A stretch of 64,000 nt of DNA, taken from positions 1,985,001 through 2,049,000 of the forward strand of contig NC_007759.1 in assembly GCF_000013405.1 (NCBI RefSeq), given 5' to 3'. Position 1 is the first letter of the stretch; every line of letters starts with the position of its first letter. Below are positions 1 to 64,000 of the stretch, piece after piece. A program made the translations under genes and the position numbers. The stretch comes from Syntrophus aciditrophicus SB. Its GTDB lineage: Bacteria > Desulfobacterota > Syntrophia > Syntrophales > Syntrophaceae. The notes under the pieces are model-generated. The model did not search any database. It saw only the letters and a program-made list of their open reading frames with translations, and was not told the origin of the DNA.

Positions 1-733
1 AGAGCCCATCAGACAAACCATCCATTTTTTTAAAAATCCCGGCATTCTTCAGGGAATTCACAATACGGACGAATCCATTGTCAGCTTCGCCCGTTCCTGC
101 TTTGCCTTCGCGCTGGACCAGAAAATCGATCTCTGGTTCAGCACCAAAGACACGATCTCCAAAATCTATGATGGTCGATTTCGGGAGGTCTTCGCTCAGG
201 AATATGAAACATCCTGGAGGGAAGCTTTTCAAAACGCCGGCATTGAGTATTTTTTCACTTTGATTGACGACGCCGTCGCACGGATCATGAAATCGGAGGG
301 TGGCATCCTCTGGGCGCTTAAGAATTATGACGGAGACGTCATGTCGGACATGATCGCATCGGCGAACGGCAGTCTGGCCATGATGACTTCCGTCCTTGTT
401 TCGCCATCCGGTTATTTCGAATATGAAGCGGCCCACGGCACAGTGCAGAAACATTATTACAAGCATCTCAAGGGTGAGGAAACGTCCTCCAACTCCACGG
501 CGCTGATTTTTGCCTGGTCCGGAGGTCTTCGAAAACGCGGGGAACTCGATGCAACCCCCGACGTCGTTTTCTTTGCCGATCAACTGGAGGCGGCCACACT
601 GGAAACCATTGAATCAGGAATCATGACGGGAGATCTCCTTCTTGTCGCCGACCCCAACCCGGACAATCGCAAGGTTAATACGGAAAGCTTTATCGAGGCG
701 ATTGCCCTCAATCTGGACAGAAAACTGATTTAG
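1..733 (+). CDS. icd: NADP-type isocitrate dehydrogenase, 3' part (5' end outside window)
   Basis: Oxidative decarboxylation of isocitrate to 2-oxoglutarate in the cytoplasm. The frame is open from the window edge (first full codon at 2) and 243 residues are visible, roughly the C-terminal 60 percent of a type II, eukaryote-like homodimeric enzyme of about 410 residues. Recognisable blocks are KYDGRF-like (here IYDGRF), LIDD, MKSEGG, NYDGDV and AAHGTV followed by a basic pair and KG.ETS.N. In human IDH1 the segment after HGTV holds Arg and His that contact the NADP 2'-phosphate; here it reads HGTVQKH, so Arg is replaced by Lys and His is kept. NADP use is therefore likely but not certain. Followed by rlmN on the same strand after about 100 bp with no clear terminator between. 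Confidence 0.93.
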
Positions 734-835
734 CTTTCCGTTTCTGACAATCCTGCGGAAAAATTCAGGAAAGCAAAGGCAAATCGGCCCTTATGCCGTC
801 GAGCGCCTTTTCACAATTTTTAAAGAAATTTGCAT

Positions 836-1876
836 ATGAATCGAATCAATATCAGAGATATGTCACTTGAAGAGATCGAGTCCTTTATTTCCAGTTTGGG
901 AAAGGAGAAATATCGGGCTCGACAGATCATGAAATGGCTTTACTCCCAGGGAGCAAAATCGTTCGACGAAATGACCACCCTGTCCAGGGCCGTCCGCGAC
1001 CAGTTGAATGAAATGGCCTGCATCACACTGCCGGAAATCGCCAGGGTTCAGCAATCATCCGACGGAACCAGGAAGATCCTCTTTCGACTGCAAGACAACA
1101 GCTTCATCGAAAGCGTCCTGATCCCCGGAAAACATAACTGGACCGCCTGCATCTCCACACAGGTCGGCTGCCATATGGGCTGCCGTTTCTGTTTCACCGC
1201 TCGACAGGGATTCCGGCGGAACCTTAAACCGTCGGAAATTACGGGCCAGTTGACGATGCTCCAGTTTTACCTTCCAGAAGGACCCGAGATCAAGAATATC
1301 GTCATGATGGGCATGGGGGAACCACTGGCAAATTACAGAAACACCCTCAAGGCCATCCGCATCATCACCTCGGATTACGGACTTGGCTTCTCCACCCGGA
1401 AAATTACCCTGTCCACCTCCGGCATCACTCCGATGATTGAACAACTGGGCCGTGATCTCTGTATTAATCTGGCCATATCCCTGAACGCCCCGACCGATTC
1501 CATACGGAGTGAACTCATGCCTGTCAACAGGAAATATCCGCTTGACCGGCTTCTTCAAGCCTGCCGGAATTATCCCATGCCAGGCCGCCGGATGCTGACC
1601 TTTGAATACATTCTCATCGATGGCGTAAATTCCTCACCAGCCCATGCAGAAATGCTCTGCCGGCTTTTGAAAGGCATCCGCTGCAAGCTGAATCTCATCC
1701 GCTTCAATGAGTTCCCTGATTGCCCCTTTAAAACGCCTTCCGAGGAAACAGTCCTCGCCTTTCAGCAGATTCTTGTCAAGCATCATTATACCGCCATCAT
1801 CCGCGCAAGTCGGGGGCGAGACATTCTTGCCGCTTGCGGCCAATTGAGCGGCAAAGCCCTTGAGGAGAAACTCTAA
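836..1876 (+). CDS. rlmN: 23S rRNA A2503 / tRNA A37 C2-methyltransferase
   Basis: Radical SAM enzyme that methylates C2 of A2503 in 23S rRNA and A37 in some tRNAs. About 346 residues, normal for the family. The CX3CX2C iron-sulphur motif lies at about residues 112-119 (CHMGCRFC), followed by the GMGEP motif, and the C-terminal catalytic cysteine that carries the transient methyl group is in RGRDILAACG near residue 334. A TTG at 830 would add two residues; I prefer the ATG at 836, which has a weak AAAGAA ribosome-binding site at suitable distance. Probably co-directional with the upstream isocitrate dehydrogenase by chance of position rather than function. Confidence 0.96.
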   Translation: MNRINIRDMSLEEIESFISSLGKEKYRARQIMKWLYSQGAKSFDEMTTLSRAVRDQLNEMACITLPEIARVQQSSDGTRKILFRLQDNSFIESVLIPGKHNWTACISTQVGCHMGCRFCFTARQGFRRNLKPSEITGQLTMLQFYLPEGPEIKNIVMMGMGEPLANYRNTLKAIRIITSDYGLGFSTRKITLSTSGITPMIEQLGRDLCINLAISLNAPTDSIRSELMPVNRKYPLDRLLQACRNYPMPGRRMLTFEYILIDGVNSSPAHAEMLCRLLKGIRCKLNLIRFNEFPDCPFKTPSEETVLAFQQILVKHHYTAIIRASRGRDILAACGQLSGKALEEKL

Positions 1877-2164
1877 AAAAGGTCCACGCAAAAATGCCCT
1901 TTTCAAACCCTACAATACAATTACAGAGGATTGAATTTATTCCCCGCGGCCTTCCCGGGTATTTCATTCTTCTGGCAAATTATCCGGAAAGGGAGGTTCT
2001 CAGGTCATTCGCAGCAGGATCCCGGCTTTTCCTTCGGAAAATCGGTTTTTTACGTCAGCTCCCTGATCGAATAGAAAAGAGAAAGCATAGACAAACAAAG
2101 AGGTGTTTCGGAAAGCCGGCAGAACGTTTAACGAAAAGGGCGCTTTGCTATGGAGGAGTAGAGA

Positions 2165-2776
2165 TTAGAAAGCGGGCAAGGCTGAAATATTGTGCTGAAA
2201 TGCCTGCATCACACGCCGGGTGAAATTACTGTAGGGTTCCCTGTTATTCGACAGCCTGCCTATTTTTTTCTTAGCCCGCGTTGGGCCGACATTGTAGGCA
2301 TATAAAGCCTTCCGGATGGATTTGAATTCATCAATCAGCTTTGATAGAAAATAGACGCCTATCCGGATGTTTGTTCTTGGATCAAAGAGATCCGAAGAGC
2401 CATTGTATGACATGTCGGTTTCCCTGGCGATCGCCTGAGCCGTCGCAGGCTTCAACTGCATCAGACCTCTGGAACCATCGGGCGAAATCGCGTCATGCCT
2501 GTAGCTGCTTTCCACCTCGATAAGGGCAAGAACAAGGCGATAATCCACATTGTTGTCCATAGCCGCTCTCTGAACCGTGTTTGCTAAATCATGCAGAGCC
2601 TCATGATCCAGCTCAACCCGCTTATTCTTCAAATACTGAGTAATCTGATGAACAGCGGATTGATCCGATTTCCCCTCTTTAGAATTTGCCTCCGCACAGG
2701 GAAAACCGGAGGTGATCAGGGAGATAACAGCAAGACATGACAAAACACTGAAAAATTTGTTTCTGTATTTTTTCAT
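2165..2776 (-). CDS. Lytic transglycosylase, SLT domain
   Basis: Periplasmic peptidoglycan-cleaving enzyme. A signal peptide (basic start, hydrophobic stretch to about residue 24, then Cys-Ala-Glu-Ala) precedes a helical spacer and a compact SLT/goose-lysozyme-like domain from about residue 75. The catalytic glutamate is E89 in the ALIEVES motif; SPDGSRGLMQL and the AYNVGPTRA motif complete the fold. At 203 residues it is a minimal MltE/EmtA-sized form without extra cell-wall-binding modules. Convergent with rlmN. No clear Shine-Dalgarno sequence precedes the ATG. Could be a housekeeping enzyme or one serving a cell-spanning machine; nothing in the neighbourhood decides this. Confidence 0.9.
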   Translation of the reverse strand: MKKYRNKFFSVLSCLAVISLITSGFPCAEANSKEGKSDQSAVHQITQYLKNKRVELDHEALHDLANTVQRAAMDNNVDYRLVLALIEVESSYRHDAISPDGSRGLMQLKPATAQAIARETDMSYNGSSDLFDPRTNIRIGVYFLSKLIDEFKSIRKALYAYNVGPTRAKKKIGRLSNNREPYSNFTRRVMQAFQHNISALPAF

Positions 2777-3008
2777 GGCGAAATGGTTAACATAAAAAAA
2801 TACATTATGTCAACCTTATTTCTTTTCAGTCAATTCCTTAGGTCAAGAAGGAAGACCATTCGATGGAGGCTAAAGCTATTATCCCTTGATTTTCAATTAG
2901 ATACGAATTTCTAATTTAAGCTGAACAAATCGGGCAATAAGATTTTCCTTAAGAATTAAGGATAAAGATTGATTATTGATCTGTCGGGAAAGTTATGGCT
3001 GCAAAGAC

Positions 3009-3788
3009 TTACTTCAGTGCGGATAATTCCTCTATTTTTCCTCTGGACTTCTCTGCCCATTCCGTATCCGGCGCCAGTTTCATTACTTGCTGAAATGCCG
3101 CTTCCGCCTTTTCCAGGTTTTTCTGCTCGATGTAGCACCGACCGAGCCAGTAATGCGATTCCGCCAGGGAAGGCATCAAGGCGATTGACTTCTGCAGATG
3201 TTTAAGCGCATCGGCTGTCCGTCCCTGAGCCAGGAGAACAATCCCCATATTTTTTTCAAGAAGGGGAAGATCAACCGTGTCCGGATCCTGAACGAGAGCC
3301 AGTTCATACTGTTTCAGGGCAGAACCATAATCCCCTTTTTTATAATAAGCCCACCCCATATTGTAATGGGCGTATGCAGGGGTATCATACAGGATATTGG
3401 ACAGGGCCTTTTCAAAAGCTTCTATGGCCTGATCCCATTTTTCCATGCTGCTGTAAATCACTCCGAGAAAGTTGTATGCTTCGGAGTAGTCGGTGTCCAG
3501 GTTCACGGCTTTTTTCAGCTCCGCTATGGCCAGTTGATTCAGCCCCTTTCCGTAGTAATAGGACACCGCCAGAGAATAATGGACCCGGGGATTTGGCTTT
3601 CCCAGTTTCTTCGCCTGCAGGAGCTCCTTCAGCGCGGAATTATATTTTCCCGACTGGATATAGGCATTTCCGATATTCATATGTATATCGGCCTGTTCCT
3701 GGTTCCAAGGGGATGTGGCACAGCCCGCAACCGAGATTATCAAACCAATCCATGCCCAAAGAGTAATTATCGATAATTTCCTGCTCAT
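3009..3788 (-). CDS. TPR-repeat lipoprotein, PilF/PilW-like
   Basis: Predicted outer-membrane lipoprotein of about 259 residues made almost entirely of tetratricopeptide repeats. The signal peptide ends in the lipobox SVAGC, after which six or so 34-residue TPR units follow, with typical W-A-G/Y-A-P positions such as YNFLGVIYSS and YNMGWAYYKKG. The layout matches PilF/PilW pilotins that help the type IV pilus secretin assemble, but no pilus genes are in the window, so the specific role is inference. I chose the ATG at 3788 (GGAG ten bases upstream and a signal peptide directly at the N-terminus) over a longer frame that starts at 3842. It follows the HD-domain gene on the same strand and probably shares its transcript. 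Confidence 0.85.
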   Translation of the reverse strand: MSRKLSIITLWAWIGLIISVAGCATSPWNQEQADIHMNIGNAYIQSGKYNSALKELLQAKKLGKPNPRVHYSLAVSYYYGKGLNQLAIAELKKAVNLDTDYSEAYNFLGVIYSSMEKWDQAIEAFEKALSNILYDTPAYAHYNMGWAYYKKGDYGSALKQYELALVQDPDTVDLPLLEKNMGIVLLAQGRTADALKHLQKSIALMPSLAESHYWLGRCYIEQKNLEKAEAAFQQVMKLAPDTEWAEKSRGKIEELSALK

Positions 3789-3855
3789 TGACGACCCGCT
3801 CCGTTCCTTTCCGGCAAAATGACTTGTCCTGCCTCCTGTCAAATATTATTCTTCT

Positions 3856-4452
3856 TCAGTCACCGCTGCCGGAATTCATCCTCCTGCTTCCGTTAATCCA
3901 CCATTCACCTTTATCCTTGAACCACCAGTCGGATGAATCCGTTTCCATGATTCGTCTCGCCGTTTCACGCGCATTTTCCGTGCAGAGGCGCTGAATGGCA
4001 AAGTCAATCCATTCCTTGCTGTATTTGTTGCCCAGATCCCCATATTCTTTCAGCTGAAGGATCAAGGCGAGCTGATCCGCATCCCCGGCAATCAGAGCCT
4101 CTCTTGTTTTTCTTTCATTGAACTCGTCGATGCAGGACTTGATATCAATCCCGAAGAAGAGTGTTTCCGTCAATTCTCGAACGGCTTTTTCCTCATCCAC
4201 AGTTACGTATTTTTTGTTGACATAATTCATGTCTCCCGTTCTGGCCTCGGGAAGATCATGAAAGAGGCACATTTTCAAGACCCTGGATTCATCGACATCC
4301 TTTTCCAGTTTACACAGGGTATATCCGATAAAGATCGTCCGCAGGATATGCTCCGCAACCGATTCACACCCCGATCCGAGGAACTGGAAACCGGTACGCG
4401 GTGTTTTCTGAAGCATGCCGACTTCGAACAAGAAATTAACAATATCCTTCAT
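3856..4452 (-). CDS. HD-domain phosphohydrolase (YfbR-like / HDDC2-like)
   Basis: Small metal-dependent phosphohydrolase of 198 residues in the HD_3 group, whose studied members hydrolyse 5'-deoxynucleotides. The metal ligands are visible as H in SVAEHI, the HD pair in CLFHDLPEARTGD and the distal Asp in AGDADQLA. Substrate cannot be read from sequence; YfbR-type 5'-nucleotidase activity is the best family guess. Its ATG lies one base after the stop of the upstream small gene, which indicates translational coupling, and an AAGGG sequence sits just before it. The tail is rich in Trp, Gly, Ser and Asn and is probably not part of the domain. Confidence 0.88.
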   Translation of the reverse strand: MKDIVNFLFEVGMLQKTPRTGFQFLGSGCESVAEHILRTIFIGYTLCKLEKDVDESRVLKMCLFHDLPEARTGDMNYVNKKYVTVDEEKAVRELTETLFFGIDIKSCIDEFNERKTREALIAGDADQLALILQLKEYGDLGNKYSKEWIDFAIQRLCTENARETARRIMETDSSDWWFKDKGEWWINGSRRMNSGSGD

Positions 4453-4453
4453 T

Positions 4454-4690
4454 CTAACCCTTCTTCAACATCTTTATCCGATTGGCCATCATTTCTGAAA
4501 TTTTCTTGATCTGCAGTTGCAAAGAGGCAATTCCTTCGGGTTTCATGGTCAATATTCTGTCAACCTGATCCTTCCAATGTTCGATAACGGCAATTTCATT
4601 CTCTCTTACTTTTTTATCAAATCTTGCCTGTACTTCTTTCAAAAAGGCTGCACGATCCTCCTGACTCACGCCGGACACCCCCTCCTCCAT
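4454..4690 (-). CDS. Small charged helical protein of unknown function
   Basis: A 78-residue protein with no recognised family. It is rich in Lys, Glu and hydrophobic heptad-like positions and is predicted to be helical, possibly a short coiled coil. Support for a real gene comes from tight coupling: its stop is one base from the ATG of the HD-domain gene. The start is uncertain. The ATG at 4690 has no ribosome-binding site, whereas a GGAGGAGGG run inside the first codons sits about eleven bases before a GTG at 4669, giving a 71-residue product; the shorter form may be the true one. Confidence 0.6.
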   Translation of the reverse strand: MEEGVSGVSQEDRAAFLKEVQARFDKKVRENEIAVIEHWKDQVDRILTMKPEGIASLQLQIKKISEMMANRIKMLKKG

Positions 4691-4951
4691 AAAAATAGGC
4701 CACTCTTAAATTTTCTAAATGAATCCCCAGCCATATGATCCCAGCTGTTGAATATAAGCTTAGAAAATTCCTCAATCTGCCGTCAGTTTCCCTATAACAT
4801 TTAAATAAATCTTGCAAACAAGAAGTTATGGACTCCATGGCTTCTGAAATTGACTTTTCCCGGTGTTTTCGATATGTACCTGCACTGTCTTGAATTTCAC
4901 GATCGATGCCGCCAGCGCGGATGTTCTTCGATCGCCGGTTGAGGGTCATTC

Positions 4952-6625
4952 ATGAAAAAGTCTTGCTCATTTTTGTGGTTTTTTTCCGTCTGGACGGTTC
5001 TGACACTATTCCCCCTCTCCAGATCCGAAGCAAGGGAAGACACGGCTCATCTGAATCTCCGGAAAACCGCGATTTATGGGGGAAACGTGGAAAAATACGT
5101 TGTCCAGCGGGGAGACAGCATCGACAAAATTGCTCAAAAATTTATCGGCAAATCTTCCCGTCGTTATTTGGTGATTAAACAACTGAATCCACAGCTGAAA
5201 AATCTCAACCGGATATATCCCGGGCAGCCCCTTGTTCTTCCTGGCAGGGTATCCGCTGAAAAAGAAGCGGTCTCATCGGCATCCCCTACGGAGGAGAAGG
5301 TTGTCTCCTACCAGGTAAAGAAGGGTGATTCCGTCACCCGGATTCTAAAGCGGCAACTCCACGTTAAAATGGTGGATTTACCTGAGGCCCTGAGGTTGGT
5401 CCAGCAGCTGAATCCTGGGATTTCTGACTTGAACCGCATCCGGACCGGGCAGACAATCCTGCTTCCCGCCGCCGATGTGATCAATTCCCCCCCCGGAATT
5501 GCTTCTCCGGAAAATCCTGAGAGCAACTCTTCGAAGATAGAGACTGAACGGAAACTCCTTGTTCCCCCCCAAAAAGAGATGAACCTTTTACGCCAACTGA
5601 TCAGCAGAAGCCATGGGACGCTGATCAGCAGAGGCAACTACTTTATCCCCCTGCCGGAAACGGGACGGATGACTCTCGACTGCAGCGCCATGCCGATTGT
5701 CGAGTTTGACGACGGCAGCACCGTTGTGCTGGATTTCGCGGACCGCGTACCGGCATCCCTGCAGAAACTCATTGAAATGAACTGGAAGAATTATCACATC
5801 GTCAAAGTCCGCTCTTCCTGGGACATATTTTTGATCTTTCAGTCGGCGATCAATGCCTCGGCTTCTTACACGGCTTCAAAATGTCTTAACCCTCTCATGC
5901 TGGAGAAAAAACCGCAGGTCATGATCGACCTCGACTGGCTTGTGACAAAGAAAAAACCTGTAGAAAACAAACCCCGTTTTCACGGCATCATCCTGGCCTC
6001 CGACAAATCGCAACTGCTTCCCGCGCGTTTCCATCAGTACGCATGGCGGAGTGGATACGAACTGACCCAGATCCTGAACGGGGAAGTTTCCTACAATTCC
6101 TCTGCGACTCAAAGCTCTCCCGTTTTTGAAGTACCATCCCTTGCGGCGGACAATCCAATGGACTTTACCTTTAACCTGCTGGTCCAACTGGGTTACTCCC
6201 CTCTGAAAAACCAGGAAGTGGAACTTTTCGACAAAGCCGGTGATGGCTTCCATCTTTCCGTAAAAGCGGATATCCTGTTGAGGACAGCTGAGCGGGAGCT
6301 CCTGATTTCCTCAAAGAAACTGTCGAAAGAGCTTGTTGAGATTCTCTCCCGGCGGCAAAAAGAGGTTGTTATCATCGACAGTGCACTCTCCAGAAACGAA
6401 GTCCTCAGTCGGATAATGTCAGTGCTTCACACCCCTTTTTCATCCGGTCAATATAAATTCTCTATCGCAGCAAAGGACGGCAGCAAGGCAATATTGACCA
6501 TTTCCCTGCCGGCCTTCAGAATTGACCGCCAGACCGGCCCTCTCTATCTGATTGATTATGATCTGGATGGAAATCTTTACACCCTGCTGCATGAGACGTG
6601 GAAACTGGAGATTGCGAGATATTGA
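4952..6625 (+). CDS. Exported protein with two LysM domains
   Basis: Secreted or periplasmic protein of 557 residues. A signal peptide (MKKSC start, hydrophobic core to about residue 24) is followed by two LysM peptidoglycan-binding repeats at about residues 47-97 and 117-175, each with the YxVxxGDS opening and an IxxGQxxxLP closing block. After a Ser/Pro-rich linker the remaining roughly 360 residues match no family I recognise; they read as mixed alpha/beta and contain no obvious catalytic motif. GAGGGT six bases before the ATG supports this start. The stop overlaps the likely TTG start of the next gene. The product probably anchors an unknown module to the cell wall. Confidence 0.85.
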   Translation: MKKSCSFLWFFSVWTVLTLFPLSRSEAREDTAHLNLRKTAIYGGNVEKYVVQRGDSIDKIAQKFIGKSSRRYLVIKQLNPQLKNLNRIYPGQPLVLPGRVSAEKEAVSSASPTEEKVVSYQVKKGDSVTRILKRQLHVKMVDLPEALRLVQQLNPGISDLNRIRTGQTILLPAADVINSPPGIASPENPESNSSKIETERKLLVPPQKEMNLLRQLISRSHGTLISRGNYFIPLPETGRMTLDCSAMPIVEFDDGSTVVLDFADRVPASLQKLIEMNWKNYHIVKVRSSWDIFLIFQSAINASASYTASKCLNPLMLEKKPQVMIDLDWLVTKKKPVENKPRFHGIILASDKSQLLPARFHQYAWRSGYELTQILNGEVSYNSSATQSSPVFEVPSLAADNPMDFTFNLLVQLGYSPLKNQEVELFDKAGDGFHLSVKADILLRTAERELLISSKKLSKELVEILSRRQKEVVIIDSALSRNEVLSRIMSVLHTPFSSGQYKFSIAAKDGSKAILTISLPAFRIDRQTGPLYLIDYDLDGNLYTLLHETWKLEIARY

Positions 6626-7599
6626 AAGTAAAAGGAATTGCCGTATTTTCCGGAGGGCTTGACAGCATTATTGCCGTAAAGGTCATTCAGGACCAGGGAA
6701 TCGAGGTTGTCGGCCTTACCTTTGAGACTCCGTTTTTCAGTTCCCGCAAGGCCCGCGACGCCGCCCGGAAAATCGGTCTGCCGCTGAAGGTCCTGGATAT
6801 CACGGAAGAACATCTGAAAATGTTGATGAATCCCCGATACGGCTATGGGAAAAATCTGAATCCCTGCATCGATTGCCACACCCTGATGCTGAAAATCGCC
6901 GGGGACAAGATGAGCGAGTTGGGCGCAGACTTTATCTTTACCGGAGAGGTTCTGGGGCAGCGTCCCATGTCCCAGGGGAAACAGATGCTCGGTGTTGTCG
7001 CGAAAAATTCCGGTTACGCCGATTACATCCTCAGGCCGTTATCGGCAAAGCTTCTCCCCGAGACAAAACCGGAAAGAGAAGGCAAGATCAACCGGGAGAT
7101 GCTGCTGGACATTCAGGGTCGGGGAAGAAAAATACAGATCAGCCTGGCCGAACACTACGGCATATCCGATTATGCCCCTCCGGCAGGGGGCTGTCTTCTT
7201 ACAGATCCGATGTTCACCAAAAGGCTCAGGGATCTCTTCGACCATAAAAAGGATTTTACGATCCGGGACATTGAACTTTTGAAATTCGGCCGGCATTTCC
7301 GGCTGGATGAAAAAACGAAGATCGTCGTTGGAAGAAACCGCGTTGACAACGAAGCGATTCAAAGGCTTACTGAAACGCGGGACATCACGGTTTACACGGT
7401 TTCATTCCGTGGTCCGACCGTCCTGATCCCCGATGGCGGAAACGCCGAAGTGCAGCAGTCTGCCGCCGCCCTTTGCGCCAGATACAGCGATGCCCCCAGG
7501 GATGAAAACGTGGCAGTAAACTGCGTCAGCGGCAACCAATCCTGGGAGATAGTCGTCACAGCGGCATCTCAGGAGAATATTTCCCGCTGGATGATCTGA
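6622..7599 (+). CDS. PP-loop ATPase, ThiI/MnmA-like tRNA-thiolation family
   Basis: Cytoplasmic adenylating enzyme of about 325 residues. The N-terminal PP-loop motif SGGLDS binds ATP, and a CxxC pair in NPCIDCH is typical of sulphur-transfer or iron-sulphur-dependent tRNA thiolases. A PAGGCLLT motif and a C-terminal domain found with this family follow. In deltaproteobacteria such proteins are often annotated as MnmA-like or 4-thiouridine synthases, but the exact tRNA position is not settled by sequence. I chose the TTG at 6622, which overlaps the stop of the LysM gene (TTGA) and matches family N-termini that begin just before the PP-loop; a GTG at 6598 would add eight residues. Confidence 0.82.
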   Translation: MKVKGIAVFSGGLDSIIAVKVIQDQGIEVVGLTFETPFFSSRKARDAARKIGLPLKVLDITEEHLKMLMNPRYGYGKNLNPCIDCHTLMLKIAGDKMSELGADFIFTGEVLGQRPMSQGKQMLGVVAKNSGYADYILRPLSAKLLPETKPEREGKINREMLLDIQGRGRKIQISLAEHYGISDYAPPAGGCLLTDPMFTKRLRDLFDHKKDFTIRDIELLKFGRHFRLDEKTKIVVGRNRVDNEAIQRLTETRDITVYTVSFRGPTVLIPDGGNAEVQQSAAALCARYSDAPRDENVAVNCVSGNQSWEIVVTAASQENISRWMI

Positions 7600-7770
7600 A
7601 ATTTAATCCGCTGCTCTTCTCGGATATTATTCTTTCAAGCTGATTCCCGACTCAAGATGATTTCGCGGCTGAGAAGGCCCCGGTTACGCTGGCGGCACAT
7701 AAGTTTATCAACGACCGTCGAGGCGCTCACGACGAACCCGCATGAATTGCGTCTTGATAAGAATTTGGAA

Positions 7771-9300
7771 TCACTGGTGTTGTGGTCTCAGGAGATCACC
7801 GACCGTCTTGACGGGATTGAAAGTTTCAAGGGGGATTTCAACCAGTACGGTATTCCAGTTGGCCATGGCGCCGTTCCATAAGCCCGGCAATTCCAGAGCC
7901 TGCAGATCCCTCCCCTTTTCCGTTTTTCTCGCAATGGAAATTGCCCTGGAGTTGACGAACCGCTTCAAGTCATATTTCCGCGACTGATAATCCCGAACGC
8001 CACAGACGAGATCCACCGGGTTAAAATGAGTTGCTGCCTTCCACAGGGAACGCTGCTGTTCGGATTTTCCGTCAATCTGTATTTCTTCGACAATCTGAAT
8101 GGACAGCAAGCCGCTTTCATCCTCCACCCAGAAGGGACCGCCACCCGGTTCACCCACGTTCCGGACGACCCCGCAAACCCGGAGGGGACGGTCAAGTTTG
8201 CTGAGAACCCGCTCACACCGTTCCGCCAGAGAACATTCAGAAAAACAGGCAGGGAATGAAACGGACAGCTCCCTTTCGCAGAATTCGACGATTTCTGCCA
8301 GTTTCTCCTCACTGACTTCGCCTACGGCAAGCAGGGCCGCATAATCAAAGATGTCTTTCTGAAGCTTGACCAGATACCCGCCCAGGATCTTTTTGTAAAG
8401 AATCGTCACCGGCTTCAGAGAATCGGGGACAACATTATCGATGTTCTTGATAAATACGATATCACCGTTCAACTGGTTCAGGTTTTCCAGCAGGGCTCCA
8501 TGACCTCCGGGTCGGAATACGAGGGAACCATCTTCGTTGCGGAAAGGCGCTCCGTTCAGATCGACGGCCAGCGTATTGGTATAGGCATGCTGGACGGAAA
8601 GGGACAGATCGAAAGACACCTTCAGGCGCTTTTCATAGGTCTCGATGATCTGTTTTAAAAAAGCGGCAACCGCCTTTTCATGTTCTGTTGAAACCGTAAA
8701 ATGGACGCGGCATTTTCCCGCGACATCCTTGACATAAAGCGCCGCTTCCACAAGATGTTCTTCAATGGCTGCCCGCGCACCTTCCGGAGATCGATGAAAC
8801 TTCAAAAGCGCTTTGGGAAGTTCCCCGTAAGCCAGTCCTGCCGGCGTCAATACATAAGACAGAATATCGCTGATTTTTCCGTCTCCCATGAGTTCTTCGA
8901 GGTTCTGTCCACTTTCGGAAACCACAGCCTGCAAGTCCTCAAAAAAGGCATATTTTTTCAGATCACTCAAAAAATCCACCTTCTGATCCGGATTCTCGAG
9001 TCCTCCGGCCTCCATGATGCGATACCAGTCCTTGAACATGCGGCTGGCCGCCCCCGAAGCAGGAACGAACTTGATCATCCGGCCGGCCTGTGCTCCCTGA
9101 TCATGGAGTTCAGCCAGGGCTTTACCCTCGTCCTCTTCAATCTTCCGGATCCCGTCGTTGAGTGTGCAGGGACGGTTCAATTTCAGAGGGACAGCCCCCT
9201 CTCTGAAAATCTGAATCTGTTCCATAACCTGTTCAACAGACAATCCCATAGAAGCAATCTGTTCTTTATCATTTTGAGAAAACACGTTTTCTGATGTCAT
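7771..9300 (-). CDS. DUF4301 family protein, function unknown
   Basis: A 509-residue cytoplasmic protein of the DUF4301 family, known from Bacteroidetes and deltaproteobacteria and without an assigned activity. Motifs include FVPASGAASRMFK, which resembles the phosphate-binding loop of sugar nucleotidyltransferases, and FRPGGHGALLENLN further on, also nucleotidyltransferase-like. I infer a nucleotide-binding or nucleotidyl-transfer role with low certainty. The ATG at 9300 has AAGGA nine bases upstream. It stands alone, convergent with the PP-loop gene and divergent from the hbd operon across a long gap. Confidence 0.85.
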   Translation of the reverse strand: MTSENVFSQNDKEQIASMGLSVEQVMEQIQIFREGAVPLKLNRPCTLNDGIRKIEEDEGKALAELHDQGAQAGRMIKFVPASGAASRMFKDWYRIMEAGGLENPDQKVDFLSDLKKYAFFEDLQAVVSESGQNLEELMGDGKISDILSYVLTPAGLAYGELPKALLKFHRSPEGARAAIEEHLVEAALYVKDVAGKCRVHFTVSTEHEKAVAAFLKQIIETYEKRLKVSFDLSLSVQHAYTNTLAVDLNGAPFRNEDGSLVFRPGGHGALLENLNQLNGDIVFIKNIDNVVPDSLKPVTILYKKILGGYLVKLQKDIFDYAALLAVGEVSEEKLAEIVEFCERELSVSFPACFSECSLAERCERVLSKLDRPLRVCGVVRNVGEPGGGPFWVEDESGLLSIQIVEEIQIDGKSEQQRSLWKAATHFNPVDLVCGVRDYQSRKYDLKRFVNSRAISIARKTEKGRDLQALELPGLWNGAMANWNTVLVEIPLETFNPVKTVGDLLRPQHQ

Positions 9301-9502
9301 CTTCCAAATTCCTTATGTGAGTTCATGAGCTGCCGATTACATAATGTTTGATTTCCGTGTTTGACTACAAGCCTGCTGAAGTCGTTCCCAGACCCCGCTC
9401 TCGCTTTTTCCATTTAAAAAAGTCCAGTTACGAGCCTGCGCGGAATCCATTTCCTTGATCCGTTATCCATGACGATTATTCAGACTGCCTGTAACACACA
9501 TT

Positions 9503-9533
9503 AAAAATCCGGATTTCATGATCCGGATTTTTT
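9503..9533. terminator. Bidirectional rho-independent terminator, orphan
   Basis: Stem of AAATCCGGAT and ATCCGGATTT with a six-base loop, flanked by A-run on the left and T-run on the right, so it can act on either strand. Neither flanking gene reads towards it: DUF4301 leaves to the left and hbd to the right. Confidence 0.75.
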
Positions 9534-9932
9534 CTTTCTGTTTTTATGCACCTTGTCCGGCACAAACCTCTTTTTTTCTCGCAGCAACCGGGCGATGTCT
9601 TTCTGTCGCCGATTAACCCGCTCCCTTGACACAACCTTCCTCCCTTACATCCCTGAACCTTTTTGAATCTTTTAAGGAGAGAAACGGGTTTCCGTTCCGG
9701 GATTCGTTTCCGTTTCTCATACCCGGAGTCTTATTATCCGAGGATATCCCCATGCATTTGACTCCGTCAAATCGGATAGAACCTCTTCATCGTCTCTCTT
9801 CAAATTTCCTTGAAATATATACCAAAATATCGGTCATATTTACACTCCTTTCTGTATCCTGAAAGACACTCTATTATGTGCCTGCCTTCTTTGCTCTTCG
9901 CGTCATCCCGCGCCGATTTTCGGATAAAAGCC

Positions 9933-9962
9933 TTGACAGCGTCATTTCTATAAATGTATAAA
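9933..9962 (+). promoter_or_regulatory. Sigma-70 promoter of the hbd operon
   Basis: Consensus TTGACA at 9933-9938, 18-base spacer, TATAAA at 9957-9962. Predicted transcription start near 9969, giving a leader of about 30 bases that carries the GGAGGA ribosome-binding site of hbd. Confidence 0.75.
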
Positions 9963-9998
9963 CCCGTTAAAATATCAGCTTAGAGGAGGATTATACAG

Positions 9999-10850
9999 AT
10001 GCAGGTGAAAAAACTGGGTGTTCTTGGCGCAGGCGCCATGGGCGCGGGTATTGCCCATTTAGCTGCTCAACGAGGCATTGAAGTTGTTCTTTGTGATATT
10101 GATATGAAATTTGTCGATGGCGGTGTTGCTCGGATGGAAAAGCTGATGGCCGGCTCCATCAAAAAAGGGAAAATGACCGAAGACGAAGCAAAGGCCGTTC
10201 TCGGAAGAATAAAGAAAACCGTACAGATGGAAGACTTTGCCGACTGCGATTTCATCGTTGAGGCCATTATCGAAAACCTGAAAATCAAGCAGGATGCCTT
10301 TTCAAAACTGGATACGATTACACGGCCTGAAGTCATTCTGGCCTCGAATACCTCATCCATGTCCCTGACTGAAATCGCCGCCGCCACGAAACGGCCGGAA
10401 AAGGTCGTCGGCATGCATTTCTTCAATCCTCCCCAGGTCATGAAACTCGTTGAAATCATCAGAGGTTATTATACTTCCGACGAAACCTTCAAGGCGACGG
10501 AGGAATTTTCCAAGCAGCTGGGCAAGATCACCGTAGAAATCAAAAAGGATGCCCCGGGCTTTGTCGTCAACAGAGTCATGATGGCCTCTGCCATGGAAGC
10601 CATGAAGCTCTACGAAGAAGGCGTCGCCAGTATGGAAGATATCGATCAGGCCGTCAAGCTGGGTCTGAACGCTCCCATGGGACCTTTTGAATTGATGGAT
10701 TTTGTCGGCATCGATATCAACAAATCAATCCTTGACTATTTAGCCGATGAAACAATGGACGTCCGCTGGAATCCCCCTCTATCCATCAAACTGCTGCTGA
10801 AATCAGGCAGGCTGGGTCGCAAAAACGGCGCCGGCTGGTACAAGTACTAA
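9999..10850 (+). CDS. hbd: 3-hydroxybutyryl-CoA dehydrogenase
   Basis: NAD(P)-dependent interconversion of 3-hydroxybutyryl-CoA and acetoacetyl-CoA in beta-oxidation or butyrate metabolism. 283 residues, the standard length of the short bacterial form. The N-terminal Rossmann motif GAGAMGAGIA lies at residues 10-19, and the family signature with the catalytic His appears in GMHFFNPP near residue 138; NAPMGPFELMD marks the C-terminal domain. GGAGGA lies eight bases before the ATG. It is followed after 21 bp by a crotonase, so two consecutive steps of the same pathway are encoded together. In a syntroph these would serve crotonate, butyrate or benzoate degradation, run in either direction. Confidence 0.96.
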   Translation: MQVKKLGVLGAGAMGAGIAHLAAQRGIEVVLCDIDMKFVDGGVARMEKLMAGSIKKGKMTEDEAKAVLGRIKKTVQMEDFADCDFIVEAIIENLKIKQDAFSKLDTITRPEVILASNTSSMSLTEIAAATKRPEKVVGMHFFNPPQVMKLVEIIRGYYTSDETFKATEEFSKQLGKITVEIKKDAPGFVVNRVMMASAMEAMKLYEEGVASMEDIDQAVKLGLNAPMGPFELMDFVGIDINKSILDYLADETMDVRWNPPLSIKLLLKSGRLGRKNGAGWYKY

Positions 10851-10871
10851 GTGACAGGGGGACAAAATCTC

Positions 10872-11651
10872 ATGGCATATGAAACGATACTCCTCAAAAT
10901 CGAGGGTAATATTGCAACGATAACGATCAATCGCCCCCCCATGAATCCCCTGAACAGCGGAGTTTTCCGGGATGTCATTGCGGCCACTCGAGAAATCGAA
11001 GCCGACGATAATGTCAAGGTCATCATTCTGGACAGCACCGGAGACAAGGCTTTCGCCGCCGGCGCCGACGTCAAGGAAATGGTTAATTTGACGCCGGTCG
11101 AGATCTACGATTTCAGCCTGAACTTCCGCAAGGCCTGTGAATGTTTTGCAGCCAATCCGCTTCCTACGATTGCCGTCATCAAGGGATTCGCCCTTGGAGG
11201 CGGCTGCGAAATGGCCATGGCCTGTGACCTTAGAATCGCTGCCGACAACGCAAAATTCGGTCAGCCGGAAATTAATCTGGGTGTGACTCCCGGAGCGGGC
11301 GGTACGCAGAGGTTGACCCGTCTGGTCGGCGCTGCCCGGGCCAAGGAGCTGATCCTTACGGGCGACATGATCGACGCGGCAACAGCGGAGAGAATCGGCC
11401 TCGTAAATAAAGTCGTGCCTCTGGCGGAACTGGATGCCGCTGTGGCCGCCCTGGCGGAGAAACTGGCGTCCAAACCGAAAGTCAGCCTGAAACTGTGCAA
11501 ATCCGCGATCAACACGGCAGAGGATGTCGACATCAGCAGCGGTATCGCCTTTGAAGTTCTGACGTTCTCCCTTGCCAATGCATCTGCTGACAAGCTGGAG
11601 GGAATGAAGGCGCTTCTTGAAAAGCGTAAAGCGAATTTTCAAGACAAGTAG
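10872..11651 (+). CDS. Enoyl-CoA hydratase (crotonase)
   Basis: Hydration of crotonyl-CoA-type enoyl-CoA to 3-hydroxyacyl-CoA. 259 residues. Both catalytic glutamates of the crotonase fold are present: E113 in GGGCEMAMACD and E133 in GQPEINLG, and the oxyanion-hole segments AAGADVKEM and ALGGGC are intact. I chose the ATG at 10872 with AGGGGGA just upstream; the frame also contains a GTG at 10851 immediately after the hbd stop. It forms an operon with hbd. Because both Glu residues are kept, hydratase is more likely than an isomerase or decarboxylase of the superfamily; chain-length preference cannot be read. Confidence 0.94.
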   Translation: MAYETILLKIEGNIATITINRPPMNPLNSGVFRDVIAATREIEADDNVKVIILDSTGDKAFAAGADVKEMVNLTPVEIYDFSLNFRKACECFAANPLPTIAVIKGFALGGGCEMAMACDLRIAADNAKFGQPEINLGVTPGAGGTQRLTRLVGAARAKELILTGDMIDAATAERIGLVNKVVPLAELDAAVAALAEKLASKPKVSLKLCKSAINTAEDVDISSGIAFEVLTFSLANASADKLEGMKALLEKRKANFQDK

Positions 11652-12044
11652 GCTTCTATTCCTTAAAAGACGATTCGGAAGGGAAGCCTGATCTGGAAAC
11701 CGGATTTCTCCCTGAAATTCAACATCCTGGAAATTTCAGCGTATCTGTTTATGGACACGCTGAAATTTCCAGCAATGATACCCTTCACGGCAATTCTGCT
11801 CGCTTCGTTACCCCTGCGGCTGGATCCTCCCTCTGATCCACAGATTAAAAGAGTTCCCGCATTCCTTTCCGGAAACCCTTCTTTGCTTTCTGTTTTCGAT
11901 TTTCCGTTGTAATATCTTTCTATTTATCATATGGTGCGGGGTCATCTTATAATGTATAAGAGCTTTCATCATAAGCTACAGAAAATGGTTATGCGTATAT
12001 TCTCTCATGAAAGAAGACATCAACATTCCGCATGAAATAAGACT
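11652..12044. other. Intergenic region between crotonase and folE2
   Basis: About 390 bp. It holds a perfect 16-bp inverted repeat (annotated separately), a TATAAT at 11948-11953 without a matching -35 box, and a 13-codon frame at 12007-12048 whose TGA overlaps the folE2 start codon. No convincing gene otherwise. Confidence 0.6.
11727..11772. repeat. Perfect 16-bp inverted repeat
   Basis: CTGGAAATTTCAGCGT at 11727-11742 pairs without mismatch with 11757-11772 across a 14-base loop. There is no T-run on either side, so it is not a standard intrinsic terminator. It lies about 80 bases after the crotonase stop; an mRNA-protecting stem, a regulator site, or a remnant of a mobile element are options. 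Confidence 0.8.
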
Positions 12045-12812
12045 ATGATCGATATTCAAAATCTGGAAGACCACAGAAAAATCAACATCCAGAAAGTCGG
12101 AGTCAAAGGCATCAATTATCCCATCGTTGTTCTGGATAAAGCAAAGGGCACGCAGCACGTGAACGCTTCCATAAACATGTACGTCGATCTGCCGCATCAT
12201 TTCAAGGGAACGCACATGAGCCGCTTTATCGAAGTCCTCAATGAGTTTCGGGGAGAAATCAACATCCGAACATTTCATACCATCCTGGAAAAAGTCAGGG
12301 ATAAACTCAAAGCAGAATCGGCACACATGGAAATCACGTTCCCATATTTCATCGAAAAAACAGCCCCGGTTTCCGGAGCAAAAAGTCTGATGGACTACAT
12401 TTGTGCTTTCAGCGGCATGAATGCCGAAAACAAAAAAGATTTTCTCGTGGGCGTTGTGGTTCCGGTCACAACCGTCTGTCCCTGCTCCAAGGAAATCAGC
12501 TGCATGGGCGCCCACAATCAGCGGAGTCATGTGACGGTCAAAGTCCGATTCAAAAAGTTCTTCTGGCTGGAGGACATCATCCGGCTCGTGGAAACATCAG
12601 CCAGCGGCGAGGTCTATTCCCTTCTCAAGCGCGTGGATGAAAAATACGTGACGGAACAGGGCTATGCGAATCCCATGTTTGTGGAGGATGTGGTCAGAAA
12701 CGTCGCGGAACGTCTCAATGAAAATTCCAATCTCACCTGGTACAGCGTTGAAGCGGAAAACTTTGAAAGCATTCATAATCATAATGCCTATGCCTACGTG
12801 GAAAAAGAGTGA
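12045..12812 (+). CDS. folE2: GTP cyclohydrolase I, type IB (FolE2)
   Basis: Converts GTP to 7,8-dihydroneopterin triphosphate, first step of folate biosynthesis, using the metal-flexible FolE2 fold rather than zinc-dependent FolE. 255 residues, usual length. Family signatures are the early QNxxDxR-like start, [17 protein letters not shown], the catalytic cysteine segment [11 protein letters not shown] and GAHNQRSH. The start ATG has no Shine-Dalgarno sequence but overlaps the stop of a 13-codon upstream frame (ATGA), which may couple translation. Downstream nadE overlaps or abuts. Folate supply fits with metF and folD encoded 9-11 kb further along. Confidence 0.95.
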
Positions 12813-12817
12813 AGCCT

Positions 12818-14884
12818 ATGCCTTCCGATCCTGTAAATTTCTTTAATATATACTCCCACGGCTTCATCAGGACGGCGATCTGCATTCCGGATGTCCGCGT
12901 CGCCGATACGGAGTTCAACGCGGAAAAAACCATCTCGATGGCAAAGGAAGCGGCCGCCGGCAAGGCAGTCTTCGCTCTGTTCCCGGAATTGAATCTCTCG
13001 GCTTACTCCAATGAAGATCTTTTTCATCAGGACGCTCTGCAGGAGAATGTTTATGACGCCCTCTTCAAGGTCGCCCGTGAGACGGCTTCCCTGAACCTGA
13101 TTCTCATTGTCGGCGCTCCCATCCGGGTGGACTGCCGCCTTTACAACTGCGGGGTAATCCTTTATCAGGGCCGTATCCTTGGCATCGCCGTCAAATCCTA
13201 TCTTCCCAATTACCGGGAATTTTATGAAGCCAGACAGTTCAGCCCGGCAGACCAGGCGATCGCCACATCCATTGACCTCGGTACTCAGAATGACATCCCT
13301 TTCGGGGCCAATCTGATCTTTGAAGTAAAGAACATCAAAAATTTCAAATTTTTCATTGAGATATGCGAAGATGTGTGGGTTCCCATACCGCCGTCCAGCT
13401 TTGCGGCCATGGCTGGGGCAACGGTTATCGCCAATCTGTCGGCATCGAACATAACGGTAGGAAAGTCGGAATATCGTCACAGCCTTACGGCAAATCAGTC
13501 GGCCCGGTGCGTTTCGGCTTATCTTTACGCCGCCGCCGGTCCCGGCGAATCCACCACAGATCTCGCCTGGGACGGGCATGCCATGATTTATGAAAACGGC
13601 AACCTGCTTTCTGAATCACAACGGTTCTCCCGCGTTCCTCAGATTATTTTTGCGGACGTCGATCTGGACCGGCTGGCTCAGGATCGAATGCGCCTGACGA
13701 CCTTCGGGTTGAATGCCCGCACCCATAAGGATATCCTCTGCCGGTTTCGCAGGATCGCCTTCGATATTGCTCCCGTATCAGGAAAGATTTTCCTGATACG
13801 GCAGTATCCCCGTTTTCCCTACATCCCGGCTGACCCCAGCAAACGGGACCAGCGTTGCTATGAGTCATACAATATCCAGGTTCAGGGATTGTCAAAGCGC
13901 CTCGAATCCACGGGCATAAAAAATGTCGTGATCGGCATCTCCGGAGGGCTGGATTCAACCCATGCCCTCATCGTCGCCGCAAAGACGATGGATCTTCTCG
14001 GATATCCAAGATCCTGCATTAAGGCCTACACCATGCCCGGTTTTGCGACAACGGACAAAACCTACACCAATTCTCTCCGGCTTATGAAAGCCCTGGAAGT
14101 GGAAGCCAACGAAATCGACATCCGACCCAGTTGCATCCAGATGCTGAAAGATATCGGTCATCCGTTTGCTGAAGGGAAGAAGCTTTACGACATCACTTTT
14201 GAAAATATTCAGGCGGGGGAACGGACCTCCCACCTTTTCCGGATCGCCAATATGAGGAACGCCCTGGTGCTCGGCACGGGAGATTTGAGCGAACTGGCCC
14301 TCGGCTGGTGCACCTATGGCGTCGGCGATCACATGTCGCACTACAGCGTAAACGCGAGCGTACCCAAAACCCTCATTCAGCATCTGATTCGGTGGGTGGC
14401 GCAGTCGAATCAATTTTCTCCGGAAACTTCGGAAACTCTTATTGATATTCTGGAGACAGAAATCAGTCCCGAGCTCGTTCCCGGTGAAGAAAATCAGCAG
14501 CCAGCCCAGAAAACGGAATTGATTATCGGTCCATACGAACTTCAGGACTTCAACAATTTCTACACGACGCGCTTCGGTTATCTGCCGACCAAAATCGCCT
14601 TTATAGCCTATTGTACCTGGAGGAATAAAAAAGAAGGCATATGGCCTGATCTCCCGGAAGAAAAAAAACATGAATACACAATCGGCGAGATCAAGCACTG
14701 GCTGCAGATCTATCTTCTGCGATTCTTCAAGCTCAGCCAGTTCAAGCGCTCCTGCATACCCAACAGCCCGAAGGTGGGTTCCGGCGGCTCGCTTTCCCCA
14801 AGGGGTGATTACAGGGCCCCCAGTGACAGTGAAGCGACCGTCTGGCTCAAAAACGCCAAGCAGATTCCGGAAAGGGATGATTAA
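12818..14884 (+). CDS. nadE: Glutamine-dependent NAD(+) synthetase
   Basis: Final amidation of deamido-NAD with glutamine as nitrogen donor. About 688 residues, matching the long two-domain form. The N-terminal nitrilase-type glutaminase domain shows its Glu-Lys-Cys triad in FPELNLSAY (about residue 56), VKSYLPNY (about 126) and EICEDVW (about 183). The C-terminal ATP pyrophosphatase domain has SGGLDS near residue 376 and [15 protein letters not shown] at 12809 overlaps the folE2 stop (GTGA) and is an alternative start; I prefer the ATG nine bases later. Coupled to folE2 by position, though the pathways differ. Confidence 0.96.
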
Positions 14885-14910
14885 AAAAGAAAAGGGTTTC
14901 AGAATACGCC

Positions 14911-15144
14911 ATGTTTAGAAGGATGAAGGATAACGGAAATTACATACAGGGAGAAGCTTACCGGGACTTTGAAGCTACGGAGCTTTATTGCCCTCACTGC
15001 AGGCGGGCGGTTCCCGTCAGGAAAAGGCTGCTGCTTATCCTGACCGATGGAGAAAAATACGATTATACTTGTATTTATTGCGGAACCTCGGTTGGAGAAA
15101 AAACGAGCACGACATCTGATAACTCGGCATTGATTCTGAAATAA
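14911..15144 (+). CDS. Small zinc-ribbon protein
   Basis: 77 residues with two CxxC pairs (CPHC at about 27-30 and CIYC at about 54-57) separated by a basic and hydrophobic segment, the pattern of a rubredoxin-like or treble-clef zinc ribbon. Function unknown; nucleic-acid or protein binding is typical of such folds. It follows nadE by 26 bp on the same strand and probably shares its transcript. The ribosome-binding site is poor (AAGGG about 15 bases upstream), which lowers confidence in the exact start. Confidence 0.6.
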   Translation: MFRRMKDNGNYIQGEAYRDFEATELYCPHCRRAVPVRKRLLLILTDGEKYDYTCIYCGTSVGEKTSTTSDNSALILK

Positions 15145-15178
15145 GCTTCTGAGATTTCTTCGTATGATTTTTTGAGTC

Positions 15179-15652
15179 TCAGCGCTTTCTCTTTTTTTCC
15201 ATGGCGTTCATCAATTTCTGTCCCAGGGCGCCAAGGTTTGCATCCCCCTTTTTTTCAGTCTTTTCATTTGAATAAACCAGGCCGACCTCCTTTTCTCCGT
15301 TTGATCCATTCAAATAATCCCCCAGGATTTCTCTGCTGTGAACATCCTCATGACAGTATACGCAGAGATTTTCCCAGTTGCTTCCGTCAGGCGGATTGTT
15401 ATGGTGGTTGCCGTCTTTGTGATGAACAGTCAGCAGATGCCGGTTGGCCTCATCAAATTCTCTTCCGCACCGCGCACAGATAAGGCCATGGATGATTAAT
15501 GACCGTTCTCGATAGTCTTCACCAAAGGGCCGTTGTGATTCCTGTTTCAATTCCCTGACGACGTCTTCCGGCTTTCTTGAGGAATTCATTTTGCTGCTGT
15601 TCGTCTTGACACGAACGCGTCCCCATTTACTGCCAAACGTTACCTTCGACAT
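15179..15652 (-). CDS. HNH nuclease family protein (YajD-like)
   Basis: About 157 residues with a zinc-supported HNH domain: CARCG near residue 60, the HHKDGNHHNNPPDG core that holds the catalytic His and metal-binding Asn/His, and NLCVYCHEDVH which supplies the second Cys pair. This resembles the small stand-alone YajD family. The N- and C-terminal parts are basic, which suits nucleic-acid binding. The ATG at 15652 has GAGAAGG just upstream; a longer frame starts at 15688. Isolated between unrelated genes, with no restriction-methylation partner, so a housekeeping or repair role is more likely than a restriction system. Confidence 0.8.
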   Translation of the reverse strand: MSKVTFGSKWGRVRVKTNSSKMNSSRKPEDVVRELKQESQRPFGEDYRERSLIIHGLICARCGREFDEANRHLLTVHHKDGNHHNNPPDGSNWENLCVYCHEDVHSREILGDYLNGSNGEKEVGLVYSNEKTEKKGDANLGALGQKLMNAMEKKRKR

Positions 15653-15830
15653 ACGACCTTCTCTCCTGTTGCTCGAATTCCACATCAATGCACATTATTG
15701 CCGCATTTTTCGCAACTCCCCGGTCCCACACCGCCTCAGCCTTCATGCATCGTTATCATACCTGATCCGGGATCGGGATCATTTCTGCATTGTCTTGATA
15801 AACAAAAGAGGATTCATTCAGGCATTAAAG

Positions 15831-15868
15831 AAAAAGGCGGGTAAATATCTGACATCGCACCCGCCTTT
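15831..15868 (-). terminator. Rho-independent terminator after the YtxH/DUF948 operon
   Basis: Stem AAAGGCGGGT / ACCCGCCTTT of ten base pairs with a 16-base loop, followed on the minus strand by a run of T. It lies 25 bases after the stop of the minus-strand DUF948-type gene. Confidence 0.8.
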
Positions 15869-15892
15869 CACCGACTTTGACCTTTCAACGCA

Positions 15893-16291
15893 TCAACCCT
15901 GATTCCCGGGATTTCTGTTTAAGGCACGCCAGAAGGCATAAGCGCCTTTTGCCAGAGGTTTTGCATTGTGAACCAAGCGCGGCAAGGGACCACTCACCTT
16001 CGAACGCACGATCTGCTCAACATTCAAAACGGCATTCAGCATGGTATTTATCCTTTGAAAGGCAAAAGAGAGCTCATCAACACGCGCACCCACGAGCCTT
16101 GTCGCTCCGTTCACATTACCGCTGATCTCTTCCAGATTCCTCAAGATCAAAGGCAGTCTTTCGTTCAATGTACGAAGCGCCACAGCCATTTGCGCCGCTG
16201 CCCGCCAGAGCTGAATAAGTAAGGGAACCGCGAGAATAACCAACAGAAGAAGAAATCCCAGCAAAACATAAAGAATAGTCTCCTGATTCAT
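15893..16291 (-). CDS. DUF948-like membrane protein
   Basis: 132 residues. A single N-terminal transmembrane helix (residues about 7-29, Leu/Val/Ile rich) is followed by a helical, Leu/Asn/Glu-rich coiled-coil segment typical of DUF948 proteins, which are often co-encoded with YtxH-domain proteins in general-stress loci. Ends in a short basic tail. GGAG lies seven bases before the ATG. Forms a two-gene operon with the upstream YtxH-like gene, with a terminator following. Exact function unknown. Confidence 0.75.
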   Translation of the reverse strand: MNQETILYVLLGFLLLLVILAVPLLIQLWRAAAQMAVALRTLNERLPLILRNLEEISGNVNGATRLVGARVDELSFAFQRINTMLNAVLNVEQIVRSKVSGPLPRLVHNAKPLAKGAYAFWRALNRNPGNQG

Positions 16292-16323
16292 GCAATCGCT
16301 CCGTTTTCATGAATACAGCACAT

Positions 16324-16707
16324 TTAAGCCGATGGATTTTCTTTCTCATGCCGATACGCATCCAGCCCCGCATCAACAGCTTTTTTGAACCGGCTTGTTC
16401 CCTCCTGCAAGGTTTCTTTGCTTCGTTCCGCAAGCTCTGTCGCTGCCTGTTCAACATCAGCAGCCTTCTCCCCGGCTGCTCTCTTCACATCCGCAATAGC
16501 CTTAACTGCAGTTTCATACGCTTTTCTGCTCTTTTCCACAGCCTGATCATACTCATCCTTAGCCTTCGCCATCAAGTCCTCTGTTCTCCTTCCAATCTCC
16601 TCCCGTGTCTCTCTTCCGCTTTTAGGAGCACAGAGAATACCAATAAGAATGCCTGCCAACCCTCCGACGAGTAGCCCTGTAATGAAATCGTTATCCCTGT
16701 CGAACAT
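16324..16707 (-). CDS. YtxH domain protein
   Basis: About 127 residues. The N-terminal block FITGLLVGGLAGILIGILCAP is a Gly-rich membrane helix followed by KSGRETREE, the hallmark of the YtxH family (stress-associated proteins named from Bacillus). The rest is a long charged helix rich in Ala, Lys and Glu, resembling apolipoprotein- or LEA-like amphipathic repeats. The start at 16707 has a perfect GGAGGA upstream; an alternative ATG at 16734 would place that sequence inside the gene. Likely cell-envelope stress or dormancy function, by family association only. Confidence 0.82.
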   Translation of the reverse strand: MFDRDNDFITGLLVGGLAGILIGILCAPKSGRETREEIGRRTEDLMAKAKDEYDQAVEKSRKAYETAVKAIADVKRAAGEKAADVEQAATELAERSKETLQEGTSRFKKAVDAGLDAYRHEKENPSA

Positions 16708-17039
16708 GACTTCCTCCTTTTCTTCATTCTTCAATCCGCTTTGTAGTCCACTTTAACGATTCCTGAGACAGAAACTGTTCAGGGATCGACTCTACACATC
16801 AATATTTTTCTTATTTTTAGCACGAAACAGTTCTCTGGATCAAATTAATTTACAAATGATTTCAATGCAGAAAAAATACAATCATCGGATAGGGATGAAT
16901 CGGCTACCAGAGAAACATTCAAACAGGCAGGGAAAATGGCAAGAAAATGACGGAGAAACTGGGCTCAAAAAACAAACCGGATACTTGAGATAAACCTCAA
17001 ATATCCGGTCGGTTCTTTCCTTCATGATTTTCTATAAAA
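16708..17039. other. Intergenic region upstream of the YtxH operon
   Basis: About 330 bp, AT-rich, holding the terminator of the small-lipoprotein genes at 16967-17009 and presumably the promoter of the YtxH operon, for which I see no convincing consensus. No gene seen. Confidence 0.6.
16967..17009 (-). terminator. Rho-independent terminator of the tandem lipoprotein genes
   Basis: Stem ACCGGATACTTGAG / CTCAAATATCCGGT with 13 of 14 positions paired and a loop of about six bases, followed on the minus strand by a T-rich tail (A-runs at 16967-16976 on the plus strand). It lies 30 bases past the stop of the minus-strand gene at 17040. Confidence 0.85.
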
Positions 17040-17282
17040 TTACTTTGCCGGAGCTGGTGCCGGAGCTGCTTCCGGAGCGGGTGCCGGTGCAGGCGCTGCT
17101 TCGGGCGCTGCCGGGGCCGGAGCCGGAGCTGGCGCTGCGGGCTCTGCCGGGGCCGGGGCCGGGGCTTCCTGCTTTACAGCTTCCTCAGGCTTCTGCTCCT
17201 CAGCTTTCTTGCAACCAACGACTGCAAAGGATAACGTCACAAAGAAAAGCGCTGAAAACAGAACGGATAAAATCCTCTTCAT
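17040..17282 (-). CDS. Small Ala/Pro-rich lipoprotein, copy 2
   Basis: 80 residues. Signal peptide ending in the lipobox FAVVGC, then a short charged segment KKAEEQKPEEAVKQE and a low-complexity tail of Ala-Pro with occasional Glu. After lipidation the mature part would be an extended, rod-like tether of about 56 residues, comparable in concept to small abundant envelope lipoproteins. A strong GGAGGTGAT precedes the ATG. It is a tandem copy of the adjacent upstream gene with identical length. No enzymatic motif; a structural role in the envelope is inferred. Confidence 0.85.
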   Translation of the reverse strand: MKRILSVLFSALFFVTLSFAVVGCKKAEEQKPEEAVKQEAPAPAPAEPAAPAPAPAPAAPEAAPAPAPAPEAAPAPAPAK

Positions 17283-17335
17283 TTAGGTATCACCTCCTTT
17301 CAGTTTTTTTCCAATCCTACTATCTTTCGATCATA

Positions 17336-17578
17336 TTACTTTGCCGGTGCTGGTGCCGGAGCTGCTTCCGGAGCGGGTGCCGGTGCAGGCGCTGCCGGAG
17401 CCGGAGCCGCTTCAGGTGCTGGAGCAGGCGCTGCTGGCGCTACGGGAGCCGGGGCCGGGGCTTCCTGCTTTACAGCTTCCTCAGGCTTCTGCTCTTCAGC
17501 CTTCTTACAACCAACGACTGCAAAGGATAACGCTGCAAAGAAAACCGCCGTGATAACGAGCACTAATAGTTTCTTCAT
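17336..17578 (-). CDS. Small Ala/Pro-rich lipoprotein, copy 1
   Basis: 80 residues, paralogous to the neighbour downstream. The lipobox region and the charged segment after it are identical in both copies, while the signal-peptide core and the Ala/Pro order differ. GGAGGTGA lies eight bases before the ATG, and a sigma-70 promoter lies about 70 bases upstream, so the pair is probably well expressed from one transcript ending at 16967. Function unknown; abundant lipid-anchored spacer is the simplest reading. Confidence 0.85.
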   Translation of the reverse strand: MKKLLVLVITAVFFAALSFAVVGCKKAEEQKPEEAVKQEAPAPAPVAPAAPAPAPEAAPAPAAPAPAPAPEAAPAPAPAK

Positions 17579-17646
17579 CGAATGTCACCTCCTTTCGATC
17601 ATCTCCAACCACTAATCATTAAATATTCGAATGCATTTGAGACGGA

Positions 17647-17674
17647 AACATACGCCTTTTTTTTGCCTTGTCAA
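17647..17674 (-). promoter_or_regulatory. Sigma-70 promoter of the tandem lipoproteins
   Basis: Minus-strand TTGACA (17674 to 17669), 16-base spacer, TATGTT (17652 to 17647). Its -35 box overlaps that of the divergent promoter on the plus strand. Confidence 0.6.
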
Positions 17675-17696
17675 GACAAAAAATTACCAGTATATG
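17668..17696 (+). promoter_or_regulatory. Sigma-70-like promoter of the HyuA/HDAC cassette
   Basis: TTGTCA at 17668-17673, 17-base spacer, TATATG at 17691-17696; predicted start near 17703, about 35 bases before the HyuA-like ATG. Shares its -35 region with the divergent lipoprotein promoter. Confidence 0.5.
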
Positions 17697-17736
17697 AAAT
17701 GAGTTATTTTTCATTACACAGGAGCGAGGTATCCCA

Positions 17737-19413
17737 ATGATTCTCGGCATTGACGTTGGAGGAACGCATACGGACGCCGTTCTGATAGAATCCGGTCGGA
17801 TTCGAAAAACGGCCAAAGTCACCACTTCTCCGGATCGCATCGTGGATTCACTATCCGGAATCGCACAAGACCTGCTGAAAGGCGAATCCCTTGAAAAAAT
17901 CCAGCGCATTGTGCTCAGCACAACACTTTCCACCAACGCCATTGTACAGAACAAAGTGGATCCCGTCGGGCTTCTGGTCATCAGTGGCCCCGGTCTTTCT
18001 CCATCGCATTTTGAAATCGGAGGCAACACCCGTTTTCTGTCCGGCTATGTCAATCATCGCGGCATAGAAACGGCACCCATTGATCCGGCTGAAGTTACCC
18101 GATTTCATGAAGAGTTCCTGCGGAAGGGATTAAAACATGTCGGCATTGTCGGCAAATTTTCGACCCGCAACCCGAATCAGGAACTACAGGTAGAAAAGAG
18201 CATCCACAACGGTCTTGATCATGTTTCCTTAGGCCACCGGATGTCCGGCCATCTCAATTTCCCGAGACGCGTTGCCACGACCTATCTGAATGAAGCCGTC
18301 TGGGAGCGCTATTCATCTTTTGTCCGGCAGGTCATTTCTTTTTTTCAGGGATTGGGGCTTTCCGTTCCTGTTTACATTCTGAAAGCAGATGGCGGCACGT
18401 TTGAAATCCAACACTCCGTTGAGTTTCCGGTTTACACCATCCTGTCCGGACCTGCCGCCAGCATCATGGGCATTCTCAGCATGACGCCGGATAACAAAAA
18501 TGATGCCATTGCCCTGGACATCGGCGGCACCACGACGGACATCGCCGTTTTTGCCGATGGCGTCCCCCTTCTCGAGGCTTTCGGGGTCACAATGGAAAAT
18601 CACAAGACGCTGATCCGGGGGCTTCGTTCAAAGCCTGTGGGAATCGGCGGCGACAGTATGGTATATGTCAAAGACGGTCAAATTCTCATTGGGCCCGAAC
18701 GAAAAGGCCCAGCCGCTGCCTTTGACGGACCCTGCCCGACCCCTACGGATGCCATGATTTTCCTTGGCTTGACCGACATCGGCAACCGTTCAAAGGCCGA
18801 AAAGGCCGTTCAGAGCATCGCTGAGATCATGGGGATTACGGTACAGGAAGCGGCAGAAATCATCTTTGAGAATACCTGCGAAAAAATTGCGCTCCATGTC
18901 CATTCTGTCATCGAAGAAATCAACAATCAGCCGGTCTATACCATCCATGAGCTCCTGGAAGGTAAAAAAATATCCCCCAAAATCCTTTATATTATCGGCG
19001 GGCCGGCGAAACCCATGTCCACCCGTCTGGGGCAACTGCTGGGATGTCCTGTCTGCGTCCCTTCCTACTATGAAGTGGCCAACGCCATCGGAACCGCCCT
19101 GGCCCGAACGACCGCCGAACTGACGATTCTCGCCGATACCGAACAGGGAACAATGACCATCGGCGAGGAAGGCATCCAGGAAAAGCTTCCCTCCCGCTTT
19201 ACCAGAGAAGATGCCATTGAAACCGGCAGGCGCATGCTCAGGGAAAGAGCCCTGCGCCTCGGCGCGCGGGCGGAGGATCTGGAAATTGAAGTCATTGAAG
19301 ATCAGGAATTCAACATGGTCAGAGATTTCTATATGACAGGGAAAAATATTCGCGTCAAACTGCAGGTCAAGCCCGGTCTTATTGCGGGGTTTAAAACAGG
19401 AGAATTGTCATGA
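17737..19413 (+). CDS. Hydantoinase/oxoprolinase family protein (HyuA-like)
   Basis: 558 residues with the ASKHA-type ATPase fold of hydantoinase A/5-oxoprolinase/acetone-carboxylase subunits. The two phosphate-binding motifs are visible: GIDVGGTHTDA at residues 4-14 and ALDIGGTTTDIA near 261-272, and GGPAKPM near 428 marks the adenosine site. It is shorter than the 700-residue HyuA and no HyuB-like subunit is present, so it is a compact member with an unknown amide or carboxylation substrate. GGAGCGAGG precedes the ATG. The stop overlaps the next start (ATGA), so it is coupled to the deacetylase-like gene; a shared pathway is inferred. Confidence 0.88.
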   Translation: MILGIDVGGTHTDAVLIESGRIRKTAKVTTSPDRIVDSLSGIAQDLLKGESLEKIQRIVLSTTLSTNAIVQNKVDPVGLLVISGPGLSPSHFEIGGNTRFLSGYVNHRGIETAPIDPAEVTRFHEEFLRKGLKHVGIVGKFSTRNPNQELQVEKSIHNGLDHVSLGHRMSGHLNFPRRVATTYLNEAVWERYSSFVRQVISFFQGLGLSVPVYILKADGGTFEIQHSVEFPVYTILSGPAASIMGILSMTPDNKNDAIALDIGGTTTDIAVFADGVPLLEAFGVTMENHKTLIRGLRSKPVGIGGDSMVYVKDGQILIGPERKGPAAAFDGPCPTPTDAMIFLGLTDIGNRSKAEKAVQSIAEIMGITVQEAAEIIFENTCEKIALHVHSVIEEINNQPVYTIHELLEGKKISPKILYIIGGPAKPMSTRLGQLLGCPVCVPSYYEVANAIGTALARTTAELTILADTEQGTMTIGEEGIQEKLPSRFTREDAIETGRRMLRERALRLGARAEDLEIEVIEDQEFNMVRDFYMTGKNIRVKLQVKPGLIAGFKTGELS

Positions 19414-20720
19414 AAAAAGCACGGAAAACCGGTTTGATTTTCTTCCCGGCTTTTGACTGGGCCATTTCGCCTACTCATCCGGAAAGAGAAGAACGCCTGC
19501 TCTATACCCAGGATCAGGTTTTTGAAGAAGGCCTTCTTGATCTGGAAAACATTATTGAGTATAAACCCTCCATCGCTTCCTACTCGGACATCAACCGCGT
19601 TCATTTCTGCGTTCCCGATGCCCGTGCCGTAACGACGGAGTCTCATCTGATTGCAGCCGGCGGGGCGATCACCGCAGCGGAGAAGGTCATGAACAAAGAG
19701 GTGGATAACGCCTTTGCCCTTGTCCGCCCTCCGGGACATCACGCCATGCTTGTCGTTCACGGAGCGAGAGGGTTCTGCAATGTCAACATGGAAGCCATCA
19801 TGATCGAATACATCCGGCACCATTACGGTCACCGGCGGATTGCCGTCGTGGATACGGACTGCCACCATGGCGACGGCACCCAGGACATTTACTGGAACGA
19901 TCCTGATACGCTGTGCATCTCCATCCATCAGGACGGTCGGACCCTGTACCCAGGTTCCGGCTTTCATGAAGAGTTCGGCGGGCCAAACGCCCTGGGAACC
20001 ACCCTGAATATTCCCCTGCCTCCCAGAACCTCCGATGAGGGGTTTCTTCATGTCCTGGACAAGGCCATCCTGCCCATTCTTTCTGAATTCAAGCCGGATC
20101 TGATCATCAATTCGGCCGGTCAGGACAATCATTTTTCAGACCCGATCACGGACATGCGCTTCAGCGCACAAGGTTACGCCATACTGAACGATCGACTGTC
20201 CCCGGATATTGCCGTCCTGGAGGGCGGCTACTCTATCGAGAAGGCGCTTCCCTATGTCAATGTGGGCATCATCCTGGCGATGGCCGGTCTAGATTACAGT
20301 CATGTTCGAGAGCCGGAATACGACCCGTCGCGGTTCAGGCAGTCGGAGGAGATCTCCAGCCAGGTAGCACAGGAGGCGGAAGAGATTTATGAGCTCTGGT
20401 CGCGTCGGAATGAACTGCGGGAAAGGATGATCGGCGATGCAAAATATATGAAACGCCGAAAAGGGGTCTATTACGATACGGACGGCATCAGCGAACAGCA
20501 GGAAACGATCGTCCGGATATGCAGCGATTGCGGCGGCGTTGTAATGGTCAACTCCCGTTCTGATCTGGGAAACCATATCTTCGCCGTGACAATCCCCTGG
20601 AACGCCTGTCGTGAGTGCCGCCGCGAAGGCGAAAGCGCGTATGACAAGGCGCAGAAAAAAGACGGATATCAGCACATCTACCTTCAGGATAAGGACAGAG
20701 ACCTGTACCTGGTTAAATGA
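19410..20720 (+). CDS. Histone-deacetylase-family amidohydrolase with C-terminal zinc ribbon
   Basis: 436 residues. Zinc-dependent deacetylase of the HDAC/AcuC/acetylpolyamine amidohydrolase superfamily. Active-site elements are RPPGHHA near residue 106, DTDCHHGDG near 147 (Asp and His zinc ligands), the second Asp ligand in SAGQDNHFSDP near 234, and the catalytic Tyr in LEGGYS near 272. After the catalytic domain, about residue 330 onwards, an added C-terminal module carries CSDC near 370 and CREC near 399, a four-cysteine zinc ribbon not usual in AcuC proteins. Overlaps HyuA upstream and the next gene downstream by ATGA. Substrate unknown: a small acetylated amide or a protein acetyl-lysine are both possible. 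Confidence 0.9.
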   Translation: MKKARKTGLIFFPAFDWAISPTHPEREERLLYTQDQVFEEGLLDLENIIEYKPSIASYSDINRVHFCVPDARAVTTESHLIAAGGAITAAEKVMNKEVDNAFALVRPPGHHAMLVVHGARGFCNVNMEAIMIEYIRHHYGHRRIAVVDTDCHHGDGTQDIYWNDPDTLCISIHQDGRTLYPGSGFHEEFGGPNALGTTLNIPLPPRTSDEGFLHVLDKAILPILSEFKPDLIINSAGQDNHFSDPITDMRFSAQGYAILNDRLSPDIAVLEGGYSIEKALPYVNVGIILAMAGLDYSHVREPEYDPSRFRQSEEISSQVAQEAEEIYELWSRRNELRERMIGDAKYMKRRKGVYYDTDGISEQQETIVRICSDCGGVVMVNSRSDLGNHIFAVTIPWNACRECRREGESAYDKAQKKDGYQHIYLQDKDRDLYLVK

Positions 20721-21217
20721 CCGGCCACACCGGCACATCGTTTCCGGAATCCCGGCAGTTTAAAGATCCGGAAAAGCAAACTCGGCAGAAAGGAGCAATT
20801 TTAACATTGGATGAGGAAGCGATCAGAAACAGAACACAGGAAACCGCGAAAAAACTCTTCGGCAAAGGGGTCAAGATGGATCCACCTTACCTGACATGGA
20901 AAGCTTTCGACCGTGAGCTGGCCAATGATTTCTCCATGTTTATCACGGGAAATCTGTACTCCCGTACGGTGCTGACCCTGCCGGAGCGGCAGATGGCCGC
21001 CTGCGCCATTTTAGGAGCAATTCGGGCGACGGACGAACTGAAGCTCCATGTGAATGCAGCTCTGAATGTGGGATGCGACCCCAGGAAACTGACAGAGATT
21101 TTCTTTCAGATGGCCCCCTACGCGGGCATGCCCGCTGTCAACGAGGCGCTTGCCGTCTTCCGGGAAGTTCTTGAAGAACGGGAAGAATGGCCAATTGCCC
21201 GGGAAACAGCCCCCTGA
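20717..21217 (+). CDS. Carboxymuconolactone decarboxylase / AhpD-like family protein
   Basis: 166 residues with the all-helical CMD domain: LPERQMAACAILGAIRATDELKLH and ALNVGCDPRKLTEIFFQMAPYAGMP match the PcaC-type core. The CxxC pair of redox-active AhpD proteins is absent, so peroxidase-reductase activity is unlikely; a decarboxylase-like or unknown role remains. The ATG overlaps the stop of the deacetylase gene (ATGA). A TTG about 87 bases later has AAAGGAG upstream and gives a product that begins at the conserved domain; the N-terminal 29 residues look unstructured, so the later start is possible. Third gene of the HyuA/HDAC cassette. Confidence 0.85.
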   Translation: MTGHTGTSFPESRQFKDPEKQTRQKGAILTLDEEAIRNRTQETAKKLFGKGVKMDPPYLTWKAFDRELANDFSMFITGNLYSRTVLTLPERQMAACAILGAIRATDELKLHVNAALNVGCDPRKLTEIFFQMAPYAGMPAVNEALAVFREVLEEREEWPIARETAP

Positions 21218-21464
21218 GCAAAGCATCCCCTCATACATCAGGAGGCGCGTCAATTCTTCAGCCTTCAACAACAGCTTCACGGAAAGGTCTTTTGATGGAG
21301 ACGGCCAGGGGAGAAACAACTCGCCCTGACCGCCTTCATCAGCTCTTAAATGAAAGGTCCGCGGGCATGCTTTATCCGATCCATAGACGAACGGTCTGAA
21401 ACGTTTTATCTTTCCCGGGACGAGTCGAGTTAACCCCATTGCCATCGTGGATCTTCTGGAAACC

Positions 21465-23039
21465 TTATCCGGGATTCCCCGGCTTGACGTTTTCTTTTCC
21501 AATTCCCAGGCGCCTTGACGTGTGATCCTTCCCCAGAAAATAATTCAACCAGGCCGAAGACGAATCCAGGTCCCAGTTGCAGGGCGGCACCTGAAGAGTT
21601 TCCAATCGGCTTTCCTGCCGATCGGCCTTCAACCGGGCATAAGCCTTGACGTAGATACACTTCCTCCGGTCAGGATAAACTTCACACCACCCCTGATGAC
21701 TTCCCCCGCAGGGACCATTGCGCTGCTGTTTGGGACACTGGGACATGGGGCAGAGAAAGGCCGTATCGACCAGGGCGCAGTCGCCGCAGTCGCGACAACC
21801 ATACAGCAGAGTCTTCAAAAGGTATTCCAGTTTGTGCAGCGGCTTTTCCAGCCGGGAATCCTTCACGGTCAGGGCGATCCGATGCATGAAAGCAAAGCCC
21901 TTCGTTCCCGGCTCAAAAAAACGGTTATGACAGAAAACGGAAAAACGGTACAGTCCTTTGCCGGATACATCAGGGGCGGGGCTGTCGACATCGACAGGAA
22001 TTTCCTTATTCAAACCGCTGTCCGGGTCCTTTTGAAAATAATAGAAACCGCCGGGACGGGAATACTGAAATTCGGCAATCAGCGCCTGCCAGGAAGCGCT
22101 CAGTTCCTCGCCTTTTTCAATTACGGACTCTACCTGCTCACAGGTTACCAGGGGACCACCGATATGTGCTCCGCTGAACCCCAGTCCCTTTAACAGGGCA
22201 TACATCTTCGCCGCCCGCAACAACCGCGCTTCCAGTCCTTTATCCGGCAGACCGCGCTCCCGATCCAGTTCCGCCAGAAGCTCGTCCGTCACGACACACC
22301 CCGGAATCCGGTTCTTTTTCATTGCCCTGGCCGCGCCATAGGTAAGGATAAAGATGTTGCCCACCAGGGGAACATCGAATCCCTTCATTTCCATATACTT
22401 CAGGATTTCGTGAAATTTTCGGACATCGTATCCGAGCTGGGTGACGATAAAGGAGGCGCCGGCGGTTATCTTTTTCCCGAGTTTATAGTATTGCCCGAGA
22501 AGTTCCGCCTCGGTTTCCTTGAAAGGAGATACAGCCGCCCCGGCAAAAAAATGACTGGGTTGAAGTGTTCCTGAACCTTTCGGCAGCGGATATTCCAGTC
22601 CGTTGTTCAGGTCCTGAATGAGCGCCAGAACATGAGTGGGATCCAGGTCAAAGACCGGCCGGGGACGCCCAAGGAAACCCGATACCGGGTAATCACCGGA
22701 CATCACGAGGAGATTGCGCACCCCAGCCCTCTCCAGCGCATAGAGCTGGCTTTCAATCTGACAGCGGTTTTTGTCCTTGCAGGTAAAATGGACAAGCGGT
22801 TCAATTCCCAGCGCCTTGATTTCCTTCGCAAGGCAGTCCGCCATCAGGGCCGGAAATCCACCGGGACTGTCCGTCAGGGAAATCGCGGATATTTTTCCTC
22901 CCCGAACCGCTTTTTCAGCTTCAAGAATCACGGTTTCCTGAGCCTTTTCCCGAGCCCCCCGGCCGGGAACCAGTTCCCAGGTCACCGTCATGACGGCTGG
23001 ATCCTTCAGAGACTTTTCATAAACATTTTCCAAATCCAC
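21465..23039 (-). CDS. metF: Methylenetetrahydrofolate reductase fused to MetV-type zinc/Fe-S domain
   Basis: 524 residues. The N-terminal two thirds is the MetF TIM barrel that reduces 5,10-methylene-THF to 5-methyl-THF; the start TWELVPGRG and LVMSGDYP are family blocks. The C-terminal part is the Cys-rich MTHFR_C domain (MetV in acetogens), with CRDCGDC, then CPMSQCPK and GPCGG. In acetogens MetF and MetV are separate subunits of a methyl-branch complex; here they are one chain. The GTG at 23039 has GGAG too close, so the TTG at 23033 (GGAG seven bases upstream) may be the real start. Follows folD by about 26 bp: the pair encodes consecutive steps of the methyl branch of the Wood-Ljungdahl pathway, which may run oxidatively here. 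Confidence 0.93.
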   Translation of the reverse strand: MDLENVYEKSLKDPAVMTVTWELVPGRGAREKAQETVILEAEKAVRGGKISAISLTDSPGGFPALMADCLAKEIKALGIEPLVHFTCKDKNRCQIESQLYALERAGVRNLLVMSGDYPVSGFLGRPRPVFDLDPTHVLALIQDLNNGLEYPLPKGSGTLQPSHFFAGAAVSPFKETEAELLGQYYKLGKKITAGASFIVTQLGYDVRKFHEILKYMEMKGFDVPLVGNIFILTYGAARAMKKNRIPGCVVTDELLAELDRERGLPDKGLEARLLRAAKMYALLKGLGFSGAHIGGPLVTCEQVESVIEKGEELSASWQALIAEFQYSRPGGFYYFQKDPDSGLNKEIPVDVDSPAPDVSGKGLYRFSVFCHNRFFEPGTKGFAFMHRIALTVKDSRLEKPLHKLEYLLKTLLYGCRDCGDCALVDTAFLCPMSQCPKQQRNGPCGGSHQGWCEVYPDRRKCIYVKAYARLKADRQESRLETLQVPPCNWDLDSSSAWLNYFLGKDHTSRRLGIGKENVKPGNPG

Positions 23040-23065
23040 TCTCCAACACAGGACAGCTCAACCGG

Positions 23066-23947
23066 TTACAGGCCGGCTGATAGACGGGCAGCCTTGAGCG
23101 TATTGACCATCAGCATGGTAATCGTCATCGGACCGACACCGCCGGGCACCGGTGTGATGGCTCCCGCTTTTTCCCGAACCGGTTCGAAATCCACATCCCC
23201 ACAGAGTTTGGCCTTGCCGTCCGATGTCACTCCAACCCGATTTACGCCGACATCGATCACAACCGCTCCTTCCTTGACCATGTCCGCTGTAATTGCTTTC
23301 GGCTTGCCTGCAGCGACAATCAGGATGTCCGCCCGGCGGGTATGAACGCCGACATCCCGTGTGCCGGTATGGCAGACCGTTACGGTGGCATTGGCCCCTT
23401 TCTGTTTTTGAAGCAGCATGTTTGCAATGGGTTTGCCGACAATGTTCGAGCGCCCCACAACCACGACTTCAGCCCCATCGGTCTGGATTCCGGAACGGAT
23501 CAGGAGCTGCTGAATGCCGGCTGGAGTGCAGGGAAGAAAGTCCGCCTGCCCGATCATGAGCTTACCGACATTGTAAGGGTGAAATCCGTCGACATCTTTT
23601 CCGGGATCGATGGCGTAGAGGATTTTCTGTTCGTCGATATGGGGCGGAAGAGGCAACTGCACCAGGATCCCATGAATCCGGGGGTCTTTGTTATATCGGG
23701 CAATCCGATCTAGGAGGAGGGATTCCGATACATGCCCGGGCTGACTGTCCTGGAGGGAATAGAAGCCCAGTTTACAGGCCGTTTTCTGTTTGGCCGTAAC
23801 ATAGCTCATGGAGGCGGGGTCCTGGCCGACCAGAATCGTCACCAGTCCCGGAACCACCCCATAGGCTTTCAGCCAGGCCGCCTCTTTCTTCAAATCTTCC
23901 CGGATTTCCTGGGCAATGTCACTGCCCCGAATGATTATCGCCGCCAT
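23066..23947 (-). CDS. folD: Methylene-THF dehydrogenase / methenyl-THF cyclohydrolase
   Basis: Bifunctional enzyme interconverting methylene-, methenyl- and 10-formyl-THF. About 293 residues. Catalytic Lys is in SYVTAKQKTA; VQLPLPPHI, GRSNIVGKP (cofactor loop) and the C-terminal PVPGGVGPMT are intact. I chose the ATG at 23947 with AGGAGG five bases upstream; a longer frame from 24040 has no support. A possible promoter lies about 100 bases upstream. Operon with metF, so this locus encodes two adjacent C1 steps. Confidence 0.96.
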   Translation of the reverse strand: MAAIIIRGSDIAQEIREDLKKEAAWLKAYGVVPGLVTILVGQDPASMSYVTAKQKTACKLGFYSLQDSQPGHVSESLLLDRIARYNKDPRIHGILVQLPLPPHIDEQKILYAIDPGKDVDGFHPYNVGKLMIGQADFLPCTPAGIQQLLIRSGIQTDGAEVVVVGRSNIVGKPIANMLLQKQKGANATVTVCHTGTRDVGVHTRRADILIVAAGKPKAITADMVKEGAVVIDVGVNRVGVTSDGKAKLCGDVDFEPVREKAGAITPVPGGVGPMTITMLMVNTLKAARLSAGL

Positions 23948-24293
23948 ATCTCCCTCCTCGATATTGTTTACCGCTGAAACGTCGCCGTTTAGAGTCTCAA
24001 AATACCTGTTGATTTGGAACAGTGATGAAGTGATGATCAAAAAAAGACGTCTAACAGTTCATGTTTTCAGAGTCAAGACCTATCTGGCTGAGTCCGGAAT
24101 GTTCGCCGCTGCGACAAGTTGACTAGCCCCTGTGAAATTGAGATTTCTCAAAATGTGTAGTAGGGTCGCCATCGGTTTCGGGATTCGTTTCACCGGTCTT
24201 CGAAACCGGCGGCATCAAATTTTCACCCCGCCGGCGCTTTCCGTTAAATCTGCCCGGGTCGGGAAATAAAAAAGGATTTCTCCGGAGACGACG
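23948..24293. other. Divergent intergenic region folD / PfkB kinase
   Basis: About 345 bp. Contains the candidate folD promoter, a palindrome TTGAGATTTCTCAA at 24138-24151, and a cluster of mutually exclusive inverted repeats at 24173-24234 in the leader of the PfkB gene. No gene found. A hairpin at 24192-24209 resembles a tRNA anticodon arm but no tRNA can be built around it. Confidence 0.55.
24048..24076 (-). promoter_or_regulatory. Candidate sigma-70 promoter of folD-metF
   Basis: Minus-strand TTGACT (24076 to 24071), 17-base spacer, TAGACG (24053 to 24048). The -35 box is good, the -10 box poor. Confidence 0.35.
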
Positions 24294-25238
24294 ATGGAAA
24301 ACAGAATTTTCACATCACCTCCTCTGATCTGCGGTATAGGACAGTGTTCCCTGGATTACCTCGGTCGGATTCCCGCCTATCCACCCCCCGATGTCAAATG
24401 TGAATTTTCCGGGTTAGTCATTCAGGGAGGCGGACCCGTTGCCACCGCGCTTGTGGCCCTTTCCCGCTGGGGGATGCGCTGTTCCTTTGCCGGGATAATC
24501 GGTGACGATGCTTTTGGACAGGCCATTGAAACCTCCCTCCGCAATGAGGGCATCGACACGTCAAACTTGCTGGTCCGACGGAACAGCGCCTCTCAATTTG
24601 CCTTTATCACCGTCGAGCCGGACACCGGACGGAGGACCATCTTCTGGCAGCGCCCCACGGGCATCCCTCTCCAGCCCTGGGAAATCCCCCAGGAACAGAT
24701 CCGCAAATCCGACGTGCTGCATACTGACGGACTTTTCATCGAAGCCTCCCTTCAGGCCTGCCGTATTGCCCGACAGGCTGGAGTGGCTGTGGTCGTCGAT
24801 GCCGGCACCCTTCGTGAAGGAATGCTGGAGCTTGCCGGTTTGAGCGATTATTTCATCGCCTCGGAAACCTTCGCCCGCCGGTTGACGGGAAATTCGGACC
24901 CCTTGGACGCCTGTTCTTTTCTGCTCAAGCAGGGTCCCAAACTCGTCGCCGTTACGCTGGGTGCGGCCGGTTATGTTGCTCTCCATGGAAACACGACGAT
25001 ACGGAAAAGCGCATACCCCGTAAACGCCGTTGACACAACGGGCTGCGGAGATGTCTTTCATGCCGGATTTATCTTCGGGTTGGTTCAGGGGTGGAATTAC
25101 GAAACGTGTCTTGATTTTGCCGCCTGGGCGGCGGCTCAGGTGAGTCTTCAGCTGGGGGGACGAAAAGGAATCCCCCCGCTGAGCGAAATCAGGAGTCGAG
25201 GCTATCCCTGCAGCCGTCAGGAACCCGCCGCCAGGTAA
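24294..25238 (+). CDS. PfkB-family carbohydrate kinase
   Basis: 314-residue sugar kinase of the ribokinase/PfkB family. The GGGPVATALVALSRWG segment near residue 46 is the N-terminal sugar-binding signature and DTTGCGDVFHAGF near 252 is the C-terminal signature with the catalytic Asp; the usual Ala between the Gly residues is Cys. The protein lies upstream of no sugar pathway gene, so the substrate (ribose, adenosine, fructose or another) is open. Its 3' end overlaps the convergent carbonic anhydrase gene by 22 bp. Leader carries alternative hairpins. Confidence 0.88.
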   Translation: MENRIFTSPPLICGIGQCSLDYLGRIPAYPPPDVKCEFSGLVIQGGGPVATALVALSRWGMRCSFAGIIGDDAFGQAIETSLRNEGIDTSNLLVRRNSASQFAFITVEPDTGRRTIFWQRPTGIPLQPWEIPQEQIRKSDVLHTDGLFIEASLQACRIARQAGVAVVVDAGTLREGMLELAGLSDYFIASETFARRLTGNSDPLDACSFLLKQGPKLVAVTLGAAGYVALHGNTTIRKSAYPVNAVDTTGCGDVFHAGFIFGLVQGWNYETCLDFAAWAAAQVSLQLGGRKGIPPLSEIRSRGYPCSRQEPAAR

Positions 25239-25831
25239 CCTCTGGCCAGGGCCTTGTTTACGTGCAGTACCCCCTTGTTCATTTCTTTCATGGGGTAATC
25301 GTCCGTAATGACCGGGAGGGCATCCGCCTGTTCCTGCGTCTTGACGACAGATCCGGCAGGCACATACCGTCCGTCCGCCACAGTGACCCCCATGAGAAGA
25401 ACCCCCGGTTCAATCACGCAGTTGCTGCCCACATAGGACTTGAAAACCAGCGATTTCATCCCCACGAAGGTGTCATCCCGAATTACCGCCGGGCCATGCA
25501 CTTGAACCTGATGGGCCAGGGAAACTCGATTGCCCACATAGACGGCATATTTTTTCCCGTCGACTTCAACGAGATTCTTCTCTACGGGTTTCCCGTCCAG
25601 TTCCGTTTCCAGGGCATGAATGACCACCCCGTCCTGGACATTGGAGTCACTGCCCACATAAAGAGGCTGACCCTCATCTCCCCGGATGGACGCCCCGGGG
25701 GAAACCATGATATTGTCCCCCAGGATGACATTCCCGATAACCGCCGCAAGAGGATGCACAAAAGTGAAAGACCCGATCACCGGTTCGGAAGCCCTGGCTG
25801 AAAAGTCTGTAAGCACGTTTTTACCGATCAT
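25217..25831 (-). CDS. Gamma-class carbonic anhydrase, Cam subclass
   Basis: 204 residues forming a left-handed parallel beta-helix of hexapeptide repeats. Hydrates CO2 to bicarbonate. All residues known as important in Methanosarcina Cam can be aligned by eye: R50, D52 and E53 in IRGDEG, Q66 and D67, the His ligands H72, H107 and H112, and the proton-shuttle-type E75 in IHALE with an acidic loop after it. The loop separates Cam from the CamH subclass that lacks it. No signal peptide is present, unlike archaeal Cam precursors, so a cytoplasmic location is likely. Its ATG shares a base with the coaE stop (TAATG) and a GGAGG precedes it. Bicarbonate could feed carboxylations such as the carboxyltransferase at 59.3 kb. 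Confidence 0.92.
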   Translation of the reverse strand: MIGKNVLTDFSARASEPVIGSFTFVHPLAAVIGNVILGDNIMVSPGASIRGDEGQPLYVGSDSNVQDGVVIHALETELDGKPVEKNLVEVDGKKYAVYVGNRVSLAHQVQVHGPAVIRDDTFVGMKSLVFKSYVGSNCVIEPGVLLMGVTVADGRYVPAGSVVKTQEQADALPVITDDYPMKEMNKGVLHVNKALARGYLAAGS

Positions 25832-26502
25832 TACCCTACCTCCCGTTCTTTATGGATTGTTCCTGTCTGAAAGGAACTCGCAGCGGATTTTCTCTGCAGT
25901 CGTTCCTTTTTCAGAAGCTGTGTCCAGATTTTATCGATCTGCGCCTGTGTCTGTTCCCGGGGACCGGCATTGTTCACGATGATGTCGGCGAAGTCAATCT
26001 TGTCCTCGATGGACATCTGGGAATTGACCCGCTGGATCGCCTCTTCGGGACTGTAGCCGTTTCTCAGGATGAGGCGGCGAATCTGTTCCTGCGGCGGAAT
26101 ATAGACCAGCAGGATCACGTCATAATCATTCTGCTTCCCCAGTTCGATGAGCAGTGGAAAATCCGAAACGACGATGGCATCGGGTCGAACACCGCGGATC
26201 TCCTCAACGCTGCGCCGCCAGGCCTCGAAAACCGCCGGATGAACGATCTCATTGAGCTTTTCCAGCTTCCGGCGGTCGGCAAAAACCAGAGTCCCCAGGC
26301 GGGCCCGGTCTATGGTACGGTCTTCCCGAAGGACGTCCGGACCGAAGGTATCGACGATTCCCCGCCAGGCAGGCTTATCGGGTTCCTCCACGTCATGGGC
26401 AAGACGGTCGAAGTCAATGATGAATGCGCCCTTTCCCTCAAGCATCCGGGCAACTGTGGATTTTCCGCAGGAAATGCTTCCCGTCAAACCGACATTCAAC
26501 AT
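25831..26502 (-). CDS. coaE: Dephospho-CoA kinase
   Basis: Last step of CoA biosynthesis. About 223 residues, with the P-loop GLTGSISCGKST at the N-terminus, the DFDRLAHD acceptor motif and VVSDFPLL. The P-loop has Ser-Cys where most enzymes have Gly-Ser. The ATG at 26502 has AAGGGG four bases upstream and begins where homologues begin; the frame extends to 26538. The C-terminus is about 20 residues longer than average and basic. Overlaps the carbonic anhydrase start by one base. Together with coaX at 35 kb it indicates full CoA synthesis. Confidence 0.94.
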   Translation of the reverse strand: MLNVGLTGSISCGKSTVARMLEGKGAFIIDFDRLAHDVEEPDKPAWRGIVDTFGPDVLREDRTIDRARLGTLVFADRRKLEKLNEIVHPAVFEAWRRSVEEIRGVRPDAIVVSDFPLLIELGKQNDYDVILLVYIPPQEQIRRLILRNGYSPEEAIQRVNSQMSIEDKIDFADIIVNNAGPREQTQAQIDKIWTQLLKKERLQRKSAASSFQTGTIHKEREVG

Positions 26503-26633
26503 GGCGCCCCTTCTACCACAGGGAACGCCTTCCGGCAATGAAAACCTTGTTCTTCCGTAGAAAAAACCATGCTGAAATCCATCAGATCGTGTTCGCGCTC
26601 TCAGTCAGCAGGCGAGCTGTTCAGGAAAAGGCT

Positions 26634-27137
26634 TTATGCCCCGCCGGTCCGGGTCCGGCCTTCTTCATCGTTCAGATGATCCAGCAGCGAGAGGAGTTCC
26701 CCATTTTCCACGATATCGGACATGGAATTGCCATAATGCACGAAGCGGATCACCCCCTGCTTGTCAATTACGAGCTGTGCCGGCAGACGGCCAAGTTTCA
26801 GCAGTTTCACCTGCTGGCCATATCTTTTGGAGACGGTATGATCGGGGTCGGGCAATCCGACAAACGGCATCTCGTGTTCGCGCCACCATTTCGTAAAAGC
26901 CTCCGCATTTTCTGGACCGATCGCAACCACCTCGGCATTTCTTTTCACAAAATCAGGATAATCCCGACGCAACTGCGCCATGTGCCGGCGGCAGTAAGGT
27001 CAAATAAAACCGCGGTTGAAAATCAGGACGACGTGCCTTTCACCTCGATAACCGGAGAGCCTGATCTGACGTCCTTCACTGTCCGCAAGTTCGAAATCGG
27101 GTGCGGGTTTATGCAGGACAATTTCGCTTCCGTTCAT
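26634..27137 (-). CDS. Peroxiredoxin-like selenoprotein with in-frame UGA (selenocysteine)
   Basis: 167 residues when the UGA at 27002-27000 is read as selenocysteine. Thioredoxin-fold AhpC/TSA protein: HKPAPDFEL near residue 10 is the family start, and the active site reads NRGFI-U46-P-Y-C49, a U-x-x-C redox pair at the exact place where AhpC-like proteins have their reactive Cys. The frame before and after the UGA is open and continuous: 45 codons before, 121 after, ending at 26634. A bacterial SECIS-type hairpin begins five bases after the UGA. The ATG at 27137 has GGAGGT eight bases upstream. Annotation pipelines would break this gene in two. Likely role: reduction of peroxides or disulphides in an anaerobe. 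Confidence 0.88.
26973..26994 (-). promoter_or_regulatory. bSECIS-like hairpin for selenocysteine insertion
   Basis: On the minus strand CTGC-C-GCC, loop GGCACAT, GGC-GCAG: a seven-pair stem with one bulged C and an apical loop starting with GG, about 14 bases after the UGA. GG in the apical loop and this spacing are features of bacterial SECIS elements bound by SelB. Confidence 0.7.
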
Positions 27138-27346
27138 GATGTCCACCTCCATCCTTTCGACCCCTCCTGTTCCCGCAGCTGTAATCGGTTTGAGATCAAC
27201 AGCACTGATTAAAATATTTGGCTTTTTCCCCTCTCTTTCCCCTGAGGCAGCAAGCATTGTATAAAAATATGTGGCACTTTTTGAATCGATCTTTACTTGA
27301 GTTCCGGAATCTCACCTTGAAAGTCAACTGCCCGTACCCTGAGCAT

Positions 27347-30058
27347 TTACAGCTGCCTCAACTTCAGGCTGCTCCGCATGATCCCATCTGAGAGCCGCTT
27401 TGTCGCGAATCCCAATTTCCTGAAGAGCCCGAGCATTTTTTCGTTTTCCATCAGCACCTCACCGTATATCTCGCTCAGCCCTTTTGATTTACCTATCTCG
27501 ATGACGCTCTTCATCAGCTCTTCCCCAACGCCTTTGCGCTGAAACCTGTCGTGAACCAGCACAGCAATTTCTCCAGAGTCGAAATCAGGGTTCAGTATGA
27601 GTCTCGCAACACCGATAATTTTTCTTTCTCCGTTTTCTTTTATTTCAGCGACCATCGCAATGTGTCGGTCATAGTCAATATTACAGAACAGGACCAGCCA
27701 CTCGTGGGTGACATTTTTAAAAGACGAGAAAAATCTTGTTCGCCGGGATTCTTCGGAAAGGGTTGCAAGCAGTTCCCGTTCCAGCGGTTCGTCTTCAGGC
27801 CGGATCGGCCGCAGCACCATCTCGGCGCCATCCGCTGATTTCAACGGCGTTACTAAACTTGCCGGATAGGGAGTGATCACGAGGTGCGGATAAGGAGCGT
27901 CCGACTGCCGATAATCCTTGTCCAGGATAATCCTTGCGTCCAGGGCGCACAGTACGCCTCCGGTTATGGCCAGCGGGTTGATGTCGATTTCCGCTATTTC
28001 CGGAAAATCAACGATCAGATAGGAGAAATAGACCAGGATGGTTTCCAGTTCCCCGAGATTGGCCGGCGGCTTGCCGCGCCAGCCCTGAATCAGTTTATAC
28101 GCCTTTGTAGCTTCCATCAGCCTTTTTGCCAGCGTCCGATTGAGCGGAGGCAGACCGATCGAAAAATCCCTGATCAGCTCAGCCGTTACTCCTCCCATTC
28201 CAAAGAGGATGACCGAACCGAAATCCTTATCCTTTTTTGAGCCCAGAATCAGTTCGTAATCGATGTCCTCAATCATCTTCTGAACGGTGACGCCTTCAAT
28301 CAATGCCTTGGGAGCATGATCCCGAACCCTCTTCAACATGCCCTCATAGGCATGCCTCAGTTGTTCGTCCGAGTTGATTCCCGCCACAACGCCGCCGACA
28401 TCGGTCTTGTGCGAGATATCCGGAGAGACAATCTTGATGACCACGGGATACCCGATCTGCCCGGCAACGGTTACCGCCTCTTCCACAGACGAGGTAAGCG
28501 AGGGAACCGTCGTGGGGATGCCGTAGGCCGCGAGGAATTCTTTTGATTCATCCTCGTTGAGAAGGGTTCTTCCTTCACCAAGGGCCTTACTGATGAGACC
28601 TTTCAGGCGCTCCTTTTCCTTCATGACCCCCACGATGAGATCCTTCAGGTCCCCCTGGGATGTTTCCCGGCCCGGCAATTCTTCAGGAGTCTCATAGAGC
28701 AGTTCAAGGTTTATCTCATCCTGGTACATATTGACATATGCCCTCACCGCCTGTTCAGGGGTTTCATAGTTCGGGATATTGTTCCGCGCCAGCTTTTCCA
28801 ATGCACTCCGGACCTTGTCCGCCCCCATGAAGGCGGTAAGAATCGGCTTCCATGATCCTTTTGCAGTGTCAATCACAGCCTGGGCCACTTCATCCGGCAC
28901 GGCGGTATCCATGGGAACGTAGATGACCAGGACTCCATCCACCCCTGAATCGTTTAAACAGATCTGAGCTGCCTGGGCATATCGGGAGGCATCCGCGTCC
29001 CCCAGCAAATCGATGGGATTGCCTTTACTCCAAAACGGCGGCAAGATCGAGTTTAGCCGTTCCATGCTTTCGTCAGAAAGCCTGGCAAGTTCACCCCCGA
29101 GTTCGATCAGTGCATCGGTTGCCATGACACCGGGTCCGCCGGCGGCGGTCACGATGGCCAGTCTCGGCCCTTTGGGGAGTTTCCGTGAATCAAGAATTTC
29201 AGCGCAGTCAAAGAGATCGGCGATTTCCTTTACCCGCAACACGCCCGCCCTTTTGAAGGCCGCCTCATAGATGGCGTCGTCGCCGGCCATAGCGCCGGTA
29301 TGGGATCGGGCCGCCTGGGCACTCTCGGTAAATCTCCCCGGTTTGATAACAATGATGGGTTTACGCATTGCAAAAGCACGTGCCGCACTCATAAACTTCT
29401 TTGCGTTGCCGACCCCTTCCATGTAGAGCAGGATGCTTCGCGTGTCAGGATCCTCGCCGAGAAAATCGATGAGGTCACCGAAATCCACATCGCTCATGGC
29501 GCCGAGCGAGGCAAACATGCTGAACCCGACATGCTCATTCACCGCCCAGTCAAGGATGGCACTGCCCAGCGCCCCGCTCTGGGAGATGAAGGCAATATGT
29601 CCGGGAGGCGGGTTTGTTTTCAGAAAGGTTGCATTCAACCCTTCATTCGGCCGTACAAAACCCAGACAATTCGGTCCGAGGATGCGCATGCCGTATTTCT
29701 TCCTCGATGCCGTTATCCGCTCTTCCAGTAACCTGCCTTCCTCGCCGATCTCTTTAAAGCCAGCCGAGATAATGACCAGTCCGCCGATACCCGCCCGGCC
29801 GCAATCCTCAACGAGTTCGGGAACTTCCTTCGCCGGGGTGGCAATAACGGCGAGATCGACCGGTTCAGAAATGTCGGCAATATTCTCAAAGCATTTCCGG
29901 CCCAGTATGACTTTTTTCTTCGGATTGACCGGGAATATCTTTCGATCCTTTGCCTGGAGAAGGTTGGTGAAGATGATTCGTCCCACCGAGCCCTCCCTGT
30001 CGCTTGCACCGATTAACGCGACACTGCCTGGATTGAAAACATTGTTCAGGTTCCCCAT
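27347..30058 (-). CDS. Acyl-CoA synthetase (NDP-forming type) with C-terminal GNAT domain
   Basis: About 903 residues. Domain order: CoA-binding Rossmann domain (1-130, starting FNPGSVALIGAS), CoA-ligase domains to about 460 with the phospho-accepting His near 253 in ARSHTGAMAGD, an ATP-grasp domain at about 490-710 (GYPVVIKIVSPDISHKTDVGG), and a GNAT acetyltransferase domain from about 745. This is the architecture of Pat/YfiQ (PatZ) protein acetyltransferases. In those enzymes the synthetase part has often lost activity, but here the His is kept, so either acyl-CoA/acetate conversion with ATP formation or protein acetylation is possible. ATG at 30058 with GGAGGTG upstream. Downstream of ftsH on the same strand. 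Confidence 0.9.
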   Translation of the reverse strand: MGNLNNVFNPGSVALIGASDREGSVGRIIFTNLLQAKDRKIFPVNPKKKVILGRKCFENIADISEPVDLAVIATPAKEVPELVEDCGRAGIGGLVIISAGFKEIGEEGRLLEERITASRKKYGMRILGPNCLGFVRPNEGLNATFLKTNPPPGHIAFISQSGALGSAILDWAVNEHVGFSMFASLGAMSDVDFGDLIDFLGEDPDTRSILLYMEGVGNAKKFMSAARAFAMRKPIIVIKPGRFTESAQAARSHTGAMAGDDAIYEAAFKRAGVLRVKEIADLFDCAEILDSRKLPKGPRLAIVTAAGGPGVMATDALIELGGELARLSDESMERLNSILPPFWSKGNPIDLLGDADASRYAQAAQICLNDSGVDGVLVIYVPMDTAVPDEVAQAVIDTAKGSWKPILTAFMGADKVRSALEKLARNNIPNYETPEQAVRAYVNMYQDEINLELLYETPEELPGRETSQGDLKDLIVGVMKEKERLKGLISKALGEGRTLLNEDESKEFLAAYGIPTTVPSLTSSVEEAVTVAGQIGYPVVIKIVSPDISHKTDVGGVVAGINSDEQLRHAYEGMLKRVRDHAPKALIEGVTVQKMIEDIDYELILGSKKDKDFGSVILFGMGGVTAELIRDFSIGLPPLNRTLAKRLMEATKAYKLIQGWRGKPPANLGELETILVYFSYLIVDFPEIAEIDINPLAITGGVLCALDARIILDKDYRQSDAPYPHLVITPYPASLVTPLKSADGAEMVLRPIRPEDEPLERELLATLSEESRRTRFFSSFKNVTHEWLVLFCNIDYDRHIAMVAEIKENGERKIIGVARLILNPDFDSGEIAVLVHDRFQRKGVGEELMKSVIEIGKSKGLSEIYGEVLMENEKMLGLFRKLGFATKRLSDGIMRSSLKLRQL

Positions 30059-30234
30059 TAGACACCTCCAAGGTCTACTTGACCGCATCGGACGGATCGG
30101 CACAAGCTGCCTGCCGATATCGTTCCATGAGTTCCGCAACCCGTCTCATGACGGATTTCCGTTTTTGCCTCCTTCGGCTGTGAAATCCCGCTTCTCTTGA
30201 AATTTCCCGGTGAGGCGCCTGATGGCGCACACCT

Positions 30235-32292
30235 TCACGATGGTCCCGCAACGCCGGGAAGGGACACGGAGGGTTCGGCGTTTTTGTCTCCCCCATCAGG
30301 AACGGGCAGTTTTCCGGCGTCCAGGGCTGGTGCCGGCGGAAGCCCCGTGATCCTGAGAATTTCCTGCTCGTCGAGGGTCTCCTGCGCTACAAGGGCTTCG
30401 GCCAGGACATCGAGTTGTTTGCGGTATGCTCTCAGAAGCCGTTTGGCCTCCTCGTGACTTTCGGCAATAATCCTGATCACCTCGGCATCGATGGCTTCCG
30501 CGGTTCCGTCGCTGAACGGTCTGGCGCTGCCATAGCCGGCCGGACCGCCCAAGTATGGATTTTCACGGGGCGCGAGCTGAATCAGTCCAAGGCGCTCACT
30601 CATCCCCCAGCGTGTGACCATCCGGTGAGCCAGTCCAGTGGCCTGCTCGATATCGCTTTCGGCCCCGGTAGTCCGGGTGCCGTAAACAATCTCCTCGGCA
30701 GCTCGTCCCCCGAGCATTCCGACGATTTTCGCGCGCAGATAGGCTTCCGTATAGTTATAGCGGTCGCTGTCAGGCCGCTGGTAGGTCACGCCGAGGGCCT
30801 GTCCCCGGGGAACGATCGTTACACGATGCACCCGGTCGGCCCCGTGCGCAACCAGACCAAGAATGGCATGCCCCCCTTCGTGGTAGGCGATGCGTTCCTT
30901 GTCCGCGTGACTCAGAAGAAGGGGGCGTTCAGGACCGAGCACGATCTTTTCCAGCGCGTCCAGGAAGTCCCTGGCGCGGACATCATCCTGATCCCGCCGG
31001 GCCGCCATCAGTGCCGCCTCATTCACCAGATTCCTCAGGTCGGCGCCGGAAAACCCCGGCGTCGCGGCGGCAAGTTCCCCCAGACTGGCATCCTTCGCGA
31101 GGGGAACGCTGCGGGTGTGGACTTTTAAGATCGCCTCACGCCCGACCTTGTCCGGAAGGTTGACCACGACGCGCCGATCGAAGCGCCCCGGCCTCAGGAG
31201 CGCTTTATCCAGAACATCCGGCTGGTTGGTTGCCGCCAGCACGATAATGCCCTCCCGGCTGGAAAAGCCGTCCATCTCGGTAAGAATCTGATTCAGGGTC
31301 TGTTCCTGCTCACTTGCCCCCCCGATCGCCACCTGCCCGCGCGCACGACCGATCGCATCCAGTTCATCGATGAAGATGATCGCCGGCGCATGCTCGCGCG
31401 CCTGCTTGAACAGGTCACGCACCCTCGCCGCACCGACCCCCACGATCATCTCCACGAATTCCGCGGCACTCATCGAGAAAAACGGCACTCCGGCCTCTCC
31501 GGCGACTGCTTTTGCCAGCAGCGTCTTTCCCGTGCCCGGCGCACCAACCAGCAGCACTCCTTTCGGAGCGGTTCCGCCCAGACGGGTATACTTCGGAGGA
31601 TCCTTGAGAAAATCCACAATCTCGACCAGTTCGTTCTCTGCTTCATCAATACCGGCAACATCGTCGAAAGTGACCTTCCGGCCTTCTTCCTGGTCGTAGC
31701 GACGCGCCTTGCTCTTTCCGATTCCCATAATCCCGCCGCCCAGACCGCCCTGCTGGGCCATCCGTCGGAAAAGCCAGATATAAAAGGCGATGAAGAGCAG
31801 TCCGGGACCGAAGCTGTAGACAATCGTCGCCCAGGGGCTGCGTTCTTCGTGGATCGGCTTGGCGCTGATCTCAACCCCGTTCGAGATCAGAAAGGCTTCC
31901 AGACCCGGATCTACGAAGGAGGGCACTGTCGTCGTAAACGTGGTCACCGCCTTGGATGCTTTCCGGGAATCTCCTGCCTTTTCCTCCGCAGCCTGGTAAG
32001 CTATCTCTTCCTTGAATCGACCCGTGATGGTGTCTCCCCGGCTGAAGATTTCCTTGACATTGCCCTTACCGACTTCACCCTTGAAGAGGGTATATGGCAC
32101 CATGACCGGCTGTTCCGCATCGGGAATCAACAGTCTTACCATCAGAAAGTTCACGATTAGAATGAGGACAAACCACAGCCATGCCTTGCCCGGCGGCATT
32201 TTTTTCCTATCGGCGCCCTCAGGAGATCCCTGCTTGGTATCAGCCGATGCGAAGCCGGTCCGGTTTTGCGTCTGCTGGCGTGTCAATCTCAT
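30235..32292 (-). CDS. ftsH: ATP-dependent zinc metalloprotease FtsH
   Basis: Membrane-anchored AAA+ protease of about 685 residues that degrades damaged or regulatory membrane and soluble proteins. Two transmembrane helices (about residues 38-58 and 150-172) flank a periplasmic domain. Walker A GAPGTGKT is near residue 250, [12 protein letters not shown] is Walker B, ATNQPD and RPGRFDRR follow. The zinc site is HEGGH near 469 instead of the near-universal HEAGH, with the ligands unchanged. The ATG at 32292 has AGGAGG five bases upstream and lies 29 bp after the glgP stop; a longer frame overlaps glgP. Sequence divergence suggests a second FtsH paralogue rather than the essential housekeeping copy. 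Confidence 0.93.
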
Positions 32293-32321
32293 GTCCGCCT
32301 CCTCGGATATTTCAAACTCCA

Positions 32322-34829
32322 TCATTTTTCTCTGTTGACCATCAGAGGTTCCACTCTCCATATCTTTTCCAGATATTCCCGGATGGACCGGTCGGAAGAA
32401 AATCTGCCCATCCGGGACACGTTGAGAATCGACATTCGAATCCATCGATCCCGATCCAGGTATGCCGTCCCCGCCTCTCCCTGACAGTCGATGTAGGACT
32501 GGTAATCAGCGAGGAGGAAATACTCGTCACGGTTAAGGAGTGCATCCGTGAGGGGCTGAAAGAGGCTGCCGTCTCCCTTCGAAAAAAAGCCTGAACGAAT
32601 CAGTTCAATGATTTCCTTGAGTTCTTCGTTTTTTTCATAAAAGGCACGAGGGTTATATCCCAGCATATTCAGGTTAGCGATTTCTTCCGCCGTGAGACCG
32701 AATAAAAAGAAGTTTTCCGATCCTACCTCCTCAAGAATTTCGACGTTGGCCCCGTCAAGTGTGCCTATGGTGAGGGCGCCGTTCAGGGAAAACTTCATGT
32801 TGCCCGTGCCCGATGCTTCCTTGCCTGCTGTGGAAATCTGTTCCGAGATATCCGCCGCGGGATAGATCCACTGGCCGTTCTGCACATTGAAATCGGGGAA
32901 AAAGACGACTTTCAGCCGGTCCGCCATTTCCGGATCGCCATTGACAACTTCGGCAATGGAGTTGATGAACTTGATGATCAGTTTGGCCAGGAAGTAGCCC
33001 GGAGCGGCCTTGCCGCCAAAGATCACCGTTCGCGGCGGAACATTCAGAGAAGGATTTCTTTTGAGCCGGATGTACTGCGAGATAATATGGAGGGCGTTCA
33101 GGTGCTGACGCTTGTATTCATGAATTCTTTTTACCTGGATATCGAACAGGCTCTGCGGATTCACGACGACACCCGTGCGTTCCCTGATCAGACACGCCAG
33201 TTTTTGTTTGTTCTCCTGCTTCACCCTGTACCAGGCATCCCGAAATGACGGATCGTCGGCGAACCCTTCCAGACGACGGATCTCATCCTGGGTGTTGCAG
33301 ATCCACGCATCCCCCACCGCCTGGGTAATGAGTCTGGAAATCCCCGGATTACTGAGGACCATCCAGCGCCGCGGTGTCACGCCGTTTGTCACGTTCACGA
33401 ATTTTTCAGGGAACAGCTCAAAAATATCCTTCATCACGGTTTTTTTCAACAATTCCGTATGAAGAGCCGCGACTCCGTTTACTGCATGGCTTCCCACAGC
33501 AGCCAGATTAGCCATTCTTACATAGCGGTCGTCCGTCTCATCAATAAGAGAAAGCCGTCTCAGTCGTTCGTCATCGCCGGGATATGCCAGTCGGACATCT
33601 TCGAGGAAACGACGGTTTATCTCGAAAATAATCTCCAGGTGCCGGGGAAGCATCTTCCGGAAAAGCGGCAGGGACCACTTTTCCAGGGCCTCGGGGAGAA
33701 GTGTGTGGTTCGTGTAGGCAAAGGTTTTTTTCGTGATTTCCCAGGCCCGTTCCCATTCGATCCCGTGTTCATCCACGAGGAGCCGCATCAGCTCAGCCAC
33801 GGCAATCGAAGGATGGGTATCGTTCAGCTGAACCGCATATCGCTCGTCGAACGTGTCCGGCAGACCGCCGCCCCCAAGCCCGTGAATCCGGATCATGTCC
33901 TGGAGCGAACAGGAGACAAAGAAGAACTGCTGGGCAAGCCTCAGTTGTTTGCCCACGGTCGGCTCATCATTGGGATAGAGAACCTTCGAAATCGTCTCGG
34001 ATACGAGTTTTTCCTCCACGGCGCCATAGTAATCCCCGATGTTGAAGGCCTGGAAATCGAAAGACTCACAGGCCTCCGACTTCCAGAGCCGCAGAATGTT
34101 GACGTTCTCCACATGGTAGCCCGGTATCGGGGTGTCATAAGCCATCCCTTTCACGACCCGTTCCGGAACCCAGCGGACGCGATAGCGGCCTTTTTCGTCG
34201 TAACAGGGTTCGGTATGGCCGCCGAAAGGCACATAGTAAGCAATCTCGGGACGGGCGATCTCCCAGGGATTGCCCAGAGCCAGCCACTTATCCGTGATCT
34301 CACGCTGCCACCCATCTCGGATTTCCTGATCGAAAATGCCGAATTCATATCGAATTCCATAACCGATTGAAGGCACCTCCAGAGTGGCGAGGGAATCGAG
34401 AAAACAGGCGGCCAGTCTGCCCAGACCACCGTTTCCGAGCCCCGGCTCCCCCTCCTGGGTAATCAGAACATCCAGATCAAGACCGAGCTGCTTCACCGCT
34501 TCCCGGGTCTGTTCATAAATTCCGAGGTTCATCATGGCGTTTGCCAGGTGTGGTCCCGGCAGGAACTCCGCGGAAAGGTAGCAGACGGCACGGCTGCTTC
34601 GCTGAAGCGCCGCTATTGATCGGACCCAGCGGTCAAGCATCCGGTCCCGCACCGTGTATGCAAGGGCCATGTACCAGTCGTTCTGCGTTGCAATTCTGGG
34701 AATCCTCGCCTGGACATAATACAGATTCTCAAGAATGGCGCTTTTGATGGCCTCGGAAGTCAAGCCGGTCCGGACATCTTCCCGAAGTCTCGGCATCGCG
34801 GAGGAACGTCCAGGGTGTTTTTGATTCAT
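32322..34829 (-). CDS. glgP: Glycogen/starch phosphorylase
   Basis: Phosphorolysis of storage alpha-glucan to glucose 1-phosphate. 835 residues, full length for the GT35 family. The pyridoxal-phosphate Lys is in the signature [38 protein letters not shown] and TNGVTPRRW are other conserved blocks. AAGGAGGTG before the ATG is a strong ribosome-binding site. First gene of a probable glgP-ftsH transcript with a 29-bp gap. Indicates that the organism stores glucan; no other glycogen genes are in the window. Confidence 0.96.
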
Positions 34830-35142
34830 TGTGCACCTCCTTCTGATCCCTGCATGCGCAGGTCATGATCCGGACGCACTTTTCATCCGGGTTCACGGCC
34901 AGGCGGACTTAAATTTTTTAGAGGTTGGTTTGTTTGAAAAGAATCAGCCAGCTTGCCTTTTCTTTCTTTTATATCGATAACAAGGGAAGATTTCCAGAAA
35001 GGAATGATGAAACTGACAGCAAAGAAAAAAAACGGCTTCCGTTCCTAAACATTTCCATCAGGAATTTAAGAATGGAAGCCGAACAATACAGAATAATTCA
35101 GGCCGATCAGAAGCAAGGGAAAGAGATGTACGTTGCCGAAGC
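34830..35142. other. Intergenic region between coaX and glgP
   Basis: About 310 bp between two minus-strand genes. It holds the terminator of the valS-to-coaX group and must contain the glgP promoter, which I could not recognise. A 78-codon plus-strand frame here is antisense noise. Confidence 0.6.
35025..35081 (-). terminator. Rho-independent terminator after coaX
   Basis: Stem CGGCTTCCGTTC (35033-35044) with GAATGGAAGCCG (35070-35081), 11 of 12 paired, followed on the minus strand by eight T (A-run 35025-35032). About 60 bases after the coaX stop. Confidence 0.85.
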
Positions 35143-35907
35143 TCAACTGTTTCTTTTATAAATAAGCCTGAGTCCCTCCAGGGTAAGCATATCATCGATC
35201 ATTTCGATGCTCCTGGTTTCCGGCTTGACGACCTTGGCCAGCCCTCCTGTGGCAATCACCAGGGGATTGGAACCGATTTCCTCTTTCATGCGGGCCACGA
35301 TCCCGTCCACCAGGCCGGCATACCCATAAATAATGCCCGCCTGCATGCTGCTCACCGTATCCTTGGCAATAATCAGTTTGGGAGTGCTGAATTCCACCCG
35401 GGGCAGCTTCGACGCGCGCGTAAAGAGGGCTTCACTGGAAATGACGATCCCCGGGGCGATGCATCCGCCCATGTATTCCCCTCGCGGAGACACGTAGTCA
35501 AAGGTGGTTGCCGTCCCGAAATCGACCACGATGGCTTCCCGCTTGTATTTCTCAAAGACGGCCACGGCGTTGACGATCCGATCCGCCCCGACTTCCTTCG
35601 GGTTATCGTAAAAGATGGGCATTCCCGTTTTGATCCCGGGACCGACGATCAGGGGCTTTACCTGAAAATATTTCTCACATACCGGTTCCAGGATGTTCAG
35701 CATTGGCGGCACGACACAGGAGATAATGATGTGCTGGATGGCCTTCGAACTGATTTTACTTGTCTTGTAAAGGTTGTACATGAGCATGCCATACTCGTCG
35801 ACCGTATTTTCGATGACCGTTCGAATCCGCCAGTCATGGACCAGTTCTTCCCCATCAAAGACACCGAGCACCGTATTGGTATTTCCCACATCAATAACTA
35901 AAAGCAT
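35143..35907 (-). CDS. coaX: Type III pantothenate kinase
   Basis: Phosphorylates pantothenate, first step of CoA synthesis. 254 residues of the ASKHA fold: the N-terminal [10 protein letters not shown] phosphate-binding motif, [10 protein letters not shown] and the second phosphate loop [11 protein letters not shown]. Type III enzymes are not feedback inhibited by CoA. It follows birA by 11 bp and ends the valS-nadC-birA-coaX gene group, with a terminator downstream. Confidence 0.95.
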
Positions 35908-35918
35908 GACCTGTCTTT

Positions 35919-36740
35919 TTATCCTTTCTTAATGGTCGCATCGCCAGCGATAACGCGCGTGATCTTCCCTTCCCGGTCGCAGAGCAGCAATGCGCCGGAA
36001 TCATCCAGTCCAGCCACTTCACCGCTCTGGACCTCTTCCCGGAAAATGACCTGGAGCTGTTCTCCCAAGATGCGGGCATAAATCAGCCAACGCTCCTTGA
36101 GGGATTGAAAACCCTCCGCCAGATAAAGTGTATAGCATTTTTCAAAATGATCATAAAGACTTACGGCGATATCCATGCGCGGCAGAACCTGCCCCGTCTC
36201 TTCACGCAGGGAGGTCGCAAGATTACGGAAAGTCTCGTCAAATTCTTCATTTCGTATGTTCACATTGATTCCGATGCCGATGGCGATGTAATCAATCCCG
36301 TGTGCTGAAGTCTTCATCTCCGCCAGGATCCCGCAAACCTTTTTCCCGTTGATTTGAACGTCATTAGGCCATTTGAGACGAACCGATCCGGGACAGTAGA
36401 ATGACAGAAGATCCGCGACGGCCACCCCGGCCAGCAGGGTCAGTTGTGGTGCAACGGAGGGTTCGATGGGAGGTTTCAGAAGAATGGATGTATAGAGATT
36501 GCGCCCGGGCGGGGACTGCCAGGGTCTATGCAGGCGGCCGCGTCCCTTCAACTGCGTATCGGCGATGACGATCGTGCCTTCCCCTGCTCCGGAATGCCCC
36601 AGATGAAACGCGGCGCTGTTCGTGGAATCAATTTCGGGATAAAGGTAAACAGCCCGGCCAATCCGTTTGCCTTTCAGTTTTTCCTTTAAAGCGTCCTCAT
36701 CGAAATCCGTCGGCAGGACTCGAAGCGCGTTGTCGCTCAT
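35919..36740 (-). CDS. birA: Biotin--[acetyl-CoA-carboxylase] ligase
   Basis: Attaches biotin to carrier domains of carboxylases and decarboxylases. 273 residues. It lacks the N-terminal winged-helix domain, so it is the non-regulatory group I form and cannot repress biotin genes. Catalytic-loop motif [20 protein letters not shown] and the C-terminal SH3-like domain are present. GGGAG eleven bases before the ATG. Sits between nadC and coaX in a tight cofactor-gene group (3-bp and 11-bp gaps). Biotin-dependent enzymes such as the carboxyltransferase complex at 59.3 kb would depend on it. Confidence 0.94.
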
Positions 36741-36743
36741 GCC

Positions 36744-37595
36744 TCACTCCCGATTCATCACCAGCAACGAAAGATCCGCCGCTTTCACCGAATGCGTCAG
36801 AGCCCCTACGGAAATGAAATCCACTCCCGTTTCCGCAATCTGCCGGACTGTGGCCAGGGTCACGTTTCCCGACGCTTCCAGGGGGATCCTGCCATTTACA
36901 TGCAGAACGGCCTCCCGCATGTCCGGGACGCTCATATTGTCCAGCATGATGATATCGACTCCCGCCTGAATGGCCTCGTTCAATTCCTGGAAATTTTTCA
37001 CTTCCACTTCGATTTTCAGGGTATGGGAGGCCCTCTGACGAACCCGCGCAACCGCTGTCCCGATGCCGCCCGCCGCCTCGATATGATTGTCCTTGATCAG
37101 AACTGCGTTACTGAGGCCGAAGCGGTGATTGGCGCCTCCACCGATCCGCACTGCATACTTGTCCAGGATGCGCAGACCGGGAGCGGTTTTTCTGGTATCC
37201 AGAATCTTCGCTTTTGTCCCCGCAACGGCCTCGACATACTGGCGGGTTGCCGTTGCGATGCCGCACATCCGCTGGAAAAAATTGAGAGCCACCCGCTCTG
37301 CGATCAATATGCCTGCAAGTGATCCGGTAATCTCGGCTACTACCTGCCCCTTCCGGGCCTGCTGAGAGTCCTGCTGACAGACAGCAATCGCGATCCGGTC
37401 GTCGACGGCGAAAAAAACCTGACGAAAGATATCAATCCCGGCAACCACCAGTTCAGATTTGGCCACAACCCGGGCGTAACCGTTCTCCTCCCCACTCAAT
37501 ACGGCGGCAGTCGTCACGTCACCCGATCCGACATCCTCCTCCAGAGCGGAAAGGATCAGGGCGTCCAGCATGTGCTTCGGGAGCGGGAAATTCAT
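36744..37595 (-). CDS. nadC: Nicotinate-nucleotide pyrophosphorylase (quinolinate PRTase)
   Basis: Converts quinolinate and PRPP to nicotinate mononucleotide in de novo NAD synthesis. 283 residues, standard length. Conserved blocks: EDVGSGDVTT at the N-terminus, ILDTRKTAPGLR, GGGANHRFGL, IKDNH and the phosphate loop near SVGALTHS. GGAG ten bases before the ATG. Seven bases after the valS stop and three bases before birA, so translationally close. With nadE at 12.8 kb this supports complete NAD synthesis. Confidence 0.96.
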   Translation of the reverse strand: MNFPLPKHMLDALILSALEEDVGSGDVTTAAVLSGEENGYARVVAKSELVVAGIDIFRQVFFAVDDRIAIAVCQQDSQQARKGQVVAEITGSLAGILIAERVALNFFQRMCGIATATRQYVEAVAGTKAKILDTRKTAPGLRILDKYAVRIGGGANHRFGLSNAVLIKDNHIEAAGGIGTAVARVRQRASHTLKIEVEVKNFQELNEAIQAGVDIIMLDNMSVPDMREAVLHVNGRIPLEASGNVTLATVRQIAETGVDFISVGALTHSVKAADLSLLVMNRE

Positions 37596-37602
37596 AGGGA
37601 AT

Positions 37603-40266
37603 CTACTCCACTTCCATGATCTGGAATTTCTTGAACGCGGCTTTCAACAGGACATTTTTATCCCGCAAAGCCTTGTATTTTTCCTCCTCTTTGCGGATAA
37701 CGGCCTCTGCCGCCTTCTCGAGGAAATCGCGATTCGCCAGTTTCCGGGCAACAATCGCCAGATCCTTTTCCAGTTTCGCCATTTCCTTTTCCAGACGGGC
37801 TTTTTCTTCCGCGATATTGATCAGCCCTTCCAGCAGGACAAAGATGCGCATGGCGCCCACGACACCCGTTGCCACGCCTTTGGGCTCTTCCATATCTCCC
37901 TCGATCGCAAGCTCCGCCAGACCGGCCAGATTGATGATATCTCCCTGTGCCGAGGCGATAACGGTTTTTTCCTCCACCCGAGGAGCGGAGATGATGACGC
38001 GAAGCTTTTTGGAGGGAGCGATCCCCATTTCACCCCGAATGTTCCGGATGCTGGTGATCACATCCATGACCAGCCCCATCTCCCGTTCGGCAACTTCGTC
38101 TATCTGACTTTCATCCAGAGAGGGAAAGGGGCTTACCATGATCGACGTCCCGTCTTGAGTGAGCTTCTGCCAGATCTCTTCCGTGATGAAAGGCATGAAG
38201 GGATGGAGCAGCTTCAGACCGTTTTTCAGGACTTCCTTCAGGGTAAGCTGGGCCGCCATACGTTCTTCCGGAGTCTCTTTCCCGTAAAGCGTGGGTTTGA
38301 TCAGTTCCAGATACCAGTCACAGAACTCATGCCAGAAAAACGAGTAAACGGCGGCGGCGGCGTCATTGAACCGGTATTCGTCCAGACTGCGGACGACCTC
38401 GGCTGTGGTGCGCTGCAGCCGGCTCAAAATCCAGCGGTCTTTAAGGGATTTCTCTTCCCTGCCTGCCGCTGCTCCTTCGGCTGGATAATCTTCCAGATTC
38501 ATGAGGGAAAAGCGGGCGGCATTCCAGATCTTGTTCACAAAGAATTTATAACCCTCGATGCGCTCCTCGGACATCCGGACGTCTCTTCCCTGGGCGGAGA
38601 AGGCGGCCAGGGTGAACCGGAAGGCATCGGTGCCGTACTTGTCGATCATATCCAGGGGATCGATGCTGTTCCCCTTGGATTTGCTCATTTTTTCTCCCTT
38701 TTCGTCACGGACCAGGGCGTGGAGATAAACGTCCCGGAAGGGAACGTCCTTCATGATGTACTTGCCCATCATCATCATCCGGGCGACCCAGAAGAAGAGA
38801 ATGTCGAAACCGGTGATGAGCAGCGAGGTTGGATAAAAGGTCTTCAGTGCAGGGGTCCGGTCCGGCCAGCCCAGTGTGGAAAACGGCCAGAGGGCGGAGC
38901 TGAACCAGGTATCCAGAACGTCCTCTTCCTGCCGCAGTTCATTGGACCCGCAATCGGGACACGCATCCGGGTCCTGTGTGGAAACGATCATCCGGCCGCA
39001 GGATTCGCAGGTCCAGACGGGGATGCGATGCCCCCACCAGATCTGGCGGGAGATGCACCAGTCGCGGATGTTGTTCATCCACTCGTAATAGGTCGCCTCC
39101 CACATCGGTGGGATTATCCTGGTTTTTCCCTTGACCACGGCGCTGATAGCCGCCTTTGCCAGGGGTTTGATCCTGACGAACCACTGTTTGGAAACGTAAG
39201 GTTCGATGTCGGTTTTACAGCGGTAACATTTTCCAACATTGTGCATGTACGGCTCAACGCTGACGAGATAGCCCTGTTCCTTCAGATCGGCCACGATATT
39301 CTTTCGGCATTCGTAGCGGTCCTGCCCCTGATAGGGACCGCCGTTTTCGTTGATGACGGCGCTGCCGTCCATGATGTTGATAATTTTCAGAGAGTGTCTT
39401 TCGGCCATGGCAAAGTCGGCGGGATCGGAGGAGGGGGTAATCTTAACTGCCCCGGAACCGAATTCCATGGTCACATAGTCGTCGGCGATGATGGGGATCT
39501 TGCGGTTCACCAGGGGCAGGATCACTTCCTTGCCCACAAGGTCCCTGTATCGGGGATCATCGGGATGAACGGCCACTGCAGTGTCCCCCAGCATTGTTTC
39601 CGGACGGGTTGTCGCAACGATAATGTCGCCGCCGCCGTCGGCAAGAGGATAGCGGATGTTCCAGAGCGAACCGGCTTCTTCCTTATACTCCACCTCCAGA
39701 TCGGAGATGGCGGTATGACAGCGGGGGCACCAGTTGACGATGTAATCCCCCTGATAAATCAGATCGTCCTGATAAAGGCGGACAAAAACTTCCCGGACTG
39801 CCCGGGAAAGCCCTTCATCCATCGTAAAGCGCTGCCTCTCCCAGTCGCAGGAGCAGCCCAGCCGCTTCAACTGATTGATGATCACCCCTCCATACTTCGC
39901 CTTCCACTCCCAGACCCGTTCTATAAACTTTTCCCGGCCGAGATCATGACGCGTCAGCCCCTCCCTGGCCAGCTCCTTTTCAACCACGTTCTGGGTGGCA
40001 ATGCCGGCATGGTCCATCCCCGGCATCCAGAGGGTGTTGTACCCCTGCATCCGTTTGAAGCGGACGATGATATCCTGCAGGGTGTTGTTCAGGGCATGCC
40101 CCATATGGAGTATTCCTGTTACATTAGGCGGGGGGATGACGATCGAGAAAGGGGGTTTTTCACCTGCGTCTTCCGCGTGGAAGAAACCGGAATCCACCCA
40201 GTACTGATACCATCGGGCCTCAACTTCATGAGGTTCATACGCTTTGTTCAAAGACCCACTGTCCAT
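37603..40266 (-). CDS. valS: Valyl-tRNA synthetase
   Basis: Class I aminoacyl-tRNA synthetase, 887 residues, full length. HIGH motif in PPNVTGILHMGHAL near residue 50, KMSKS motif in KMSKSKGN near 522, editing domain between, and a C-terminal Lys/Glu-rich coiled coil arm that contacts tRNA. GGAG eight bases before the ATG. First gene of the group valS-nadC-birA-coaX. The opposite strand is open for 931 codons along almost the whole gene, which is a by-product of codon choice (see rejected items). Confidence 0.97.
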   Translation of the reverse strand: MDSGSLNKAYEPHEVEARWYQYWVDSGFFHAEDAGEKPPFSIVIPPPNVTGILHMGHALNNTLQDIIVRFKRMQGYNTLWMPGMDHAGIATQNVVEKELAREGLTRHDLGREKFIERVWEWKAKYGGVIINQLKRLGCSCDWERQRFTMDEGLSRAVREVFVRLYQDDLIYQGDYIVNWCPRCHTAISDLEVEYKEEAGSLWNIRYPLADGGGDIIVATTRPETMLGDTAVAVHPDDPRYRDLVGKEVILPLVNRKIPIIADDYVTMEFGSGAVKITPSSDPADFAMAERHSLKIINIMDGSAVINENGGPYQGQDRYECRKNIVADLKEQGYLVSVEPYMHNVGKCYRCKTDIEPYVSKQWFVRIKPLAKAAISAVVKGKTRIIPPMWEATYYEWMNNIRDWCISRQIWWGHRIPVWTCESCGRMIVSTQDPDACPDCGSNELRQEEDVLDTWFSSALWPFSTLGWPDRTPALKTFYPTSLLITGFDILFFWVARMMMMGKYIMKDVPFRDVYLHALVRDEKGEKMSKSKGNSIDPLDMIDKYGTDAFRFTLAAFSAQGRDVRMSEERIEGYKFFVNKIWNAARFSLMNLEDYPAEGAAAGREEKSLKDRWILSRLQRTTAEVVRSLDEYRFNDAAAAVYSFFWHEFCDWYLELIKPTLYGKETPEERMAAQLTLKEVLKNGLKLLHPFMPFITEEIWQKLTQDGTSIMVSPFPSLDESQIDEVAEREMGLVMDVITSIRNIRGEMGIAPSKKLRVIISAPRVEEKTVIASAQGDIINLAGLAELAIEGDMEEPKGVATGVVGAMRIFVLLEGLINIAEEKARLEKEMAKLEKDLAIVARKLANRDFLEKAAEAVIRKEEEKYKALRDKNVLLKAAFKKFQIMEVE

Positions 40267-40379
40267 TACAAATGCTCCATAAAGTTCAAAGGATCCGAGA
40301 CCGGCCTCGTTCTTGCCTCGGTTTTCATTATAAGCAAAGGCTGCCTCTTACCCTCTGATCATTAATATTTTCCAATTTT

Positions 40380-41591
40380 TTATGAAAGCTTCATTTGCTT
40401 CCTGATCTCTCTGATGATCAGCAGGGCGTCGGCGCCCGTCACCGATTCCAGAGGAACAAATTTCCCGGAAGCCGCATCGGCGGCTTTCATAAAGCCCCGG
40501 CTGGTCATCACCATGACGGCATTAAAATAGGGAAGATCGGAACGCAGATCCGGGAAAGGAGAACGCTCTCCGATAAAGCGCGTGGCCAGCCCCTTGTCCC
40601 CAGATGCCTTGATCAGGATATCCTCAATCATCATGGCGTACGTTGCCCGATCCACCGGCGCGTCAGGTCGGTATGTTCCATCCGGATAAAGTTCCAGTCC
40701 CCGAACACCCAGATTGAGGATGCCTTCGATATCGGCCTTCAGGGGATGGACGGCTATGTCGACGGCTGTAAGCCGAGCCTTGGCGGCTGCTTCCCCGGCC
40801 TCTTCAGGATACTTGAAGGTCGTATCGGATTTCCCGGATGTTCGCTTTCTGTAAAGAACATCAATCTTAAGCTCTTCCATGAGCAGGGCGGCGGCATCAG
40901 CGCGGCTCAGCTTATCGACAAGGGCGATCTGCTTCCCCATCGCCGTCCCCGGCCTGGCCCGTTTGATTTTCTGTACCAGGCTCCACTCTCTGTCCGCCTC
41001 ATCGAAGTGTTCCGATTGAAATTCAAGGACTCGGGCAAACATGGATTCGGCGCTATCCAGATCGAGGGCTGTTTTGAAGCAAAGCCCCATGAAATAAAAG
41101 GCTGCCGCGGACCGAGGCTCCAGTTCGATGGCTTTTTCAAACTCGCCGCGTGACTTTTCAAGCCAGTCCCCGTCGATCTTTTCACAGGCGGCGCCGACCT
41201 GCATGCAGTAAGCGTGGCTCAGGGTGTTTACTCGGATGTAACCCACATGAACAAAAACTTTATCCTCATTGTTGCCTGCGTGGGACCAGGCCCTTTTCAG
41301 CGCTTCACCCCCCCCGGAAAAATTGTTCCGAGACCCTCTGACCAGCGCGACGCCCACATGGGCCCGGGAATATTCGGGATTCAACGAAAGAGCCAGATCA
41401 AATTCCCTCTGGGCGTCCCCAGACCGGCCCTGATCGAGCATTTTCATACCGGTAAGGAAGTGATGTTCCGGCGTGTCCAGAGAACTGACCGCCTGACGGG
41501 TTTTCGGTCCGCAGGAGACCAGCATTGACAAAGAGGATAAAAGAAGGAACAGGAACAGGAACAGAAACCGACAGTTCTTCAACACGAGCAT
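40380..41591 (-). CDS. TPR lipoprotein with SLH-like C-terminal region
   Basis: About 403 residues. Signal peptide with an unusually Phe/Leu-rich core and lipobox MLVSC, then TPR-like helices (residues about 40-200) and a C-terminal part that resembles S-layer homology repeats: YPDGTYRPDAPVDRATYAMMI is close to the SLH pattern, repeated weakly near PFPDLRSDLPYFNAVMVM. SLH modules usually hold proteins on the cell wall; a lipid anchor plus SLH-like unit suggests an envelope scaffold. The ATG at 41591 has GGAG nine bases upstream; an ATG at 41597 is too close to it. Function unknown. Confidence 0.75.
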   Translation of the reverse strand: MLVLKNCRFLFLFLFLLLSSLSMLVSCGPKTRQAVSSLDTPEHHFLTGMKMLDQGRSGDAQREFDLALSLNPEYSRAHVGVALVRGSRNNFSGGGEALKRAWSHAGNNEDKVFVHVGYIRVNTLSHAYCMQVGAACEKIDGDWLEKSRGEFEKAIELEPRSAAAFYFMGLCFKTALDLDSAESMFARVLEFQSEHFDEADREWSLVQKIKRARPGTAMGKQIALVDKLSRADAAALLMEELKIDVLYRKRTSGKSDTTFKYPEEAGEAAAKARLTAVDIAVHPLKADIEGILNLGVRGLELYPDGTYRPDAPVDRATYAMMIEDILIKASGDKGLATRFIGERSPFPDLRSDLPYFNAVMVMTSRGFMKAADAASGKFVPLESVTGADALLIIREIRKQMKLS

Positions 41592-41726
41592 CCGCATGGA
41601 CTCCTTGCCATTCGAAGTGAAAATCCCGGGAGAGCGCCTTTCGCAAGGCGCATCATTATATTTATCCCCTTTACAAGTCAAGAAAATTTGCAGTTTTCCC
41701 ATATTGGGAAGGATCCCTTACCAGGG

Positions 41727-42662
41727 TCATTCTCCCCTCAGAAAACGGCCCGCATACCGCAGAATCTCCTCTTCATTCCCGGGTTCGAACCAGCGAATCT
41801 CCGGATCGGCCCCGAACCAGGTCAACTGGCGCTTAGCATAACGCCTTGTTTCCCGTTTCAACTGGTCAACAGCTTCATCAAGATCAAGCTCTCCTTTTAA
41901 AAACCCGACCATCTGCCTGTAGCCCAGGGCCTGCATCGGTCGAAGCCCCTCATGAAACCCCATGTCCAGCAGTTGCCGGACTTCGTCCAGAAATCCCTGC
42001 GCCAGCATCTCTTCCGTTCGTGCTTCGATACGCTCATACAGAACGGAACGGGAGCAGCGAAGACCGATCTTCAGGACCCGGTAGGGTCTTTGGGCAAATC
42101 TGTGTTCCTGCTGCTGTTCCACGATGGAGACGCCGGTCAGGTCCAGAACTTCGAGAGCCCGGATCATCCGGGTCGTATCGTTGGGGTGGATGATCGCCGC
42201 GGCGCGTCTGTCCCTGGCCTTCAACATCCCGTAAAGGCCCGCCTTTCCCTCCCGTTCCAGAATTGTGAAATAGTGCCGGCGCAGCGCCTCATCCGCGGCC
42301 GGACCATCGAAAAGCCCACCCAGAACGGCGCGGATGTAAAGCCCCGTACCCCCGACTACGATAATCTTTTTTCCCCGCTTGTGGAGTTCGGCGATGACGG
42401 CCCTGGCACGTTCCATAAAGCACGCCGCGTTGAAGGATTCATCGGGATTGACAATATCAATCAGGTGATGGGGAACACGGCACTGCTGGTCCGGAGTGGG
42501 CTTGGCAGTTCCAATGTCCATATGCCGGTAAACCTGCATGGAGTCCGCGCTGATGATTTCTCCACCCCATTGCTTCGCCAGACGGATCGCAGCGGCCGTC
42601 TTACCCACCGCGGTGGGTCCCATAACCACGATCAGCCGGGGTTTTTCTATACTGCCGGTCAT
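41727..42662 (-). CDS. miaA: tRNA dimethylallyltransferase
   Basis: Adds an isopentenyl group to A37 of tRNAs that read UNN codons. 311 residues. P-loop GPTAVGKT near residue 15, SADSMQVYRHMDIGTAKP and VGGTGLYIRA are diagnostic. Substrate dimethylallyl diphosphate comes from the MEP pathway, two genes of which (ispD, ispF) lie at 62-64 kb. Weak ribosome-binding site. Located downstream of mutL, as in many Gram-negatives where mutL-miaA is a conserved pair. Confidence 0.96.
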   Translation of the reverse strand: MTGSIEKPRLIVVMGPTAVGKTAAAIRLAKQWGGEIISADSMQVYRHMDIGTAKPTPDQQCRVPHHLIDIVNPDESFNAACFMERARAVIAELHKRGKKIIVVGGTGLYIRAVLGGLFDGPAADEALRRHYFTILEREGKAGLYGMLKARDRRAAAIIHPNDTTRMIRALEVLDLTGVSIVEQQQEHRFAQRPYRVLKIGLRCSRSVLYERIEARTEEMLAQGFLDEVRQLLDMGFHEGLRPMQALGYRQMVGFLKGELDLDEAVDQLKRETRRYAKRQLTWFGADPEIRWFEPGNEEEILRYAGRFLRGE

Positions 42663-42810
42663 CTTGTTCCATTTCTTCTGCGATAAGAGATTGCCTTTCT
42701 TCGGCTGCCCTCTTCCGCGTCGTCATCTTCCCGATTCATGATTTCACAACGGCGCCGCACTGTCCCTGCCGTTTTACCCTCCTGCTTATTGCGGTGGAGC
42801 GCAAGGAACT

Positions 42811-44661
42811 CTATCTGCGCCGGAACATCCGTTCAATGTCTTTGAGAGGATACAGCACATAAACGGGCCTTCCGTGAGGACAGGTCGCGGCAAAAGGCGT
42901 GGCATCCAGATCACGGCACAATTGAGCTACTTCCTCCCGGATCAGTTTTTGCCCTGCCTTGACCGCTCCCCGGCAGGCCAGATAGGCATATATCTTTTCG
43001 CCCTTCTCCTGAAGAGAAAGGCCCCCCCCGCGATCGGCACATTCCGCGATCAGATCCTTCACGAGAACTCCCGGATCAAGATGGGCCAGCAGAGTCGGCA
43101 GGGCCTTGATGATGATTTCCTCCCCGCCAAAAGGTTCCGCTTCGATGCCGACCTGCTCCAGAAGCGGAACCACGTCGCCGAATCGTTCAAAATCCGGCCT
43201 GGACAGATTCAGGATCTCAGGAATAAGGAGCACCTGAACGGCTGTTTTGTTTCTTTCCGCCGCCTTTTTAATCTTTTCAAAGAGTATCCGTTCATGCGCC
43301 GCGTGTTGATCGATCAGAAGCATTCCGTCTGCCACAGAAAAAATCAAATAACTGTCCCACAGGGAACCGAGATAGACGAGGTCGGCGAAAACCGGATGAA
43401 AAGAATTCTGAGGCAGCGCCGGAGCGGGTGAAAGCAGGAGGGACTCCCGGGCATGGATCTCCTCTCCCCTGATCCGTTCAGCGAGGAAATGTTTTTTATT
43501 TACCGGATTGGCTTCTGTTCCCGTTCCATACATCATTTTCCGGCTTCCCGATGCCAGGGAATATCGTCTCAGGGCCTCGGAAATCCGGGATTCGTAATCC
43601 TCTTGCGGAATATGGCCGATTTCCGCAGTTCCAGCCGGTCCGTAGCGCGTCAAACTCAAAGCGGATTGACCCATGCCGCGAAGCATGCCGGACAGAGCCT
43701 CAACAACGGCTTCATAAACGGTCCGGGGCTGCCGGAAACGCACCTCCAGCTTCGCAGGATGGACATTGACGTCCACATCGGCCGGGTCCAGATCAACATA
43801 GAGAACCACCGCCGGGTATCTTCGAGGCTCGATAACTCGCCGATAAGCTGTCATCACGGCATGATTCAGGAGATGATCCCTGACATGCCGCCGGTTGACA
43901 AATGTATAGATCTGTCTCGTCGTTGCGCAGGTAAAGTCAGGGCGGGAGGCAAAGCCAGTAACCCGGACCCGGTCGGTTTCCCCTTCAATGGGCTGCAAGC
44001 GGTCGGCATCGGCATTTCCGAGAACGAGGGCGACCCGCTCGGAAAGCCTGGATGTTGCCGGATAATGGCACAGTTCTCTCCCTTTGGAAAATACACGGAT
44101 TCTTACTTCCGGATTCGCCAGGGACAGGCGCGTAATGACATCCAGGCAGTAAGCCCGTTCCGTTGCCTCCGCCTTGAGAAATTTCTTGCGCACCGGAACA
44201 GAATCAAAAATCCGGCTGACAGTAATTGAGGTTCCTATCGGACAGCCGGCTTCCGTCTTTTCGCAGATATTCCCCCCTTCGACTACAATCCGCATTCCTG
44301 CAAGATCGTCGGCGGTACGGGTAACGAGTTCAGTCCGGGAGATGGAGGCGATGCTTGCCAGGGCTTCTCCCCGGAACCCGAAGGATCTCACCCGGTAAAG
44401 ATCATCGAACTCGGCTATTTTGCTCGTGGCATGACGGGCAAAGGCAAGGGTCACATCCTGGGCGAATATTCCGCTGCCGTTGTCGGCAACCCGGATCAGT
44501 CCGCAGCCGCCTCTTTCCAACTCGACATTGATATCCGTCGCCCCGGAATCCAGGGCATTTTCCAGGAGTTCCTTGACGATGGACGCCGGTCTCTCCACAA
44601 CCTCGCCGGCGGCAATCCTGTGAGTCAGTGTTTCAGGAAGAAGGACGATTCTGCGATTCAA
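42811..44661 (-). CDS. mutL: DNA mismatch repair protein MutL
   Basis: 616 residues. N-terminal GHKL ATPase: ELLENALDSGA, VADNGSGI, RHATSKI and GFRGEALASI. The C-terminal dimerisation domain contains DQHAAHERILFE and ACRGAVKAG, and the end CPHGRPV. The DQHAAHERILFE sequence matches the endonuclease-type DQHAx2Ex4E motif, so nicking activity is expected. The start is TTG with GGAGGT seven bases upstream. A terminator lies just before it, so transcription starts independently of the LPP20-like gene. Confidence 0.96.
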   Translation of the reverse strand: MNRRIVLLPETLTHRIAAGEVVERPASIVKELLENALDSGATDINVELERGGCGLIRVADNGSGIFAQDVTLAFARHATSKIAEFDDLYRVRSFGFRGEALASIASISRTELVTRTADDLAGMRIVVEGGNICEKTEAGCPIGTSITVSRIFDSVPVRKKFLKAEATERAYCLDVITRLSLANPEVRIRVFSKGRELCHYPATSRLSERVALVLGNADADRLQPIEGETDRVRVTGFASRPDFTCATTRQIYTFVNRRHVRDHLLNHAVMTAYRRVIEPRRYPAVVLYVDLDPADVDVNVHPAKLEVRFRQPRTVYEAVVEALSGMLRGMGQSALSLTRYGPAGTAEIGHIPQEDYESRISEALRRYSLASGSRKMMYGTGTEANPVNKKHFLAERIRGEEIHARESLLLSPAPALPQNSFHPVFADLVYLGSLWDSYLIFSVADGMLLIDQHAAHERILFEKIKKAAERNKTAVQVLLIPEILNLSRPDFERFGDVVPLLEQVGIEAEPFGGEEIIIKALPTLLAHLDPGVLVKDLIAECADRGGGLSLQEKGEKIYAYLACRGAVKAGQKLIREEVAQLCRDLDATPFAATCPHGRPVYVLYPLKDIERMFRRR

Positions 44662-44685
44662 CGGCTTACCTCCAATTTATCAGGG

Positions 44686-44731
44686 AAAAAGAGGCCGCGG
44701 CCATCCCTTCTTGACGGACGACCGCGGCCTC
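44686..44731 (-). terminator. Rho-independent terminator at the end of the envelope-protein locus
   Basis: GC-rich perfect ten-pair stem GAGGCCGCGG / CCGCGGCCTC with a 21-base loop, followed on the minus strand by CTTTTT. About 60 bases after the stop of the LPP20-like gene. Confidence 0.85.
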
Positions 44732-44790
44732 AGGCATATTTTTTTGTGCTCCTGAATATCCGGAATGAAAGCCTGTTAAGACTGTCTATC

Positions 44791-45744
44791 TCAATCCAGA
44801 ACGATCATCACACGGCATTTCTTCAGGAATGATAAATTATCCTTTGCCGCCCGGATCATCCGCGCGTCATCACTGCTGATTATGATATTGGCGGCCCCCG
44901 CGCCATCCGTCTTCAACCCTTTGACGCTCAGGGGATTGCTTGTCACCCGGGGGTTGCTCTGGGCGGCGGTCAGATCTCTGGCATAACCGGTCATCCCCTG
45001 CTGAATGGCGAACTCCCGTTCTACCATCATGGAACCATAGACCTCACCGCCGTTTTCATCGACAATTTTTGGTGACATGGCCGGTCGAGCCTGAAGTCCA
45101 CGGGCATCGATCACCAATCCGGTAAAAGCAACGGGAGCCGGAATTGCACCCTGCGGCGCGGGGGTATCTTCCGGCGGAGGCTGCGGTGCAGTCATCTGAG
45201 GCACGGGGGGAGAAGCGGGCGCTTCTGCGGATGGCGCCTCCGGGACGGGTTCGATTTTCTTTTTCTCCAGAATTCTGGGGATAACCACCCTGGAAAATTC
45301 GCCCTGAAGCGGCATTCTCAATGTCACTTCCACGGTTCCATCTGACAGATACTCCTGATTTACCACAATGGCCCCTTTCACCAGACCTTCTACCTGGGAT
45401 TTGATCACGTCACTTTCGGCAACGAAGTCCCTGATGGTGGTTTCGGAACTGACCTGCACGCCCCTGGTGATTTCCAGCAGATTGCGTTGAGCATCCAGTC
45501 TGGCTGCCCTCAAGGCCAGAGGGCGGGCATTGGGTCTGCCGACATACCGGTCCGGCGGCGCACCAATGCCGACGGCCTCTATATAACCGGCGGACCAGTT
45601 GATTTTTCCCCTGTCCCCCATGGTCTGAACGATCTGCACCCATTCGGACAGTCCGACTTTTTCATCCTGAGCCATTACGACGCCTGAAAAGAAAATCAGT
45701 GCGGCTGACACCACGCCAACAGAAATCCATCGCTTCCACTGCAT
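44791..45744 (-). CDS. LPP20-family exported protein
   Basis: 317 residues. Signal peptide with cleavage after VVMA, then at about residues 60-150 an LPP20-like domain with the typical ALRAARLDAQRNLLEITRGVQV helix and DGTVEVTLRMPL strand. A Pro/Ala-rich linker (about 165-205) leads to a C-terminal domain starting FTGLVIDARGLQARPAMSP that recurs in proteins of this type and may carry a conserved surface function. GGAGG is well placed before the ATG. Last gene of the locus running from 55.7 kb; terminator follows. Such proteins are usually periplasmic or outer-membrane bound; function unknown. Confidence 0.8.
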   Translation of the reverse strand: MQWKRWISVGVVSAALIFFSGVVMAQDEKVGLSEWVQIVQTMGDRGKINWSAGYIEAVGIGAPPDRYVGRPNARPLALRAARLDAQRNLLEITRGVQVSSETTIRDFVAESDVIKSQVEGLVKGAIVVNQEYLSDGTVEVTLRMPLQGEFSRVVIPRILEKKKIEPVPEAPSAEAPASPPVPQMTAPQPPPEDTPAPQGAIPAPVAFTGLVIDARGLQARPAMSPKIVDENGGEVYGSMMVEREFAIQQGMTGYARDLTAAQSNPRVTSNPLSVKGLKTDGAGAANIIISSDDARMIRAAKDNLSFLKKCRVMIVLD

Positions 45745-45869
45745 AGCTGCCTCCTTATGAACATGAACTTGAACTGAAATTCAACGCACCCGCTGTCATC
45801 CGTATTTCGAGCTTCTCTTCTCAATGAGTGCGAAACTACCAAAAATACACACCCGTTTCAATGAGGAAA

Positions 45870-48653
45870 TCAGGGTCGCCGAAGATCTCTCTCATCCTTC
45901 CTTCCGGCAAAGGCATCGGCCTGAGGGGCTTTCAGCCAGGGCTTGATGGAAATGCCATCTTCATTCTGCCTGAAGATGCCGGAGTCATCGGGAGCGGAAC
46001 TCCCCCACCAGTTCCGTGAGGCGTCGATCCGAATGCTTGAGAAGGCTTGAATGTCCGTGATCTCATTCCTCAGAAAATTGTTGAAGTTGATCTTCGGACG
46101 GGACATGCCGACACACTTGATGGCGCCTTCGCCGGTGTTTTCCTCAAAAGTGCTGTAAGATATCCTGGGCGCCACGTCGTTCCGGCAGAAAACGCCGTTC
46201 TGGGCGTTCTTTGTGATATGACACCAGGAGATTTCCGGTGATCCGAAGGATATGTCCAGGGCGATGTCCGCGTATTTAAACACACAATAGCGGAAAATGC
46301 TGTTTGCCTTCGTCGGTTTGGCCAAGTGGATCGCTGTGGAATACGAGCCGGGCGTCGGTGATTGCCCGGAGGCTGTGAAGAGAACGGGGCGGTCGCTCGT
46401 CCCGAGGGCCTCGACGGCGCCGTCTTCCACGATGATCGAGGTATGGGGATCGTAACGGATTTCCACCCCCGGTTCGATATGCAGGATCGCGCCGCCGTCG
46501 ATTACCACGTCCCGCTTCACCTGATAGGGGCTGTTTGCCGGAATCAGAAACGCGTCCCTGCTGATCGATCCTCCCAGATCCGATGCCGGAATATTCAGGG
46601 GAATCGGCTTTCCCTGAGGCCAGGGAGCACTCAAAACAGACCCCACCGAAATCCTTCCGCTTATTCTTGAAAAGAGTTCCGCGCCCCTGACGGTTCCCCA
46701 CCAGTTCAGCAGGCCATCGGCCGGTTCCCCCACGCTGTCTGCCGCCATATCCAGGGGGGTGTTATCGAACAGATTATTTTCCCGGATCGCCGCTTGACTT
46801 GTGTTTACCAAAATGCCCGTACCCCGGTTCCGGGTTACCAGATTATGCCGGATCACTGGCGCCGAACTCTGAATTCGAACGCCCTCACGCTCGTTATCCT
46901 GGATCCTGTTGCCCTCGAGAAGAGGTTGTGCTCCATTGACGATGAGAATGGCAGCTTCCCGATTTCTGGAAATGATATTGTCGACCACCCGGGGTTTGGA
47001 AAAAGCCCCGTCAATGTGCAGGGCGACTCCGTTTTCCAGTAGTTCGCAGGTCTCGATCCGTGGTGATGAAGACAGGCAGGCAACGGCAGTTTCCGCTCCC
47101 CGGATGCGGCAAAACCGCAACGGATTTTCCTTATCCCGGACATTGACAAACCGGAGACCAGGCCATGTTTTCTTACCTTCCACCACGTCGAAATTCACAA
47201 TGTGCTCCCGGTCGCCCTGGACCTCGATCCGGCCTTCGATGATTAACGCCCCTTCACGGGAACGGACCTCCGTTCCCGGTTCAATCACCAGTCGGGCCTT
47301 GTCCGCCACTGTCACATCCTTTTCGAGCACATAGGGACTGGCGCCGGAATACCAGACGGTATCGGTCTCTATCCGGCCCGATACCGGGGTCGGTCCCGGA
47401 GCGACAGCCACTCCCTCCAAAGCATCCGTCGCCTCACTCTCATTTCCGGCCTCGTCAAAAGCGGTAATCCGATAATAATATGGCTGTAAATTCTCCAGCC
47501 CCTCATCACGCCACTGCGTCACTTCCGTTTTCGCGATTTCTTCATAGCCGGTCAGAGGGGTCTTGCTCCGATATACTTTGTAGCCTGCCAGATCGGTTGC
47601 TTCCCCTTTGGTCCAGTTGAGCAGGATCGTCCGGTTTCTTCCTACCGCCCTGGCTTCGGCAATCTTTTCCGGCGGCTTTGTATCCAGGGTGACGGTCCCG
47701 ACAGCATCAACCCACTGAACCGCATTCCCGGAATCGTCGCGAAGCGTCCCGACAATGGTGGCCCGGGAAAGGTTATCGCCGGGAACAACTTTATATATGC
47801 CGAGATAACCGCCGGGTTCGATTTCCCGCATGTCCACATGCTTCCGAAAATCCCCGATGTCAAAGGAGGCCCGCATTTTCGGTGTCCCTTGAATGACCAC
47901 CCGTATCTCTTCCCCGGCCTTTTTAGGCTTTCCCTGAGTATCCTGAGTCAGCAGGGTGATGCCCGGTGGACGGAGAGCTTCGGCAAGATGAGGTACGGGA
48001 AGGGTTTTGACCATCTCCCGGAAAAGATCGTCGCAGGCGCGAAGCAGCTGAATGTCCCGGATATTCATGGACGTGGCAACAACGGTTGCAATCAGACCGA
48101 CCGGTGTTGTAGATACACCGCCTTCGTGTATTCGCGTCACGTGTTTTCCACTCCAGAGGAAATGACCGGTTTTCGCATCATACATCCGAATTTCAGCGCC
48201 GACGGAAACCTGAGAGTAGACAAGGGCAAAGAGTCTGTCGAAATTGGATATCTCTCCAAATACCACCGCATCGACTCCCAAGATTTCCCCCAGCTTTACG
48301 GGAGATGTGTTCCGAATAACCCCGGGGTCCGTCAGTCCGGCCTTCAGCAGCAGATCGTCGACACGATGAAGTTCCATGTCTTTGAACGGCAGGGAGCTGA
48401 AATGATTATAAAAGCCCTTCCTTACTTCATTTGAACCCGCCTGACTGTTTGAAGAATTGCGGAAGGGAAGTACGGCAACCGTGCGGGGCGTGTGCTTTTC
48501 CATGTAAGGATCCACGACATAGGTCCCCTGGAAGAGTTGCCTTATCTGCGGTGAAATCACCGTATTTTTGGTCGCTGCGAGACACCCCTGAAGAATTATA
48601 AGGACAGATAAAAGAAATGCCATGACCCATACTCCAGAGCATTTTCTCGACAT
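45870..48653 (-). CDS. Large lipoprotein: DUF799/CsgG-like, FnIII and parallel beta-helix
   Basis: 927 residues. Lipobox LQGC at about residue 24. Residues 40-235 resemble DUF799/GNA1162 or CsgG-like lipoproteins (VAVLPFRNSS, GVDAVVFGEI, AEIRMYDAKTGHFLWSG). Around 330-415 is a fibronectin type III domain (ILLNWTKGEATDLAGYKVYRS, YYYRITAFDEAGNES). From about 440 to 910 two runs of right-handed parallel beta-helix repeats with N-N-N and NWWG turns follow, of the kind found in carbohydrate-active or adhesin proteins. The combination of a nucleotide-binding-like secretion lipoprotein head and a beta-helix is one I do not recognise from any described protein. GGAGG precedes the ATG. Confidence 0.82.
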   Translation of the reverse strand: MSRKCSGVWVMAFLLSVLIILQGCLAATKNTVISPQIRQLFQGTYVVDPYMEKHTPRTVAVLPFRNSSNSQAGSNEVRKGFYNHFSSLPFKDMELHRVDDLLLKAGLTDPGVIRNTSPVKLGEILGVDAVVFGEISNFDRLFALVYSQVSVGAEIRMYDAKTGHFLWSGKHVTRIHEGGVSTTPVGLIATVVATSMNIRDIQLLRACDDLFREMVKTLPVPHLAEALRPPGITLLTQDTQGKPKKAGEEIRVVIQGTPKMRASFDIGDFRKHVDMREIEPGGYLGIYKVVPGDNLSRATIVGTLRDDSGNAVQWVDAVGTVTLDTKPPEKIAEARAVGRNRTILLNWTKGEATDLAGYKVYRSKTPLTGYEEIAKTEVTQWRDEGLENLQPYYYRITAFDEAGNESEATDALEGVAVAPGPTPVSGRIETDTVWYSGASPYVLEKDVTVADKARLVIEPGTEVRSREGALIIEGRIEVQGDREHIVNFDVVEGKKTWPGLRFVNVRDKENPLRFCRIRGAETAVACLSSSPRIETCELLENGVALHIDGAFSKPRVVDNIISRNREAAILIVNGAQPLLEGNRIQDNEREGVRIQSSAPVIRHNLVTRNRGTGILVNTSQAAIRENNLFDNTPLDMAADSVGEPADGLLNWWGTVRGAELFSRISGRISVGSVLSAPWPQGKPIPLNIPASDLGGSISRDAFLIPANSPYQVKRDVVIDGGAILHIEPGVEIRYDPHTSIIVEDGAVEALGTSDRPVLFTASGQSPTPGSYSTAIHLAKPTKANSIFRYCVFKYADIALDISFGSPEISWCHITKNAQNGVFCRNDVAPRISYSTFEENTGEGAIKCVGMSRPKINFNNFLRNEITDIQAFSSIRIDASRNWWGSSAPDDSGIFRQNEDGISIKPWLKAPQADAFAGRKDERDLRRP

Positions 48654-48676
48654 AAAACCAGCCTCCGATGGAATTT

Positions 48677-49489
48677 TTATAATGGGTTGAAAACTTCAAC
48701 CGCGGACAGGGCGTTATGGTCGTGCGTGATCACTTCGCCATGTCCGGGATAAATAATCTTCGGGGAAATCATCCCGACCAGTTCCCGATATGTGTTGCAT
48801 ATGATTTTCCTACTCCAGCAGAAACCGTTCAGCCTTCCCCTGCCTTCCTTAAAGGGGTTGACGACCAGATCGCCGCAGATCAGTTCTCCCGTGGACGGGT
48901 GATAAAAGGAAATGGAATCCTCCGTATGTCCAGGCGTCTCGATAACCTGCCATGCACCAAAACCGGCCGCGCACGTTTGGAGGAATCCTTTATTCTCCTC
49001 TCTGGCATCAGGAGATCGAGGGGTATTGAGTTCGAAATACCCGACCCGGCTTTCCGGAAAGGGCAGGTGAATGCAGTTTCTCAACCCTGGAAGGGGAATA
49101 CCCGACAGACTGTCAAAACGCAGATGGTCAAATCTCCTCACATAGCGGGTGCACCAGAACGTGGCGGGAAGAAAACCGGAAAACCAGTGCCGGATAAGCG
49201 AAAGTTTTCTTCTGCCCTGGACATACTCCCGAATGAATGGAGAATAGAGAATTCTGGTTGAAAGCGGACATTTTTCCAGGAATGATCCCATTCCGCCGAT
49301 ATGGTCGATATGAAAATGCGTAGCCGTAATAAACCGGACATCCTTCATGGCCATGTCCGGCTGCCCGGCAATGAACTGTTCAATGTCCCTGGCAGCGCCG
49401 ATACTTCCAATATCCACAACCATCAGGCCATCGAGTCCGGAAATGACATAGGACCTGGAAAATCCGCAATTCGGAACAGGATGGATCAT
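48677..49489 (-). CDS. Metallo-beta-lactamase-fold hydrolase
   Basis: 270 residues. Zinc-binding motif HFHIDH near residue 58, His in TPGHTEDS near 178 and the second-shell Asp in LICGDLVV near 197, with a final YPGHGEVI. This is a glyoxalase II-like or quorum-lactonase-like member; substrate unknown. No signal peptide is visible, so it is probably cytoplasmic although flanked by exported proteins. AAGGA about eight bases before the ATG. 23-bp gap to the lipoprotein gene downstream. Confidence 0.85.
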   Translation of the reverse strand: MIHPVPNCGFSRSYVISGLDGLMVVDIGSIGAARDIEQFIAGQPDMAMKDVRFITATHFHIDHIGGMGSFLEKCPLSTRILYSPFIREYVQGRRKLSLIRHWFSGFLPATFWCTRYVRRFDHLRFDSLSGIPLPGLRNCIHLPFPESRVGYFELNTPRSPDAREENKGFLQTCAAGFGAWQVIETPGHTEDSISFYHPSTGELICGDLVVNPFKEGRGRLNGFCWSRKIICNTYRELVGMISPKIIYPGHGEVITHDHNALSAVEVFNPL

Positions 49490-49587
49490 AAACGCATTCC
49501 TTCTTTCTTCAGTTGCAGATCAAAAAGGCCTGGAGTCTGACGTTGTCCGATAATCAGGAAAATCGGAGAACGTCCCGGCGCCGACAG

Positions 49588-49953
49588 TTATTTTACATCT
49601 TCCGACTCTTTTGGATTGCCTTTGTGGGGAACCTTTTCGACAAGAAATCCCTGCTGATTTTTAGGCGGCATCTGAATGAACTTGTATGGAATTGCGATGG
49701 GCTCCCGTCCGATCGCCATCGTCCTGTGCGTGAGGTACCAGACAAATCCCGTCGCGGTATCAACGAGATAGGCATTGTCTTCGCCGATTCCAGCAACGAC
49801 CGCATATCTCCCCGATTCACCGGCAACACAGAGGGAACAAACCAACCCCTGCAATAGCACCATACTGCCGGCAATCAGCAATATTCTGCCTGACATGAAC
49901 CATCTTTTCAACTTCGATGATGTCCTTCCGCGACATATCCGGTTATGACTCAT
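49588..49953 (-). CDS. Small exported protein of unknown function
   Basis: About 121 residues. The basic N-terminus followed by a hydrophobic stretch (ILLIAGSMVLLQGLVCSLCVAG) is a signal peptide or anchor. The mature part (about 80 residues) has AYLVDTATGFVWYLT, resembling small beta-rich domains that report a variable with its display, and ends in a charged tail. No family recognised. The ATG at 49953 has a perfect GGAGGTG eight bases upstream, which favours it over the longer frame beginning at 50022. Part of the envelope locus by position. Confidence 0.65.
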   Translation of the reverse strand: MSHNRICRGRTSSKLKRWFMSGRILLIAGSMVLLQGLVCSLCVAGESGRYAVVAGIGEDNAYLVDTATGFVWYLTHRTMAIGREPIAIPYKFIQMPPKNQQGFLVEKVPHKGNPKESEDVK

Positions 49954-50080
49954 AAATACACCTCCGTTTCGATTCTCTGTTCCGGAAAGGCTGCCTTCCC
50001 TCACCTGATTTGAAATGGCCACGACGATGACGATATTTTCCCATGAGTCAGGAGTGCGATGAAGAATTTCTTTTGATCTC

Positions 50081-52375
50081 TTATCTGCCCGTAATCGTAA
50101 TCACGGCGCTGGGCTCACTTTCCAGACCATACTTGTCCACCGCGGTCACAACGTAGGACCGGCTTTTACCCGGGGGAAGGGTTTCATCCCTGAAAGTGCT
50201 TTCCTTCAGGGAACCCAGTTTATTATTTCCTCCGAACAGACGTTTTTCATAAACAACAAATTGAACCACATCGAAAGATTTTGATCCTTCCCACTGCAAC
50301 TCAGCGGTTCCGTCTGCATAATTTCCCCTGATTTCCAGGGGAGCCGCGGGTCTGGACCGGGTCTGAACTGTTGCTGTCTCAGACAGATCGCTGATCAAAC
50401 CATCCTTGTCCTCAACCTGCAGACGGTAATAATAAGTCACGCCGTCTTTCAAATCCTTATCGAGATAGTCGGTACCTGCATTAACCCCTGCGATTTTTAC
50501 AAAATCACTGTCCCGCGTCGTTGTCGAACGATAAAGGAGATAAGCCGCAATATCCGATTCCGGGTTTGGAACCCACGAAAGGGGAACTTCCCTCACTCTC
50601 TGAGATTTTCCCTGAAGAGCCTGCGGCCTCGATGGTCTTTTTTTCGTTGTAGCGGACACTGTCGCGGCCGGATAACTTTCAATGTTCACCTTATTAAAGG
50701 AGGTCAACCGGTAGTACAACGTTTGATTGTCATCCAGCTTGCCAAAGCCCCGGATGTCATCCACATGGTGGTTGCTGTTTCGCCCCACTATTTTTTTCAG
50801 AAGAACATATTCCCCGTCTTTACGGTCGGAATAATAAAGGTTGTAGCCTTCAACGTCATTTTCAAAACTCTGTGCCCAGGATAATTCCACTTTTCCGACC
50901 AGTCCGCTTTTAGCGGAAAACCCTGTCGGTGCCGACGGTTTACCTTTTGTAACCGCGGATAATTCAAAGGATGGCGAGGTTTCCAGATCGGGTTCTTCAT
51001 ATGCCGTTACATGGTAATAATACTTCGTACCATCAGAAAGACCTTCTGTATCCGTATACTGAATTCTCCCTGAACCCAGGGGTGACTTCTCAATTTTTTT
51101 TATTTTGGCAAACTCCGCATGATCCGGTGCACGGCGATAAACATAGTATCCTTTAATGAAGGGAGAATTTATGGGCTCACAGGATATCCTGATCTCACGG
51201 ACCATATCTCCCTGGGCAGCACAGGTGCTGACCACCGGAACGGTGTTGCCCCTGATCGGAAAAGACATCTCACTTTCCAGGTTTTTCTCATTATAAGCAG
51301 TCACGCGGTAATAATAGTCTTCGCCATCAGCCAGATTCCGGTCGGTGTAGGAAACCTTGAACAACCTGTCGAGAGGAGTCGATGAAGCAATGCCGATTCC
51401 CAGATCCTTACCCAGGATATTCGCTATTTCCTGAAAAGGCCCCTTCTCGACTTTCGCCCGGTAAAGCTTGTATCCTTTCATCTTCATGGGATCATCACTG
51501 GGAATCGGACTGGGAGACCAGGTCAGTTGAATGCTCCTGATGTGACCTTCCGCTCTCAGAATGACCGGCGGATTGGGCGTGGGCGCCGTTTCCGCGGAAA
51601 TAACCGGAGAAAATTCACTTCTCAGGCCCTTACTGTTGAGGGCGCGGATCTTATAATAATATAAAGAATTTCTTGAAACGGATGAATCCACATACTCGGG
51701 GTTGCTCACCCGACCCATCAGGACAAAGGGTCCTGCCGCCGATGTGCCGCGAAACACCTCATATCCGCTCACCGAACTCCCCGGCGGATTTTCCCAGGTA
51801 AGAGAAACCCGTCCACTGCCGGAACGTTTATAAAAATTTACCGGCCCTTGAAAAGCAATTTTTTCATCCTCCACGGGCTTCACACCATACTCGGACATGG
51901 CCCTGGCGATAAAGCGGCTGAGATCCCTGACCTCACCCATCAACCCTGCATCGCCGAAAGATTTGATCTGCCTGCTGAAGATCACTTTCCTGTGATTTAT
52001 ATGAATGACCTTGCAGTTGATGAAAATAATCGAACCCTTTTTCCCTGCATTGCCCACAACAATCATATTGATTCCCAGACGGGAACCGATATGGATCACA
52101 TTCTCCAGGTTTTCGTCCTGCTGGAGATCGTTGAGGCTTAAAAAGGCTTCGAGCTCCTTGCGATCAAGCAGCTCAAGAGAGGGATCTTCCTTCAGGGCGT
52201 TCATCAGCATGTTGGTTATCGTTGTACCGTAACCGGAGGCTTCCAGATTCATCGTACCAAAGTTGAATACCGCCACCTTCGTCTGCTGAATTTCTCCTCC
52301 CCGACTCTCCACAGGAAACATAACCGAAATCAGCAACATAACCCCCAGGTAAAACCACAAGCAGCGTTTTTTCAT
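50081..52375 (-). CDS. Exported protein: CsgG-like N-terminal domain and six FnIII domains
   Basis: 764 residues. Signal peptide to about residue 26, then a CsgG/TolB-N-like domain (VAVFNFGTMNLEASG, ELLDRKELEAFL, LGINMIVVGNAGKKG) to about 160. Six fibronectin type III domains follow at about 172-265, 268-375, 378-465, 472-560, 565-655 and 660-745, each with the L.W..P...G Y.. YR core and a YYYR.TA strand. Tandem FnIII units after a CsgG-like head suggest a long periplasmic or surface-exposed stalk. No lipobox Cys is visible. GGAAAGGA directly before the ATG. Related in design to the 927-residue protein downstream. Confidence 0.82.
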   Translation of the reverse strand: MKKRCLWFYLGVMLLISVMFPVESRGGEIQQTKVAVFNFGTMNLEASGYGTTITNMLMNALKEDPSLELLDRKELEAFLSLNDLQQDENLENVIHIGSRLGINMIVVGNAGKKGSIIFINCKVIHINHRKVIFSRQIKSFGDAGLMGEVRDLSRFIARAMSEYGVKPVEDEKIAFQGPVNFYKRSGSGRVSLTWENPPGSSVSGYEVFRGTSAAGPFVLMGRVSNPEYVDSSVSRNSLYYYKIRALNSKGLRSEFSPVISAETAPTPNPPVILRAEGHIRSIQLTWSPSPIPSDDPMKMKGYKLYRAKVEKGPFQEIANILGKDLGIGIASSTPLDRLFKVSYTDRNLADGEDYYYRVTAYNEKNLESEMSFPIRGNTVPVVSTCAAQGDMVREIRISCEPINSPFIKGYYVYRRAPDHAEFAKIKKIEKSPLGSGRIQYTDTEGLSDGTKYYYHVTAYEEPDLETSPSFELSAVTKGKPSAPTGFSAKSGLVGKVELSWAQSFENDVEGYNLYYSDRKDGEYVLLKKIVGRNSNHHVDDIRGFGKLDDNQTLYYRLTSFNKVNIESYPAATVSATTKKRPSRPQALQGKSQRVREVPLSWVPNPESDIAAYLLYRSTTTRDSDFVKIAGVNAGTDYLDKDLKDGVTYYYRLQVEDKDGLISDLSETATVQTRSRPAAPLEIRGNYADGTAELQWEGSKSFDVVQFVVYEKRLFGGNNKLGSLKESTFRDETLPPGKSRSYVVTAVDKYGLESEPSAVITITGR

Positions 52376-52432
52376 TCCTTTCCGTCTCCGATTGAATTTA
52401 TGCGACTGAATACCTCTGTTGTTCCGTCAGGA

Positions 52433-54424
52433 TCATTTATCCTTGATCAATTGATCGATGCTCTCGATGGATTTAGCCGTAATCGGCGTCGAAATTCCCT
52501 TGAGCTTTTCATCGAAAACCGTATCGACATACCGTTCAATGGCCAGATCATAATTCCGTCGCTTCTGTTGCTGCTGCTGTGCCTGCCTGAAATATTCAAT
52601 CTCCAGACTCTGGTAATGCTTGAGAACACTCTGACCCATTTCGGAAATCTTTTCACTGGTCAGTTCGTCCATCACCTCCGGTTCCGTCGCCAGATCCAGA
52701 GGGTCATGGCGGATATTGCCAGCGGGAACAGCATCCTGATATTTGTCTTCCTTTATCTTTTTTCCCGCGATCGTGTTGCTGAAAATGTTTTCCCCTGTCA
52801 GGGTATCAACCAGCTTGTAGGATATTTCAATCAGGGCGGTTACTTTCGCGCTGCCCTGGCGGTATGAAATAAACTGATAGTTTTTCTTTTTGGTTGTTCT
52901 GGGGGGCGCCGTCTTCAATGCTTCCATTGTGGGATTGGGATGCATCAGCAACCAATCGGAAAATTCCGGATTCCGTACATCCTCTTCATCCACGAGAACC
53001 TTAACCTGGCTGACGCTGGGCGTATCGACGGTTTTTGCCATGTAATGGAGAACGTCACCCATGATAAAGGTATCTATACCCCTCATTTTACCGACATTCT
53101 GAGCCGATTTCATATCCACGATCCCCGTCTGCCCAAGCTGCATTTCTCTCAATATGGATTGGAGATTCTCCCGTTCAATAATGCGAAGATCGCCACTGGC
53201 ATTCCTGTGCAGGTAGGCAATCAATTTATTGGCGGCTATCTTGCCCGCATCACGATCATTGGCTGGAGAACCGAAATCGAACACGGCGATCGATTTCTTT
53301 ATCCGTTTGTTGATATGATCTTTAACATCAAGTAATTTCTGGAACAATTCCGGGTGGCTGGGATTTACACTTTCCACCTTCTGATACCAGACCAGGGCGT
53401 TGCCCCACATATCCCGCTCAAGATATTTATCCCCCCGTTCCATCATCCGCCCGCATAAGTTTTTTTGAAGTTCATTAAACAGCGGATCATCAAGAAGTGC
53501 CGGGGAATTATTTTTAGCGCCTTCCGCTTTTTTCATTGCCGGATACAGCTTTCCCTGATTAAGCAGTTTCAGGGCATCGTCAAAATAAATCTGGCCGACC
53601 CTGGTTTTCAAAGAATCTCTTTTTTTCTGAACATCTGCATTTTCAGGCTGATATTCCAGAGCCTTTTCAAAAAGAAAAACTGCCCGTGCCCAGTTCTGCC
53701 TGTGTATCGCCTTTTCCGCCTCACTGTTGAAATAATCAAAGCTGTCCCTTGATATCGCCTCCTGATGCAGTTTGGCGACGTCATAGTAATTCGGGACAAG
53801 CTCGATTACGGACTTAAAGGCCTGGGCAGCCAGCTTCCACTCATCCTGCTTGCTCAAGGATAGCCCCTGCTGATAGAGTTGCTTTGCCGATTCCTGCTCC
53901 GCTCTGGCCAGACGTGCTGTCGTATCTTCGTAATTAGGAAATATCCTGTTCACTTTTTTTAATTTTGCGACAACGTCACCCCATGCTTCCTTCTGCATAT
54001 CGAGCTCCGCCTGACTGTACAGAATTTTGACGGTGTTCTGAAGAGATGCAATTTTGTCCCTGATCTGAATGTGAAAAGCAGCAACAGCCGGATTCAGGTC
54101 ATCCAGACCACCGGCAGCCGCAGCTTCCGTTAAAACACTTTCAAGTGAAATCAGATTTTCATCCGTGATTGTTTCAAATAATTGCTTTGCCTTCTCATAA
54201 TGAAGCTTTGCCGCTTCCCTTTTCGCGGCTGCCAGGGAATCCCTGTATGTCGAATTTCCCGGATCTTCATCGACAGCCTTCTTGTAGAAGATGACGGCAT
54301 CATCCCAGCGTTTCTGATTTTCCATTTCCCGGCCCGTTTTATAGCTCTCGTTCACGACACACCCCGAAAGCATCAGGTTCATCAGTAAGCCAAGCAGAAT
54401 CCACCGAATATTCCTCTGTTTCAT
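52433..54424 (-). CDS. TPR lipoprotein with CsgG-like domain
   Basis: About 663 residues. Signal peptide with lipobox LMLSGC, then a long helical TPR region (about 25-360: QKRWDDAVIFYKKAVDEDPGN, QDEWKLAAQAFKSVIELVPN, QNWARAVFLFEKALEYQPEN) and, from about 375, a CsgG-like domain (IAVFDFGSP, LRIIERENLQSILREMQLGQTG, GIDTFIMGDVLHYM) ending in a coiled coil with a poly-Gln stretch. GGGGAGG five bases before the ATG at 54424; a longer frame to 54535 is unsupported. CsgG-like lipoproteins form outer-membrane pores or bind penicillin-binding proteins (LpoB); TPR suggests assembly with partners in this locus. Confidence 0.85.
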   Translation of the reverse strand: MKQRNIRWILLGLLMNLMLSGCVVNESYKTGREMENQKRWDDAVIFYKKAVDEDPGNSTYRDSLAAAKREAAKLHYEKAKQLFETITDENLISLESVLTEAAAAGGLDDLNPAVAAFHIQIRDKIASLQNTVKILYSQAELDMQKEAWGDVVAKLKKVNRIFPNYEDTTARLARAEQESAKQLYQQGLSLSKQDEWKLAAQAFKSVIELVPNYYDVAKLHQEAISRDSFDYFNSEAEKAIHRQNWARAVFLFEKALEYQPENADVQKKRDSLKTRVGQIYFDDALKLLNQGKLYPAMKKAEGAKNNSPALLDDPLFNELQKNLCGRMMERGDKYLERDMWGNALVWYQKVESVNPSHPELFQKLLDVKDHINKRIKKSIAVFDFGSPANDRDAGKIAANKLIAYLHRNASGDLRIIERENLQSILREMQLGQTGIVDMKSAQNVGKMRGIDTFIMGDVLHYMAKTVDTPSVSQVKVLVDEEDVRNPEFSDWLLMHPNPTMEALKTAPPRTTKKKNYQFISYRQGSAKVTALIEISYKLVDTLTGENIFSNTIAGKKIKEDKYQDAVPAGNIRHDPLDLATEPEVMDELTSEKISEMGQSVLKHYQSLEIEYFRQAQQQQQKRRNYDLAIERYVDTVFDEKLKGISTPITAKSIESIDQLIKDK

Positions 54425-54546
54425 TGTCGCCTCCCCTTGATTCGTTAATGCTGTCTCCGATCCCCTGAGCAGGAAGCCCTCCGGTGAGCATGTCCTTTTT
54501 TTGCTCATGCCGTAATTCCAGGCGCTTCCTGTCAATAAAATCCCCG

Positions 54547-55083
54547 TTAAAATACCGCTTCAATCCTGTTCGAGCTGATTCCCAGAATCCTGATTCGTCT
54601 TTTATCCAGGGTCATCGTGGAAAGATCGTCGGCAACGCCATGAACATTCCCCCGCACTTCCAGATCCAGGTCGGCCGTTCCCCTGCTGTATGAACGCTGA
54701 TAAAGTTCGCGGTATCCCTTGACGACATCGGGTAGACAACCCTTGAACCTTTCCAGTTCCTGGTAGGTGTCCAGACCGGAAATGGACAGTTTTACAGTTA
54801 CGGCATTGGTCAACTCCGATGACCATCGATCAAAGATATCCTCAATGAGTTTCTTCGCTACCTTTCCGGTTGCTTCTTCCGTGATCGATTTCACATCATC
54901 CTTCATTCCGGCGGCAGAGCAGGCTTCGCTTCCTGTCGCGATCACGTCGCCGGTATCGGCGTTAATGGCTTTCACCGAGACAACAACCTTGTTGGAATGC
55001 ATTTCAATCCCGCTGAGATTGAACGTGTGCTCGACACATCCACGCTGCCCAGCAGGACCACCTCCGCGCCGGATTGATGACAA
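54547..55083 (-). pseudogene. 3' part of a frameshifted LPP20/FlgT-like gene
   Basis: This frame continues the protein begun at 55715. From about residue 19 onward (HTFNLSGIEM) it reads as a normal secretory-protein domain with VVVSVKAINADTGDVIATGSE, a helical stretch and a C-terminal beta domain (LDLEVRGNVHG). The first residues of this frame are out-of-frame noise. Moving from the upstream frame to this one needs a single base restored near 55035-55045; there is no slippery heptamer there, so programmed frameshifting is unlikely. Either a sequencing error, a recent mutation or true gene decay. Confidence 0.75.
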
Positions 55084-55715
55084 TAACGGGCCAGGGTGTC
55101 CAGATCTGCGCAGGACAACTGCAAGTGATCGACAGTTGAATTTTTTTTAAAGGATCCCGAATCGACAAGTTTAAAATCCCTTGCCAGGAAAAAGCGGGTC
55201 AGGGCAGCCTCAGCGACAAAATCTGTCTTTGAATGCTGATTGAAGAGAATCATGATGCGAGGTTTCGATTTGCGAGCCATAATCAGATTCATGGCCTCCA
55301 TCCGGTCTTTCAGCTTACCCGCCCCGATGTCCGCTTCAATTGTCACGGTGTAAACATCGTCTGTTCCGTTCTCGGAAACAATACTGTAACCGTTGATAAA
55401 TCCTCTGGACTCCGAAAGAATACGATCTACTTTCAGTTGATAATTTTCGACTTCCGAACCGCTGTAAATCATGACTCCCATAACTTTTTCAATGGCATTA
55501 CGCTGGGCGTTATCGATCGCTTTGTCTCTGGCGATATCCATTCTGCTGTTATGGATTGTTGCCATACCATCGGCGGTCACCTGATTTCGGGCGTAAGCGT
55601 TGCTGACAGGACATGCCAGCCCCAAAAGAATCAGCAGCACACACAGGATTTTATTTAATTTTTCATAACGGATTTTATGGACAGAATTCGGGACGGCGGA
55701 GGTTGACAAATCCAT
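54972..55715 (-). CDS. 5' part of a frameshifted LPP20/FlgT-like exported protein
   Basis: 247 residues to its stop, of which about the first 228 are meaningful. Signal peptide (KILCVLLILLGLACP) then a FlgT_N/LPP20-like domain (DIARDKAIDNAQRNAIEKVMGVMI), and a CsgG-like alpha/beta segment (PRIMILFNQH, GAEVVLLGSVDVSS). After VDVSST the frame reads nonsense to the stop, while the other frame (54547-55083) continues the domain. Full protein would be about 388 residues. First gene after the palindromic promoter, so a lesion here would be the first event in the locus. No good ribosome-binding site before the ATG. Confidence 0.78.
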   Translation of the reverse strand: MDLSTSAVPNSVHKIRYEKLNKILCVLLILLGLACPVSNAYARNQVTADGMATIHNSRMDIARDKAIDNAQRNAIEKVMGVMIYSGSEVENYQLKVDRILSESRGFINGYSIVSENGTDDVYTVTIEADIGAGKLKDRMEAMNLIMARKSKPRIMILFNQHSKTDFVAEAALTRFFLARDFKLVDSGSFKKNSTVDHLQLSCADLDTLARYCHQSGAEVVLLGSVDVSSTRSISAGLKCIPTRLLSR

Positions 55716-55879
55716 AACACACTGATTGCACAGGAACTTTGATAATCACAACGAGCGTTTGCAACACCGATTACCTGAATCAGATTTCGCTCCTGCATGA
55801 TCTGATCTTCGATAATCGCTTACTTAAGGACCGCAAACCTCCTTGCAGGACGCAAGGGAGACAGACCTGAAACCGGTTC

Positions 55880-55891
55880 GGTATACCGATA
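55880..55891. promoter_or_regulatory. 12-bp palindrome over the -10 box (candidate operator)
   Basis: TCGGTATACCGA is a perfect palindrome that contains the -10 hexamer of the locus promoter; an adjacent 8-bp palindrome AACCGGTT lies at 55873-55880 over the predicted start site. Position is ideal for repressor binding. Confidence 0.5.
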
Positions 55892-55910
55892 TTCCCTTAC
55901 GGTGTCAAGA
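55882..55910 (-). promoter_or_regulatory. Sigma-70 promoter of the envelope-protein locus
   Basis: Minus-strand TTGACA (55910 to 55905), exact 17-base spacer, TATACC (55887 to 55882). Predicted start near 55875 with a leader of about 160 bases before the 55715 ATG. Confidence 0.7.
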
Positions 55911-55975
55911 GTAATATAATGGATTGGATTAAGGATATATACTTAGATGGGTTCCAGTGGGGATGTACTGATGGA

Positions 55976-56839
55976 TCAGCTCTTCAAATCGACCTCTTTG
56001 CGGATGACGGAGAGATAATCATTCAGCGCTTCCGTCCAGTGGCGCATGGCATGCCCTGTGTCCCGGAAATATTTCTCGCAATTGAGCACACTGTAGGGAG
56101 ACCGACAGGCGGGTCGCGCCAGCTTATCTGAAGTAGTCGGCCGAACTTCAACATCGAGGATGCCTGAGGATTTCAGAATCCGGCAGGCAAACTCATACCA
56201 GGTGCATTGGCCGCTGTTCGTCACATGATAAATTCCAGAGTGGCCGCCTTCAATAAGAAAGCCCACCGCATCGGAAAGATCGGCGGAATATGTCGGACAG
56301 CCCCTTTGATCATCTACGACATCCAGAACCGGATCTGTTTCCGCCCTGGCCAGGATAGCCCGCACGAAATTTTTTCCATTTTTCCCATACAGCCAGGCTG
56401 TCCGGATCAGGAGATGATCGCACCCCGCTTCCTGCAGTCTTTTTTCGCCTTCCAGCTTAGACAGTCCGTAGACATTGAGCGGATCACAGAAATCTTCCTC
56501 TGCGTAAGGCGTTTTCCTGCGGCCGTTGAAGACGTAATCCGTACTGAAATGAACAAGTTTGATTCCCATATCGCGGCAGATCAGGGCAAGATGCCCCACA
56601 CCCAGGGCATTGACCGCAAAGCATTCTTCCCTGCGGGTCTCGCAGGCATCCACATCGGTAAAGGCCGTCGCGTTCACTGCAAGATCAGGTTTGATGCTCA
56701 GGATAGCCTGACGACATGCATCGTAAGACGTAATATCGATTTCAGGAATGTCCTGTCCAGCAACCTCATGGTTTGCCTGCAGCCGCATCATCAGCTCCGA
56801 TCCGAGCATGCCGCGATGACCAAAAATGAGAATCTTCAT
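55976..56839 (-). CDS. rfbD: dTDP-4-dehydrorhamnose reductase
   Basis: NADPH-dependent reduction of dTDP-4-keto-L-rhamnose to dTDP-L-rhamnose for surface polysaccharide. 287 residues, extended SDR fold: GHRGMLGSELM nucleotide loop, FSTDYVFNG with the catalytic YxxxK supplied by YGLSKLEGEKR, and RTAWLYG. The other rml genes are not in the window, so this copy stands alone. GGAAACC just before the ATG. Follows truA on the same strand after about 50 bp. Confidence 0.93.
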   Translation of the reverse strand: MKILIFGHRGMLGSELMMRLQANHEVAGQDIPEIDITSYDACRQAILSIKPDLAVNATAFTDVDACETRREECFAVNALGVGHLALICRDMGIKLVHFSTDYVFNGRRKTPYAEEDFCDPLNVYGLSKLEGEKRLQEAGCDHLLIRTAWLYGKNGKNFVRAILARAETDPVLDVVDDQRGCPTYSADLSDAVGFLIEGGHSGIYHVTNSGQCTWYEFACRILKSSGILDVEVRPTTSDKLARPACRSPYSVLNCEKYFRDTGHAMRHWTEALNDYLSVIRKEVDLKS

Positions 56840-56888
56840 GGTTTCCGGACTATTTTCCTTTCTTCTCCCGTCGAGTTCATCAGGATGT

Positions 56889-57632
56889 TCAATAGCTTAC
56901 TTTCTGAAGAAAAAGTCCCTGAGGCGGCGCCGTGATCCCGGCACATCCCCGATCTTTCGCTTCCAGAATGTCCCGCATAATTTCCGACGAATCCTGCCCC
57001 GCACCGATCTCGACCAGGGTCCCGACGATATTGCGGACCATGTGTCGAAGAAAGCCGTCAGCCTCGACACTGATCGTGATCACCTGTTCAGTCTCCCTTT
57101 CGATCTCCGCCCGGATGATGGTCCGGACGCAGGACTTCACGTCGCTGCCTGCCGCACAGAAGGAGGTAAAATCATGCTTTCCGCACAGCAGAGAGATGGC
57201 CCCGGCCATTTTTTCAAGGTCAAGACAACAGCGTATAAACCAGGCGGAATTTCTCTGCAGGGGCGACCGTACCGGTGAATTCAGAATACGATAAAGATAG
57301 CTTTTACTTTTCGCAGAATACCGGGAATGAAACTCCTCATCCACATCTTCCGTCTCTCTGATCACAATATCCCCGGGAAGCAGGCTGTTGAGGCCCCGTA
57401 AAAGATTCGCCGCCGGAATCCGGGATGATGTCCGGAAGTTGGCTACCTGGTTGAGCGCGTGAACACCGGCATCGGTCCTGCCCGATCCATGGAGGATTAC
57501 GGGTTCCTGTGTAATCCGCGCGATACTTTCCTCCAGAATTTTCTGTATGGTCGGCAGATTCCCCTGACGCTGCCAGCCCCTGTAGGCCGTCCCGTCATAT
57601 TCAAGAACCAGCTTGATGTTTCTTCTTGTCAT
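56889..57632 (-). CDS. truA: tRNA pseudouridine synthase A
   Basis: Forms pseudouridine at positions 38-40 of many tRNAs. About 247 residues, full length. The catalytic Asp is in GSGRTDAGVHA and the N-terminal EYDGTAYRGWQ is the family start. Family N-termini place the start at the ATG at 57632, but AGAAGGG lies directly against it, so the longer form from 57668 or 57662 cannot be excluded. Downstream of pgk with no terminator in the 100-bp gap, so it may share the pgk promoter. Confidence 0.94.
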   Translation of the reverse strand: MTRRNIKLVLEYDGTAYRGWQRQGNLPTIQKILEESIARITQEPVILHGSGRTDAGVHALNQVANFRTSSRIPAANLLRGLNSLLPGDIVIRETEDVDEEFHSRYSAKSKSYLYRILNSPVRSPLQRNSAWFIRCCLDLEKMAGAISLLCGKHDFTSFCAAGSDVKSCVRTIIRAEIERETEQVITISVEADGFLRHMVRNIVGTLVEIGAGQDSSEIMRDILEAKDRGCAGITAPPQGLFLQKVSY

Positions 57633-57736
57633 CCCTTCTTTTATTCCGTCATCACAACCCATGATCATCGGCTGTAAAGTCCTGCGCCGCAGACTGCAAC
57701 GGACTCCACCATCCCGACTTCGGCGGCATGACTCCT

Positions 57737-59008
57737 TTATTTGTCATTTAACGCCTTGACTCCGGGAAGTTCCTTGCCTTCAACAAGCTCAAGCGATGCA
57801 CCGCCGCCGGTTGAAATATGAGACATTCTGGCAGCGACACCGGCCTTTTTGACCGCTGAAACGGTGTCTCCACCGCCGATCACTGTAATCGCATCCGGAA
57901 GTTCGGCAAGTATCGCTGCTATATTGATTGTGCCTGCCGCAAAATTCGGGAACTCAAAAACTCCCATGGGGCCGTTCCAGAACACGGTCTTTGCTCCGAC
58001 AAGAGCGTCCCTGTAATTTTTCAGTGTGGCGGGGCCGATGTCCATCCCCAGCCACCCGTCTTCTATCGTGGCGCCTGTCGAAATCCTGAATTCGGCTTCG
58101 GCTGAAAACTCTTTTGCAACGAGATGATCAGCCGGGAGCAGAAGCGTAACCGTCTGCTCTTTTGCTGTCGCAAGAATCTTCTTTGCCGTTTCGATCTGAT
58201 CTTCCTCGACAAGCGACTTGCCGACAGCAATCCCTTGGGCCTTGAGAAAGGTGTATGCCATGCCGCCGCCTATGATCAGTTTTTCTACCTTGTAGAGCAG
58301 GCTTTCGAGCACTGCTATTTTGGAAGAAACTTTCGCGCCGCCGATAATCGCGACAAAAGGCTTCGCCGGGGCTTTCAGAACTTTTCCCTGAAGGAATTCA
58401 AGCTCTTTTTCCATGAGAAAACCCGCCACCGCAGGCAGATACCGGGCGATTGTTTCGGTGGACGCGTGCAGCCGGTGGGCGGTTCCAAACGCGTCATTGA
58501 CATACACGTCGCCGTAACCCGCAAGGATCTTGGCCATTTTTTCACGCTCAGAAAGGTCTTTCGAGGTCTCTTCCTTATGGAACCGTGTGTTCTCAAGGAG
58601 CAGCACGGCGCCGTCCTTAAGGCCGCCCACCATCTTCTTTGTCTCGTCGCTCAGGCAGTCAGGCGCCAGCGCAACCGGCTTCCCAAGCAGCTTTGAAAGG
58701 TGTGCGGCGACAGGCGACATCTTGCATTTGCCTTCGATGTATTTCTCTTCATCAAAGGGTTTGCCATCCTTTTCCGCCTTCTCACGCGCCTTGGCAGCGT
58801 CTTTTTCAGGGTCGCCAAGATGCGACATCAACACAAGGCTCTTTGCCTTACTGTCAAGAATATATTTGATTGAAGGCAGTGCGGCGGCAATGCGTGTATC
58901 ATCCTGGATGACGCCATCCTTGAGCGGAACATTGAAATCAACACGCATGATCACACGTTTTCCTGCGAATTCGATCTCACGAATCGTTTTTTTGGAAATT
59001 CCCATCAT
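57737..59008 (-). CDS. pgk: Phosphoglycerate kinase
   Basis: Interconverts 1,3-bisphosphoglycerate and 3-phosphoglycerate with ATP formation. 423 residues, somewhat longer than the 390-400 usual in bacteria. Conserved: RVDFNVPLKDG, VNDAFGTAHR, GGAKVSSKI, NGPMGVFE and GGGDT.. with STGGGASLELVEGK. Two oddities: the HLGRP motif, whose Arg is part of the basic patch for 3-phosphoglycerate, reads HLGDP, and it is followed by a charged 20-residue insertion rich in Lys and Glu before the next helix. Similar variants occur in spirochaetes as far as I recall, suggesting transfer. GGAGGA precedes tandem ATGs (59008 and 59005). Has its own promoter. Confidence 0.95.
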   Translation of the reverse strand: MMGISKKTIREIEFAGKRVIMRVDFNVPLKDGVIQDDTRIAAALPSIKYILDSKAKSLVLMSHLGDPEKDAAKAREKAEKDGKPFDEEKYIEGKCKMSPVAAHLSKLLGKPVALAPDCLSDETKKMVGGLKDGAVLLLENTRFHKEETSKDLSEREKMAKILAGYGDVYVNDAFGTAHRLHASTETIARYLPAVAGFLMEKELEFLQGKVLKAPAKPFVAIIGGAKVSSKIAVLESLLYKVEKLIIGGGMAYTFLKAQGIAVGKSLVEEDQIETAKKILATAKEQTVTLLLPADHLVAKEFSAEAEFRISTGATIEDGWLGMDIGPATLKNYRDALVGAKTVFWNGPMGVFEFPNFAAGTINIAAILAELPDAITVIGGGDTVSAVKKAGVAARMSHISTGGGASLELVEGKELPGVKALNDK

Positions 59009-59180
59009 TATTCCTCCCTGAAACGTTCTTTTGAGTCAATAACGTTGCTGCTTATCCTGCCGGCAATATTCAAATGAAAGAAGATTAAAGTCATTCTTAA
59101 TGCCGTGTTGTCAGAACTATTCGAAAATGCCTGCATTTCATTTTTCGGGAAAAATGGTTATCAATAAATTTAAACGTGGA

Positions 59181-59210
59181 ATTATACTTTTTTAGATGAT
59201 AAATGGTCAA
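59181..59210 (-). promoter_or_regulatory. Sigma-70 promoter of pgk
   Basis: Minus-strand TTGACC (59210 to 59205), 18-base spacer, consensus TATAAT (59186 to 59181). Predicted start near 59175, leaving a leader of about 165 bases, in which I see no riboswitch. Confidence 0.75.
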
Positions 59211-59298
59211 TTCAAAAAAGACATCATGATGGGGTATTATGAGATATTAAAACCCTGTTCCCCTTTTAAAATCAAGAAAAAGCATTTTGTGGAGGAGT

Positions 59299-60870
59299 AT
59301 GAACACGGAAAATTACGAGGGCATGACAGCGGGAAAAATTCGGGAATTTGAAAAAAGGAAAGAAGCCCTGATGCTTATGGGCGGCGACGAGATGATCAGA
59401 AAACAGCACGAACTCGGCAAACTGACCGCAAGGGAACGGCTGGATCTGCTTTTCGACAATGGGTCTTTCCAGGAAGTCCAGCTCTTTACAAAACATCGTT
59501 CCACACTTTTCGGCCTCGACAAGAAGGAAATTCCCGCGGATGGCGTCATTACCGGATTCGGCGAGGTAAACGGCCGTGTCGTCTTTGCGGCGGCTCAGGA
59601 TTTCACCTGCTCCGGCGGCAGTCTTGGGGAAATGCAGGCAAAGAAGATCTGGAAGGTGATGGATATGGCCATCGCAGCGGGGAAACCCTTTGTTTCCCTG
59701 AACGACTCCGGAGGAGCGCGCATTCAGGAAGGCGTCCCCGCTCTTGAAGGATATGGAGGAATTTTCTACCGGAATACCCTCGCCTCCGGGTATATCCCCC
59801 AGATTACCGCGACCATGGGGCCGACCGCCGGCGGGGCCGTTTATTCACCGGCATTGACGGACTGGATATTCATGGTCAAGAAAAGCAGTTACATGTGCAT
59901 CACGGGCCCGGATGTCATCAAGGCCGTTATCGGTGAAGAAGTCACCACCGAAGCCCTGGGAGGCGCCGTCGTTCATTCCACCAAAAGCGGCGTATGTCAT
60001 TTCGCCACAAATGACGACCAGGACTGTATCAATAAAATTCGAACCCTGTTGTCTTATCTCCCGGACAGTTGTCACAGTCCCCTTCCTCTTCTGCCAACGT
60101 CTGACACCCCGGATCGCGAATGCCTCGAACTGGACGAAATCATTCCTGATAAACCTTCAAAAGGCTATGACATGAAAAAGGTTATCCTGGAAATCGCCGA
60201 TAATGCAGAAATGATGGAACCTCATGCCGGATGGGCCAGGAACATCATCGTCGCATTTATTCGCATCATGGGGCGTCCTGTAGGGGTCATCGCGAACAAC
60301 CCCAGTTTCGGCGCCGGCGTACTCGATGTGAATGCTTCAGACAAGGCGGCGCGCTTCATCCGTTTCTGTGACGCCTTCAACATCCCCCTGCTGACGCTTG
60401 CCGATGTCCCCGGTTACCTTCCCGGCACACGTCAGGAATGGGCGGGAATCATCACACATGGAGCCAAAATGCTCCATGCCTATTCCGAAGCCACAGTGCC
60501 CAAACTGACGGTCGTCATCCGCAAGGATTACGGCGGCGCCTACATCGGCATGTGCAGCAAACAGCTCGGCGCGGATTACGTCATGGCCTGGCCTTCCGCG
60601 GAAATTGCCGTCATGGGAGCGGATGGCGCTTGTAACATTGTGTATCGCAAGGAAATCCAGACGGCGCCGGACCCCGCGGCCAAGCGGAAGGAACTGGCCT
60701 CCGCTTACGAAACTCAGTTCAACAATCCTTACTTTGCCGCCGGACTGGGAATTGTGGATGAAATCATCCTGCCCAGAGAGACCCGTAAGCGAGTCGCCTT
60801 CCTGTTAGAAACCTTTAAGGAAAAGAAGGAAACCCGGGTGACAAAAAAGCACAACAATATTCCGCTTTAA
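59299..60870 (+). CDS. Acyl-CoA carboxylase/decarboxylase carboxyltransferase subunit
   Basis: About 523 residues with the two crotonase-like halves of the PccB/MmdA/AccD5 family. It transfers a carboxyl group between carboxybiotin and propionyl-, methylmalonyl-, acetyl- or glutaconyl-type CoA. Oxyanion holes lie in the GGSLGEMQ and GGAYIGMCSKQLGAD segments; LNDSGGARIQEGVPALEGYGGIF is diagnostic. No biotin carboxylase, biotin carrier or membrane decarboxylase gene adjoins it, so its partner is elsewhere and the direction (carboxylation or sodium-pumping decarboxylation) is open. ATG at 59299 with GGAGGAG upstream. Followed by a terminator, so it is a single-gene transcript. Confidence 0.92.
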   Translation: MNTENYEGMTAGKIREFEKRKEALMLMGGDEMIRKQHELGKLTARERLDLLFDNGSFQEVQLFTKHRSTLFGLDKKEIPADGVITGFGEVNGRVVFAAAQDFTCSGGSLGEMQAKKIWKVMDMAIAAGKPFVSLNDSGGARIQEGVPALEGYGGIFYRNTLASGYIPQITATMGPTAGGAVYSPALTDWIFMVKKSSYMCITGPDVIKAVIGEEVTTEALGGAVVHSTKSGVCHFATNDDQDCINKIRTLLSYLPDSCHSPLPLLPTSDTPDRECLELDEIIPDKPSKGYDMKKVILEIADNAEMMEPHAGWARNIIVAFIRIMGRPVGVIANNPSFGAGVLDVNASDKAARFIRFCDAFNIPLLTLADVPGYLPGTRQEWAGIITHGAKMLHAYSEATVPKLTVVIRKDYGGAYIGMCSKQLGADYVMAWPSAEIAVMGADGACNIVYRKEIQTAPDPAAKRKELASAYETQFNNPYFAAGLGIVDEIILPRETRKRVAFLLETFKEKKETRVTKKHNNIPL

Positions 60871-60977
60871 ACAGGCTGCAAGATGCGTTTCAGATGAAGC
60901 GGAAGATATTTTATGGAAGACGCAAACGCGTTATTCCGATTTTGATTTTCTATGAGAGTTATCTGACCAGTTAAAGC

Positions 60978-61025
60978 AGGCTCGTCCGAAATGCATGTAA
61001 ATCAAGCCGGATGAGCCTCTTTTTT
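60978..61025 (+). terminator. Rho-independent terminator after the carboxyltransferase gene
   Basis: Stem AGGCTCGTCCG / CGGATGAGCCT, 10 of 11 pairs plus one G-U, followed by CTTTTTTT-like run ending at 61025. Confidence 0.8.
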
Positions 61026-61081
61026 CAGCATACTGGAATCATTTATCCACTGAAAATCTGAATAAGCAAGAAAAAGGAAGG

Positions 61082-62542
61082 TCAGGAAAAGTTTCCCTGC
61101 ATATTGAGCGCTTTTTTCAGTCGTTCCTTGACGGATTGCTCGCCCAGAAGGACAAAAATTTTATCGAGTTCCGGTCCCCTGGTCGTCCCTGTAAGGGCCG
61201 CCCGGACGGGCATGAAAAGCCTTTTTCCCCTGGCGCCGGTTACCTTGCGAAGTGCAGTCATGACTTGCGAATAAAAATCTTCATGGGAAAATTTCCCTTC
61301 CTCGATGAGTTGCAGCAATGTCCGGAGAACCATCTGTGTTTCTGTTTCCCGAAGAACTGCGGCAGCATCTTCATCAATCCGGACAGGCTCTTCAACAATC
61401 ATCTTCACATAAGATCCGATATCGGCCAACGTGGTCAAGTTGGGCTTCACGGCCTCCACCATCCGATCCAGCCATGGAGTTTCCCATTTATTCACGTCAT
61501 AGCCGGCTTTCTCGATAAACGGTCTCAATCGCTCTATTAACTTGATGGCTGGCTCTTCATGAATGTAAAGGCTGTTCATCCAAAGCAGTTTGTCCTCATC
61601 GAACACGGCGCCGCTCTTGCCGGCCCGATCCAACGAAAAGGCGGTGATGATTTCCTCCAGTGAACAGACCTCCCGACCTTCGCCGATGGAACTGCCAAGA
61701 AGAGCAAGATAATTCAAAAGCGCCTCGGGCAGTATGCCTTTCTCGCGAAACTCACGTACGGAAACGGAACCGTGCCGTTTGCTCAACTTCGTGCGATCCT
61801 TTCCCAGAATAAGGGAATGATGGGCAAATTCAGGCGGCTCGAAACCTAGCGCTTCATAGAGCATCAACTGGATCGCTGTATTGGAAAGATGGTCTTCTCC
61901 CCTGATGACCGTGGAAATTTCCATAAAGTGGTCGTCGATCACCACGGCAAAATTATAGGCTGGAGTACCATTCGACCGAACGATAATGAAATCGCCGACT
62001 GCCTCCCCCTGAAATTTCATCGTTCCCCGGATGAGATCCTGAAACAGGACAGGCCCCTGTGAGACCCGGAATCGCCAGGTCGGCCTCCTTCCCTGGGCTT
62101 CCAGTCTTCTTCTGTCTGCTTCGGTCAGATTGCGACATTTACCCATGTAGCGGGGCGCCATTTTCCTGGACAGCAGAGATGTCCGTTCCAGCTCCAACTC
62201 GTCCTCGGTACAGTAACAGGGATAAACTCTTCCGTCCTTTTGCAGGTTCTTCAAGAAGGATTCATAGAGATCCAGCCTCTCGCTCTGGCGGTAGGGTCCA
62301 ACTTCCCCCTTCCCGTCCGGCCCCTCGTCCCAATCCAGAGAAAGCCATTTCAAGTCGTCAATCAGCCTGGCCTCAAAAGCCCTTGTGGATCGCTGCCGGT
62401 CCGTATCTTCAATCCGCAGGATCAGCTTACCGCCATAGTGTCTTGCATACAGCCAGTTGAAAAACGCGGTCCGCGCGTTTCCAATGTGGAGCTCCCCGGT
62501 AGGGGAAGGGGCAAAACGGACTCTCGGCTTGGTACTGTTCAT
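61082..62542 (-). CDS. gltX: Glutamyl-tRNA synthetase
   Basis: Class I synthetase, 486 residues. HIGH-type motif in PSPTGELHIGNAR near residue 12 and KLSKRHG as the KMSKS-type loop near 247. Length fits the bacterial family. Whether it is discriminating (Glu only) or also charges tRNA-Gln cannot be decided without the anticodon-binding residues being compared. The ATG shares one base with the ispF stop (TAATG), so the two are coupled. Confidence 0.96.
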   Translation of the reverse strand: MNSTKPRVRFAPSPTGELHIGNARTAFFNWLYARHYGGKLILRIEDTDRQRSTRAFEARLIDDLKWLSLDWDEGPDGKGEVGPYRQSERLDLYESFLKNLQKDGRVYPCYCTEDELELERTSLLSRKMAPRYMGKCRNLTEADRRRLEAQGRRPTWRFRVSQGPVLFQDLIRGTMKFQGEAVGDFIIVRSNGTPAYNFAVVIDDHFMEISTVIRGEDHLSNTAIQLMLYEALGFEPPEFAHHSLILGKDRTKLSKRHGSVSVREFREKGILPEALLNYLALLGSSIGEGREVCSLEEIITAFSLDRAGKSGAVFDEDKLLWMNSLYIHEEPAIKLIERLRPFIEKAGYDVNKWETPWLDRMVEAVKPNLTTLADIGSYVKMIVEEPVRIDEDAAAVLRETETQMVLRTLLQLIEEGKFSHEDFYSQVMTALRKVTGARGKRLFMPVRAALTGTTRGPELDKIFVLLGEQSVKERLKKALNMQGNFS

Positions 62543-63021
62543 TAATCCTGATTCTCCTTAACCAAAGCCACGGCAAAAACCGCAACCCCCTCCTGCCGAC
62601 CGACAAATCCCATTCCTTCATTGGTCTTGGCCTTTATGTTGATCCGGTCTGAAGGCATTTTCAACACCCCGGCAATCTTTGACTTCATATCCGGAATGTA
62701 GGGCATCAACTTCGGTCTTTCCATAATTACGGTGCTGTCGATATAGTCAATGGCAAAGCCTTTTTTATCAACCATCTCAAGGATTTTAGAAAGAAGTTTC
62801 AGACTGGAGATTCCGGAATAAGCCGGGTCGGAATCGGGGAACTGAAAACCGATGTCGCCTTCGGAAATGGCACCAAGGAGTGCGTCGCAGATGGCGTGAG
62901 TCAATGCGTCGGCGTCAGAGTGACCTGTAAGGCCGAACTCATGAGGGATCTCAACGCCCCCGAGGATCAACTTCCTTTTTGCAGCCCATCGATGACTGTC
63001 ATATCCGCATCCGACCCTCAT
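62542..63021 (-). CDS. ispF: 2-C-methyl-D-erythritol 2,4-cyclodiphosphate synthase
   Basis: MEP-pathway isoprenoid enzyme, 159 residues. GYDSHRW start with Asp and His zinc ligands, GLTGHSDADALTHAICDALLGA and the trimer-lining GDIGFQFPDSD are all present. GGGAG seven bases before the ATG. Between ispD (119 bp upstream) and gltX, an arrangement common in proteobacteria. Confidence 0.97.
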   Translation of the reverse strand: MRVGCGYDSHRWAAKRKLILGGVEIPHEFGLTGHSDADALTHAICDALLGAISEGDIGFQFPDSDPAYSGISSLKLLSKILEMVDKKGFAIDYIDSTVIMERPKLMPYIPDMKSKIAGVLKMPSDRINIKAKTNEGMGFVGRQEGVAVFAVALVKENQD

Positions 63022-63140
63022 GCCGATCTCCCGTCAATTTTCCCAGTCTGTTTTTTTTGCGCCATCAGGGTTATCCCCTGATTTCATTATCCCCAGACCC
63101 TTTCAGGGTTTTTCTACTTCCGAACCCGGACGGGGAGCAT

Positions 63141-63845
63141 TCAAATCCTGCCTTCTTCCTTTTTAAGGAATGCTTCTGCCAGGATAAGATCATCCGGCGT
63201 GGTTATCTTGATATTTGTGCAGCTCCCTGGAACGACCTCGACTGGAATGCCCAGGCGTTCGACGAGACTGGCGTCATCCGTGCCGTAATAATCATCCTGA
63301 ACGGCCTTTTTGTATGCCTCTTGAATGATACGGCGGTGAAAGGCCTGGGGAGTCTGAGCCAGCCAGATCCTTTTCCTGTCAAGCGTTACGGAAATATGTC
63401 CGTCAGAATGGACTTCCTTTACGGTATCCATGGCCGGAACGGCAGCAATTGCAGCCCCGGACCGATGAGCCGCGTCAATGACCCGCGAAAGGATTTTTTC
63501 TGTTACAAAGGGGCGCACGCCATCATGAATAACAACAATTTCATCTTTTTCTACAACACACTTCAGGCCGTTTCTCACAGAATCCTGCCTTTCCCTGCCG
63601 CCGGCAACAATTCCTCTGATTTTTGTCAGTTGATAGGGTTTTTCGATGTTATCCCGGACAAAGACCATGTCGCTGTGCGGAACGACCAGCAGGATTTCGT
63701 CGATCAGGGGAAACTGCTGCAGTCTCAGCAGTGTATGGACAAGAACCGGCATCCCGTTTATTAAAAAATACTGTTTCGGGTTCGAACTCTGCATGCGCCG
63801 GCCTGAACCGCCGGCAGGTACAATGGCGACCACTTTTGGTTTCAT
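63141..63845 (-). CDS. ispD: 2-C-methyl-D-erythritol 4-phosphate cytidylyltransferase
   Basis: MEP-pathway enzyme, 234 residues. Nucleotide-binding loop AIVPAGGSGRRMQ at the N-terminus (Gly-rich, Arg/Lys catalytic), IVVIHDGVRPFV near 104 and AQTPQAFH near 155. No ribosome-binding site precedes the ATG; it overlaps a TGA of a short upstream frame (ATGA), hinting that an upstream gene in the next window stretch or a leader frame couples to it. Confidence 0.96.
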   Translation of the reverse strand: MKPKVVAIVPAGGSGRRMQSSNPKQYFLINGMPVLVHTLLRLQQFPLIDEILLVVPHSDMVFVRDNIEKPYQLTKIRGIVAGGRERQDSVRNGLKCVVEKDEIVVIHDGVRPFVTEKILSRVIDAAHRSGAAIAAVPAMDTVKEVHSDGHISVTLDRKRIWLAQTPQAFHRRIIQEAYKKAVQDDYYGTDDASLVERLGIPVEVVPGSCTNIKITTPDDLILAEAFLKKEEGRI

Positions 63846-64000
63846 CTGAAATCAGCACCGATATTCCACTTTCGCACCCGAGCAAACTCTAAGACGTCTC
63901 CATGATCGGCGTCTCGATAAATATCGTGTACACTTGTGCCGCCTCGACTGTGACGCCCTGATTTCATGTCCGATCCGGAATTGTGATGATAGAAAACTCA
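63846..64000. other. Right edge, no gene recognised
   Basis: 155 bases to the window end. A 41-codon minus-strand frame (63842-63967) ends with its TGA overlapping the ispD start, but it matches no family and is preceded by an in-frame stop at the edge, so it is not called. Confidence 0.5.

Follow-up and report, generated by a model that had tools for sequence, protein, structure and literature searches.

Does the minus strand at positions 26634–27137 encode two short proteins separated by a stop codon or a single selenoprotein whose reading frame contains an in-frame UGA, and, if the latter, what kind of enzyme would it be? The question arises in the window, i.e., the whole 64,000-nt stretch of the Syntrophus aciditrophicus SB genome analyzed here, in which an earlier note had proposed a peroxiredoxin-like selenoprotein hidden by the UGA. 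We confirm that the UGA-split selenoprotein gene, as observed, is real, and the selenoprotein reading, taken by itself, is close to certain. The joint claim that the gene encodes a selenoprotein and that this protein is a Sec oxidoreductase of thioredoxin-like type built on a peroxiredoxin scaffold, of the kind termed "Prx-like thiol:disulfide oxidoreductase," is one that we consider probable.

Results

A Single Gene Split by an In-Frame UGA

Two minus-strand frames in the same register are indeed separated only by a TGA and six codons, and plain ORF calling yields the two fragments expected by the earlier note, namely, pieces of 85 aa (27000–27257) and 115 aa (26634–26981). When the UGA is taken as one residue, the frame runs from an ATG at 27137–27135 to a TAA at 26636–26634 and gives 167 aa with the anticipated motif, U46-P47-Y48-C49; the next ATG (26981) lies six codons past the UGA. 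A Pfam AhpC-TSA match (PF00578) spans the UGA, extending over residues 10–132 with an E value of 7.7e-29 and a score of 100.6 bits against a gathering cutoff of 26, which places the protein within this domain family. Since the domain covers both sides of the UGA, the joined frame is more than a product of chance. The features of the locus are as follows:

26634–27137, minus strand: gene for the 167-aa selenoprotein with its PF00578 domain; coordinates include the TAA stop (frame reading and Pfam match)
27143–27150, minus strand: likely ribosome-binding site GGAGGTGG, 5' of the ATG at 27137 (read by eye)
27000–27002, minus strand: UGA codon read as selenocysteine, U46 (TGA in 127/132 distinct members, Cys in 5)
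26991–26993, minus strand: codon of Cys49, +3 from Sec, at the place that the peroxidatic Cys takes in true peroxiredoxins (alignments; Cys in 120/132 distinct members)
27012–27014, minus strand: codon of Arg42, invariant, at the place of Pro in PxxxTxxC (136/136 rows)
26781–26783, minus strand: codon of Pro119, invariant, at the probable thioredoxin cis-Pro place, which is Arg in peroxiredoxins (136/136 rows; role from PMC2757866)
26973–26994, minus strand: alternative hairpin with GG in its loop, as proposed earlier (drawable; pairing not conserved)
26965–26980, minus strand: bacterial SECIS (bSECIS) upper stem-loop, UGGCGC-AGUU-GCGUCG, loop at 26971–26974, 25 nt past the UGA (codon freeze and conserved pairing)

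From their translations, we take the 5' neighbor to be acyl-CoA synthetase-like and the 3' neighbor to be dephospho-CoA kinase-like. An open frame of 262 aa on the opposite strand (26424–27212, plus strand) overlaps the whole selenoprotein gene; it is probably spurious, and it could get annotated instead. An Rfam scan of the 64-kb window gave nothing above cutoffs, and a scan of the window for further read-through genes, judged by eye, returned ordinary genes only, extended past a terminal TGA or 5' of their start. Also within the window, at 17024–17530 (plus strand), lies an open frame whose translation opens with Pro/Leu/Glu-rich near-repeats and which may be a chance frame.

The Genome Carries the Selenocysteine Machinery

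The selenoprotein reading had led to the prediction of SelA, SelB, SelC, and SelD elsewhere in the genome, and a genome search recovered all of them: a tRNA-Sec with anticodon TCA (77.4 bits) together with selA, selB, and selD, so that the absence named beforehand as grounds for rejection is not what we found. The selD gene (C1:1086624–1087553) has one in-frame TGA, and selenophosphate synthetase is therefore probably itself a selenoprotein. Searching the genome with PF00578 gave six matches, two of which carry a TGA: the gene at 26634–27137 and a second gene (L057, C1:2170649–2171029) with the motif T-S-G-U, which by this motif is a predicted Sec peroxiredoxin distinct from the first. The same genome also has a CxxC redoxin gene (C1:2726487–2726820) that is split over two frames in a frameshift-like manner.

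A Conserved Hairpin 3' of the UGA

We examined codon usage downstream of the UGA in 92 members and found the synonymous choice at codons +8 through +11 nearly frozen. The frozen Leu was TTG in 92/92 (background 19%) and the frozen Ala GCG in 99% of 88 (background 25%), while the frozen Gln was CAG in 91/91 (background 77%) and the frozen Arg CGC in 80% of 91 (background 37%). At other conserved positions of these genes, Leu and Ala codons were near background, and the peptide patterns used to find the loci had no overlap with codons +8 to +11. A milder codon bias, at −1, +2, +4, and +5, lies within the range of the other, GG-loop hairpin.

The frozen codons spell the hairpin GGCGC-AGUU-GCGYC, the loop of which begins 25 nt past the UGA and has G second, followed by U, in line with published bSECIS rules (PMC13188914). 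Across 81 sequences, 80 of them distinct, pairing was intact in 97.9% of the cells of the 6-pair stem, GU wobbles included, compared to 18–30% when the partner was slid by one column and 38–67% when it was slid by two or three. Covariation in the stem appears slight, with a single case of two-sided change (G-C to U-A in L082), a level reached by 3/500 shuffles. Codon freeze and conserved pairing together indicate that this hairpin is a bacterial SECIS.

Published rules for bSECIS elements specify a loop of 3–9 nt whose first two positions include G, a stem of at least 4 bp, a distance of 16–37 nt from the UGA, and a minimum free energy of −7.5 kcal/mol or lower (PMC13188914). The hairpin at 26965–26980 agrees with them in loop (AGUU), stem (6 bp), and spacing (25 nt). 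In energy, the upper stem-loop of this gene taken alone reaches −6.6 kcal/mol, short of the −7.5 limit, with several relatives at −9 to −10; the full 45 nt reach −16, albeit with a different pairing. Against synonymous recodings, the hairpin of this gene gave p 0.05, and 61/100 UGA members, taken singly, beat their recodings at p < 0.05. Two members with a UGA (L054 and L024) had no rule-fitting hairpin, and one (L031) was marginal. Rule-fitting hairpins were also present, near that position but with different sequences, in six relatives with a UxxA active site: CATCTG-GGC-CAGATG in L034 (in varied form in L039 and L040), GGCACC-TGGA-GGTGCT in both L036 and L037, and another in L038. Of these six, 4/6 beat synonymous recodings at p < 0.05. 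When four Cys forms were tested, three were without a hairpin and one (L052) had one, at p 0.02.

The hairpin to which the earlier note had drawn attention, with GG in its loop and five bases past the UGA, is a different one. It can be drawn as described, and its pairing belongs to the minimum-energy fold of this sequence (z −1.29; 20/200 shuffles as good), where it outcompetes the 26965–26980 stem. However, it is not conserved: only 79.8% was paired in the 81 sequences (80 distinct), 387/500 shuffles paired at least as well, and three loop-side pairs were broken in 28, 40, and 43 of 80. We rejected it as the SECIS; the conserved element is the next hairpin, at 26965–26980.

Selenocysteine Is Retained in Nearly All Members Read

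Among 395 genomes of the phylum, 308 had some match at E 0.001, a figure that reflects a broad domain, and a close homolog (E 1.2e-28 or better) was present in 22, the source genome included. A TGA lies inside 21 of the 22 best rows; in the 22nd, the frameshifted copy of genome G130, it lies in the second piece (L055), where the Sec UGA is kept and the frameshift follows shortly after. In a scan with one genome per species, the best 80 of 297 relatives were read, the unread ones possibly holding more Cys forms, and 80/80 had TGA exactly at the U46 site with Cys at +3. The closest genus-named match among these best 80 of 297 was from Syntrophus sp. PtaU1.Bin005 (72% identity), and the taxa given in the record titles are Deltaproteobacteria, Chloroflexi, Actinobacteria, and Myxococcales, along with a KSB3 and some bacteria of no assigned place. 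In Chloroflexota, 37/301 genomes had a match at E 1e-20, amounting to 49 rows, of which 44 had a TGA and 30 were read.

The resulting alignment of 136 rows was reduced to 132 distinct members by collapsing four duplicate pairs. The frameshifted copy of one genome (L041/L055) and a short piece (L046) stand outside the 136 rows, and seven other PF00578 rows served as outgroups and were left out of the counts. At site 46, we read Sec in 127 of the 132 distinct members, Cys in 5, and any other residue in 0, while the +3 residue was Cys in 120, Ala in 6, Ser in 4, and Thr in 2. Comparison with Cys-containing homologs, as the earlier note had advised, thus does reveal Cys in the place of U46, and no homolog read had neither Cys nor Sec. 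Arg42 and Pro119 were identical in 136/136 rows.

Four of the five Cys forms (L050–L053) are from a single genome (G085), which also has a UxxA Sec form (L038), and in a quick tree (partial L035 and L170 excluded), the Sec form of G011, a genome with the same genus label, is nested among Cys forms. The fifth Cys form (L167) is from G675, a genome with no tRNA-Sec match. Because 62/134 inner branches of the tree are open, we claim no direction of Sec/Cys change. The alignment also points to a sister group in which Sec is retained and Cys49 is lost (L034, L035, L036–L040, and L054), comprising UxxA (6), UxxT (1), and UxxS (1). Two PF00578 proteins from other genomes of the phylum (L044 and L049), with an in-frame TGA in RGHWUPYC/RGHWUPFC, apparently constitute a separate UxxC group.

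We also analyzed the co-occurrence of tRNA-Sec, which was found in 40/50 carrier genomes tested (50 of the 80 loci), compared to 231/301 Chloroflexota genomes overall; the other 10/50 were without a match, many genomes being metagenome assemblies. Within Chloroflexota, tRNA-Sec was found in 34/37 genomes with a match (E 1e-20) versus 197/264 without (Fisher p 0.02, crossed by eye), and the three carriers without a tRNA-Sec match (G675, G684, and G702) each had a TGA-bearing row. As an argument, co-occurrence beyond the source genome is weak. In the neighborhood of the 80 loci, many with short flanks, the commonest neighbor families occurred in 14, 12, and 12; no partner common to the whole family was found, and none of the window's own neighbors fell in a cluster of more than two loci. 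The last two of these families, seen in Chloroflexi loci (L101, L102, and related ones), are a protein of 367 aa on the upstream side and, on the downstream side, a probable membrane protein of 113 aa; they sit within 300 nt of the Sec gene at 11 and 12 loci, respectively, out of 80, so a lineage-limited partner is possible.

Could the UGA nonetheless be a true stop or a sequencing error, so that the locus holds a pair of genuine short proteins or a gene in decay? Standard gene finding does give two ORFs, and the L055 copy in another genome is frameshifted past the Sec codon. However, the same UGA recurs in 127/132 distinct members from several phyla, and conservation is continuous through it, with frozen codons behind it, which leaves this reading a vanishingly small probability. 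An in-frame UGA alone does not name the residue inserted, and a suppressor might supply another amino acid, such as Trp or Cys. Against such decoding, which we rate as very improbable and barely ahead of a true stop, stand the tRNA-Sec(UCA), selA, selB, and selD of the genome and the SECIS-like hairpin 3' of the UGA, as well as the observation that Cys is the sole alternative at the site and Trp is never seen.

Active-Site Register and Predicted Fold

We then asked where the selenocysteine falls within the active site. When solved peroxiredoxins and ResA were aligned by profile, position 46 coincided with the Thr of TxxC and with the leading Cys of CxxC; the structure alignment comprised 38 of the 80 loci plus the gene of the window. 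In two BCP-type relatives (L042/L043), P42/T46/C49 match R42/U46/C49 of this protein. The earlier placement of Sec at the canonical peroxidatic position therefore does not hold: by structure profiles and BCP/PrxQ-type relatives alike, U46 lies on the Thr, and it is Cys49 that lies on the peroxidatic Cys. The protein likewise departs from the PxxxT(S)xxC/U motif, in which the peroxidatic residue comes last. In peroxiredoxins, the thioredoxin cis-Pro position holds a catalytic Arg, and TxxC corresponds to CxxC without its first Cys (PMC2757866). Pro119 falls on this cis-Pro/Arg place only if the following strand is aligned gap-free; since HMMER and MAFFT put gaps in its loop, where MAFFT aligned a neighboring Pro of the BCP rows, this assignment is less sure than the register of U46.

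An AlphaFold2 model (pLDDT 90.4) predicts a peroxiredoxin-type fold, in which helix H47–65 begins right after U46. In two fold comparisons, the 50 matches listed in each were peroxiredoxins, with Prx1, AhpE, Bcp4, and Bcp1 tied at the top. The active-site register, together with the model and its fold matches, suggests a peroxiredoxin scaffold bearing a thioredoxin-type nucleophile; because the nearest solved folds are peroxiredoxins, a peroxidase role is also possible.

These data bear on the earlier proposal that the protein is a genuine Sec peroxiredoxin with Sec46 as its peroxidatic residue. The AhpC-TSA domain, the peroxiredoxins among the fold-comparison matches listed, and the Sec/Cys pair within the active-site loop all agree with it, and it deserves real weight, although we consider it unlikely. 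U46 sits on the Thr of TxxC rather than on the peroxidatic Cys, the Pro of PxxxTxxC is replaced by Arg42 in every one of the 136 rows, and the place of the catalytic Arg is taken by Pro119, if read back gap-free from the next strand. Furthermore, a separate, true TxxU Sec-peroxiredoxin is encoded in the same genome.

Discussion

In the working model, a Sec oxidoreductase with a peroxiredoxin scaffold and a thioredoxin-like active site would operate as follows. The UGA at 27000–27002 would be decoded as Sec by SelB and tRNA-Sec, guided by GGCGC-AGUU-GCGUC, an element seen by comparison of relatives. The active site would resemble that of thioredoxin or ResA, with Sec46 as the nucleophile at the place of the N-terminal Cys of CxxC and a Pro near or at the cis-Pro place. 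The selenolate of Sec46 would attack an oxidized substrate, either a disulfide or, as in glutathione peroxidase, a peroxide. In the clade of this protein, Cys49 would then act on the adduct as the resolving residue, giving a selenenylsulfide to be reopened by thioredoxin or a comparable reductant. The Sec of glutathione peroxidase sits at the same place as Sec46, and a glutathione peroxidase-like peroxidase with Sec at this place is possible. The protein is probably cytoplasmic.

More tentatively, the members read may form a distinct, near-Sec-only family, a proposal that we find plausible but somewhat doubtful. In such a family, Sec at the place of the first thioredoxin Cys would be indispensable and the second Cys optional (mostly UxxC, with UxxA, UxxT, and UxxS), giving a monoselenol enzyme with the Sec in a glutathione-peroxidase/deiodinase-like position on a peroxiredoxin scaffold, and a codon-frozen SECIS would be common to Desulfobacterota, Chloroflexota, Actinomycetota, and Myxococcota.

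At the level of annotation, one mis-split gene is settled and its SECIS placed. What seems less well known is the strict retention of Sec among the members read and the existence of relatives with Sec but without the second Cys. In a 2006 survey, Cys forms far outnumbered Sec forms in the majority of selenoprotein families (PMC1794560), in contrast to the present family, in which Cys rarely replaces Sec (5/132 distinct members read). Relatives that have lost the second Cys provide a natural test of which residue is the active one; a search of openly accessible papers found none on UxxA selenoproteins. Since no NCBIfam model reaches its cutoff for this protein, such genes may still be annotated as fragments, and the same search of openly accessible papers found none on selenoprotein in-frame TGA codons in connection with NCBIfam/PGAP.

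Comparison with Known Systems

Several known systems resemble this protein to different degrees. In ResA/TlpA thiol-disulfide oxidoreductases, the leading Cys of CxxC lines up with Sec46, and there is a Pro opposite Pro119, but the present protein has no leader peptide, as judged by eye, and its fold matches listed (50 in each comparison) are peroxiredoxins, with ResA still a possible match. Selenocysteine peroxiredoxins (TxxU) share both domain and fold, yet their Sec occupies the peroxidatic position, whereas here it occupies the place of the Thr. Among NCBIfam models, the SelL-related redox protein (NF040769) is the best match of this protein and is matched by 26/26 scanned members; the score of 66.6 bits, against a cutoff of 120, leaves this protein outside that family as defined.

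The closest likeness is to the Prx-like thiol:disulfide oxidoreductase selenoproteins (PF00578, UxxC/UxxU), with which the protein shares the PF00578 domain, UxxC, and a bSECIS right after the UGA (PMC1794560, PMC9312934, PMC13188914). A Prx-like protein with a thioredoxin-like UXXC active site in place of TXXU was described from the Sargasso Sea in 2005 (PMC1088965), and reviews from 2022 and 2026 class the family as predicted rather than verified (PMC9312934, PMC13188914). With its PF00578 domain and UxxC, the protein falls under the published family definition (PMC9312934, PMC13188914). The family was published as a broad one; among the PF00578 rows consulted in these reviews, none is UxxA, UxxT, or UxxS, and UxxS appears there under PF13911/cd02970 (PMC9312934, PMC13188914). 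Nor was the gene altogether hidden, as the earlier note had it: Table 3 of the 2006 survey credits Syntrophus aciditrophicus with 19 selenoproteins, among them one peroxiredoxin and one Prx-like thiol:disulfide oxidoreductase (PMC1794560). By elimination only, the gene at 26634–27137 is very probably the latter, because the genome search with PF00578 gave no other UGA-bearing gene lacking TxxU. It is a genuine selenoprotein from a family already known by prediction, one very probably already counted in this organism.
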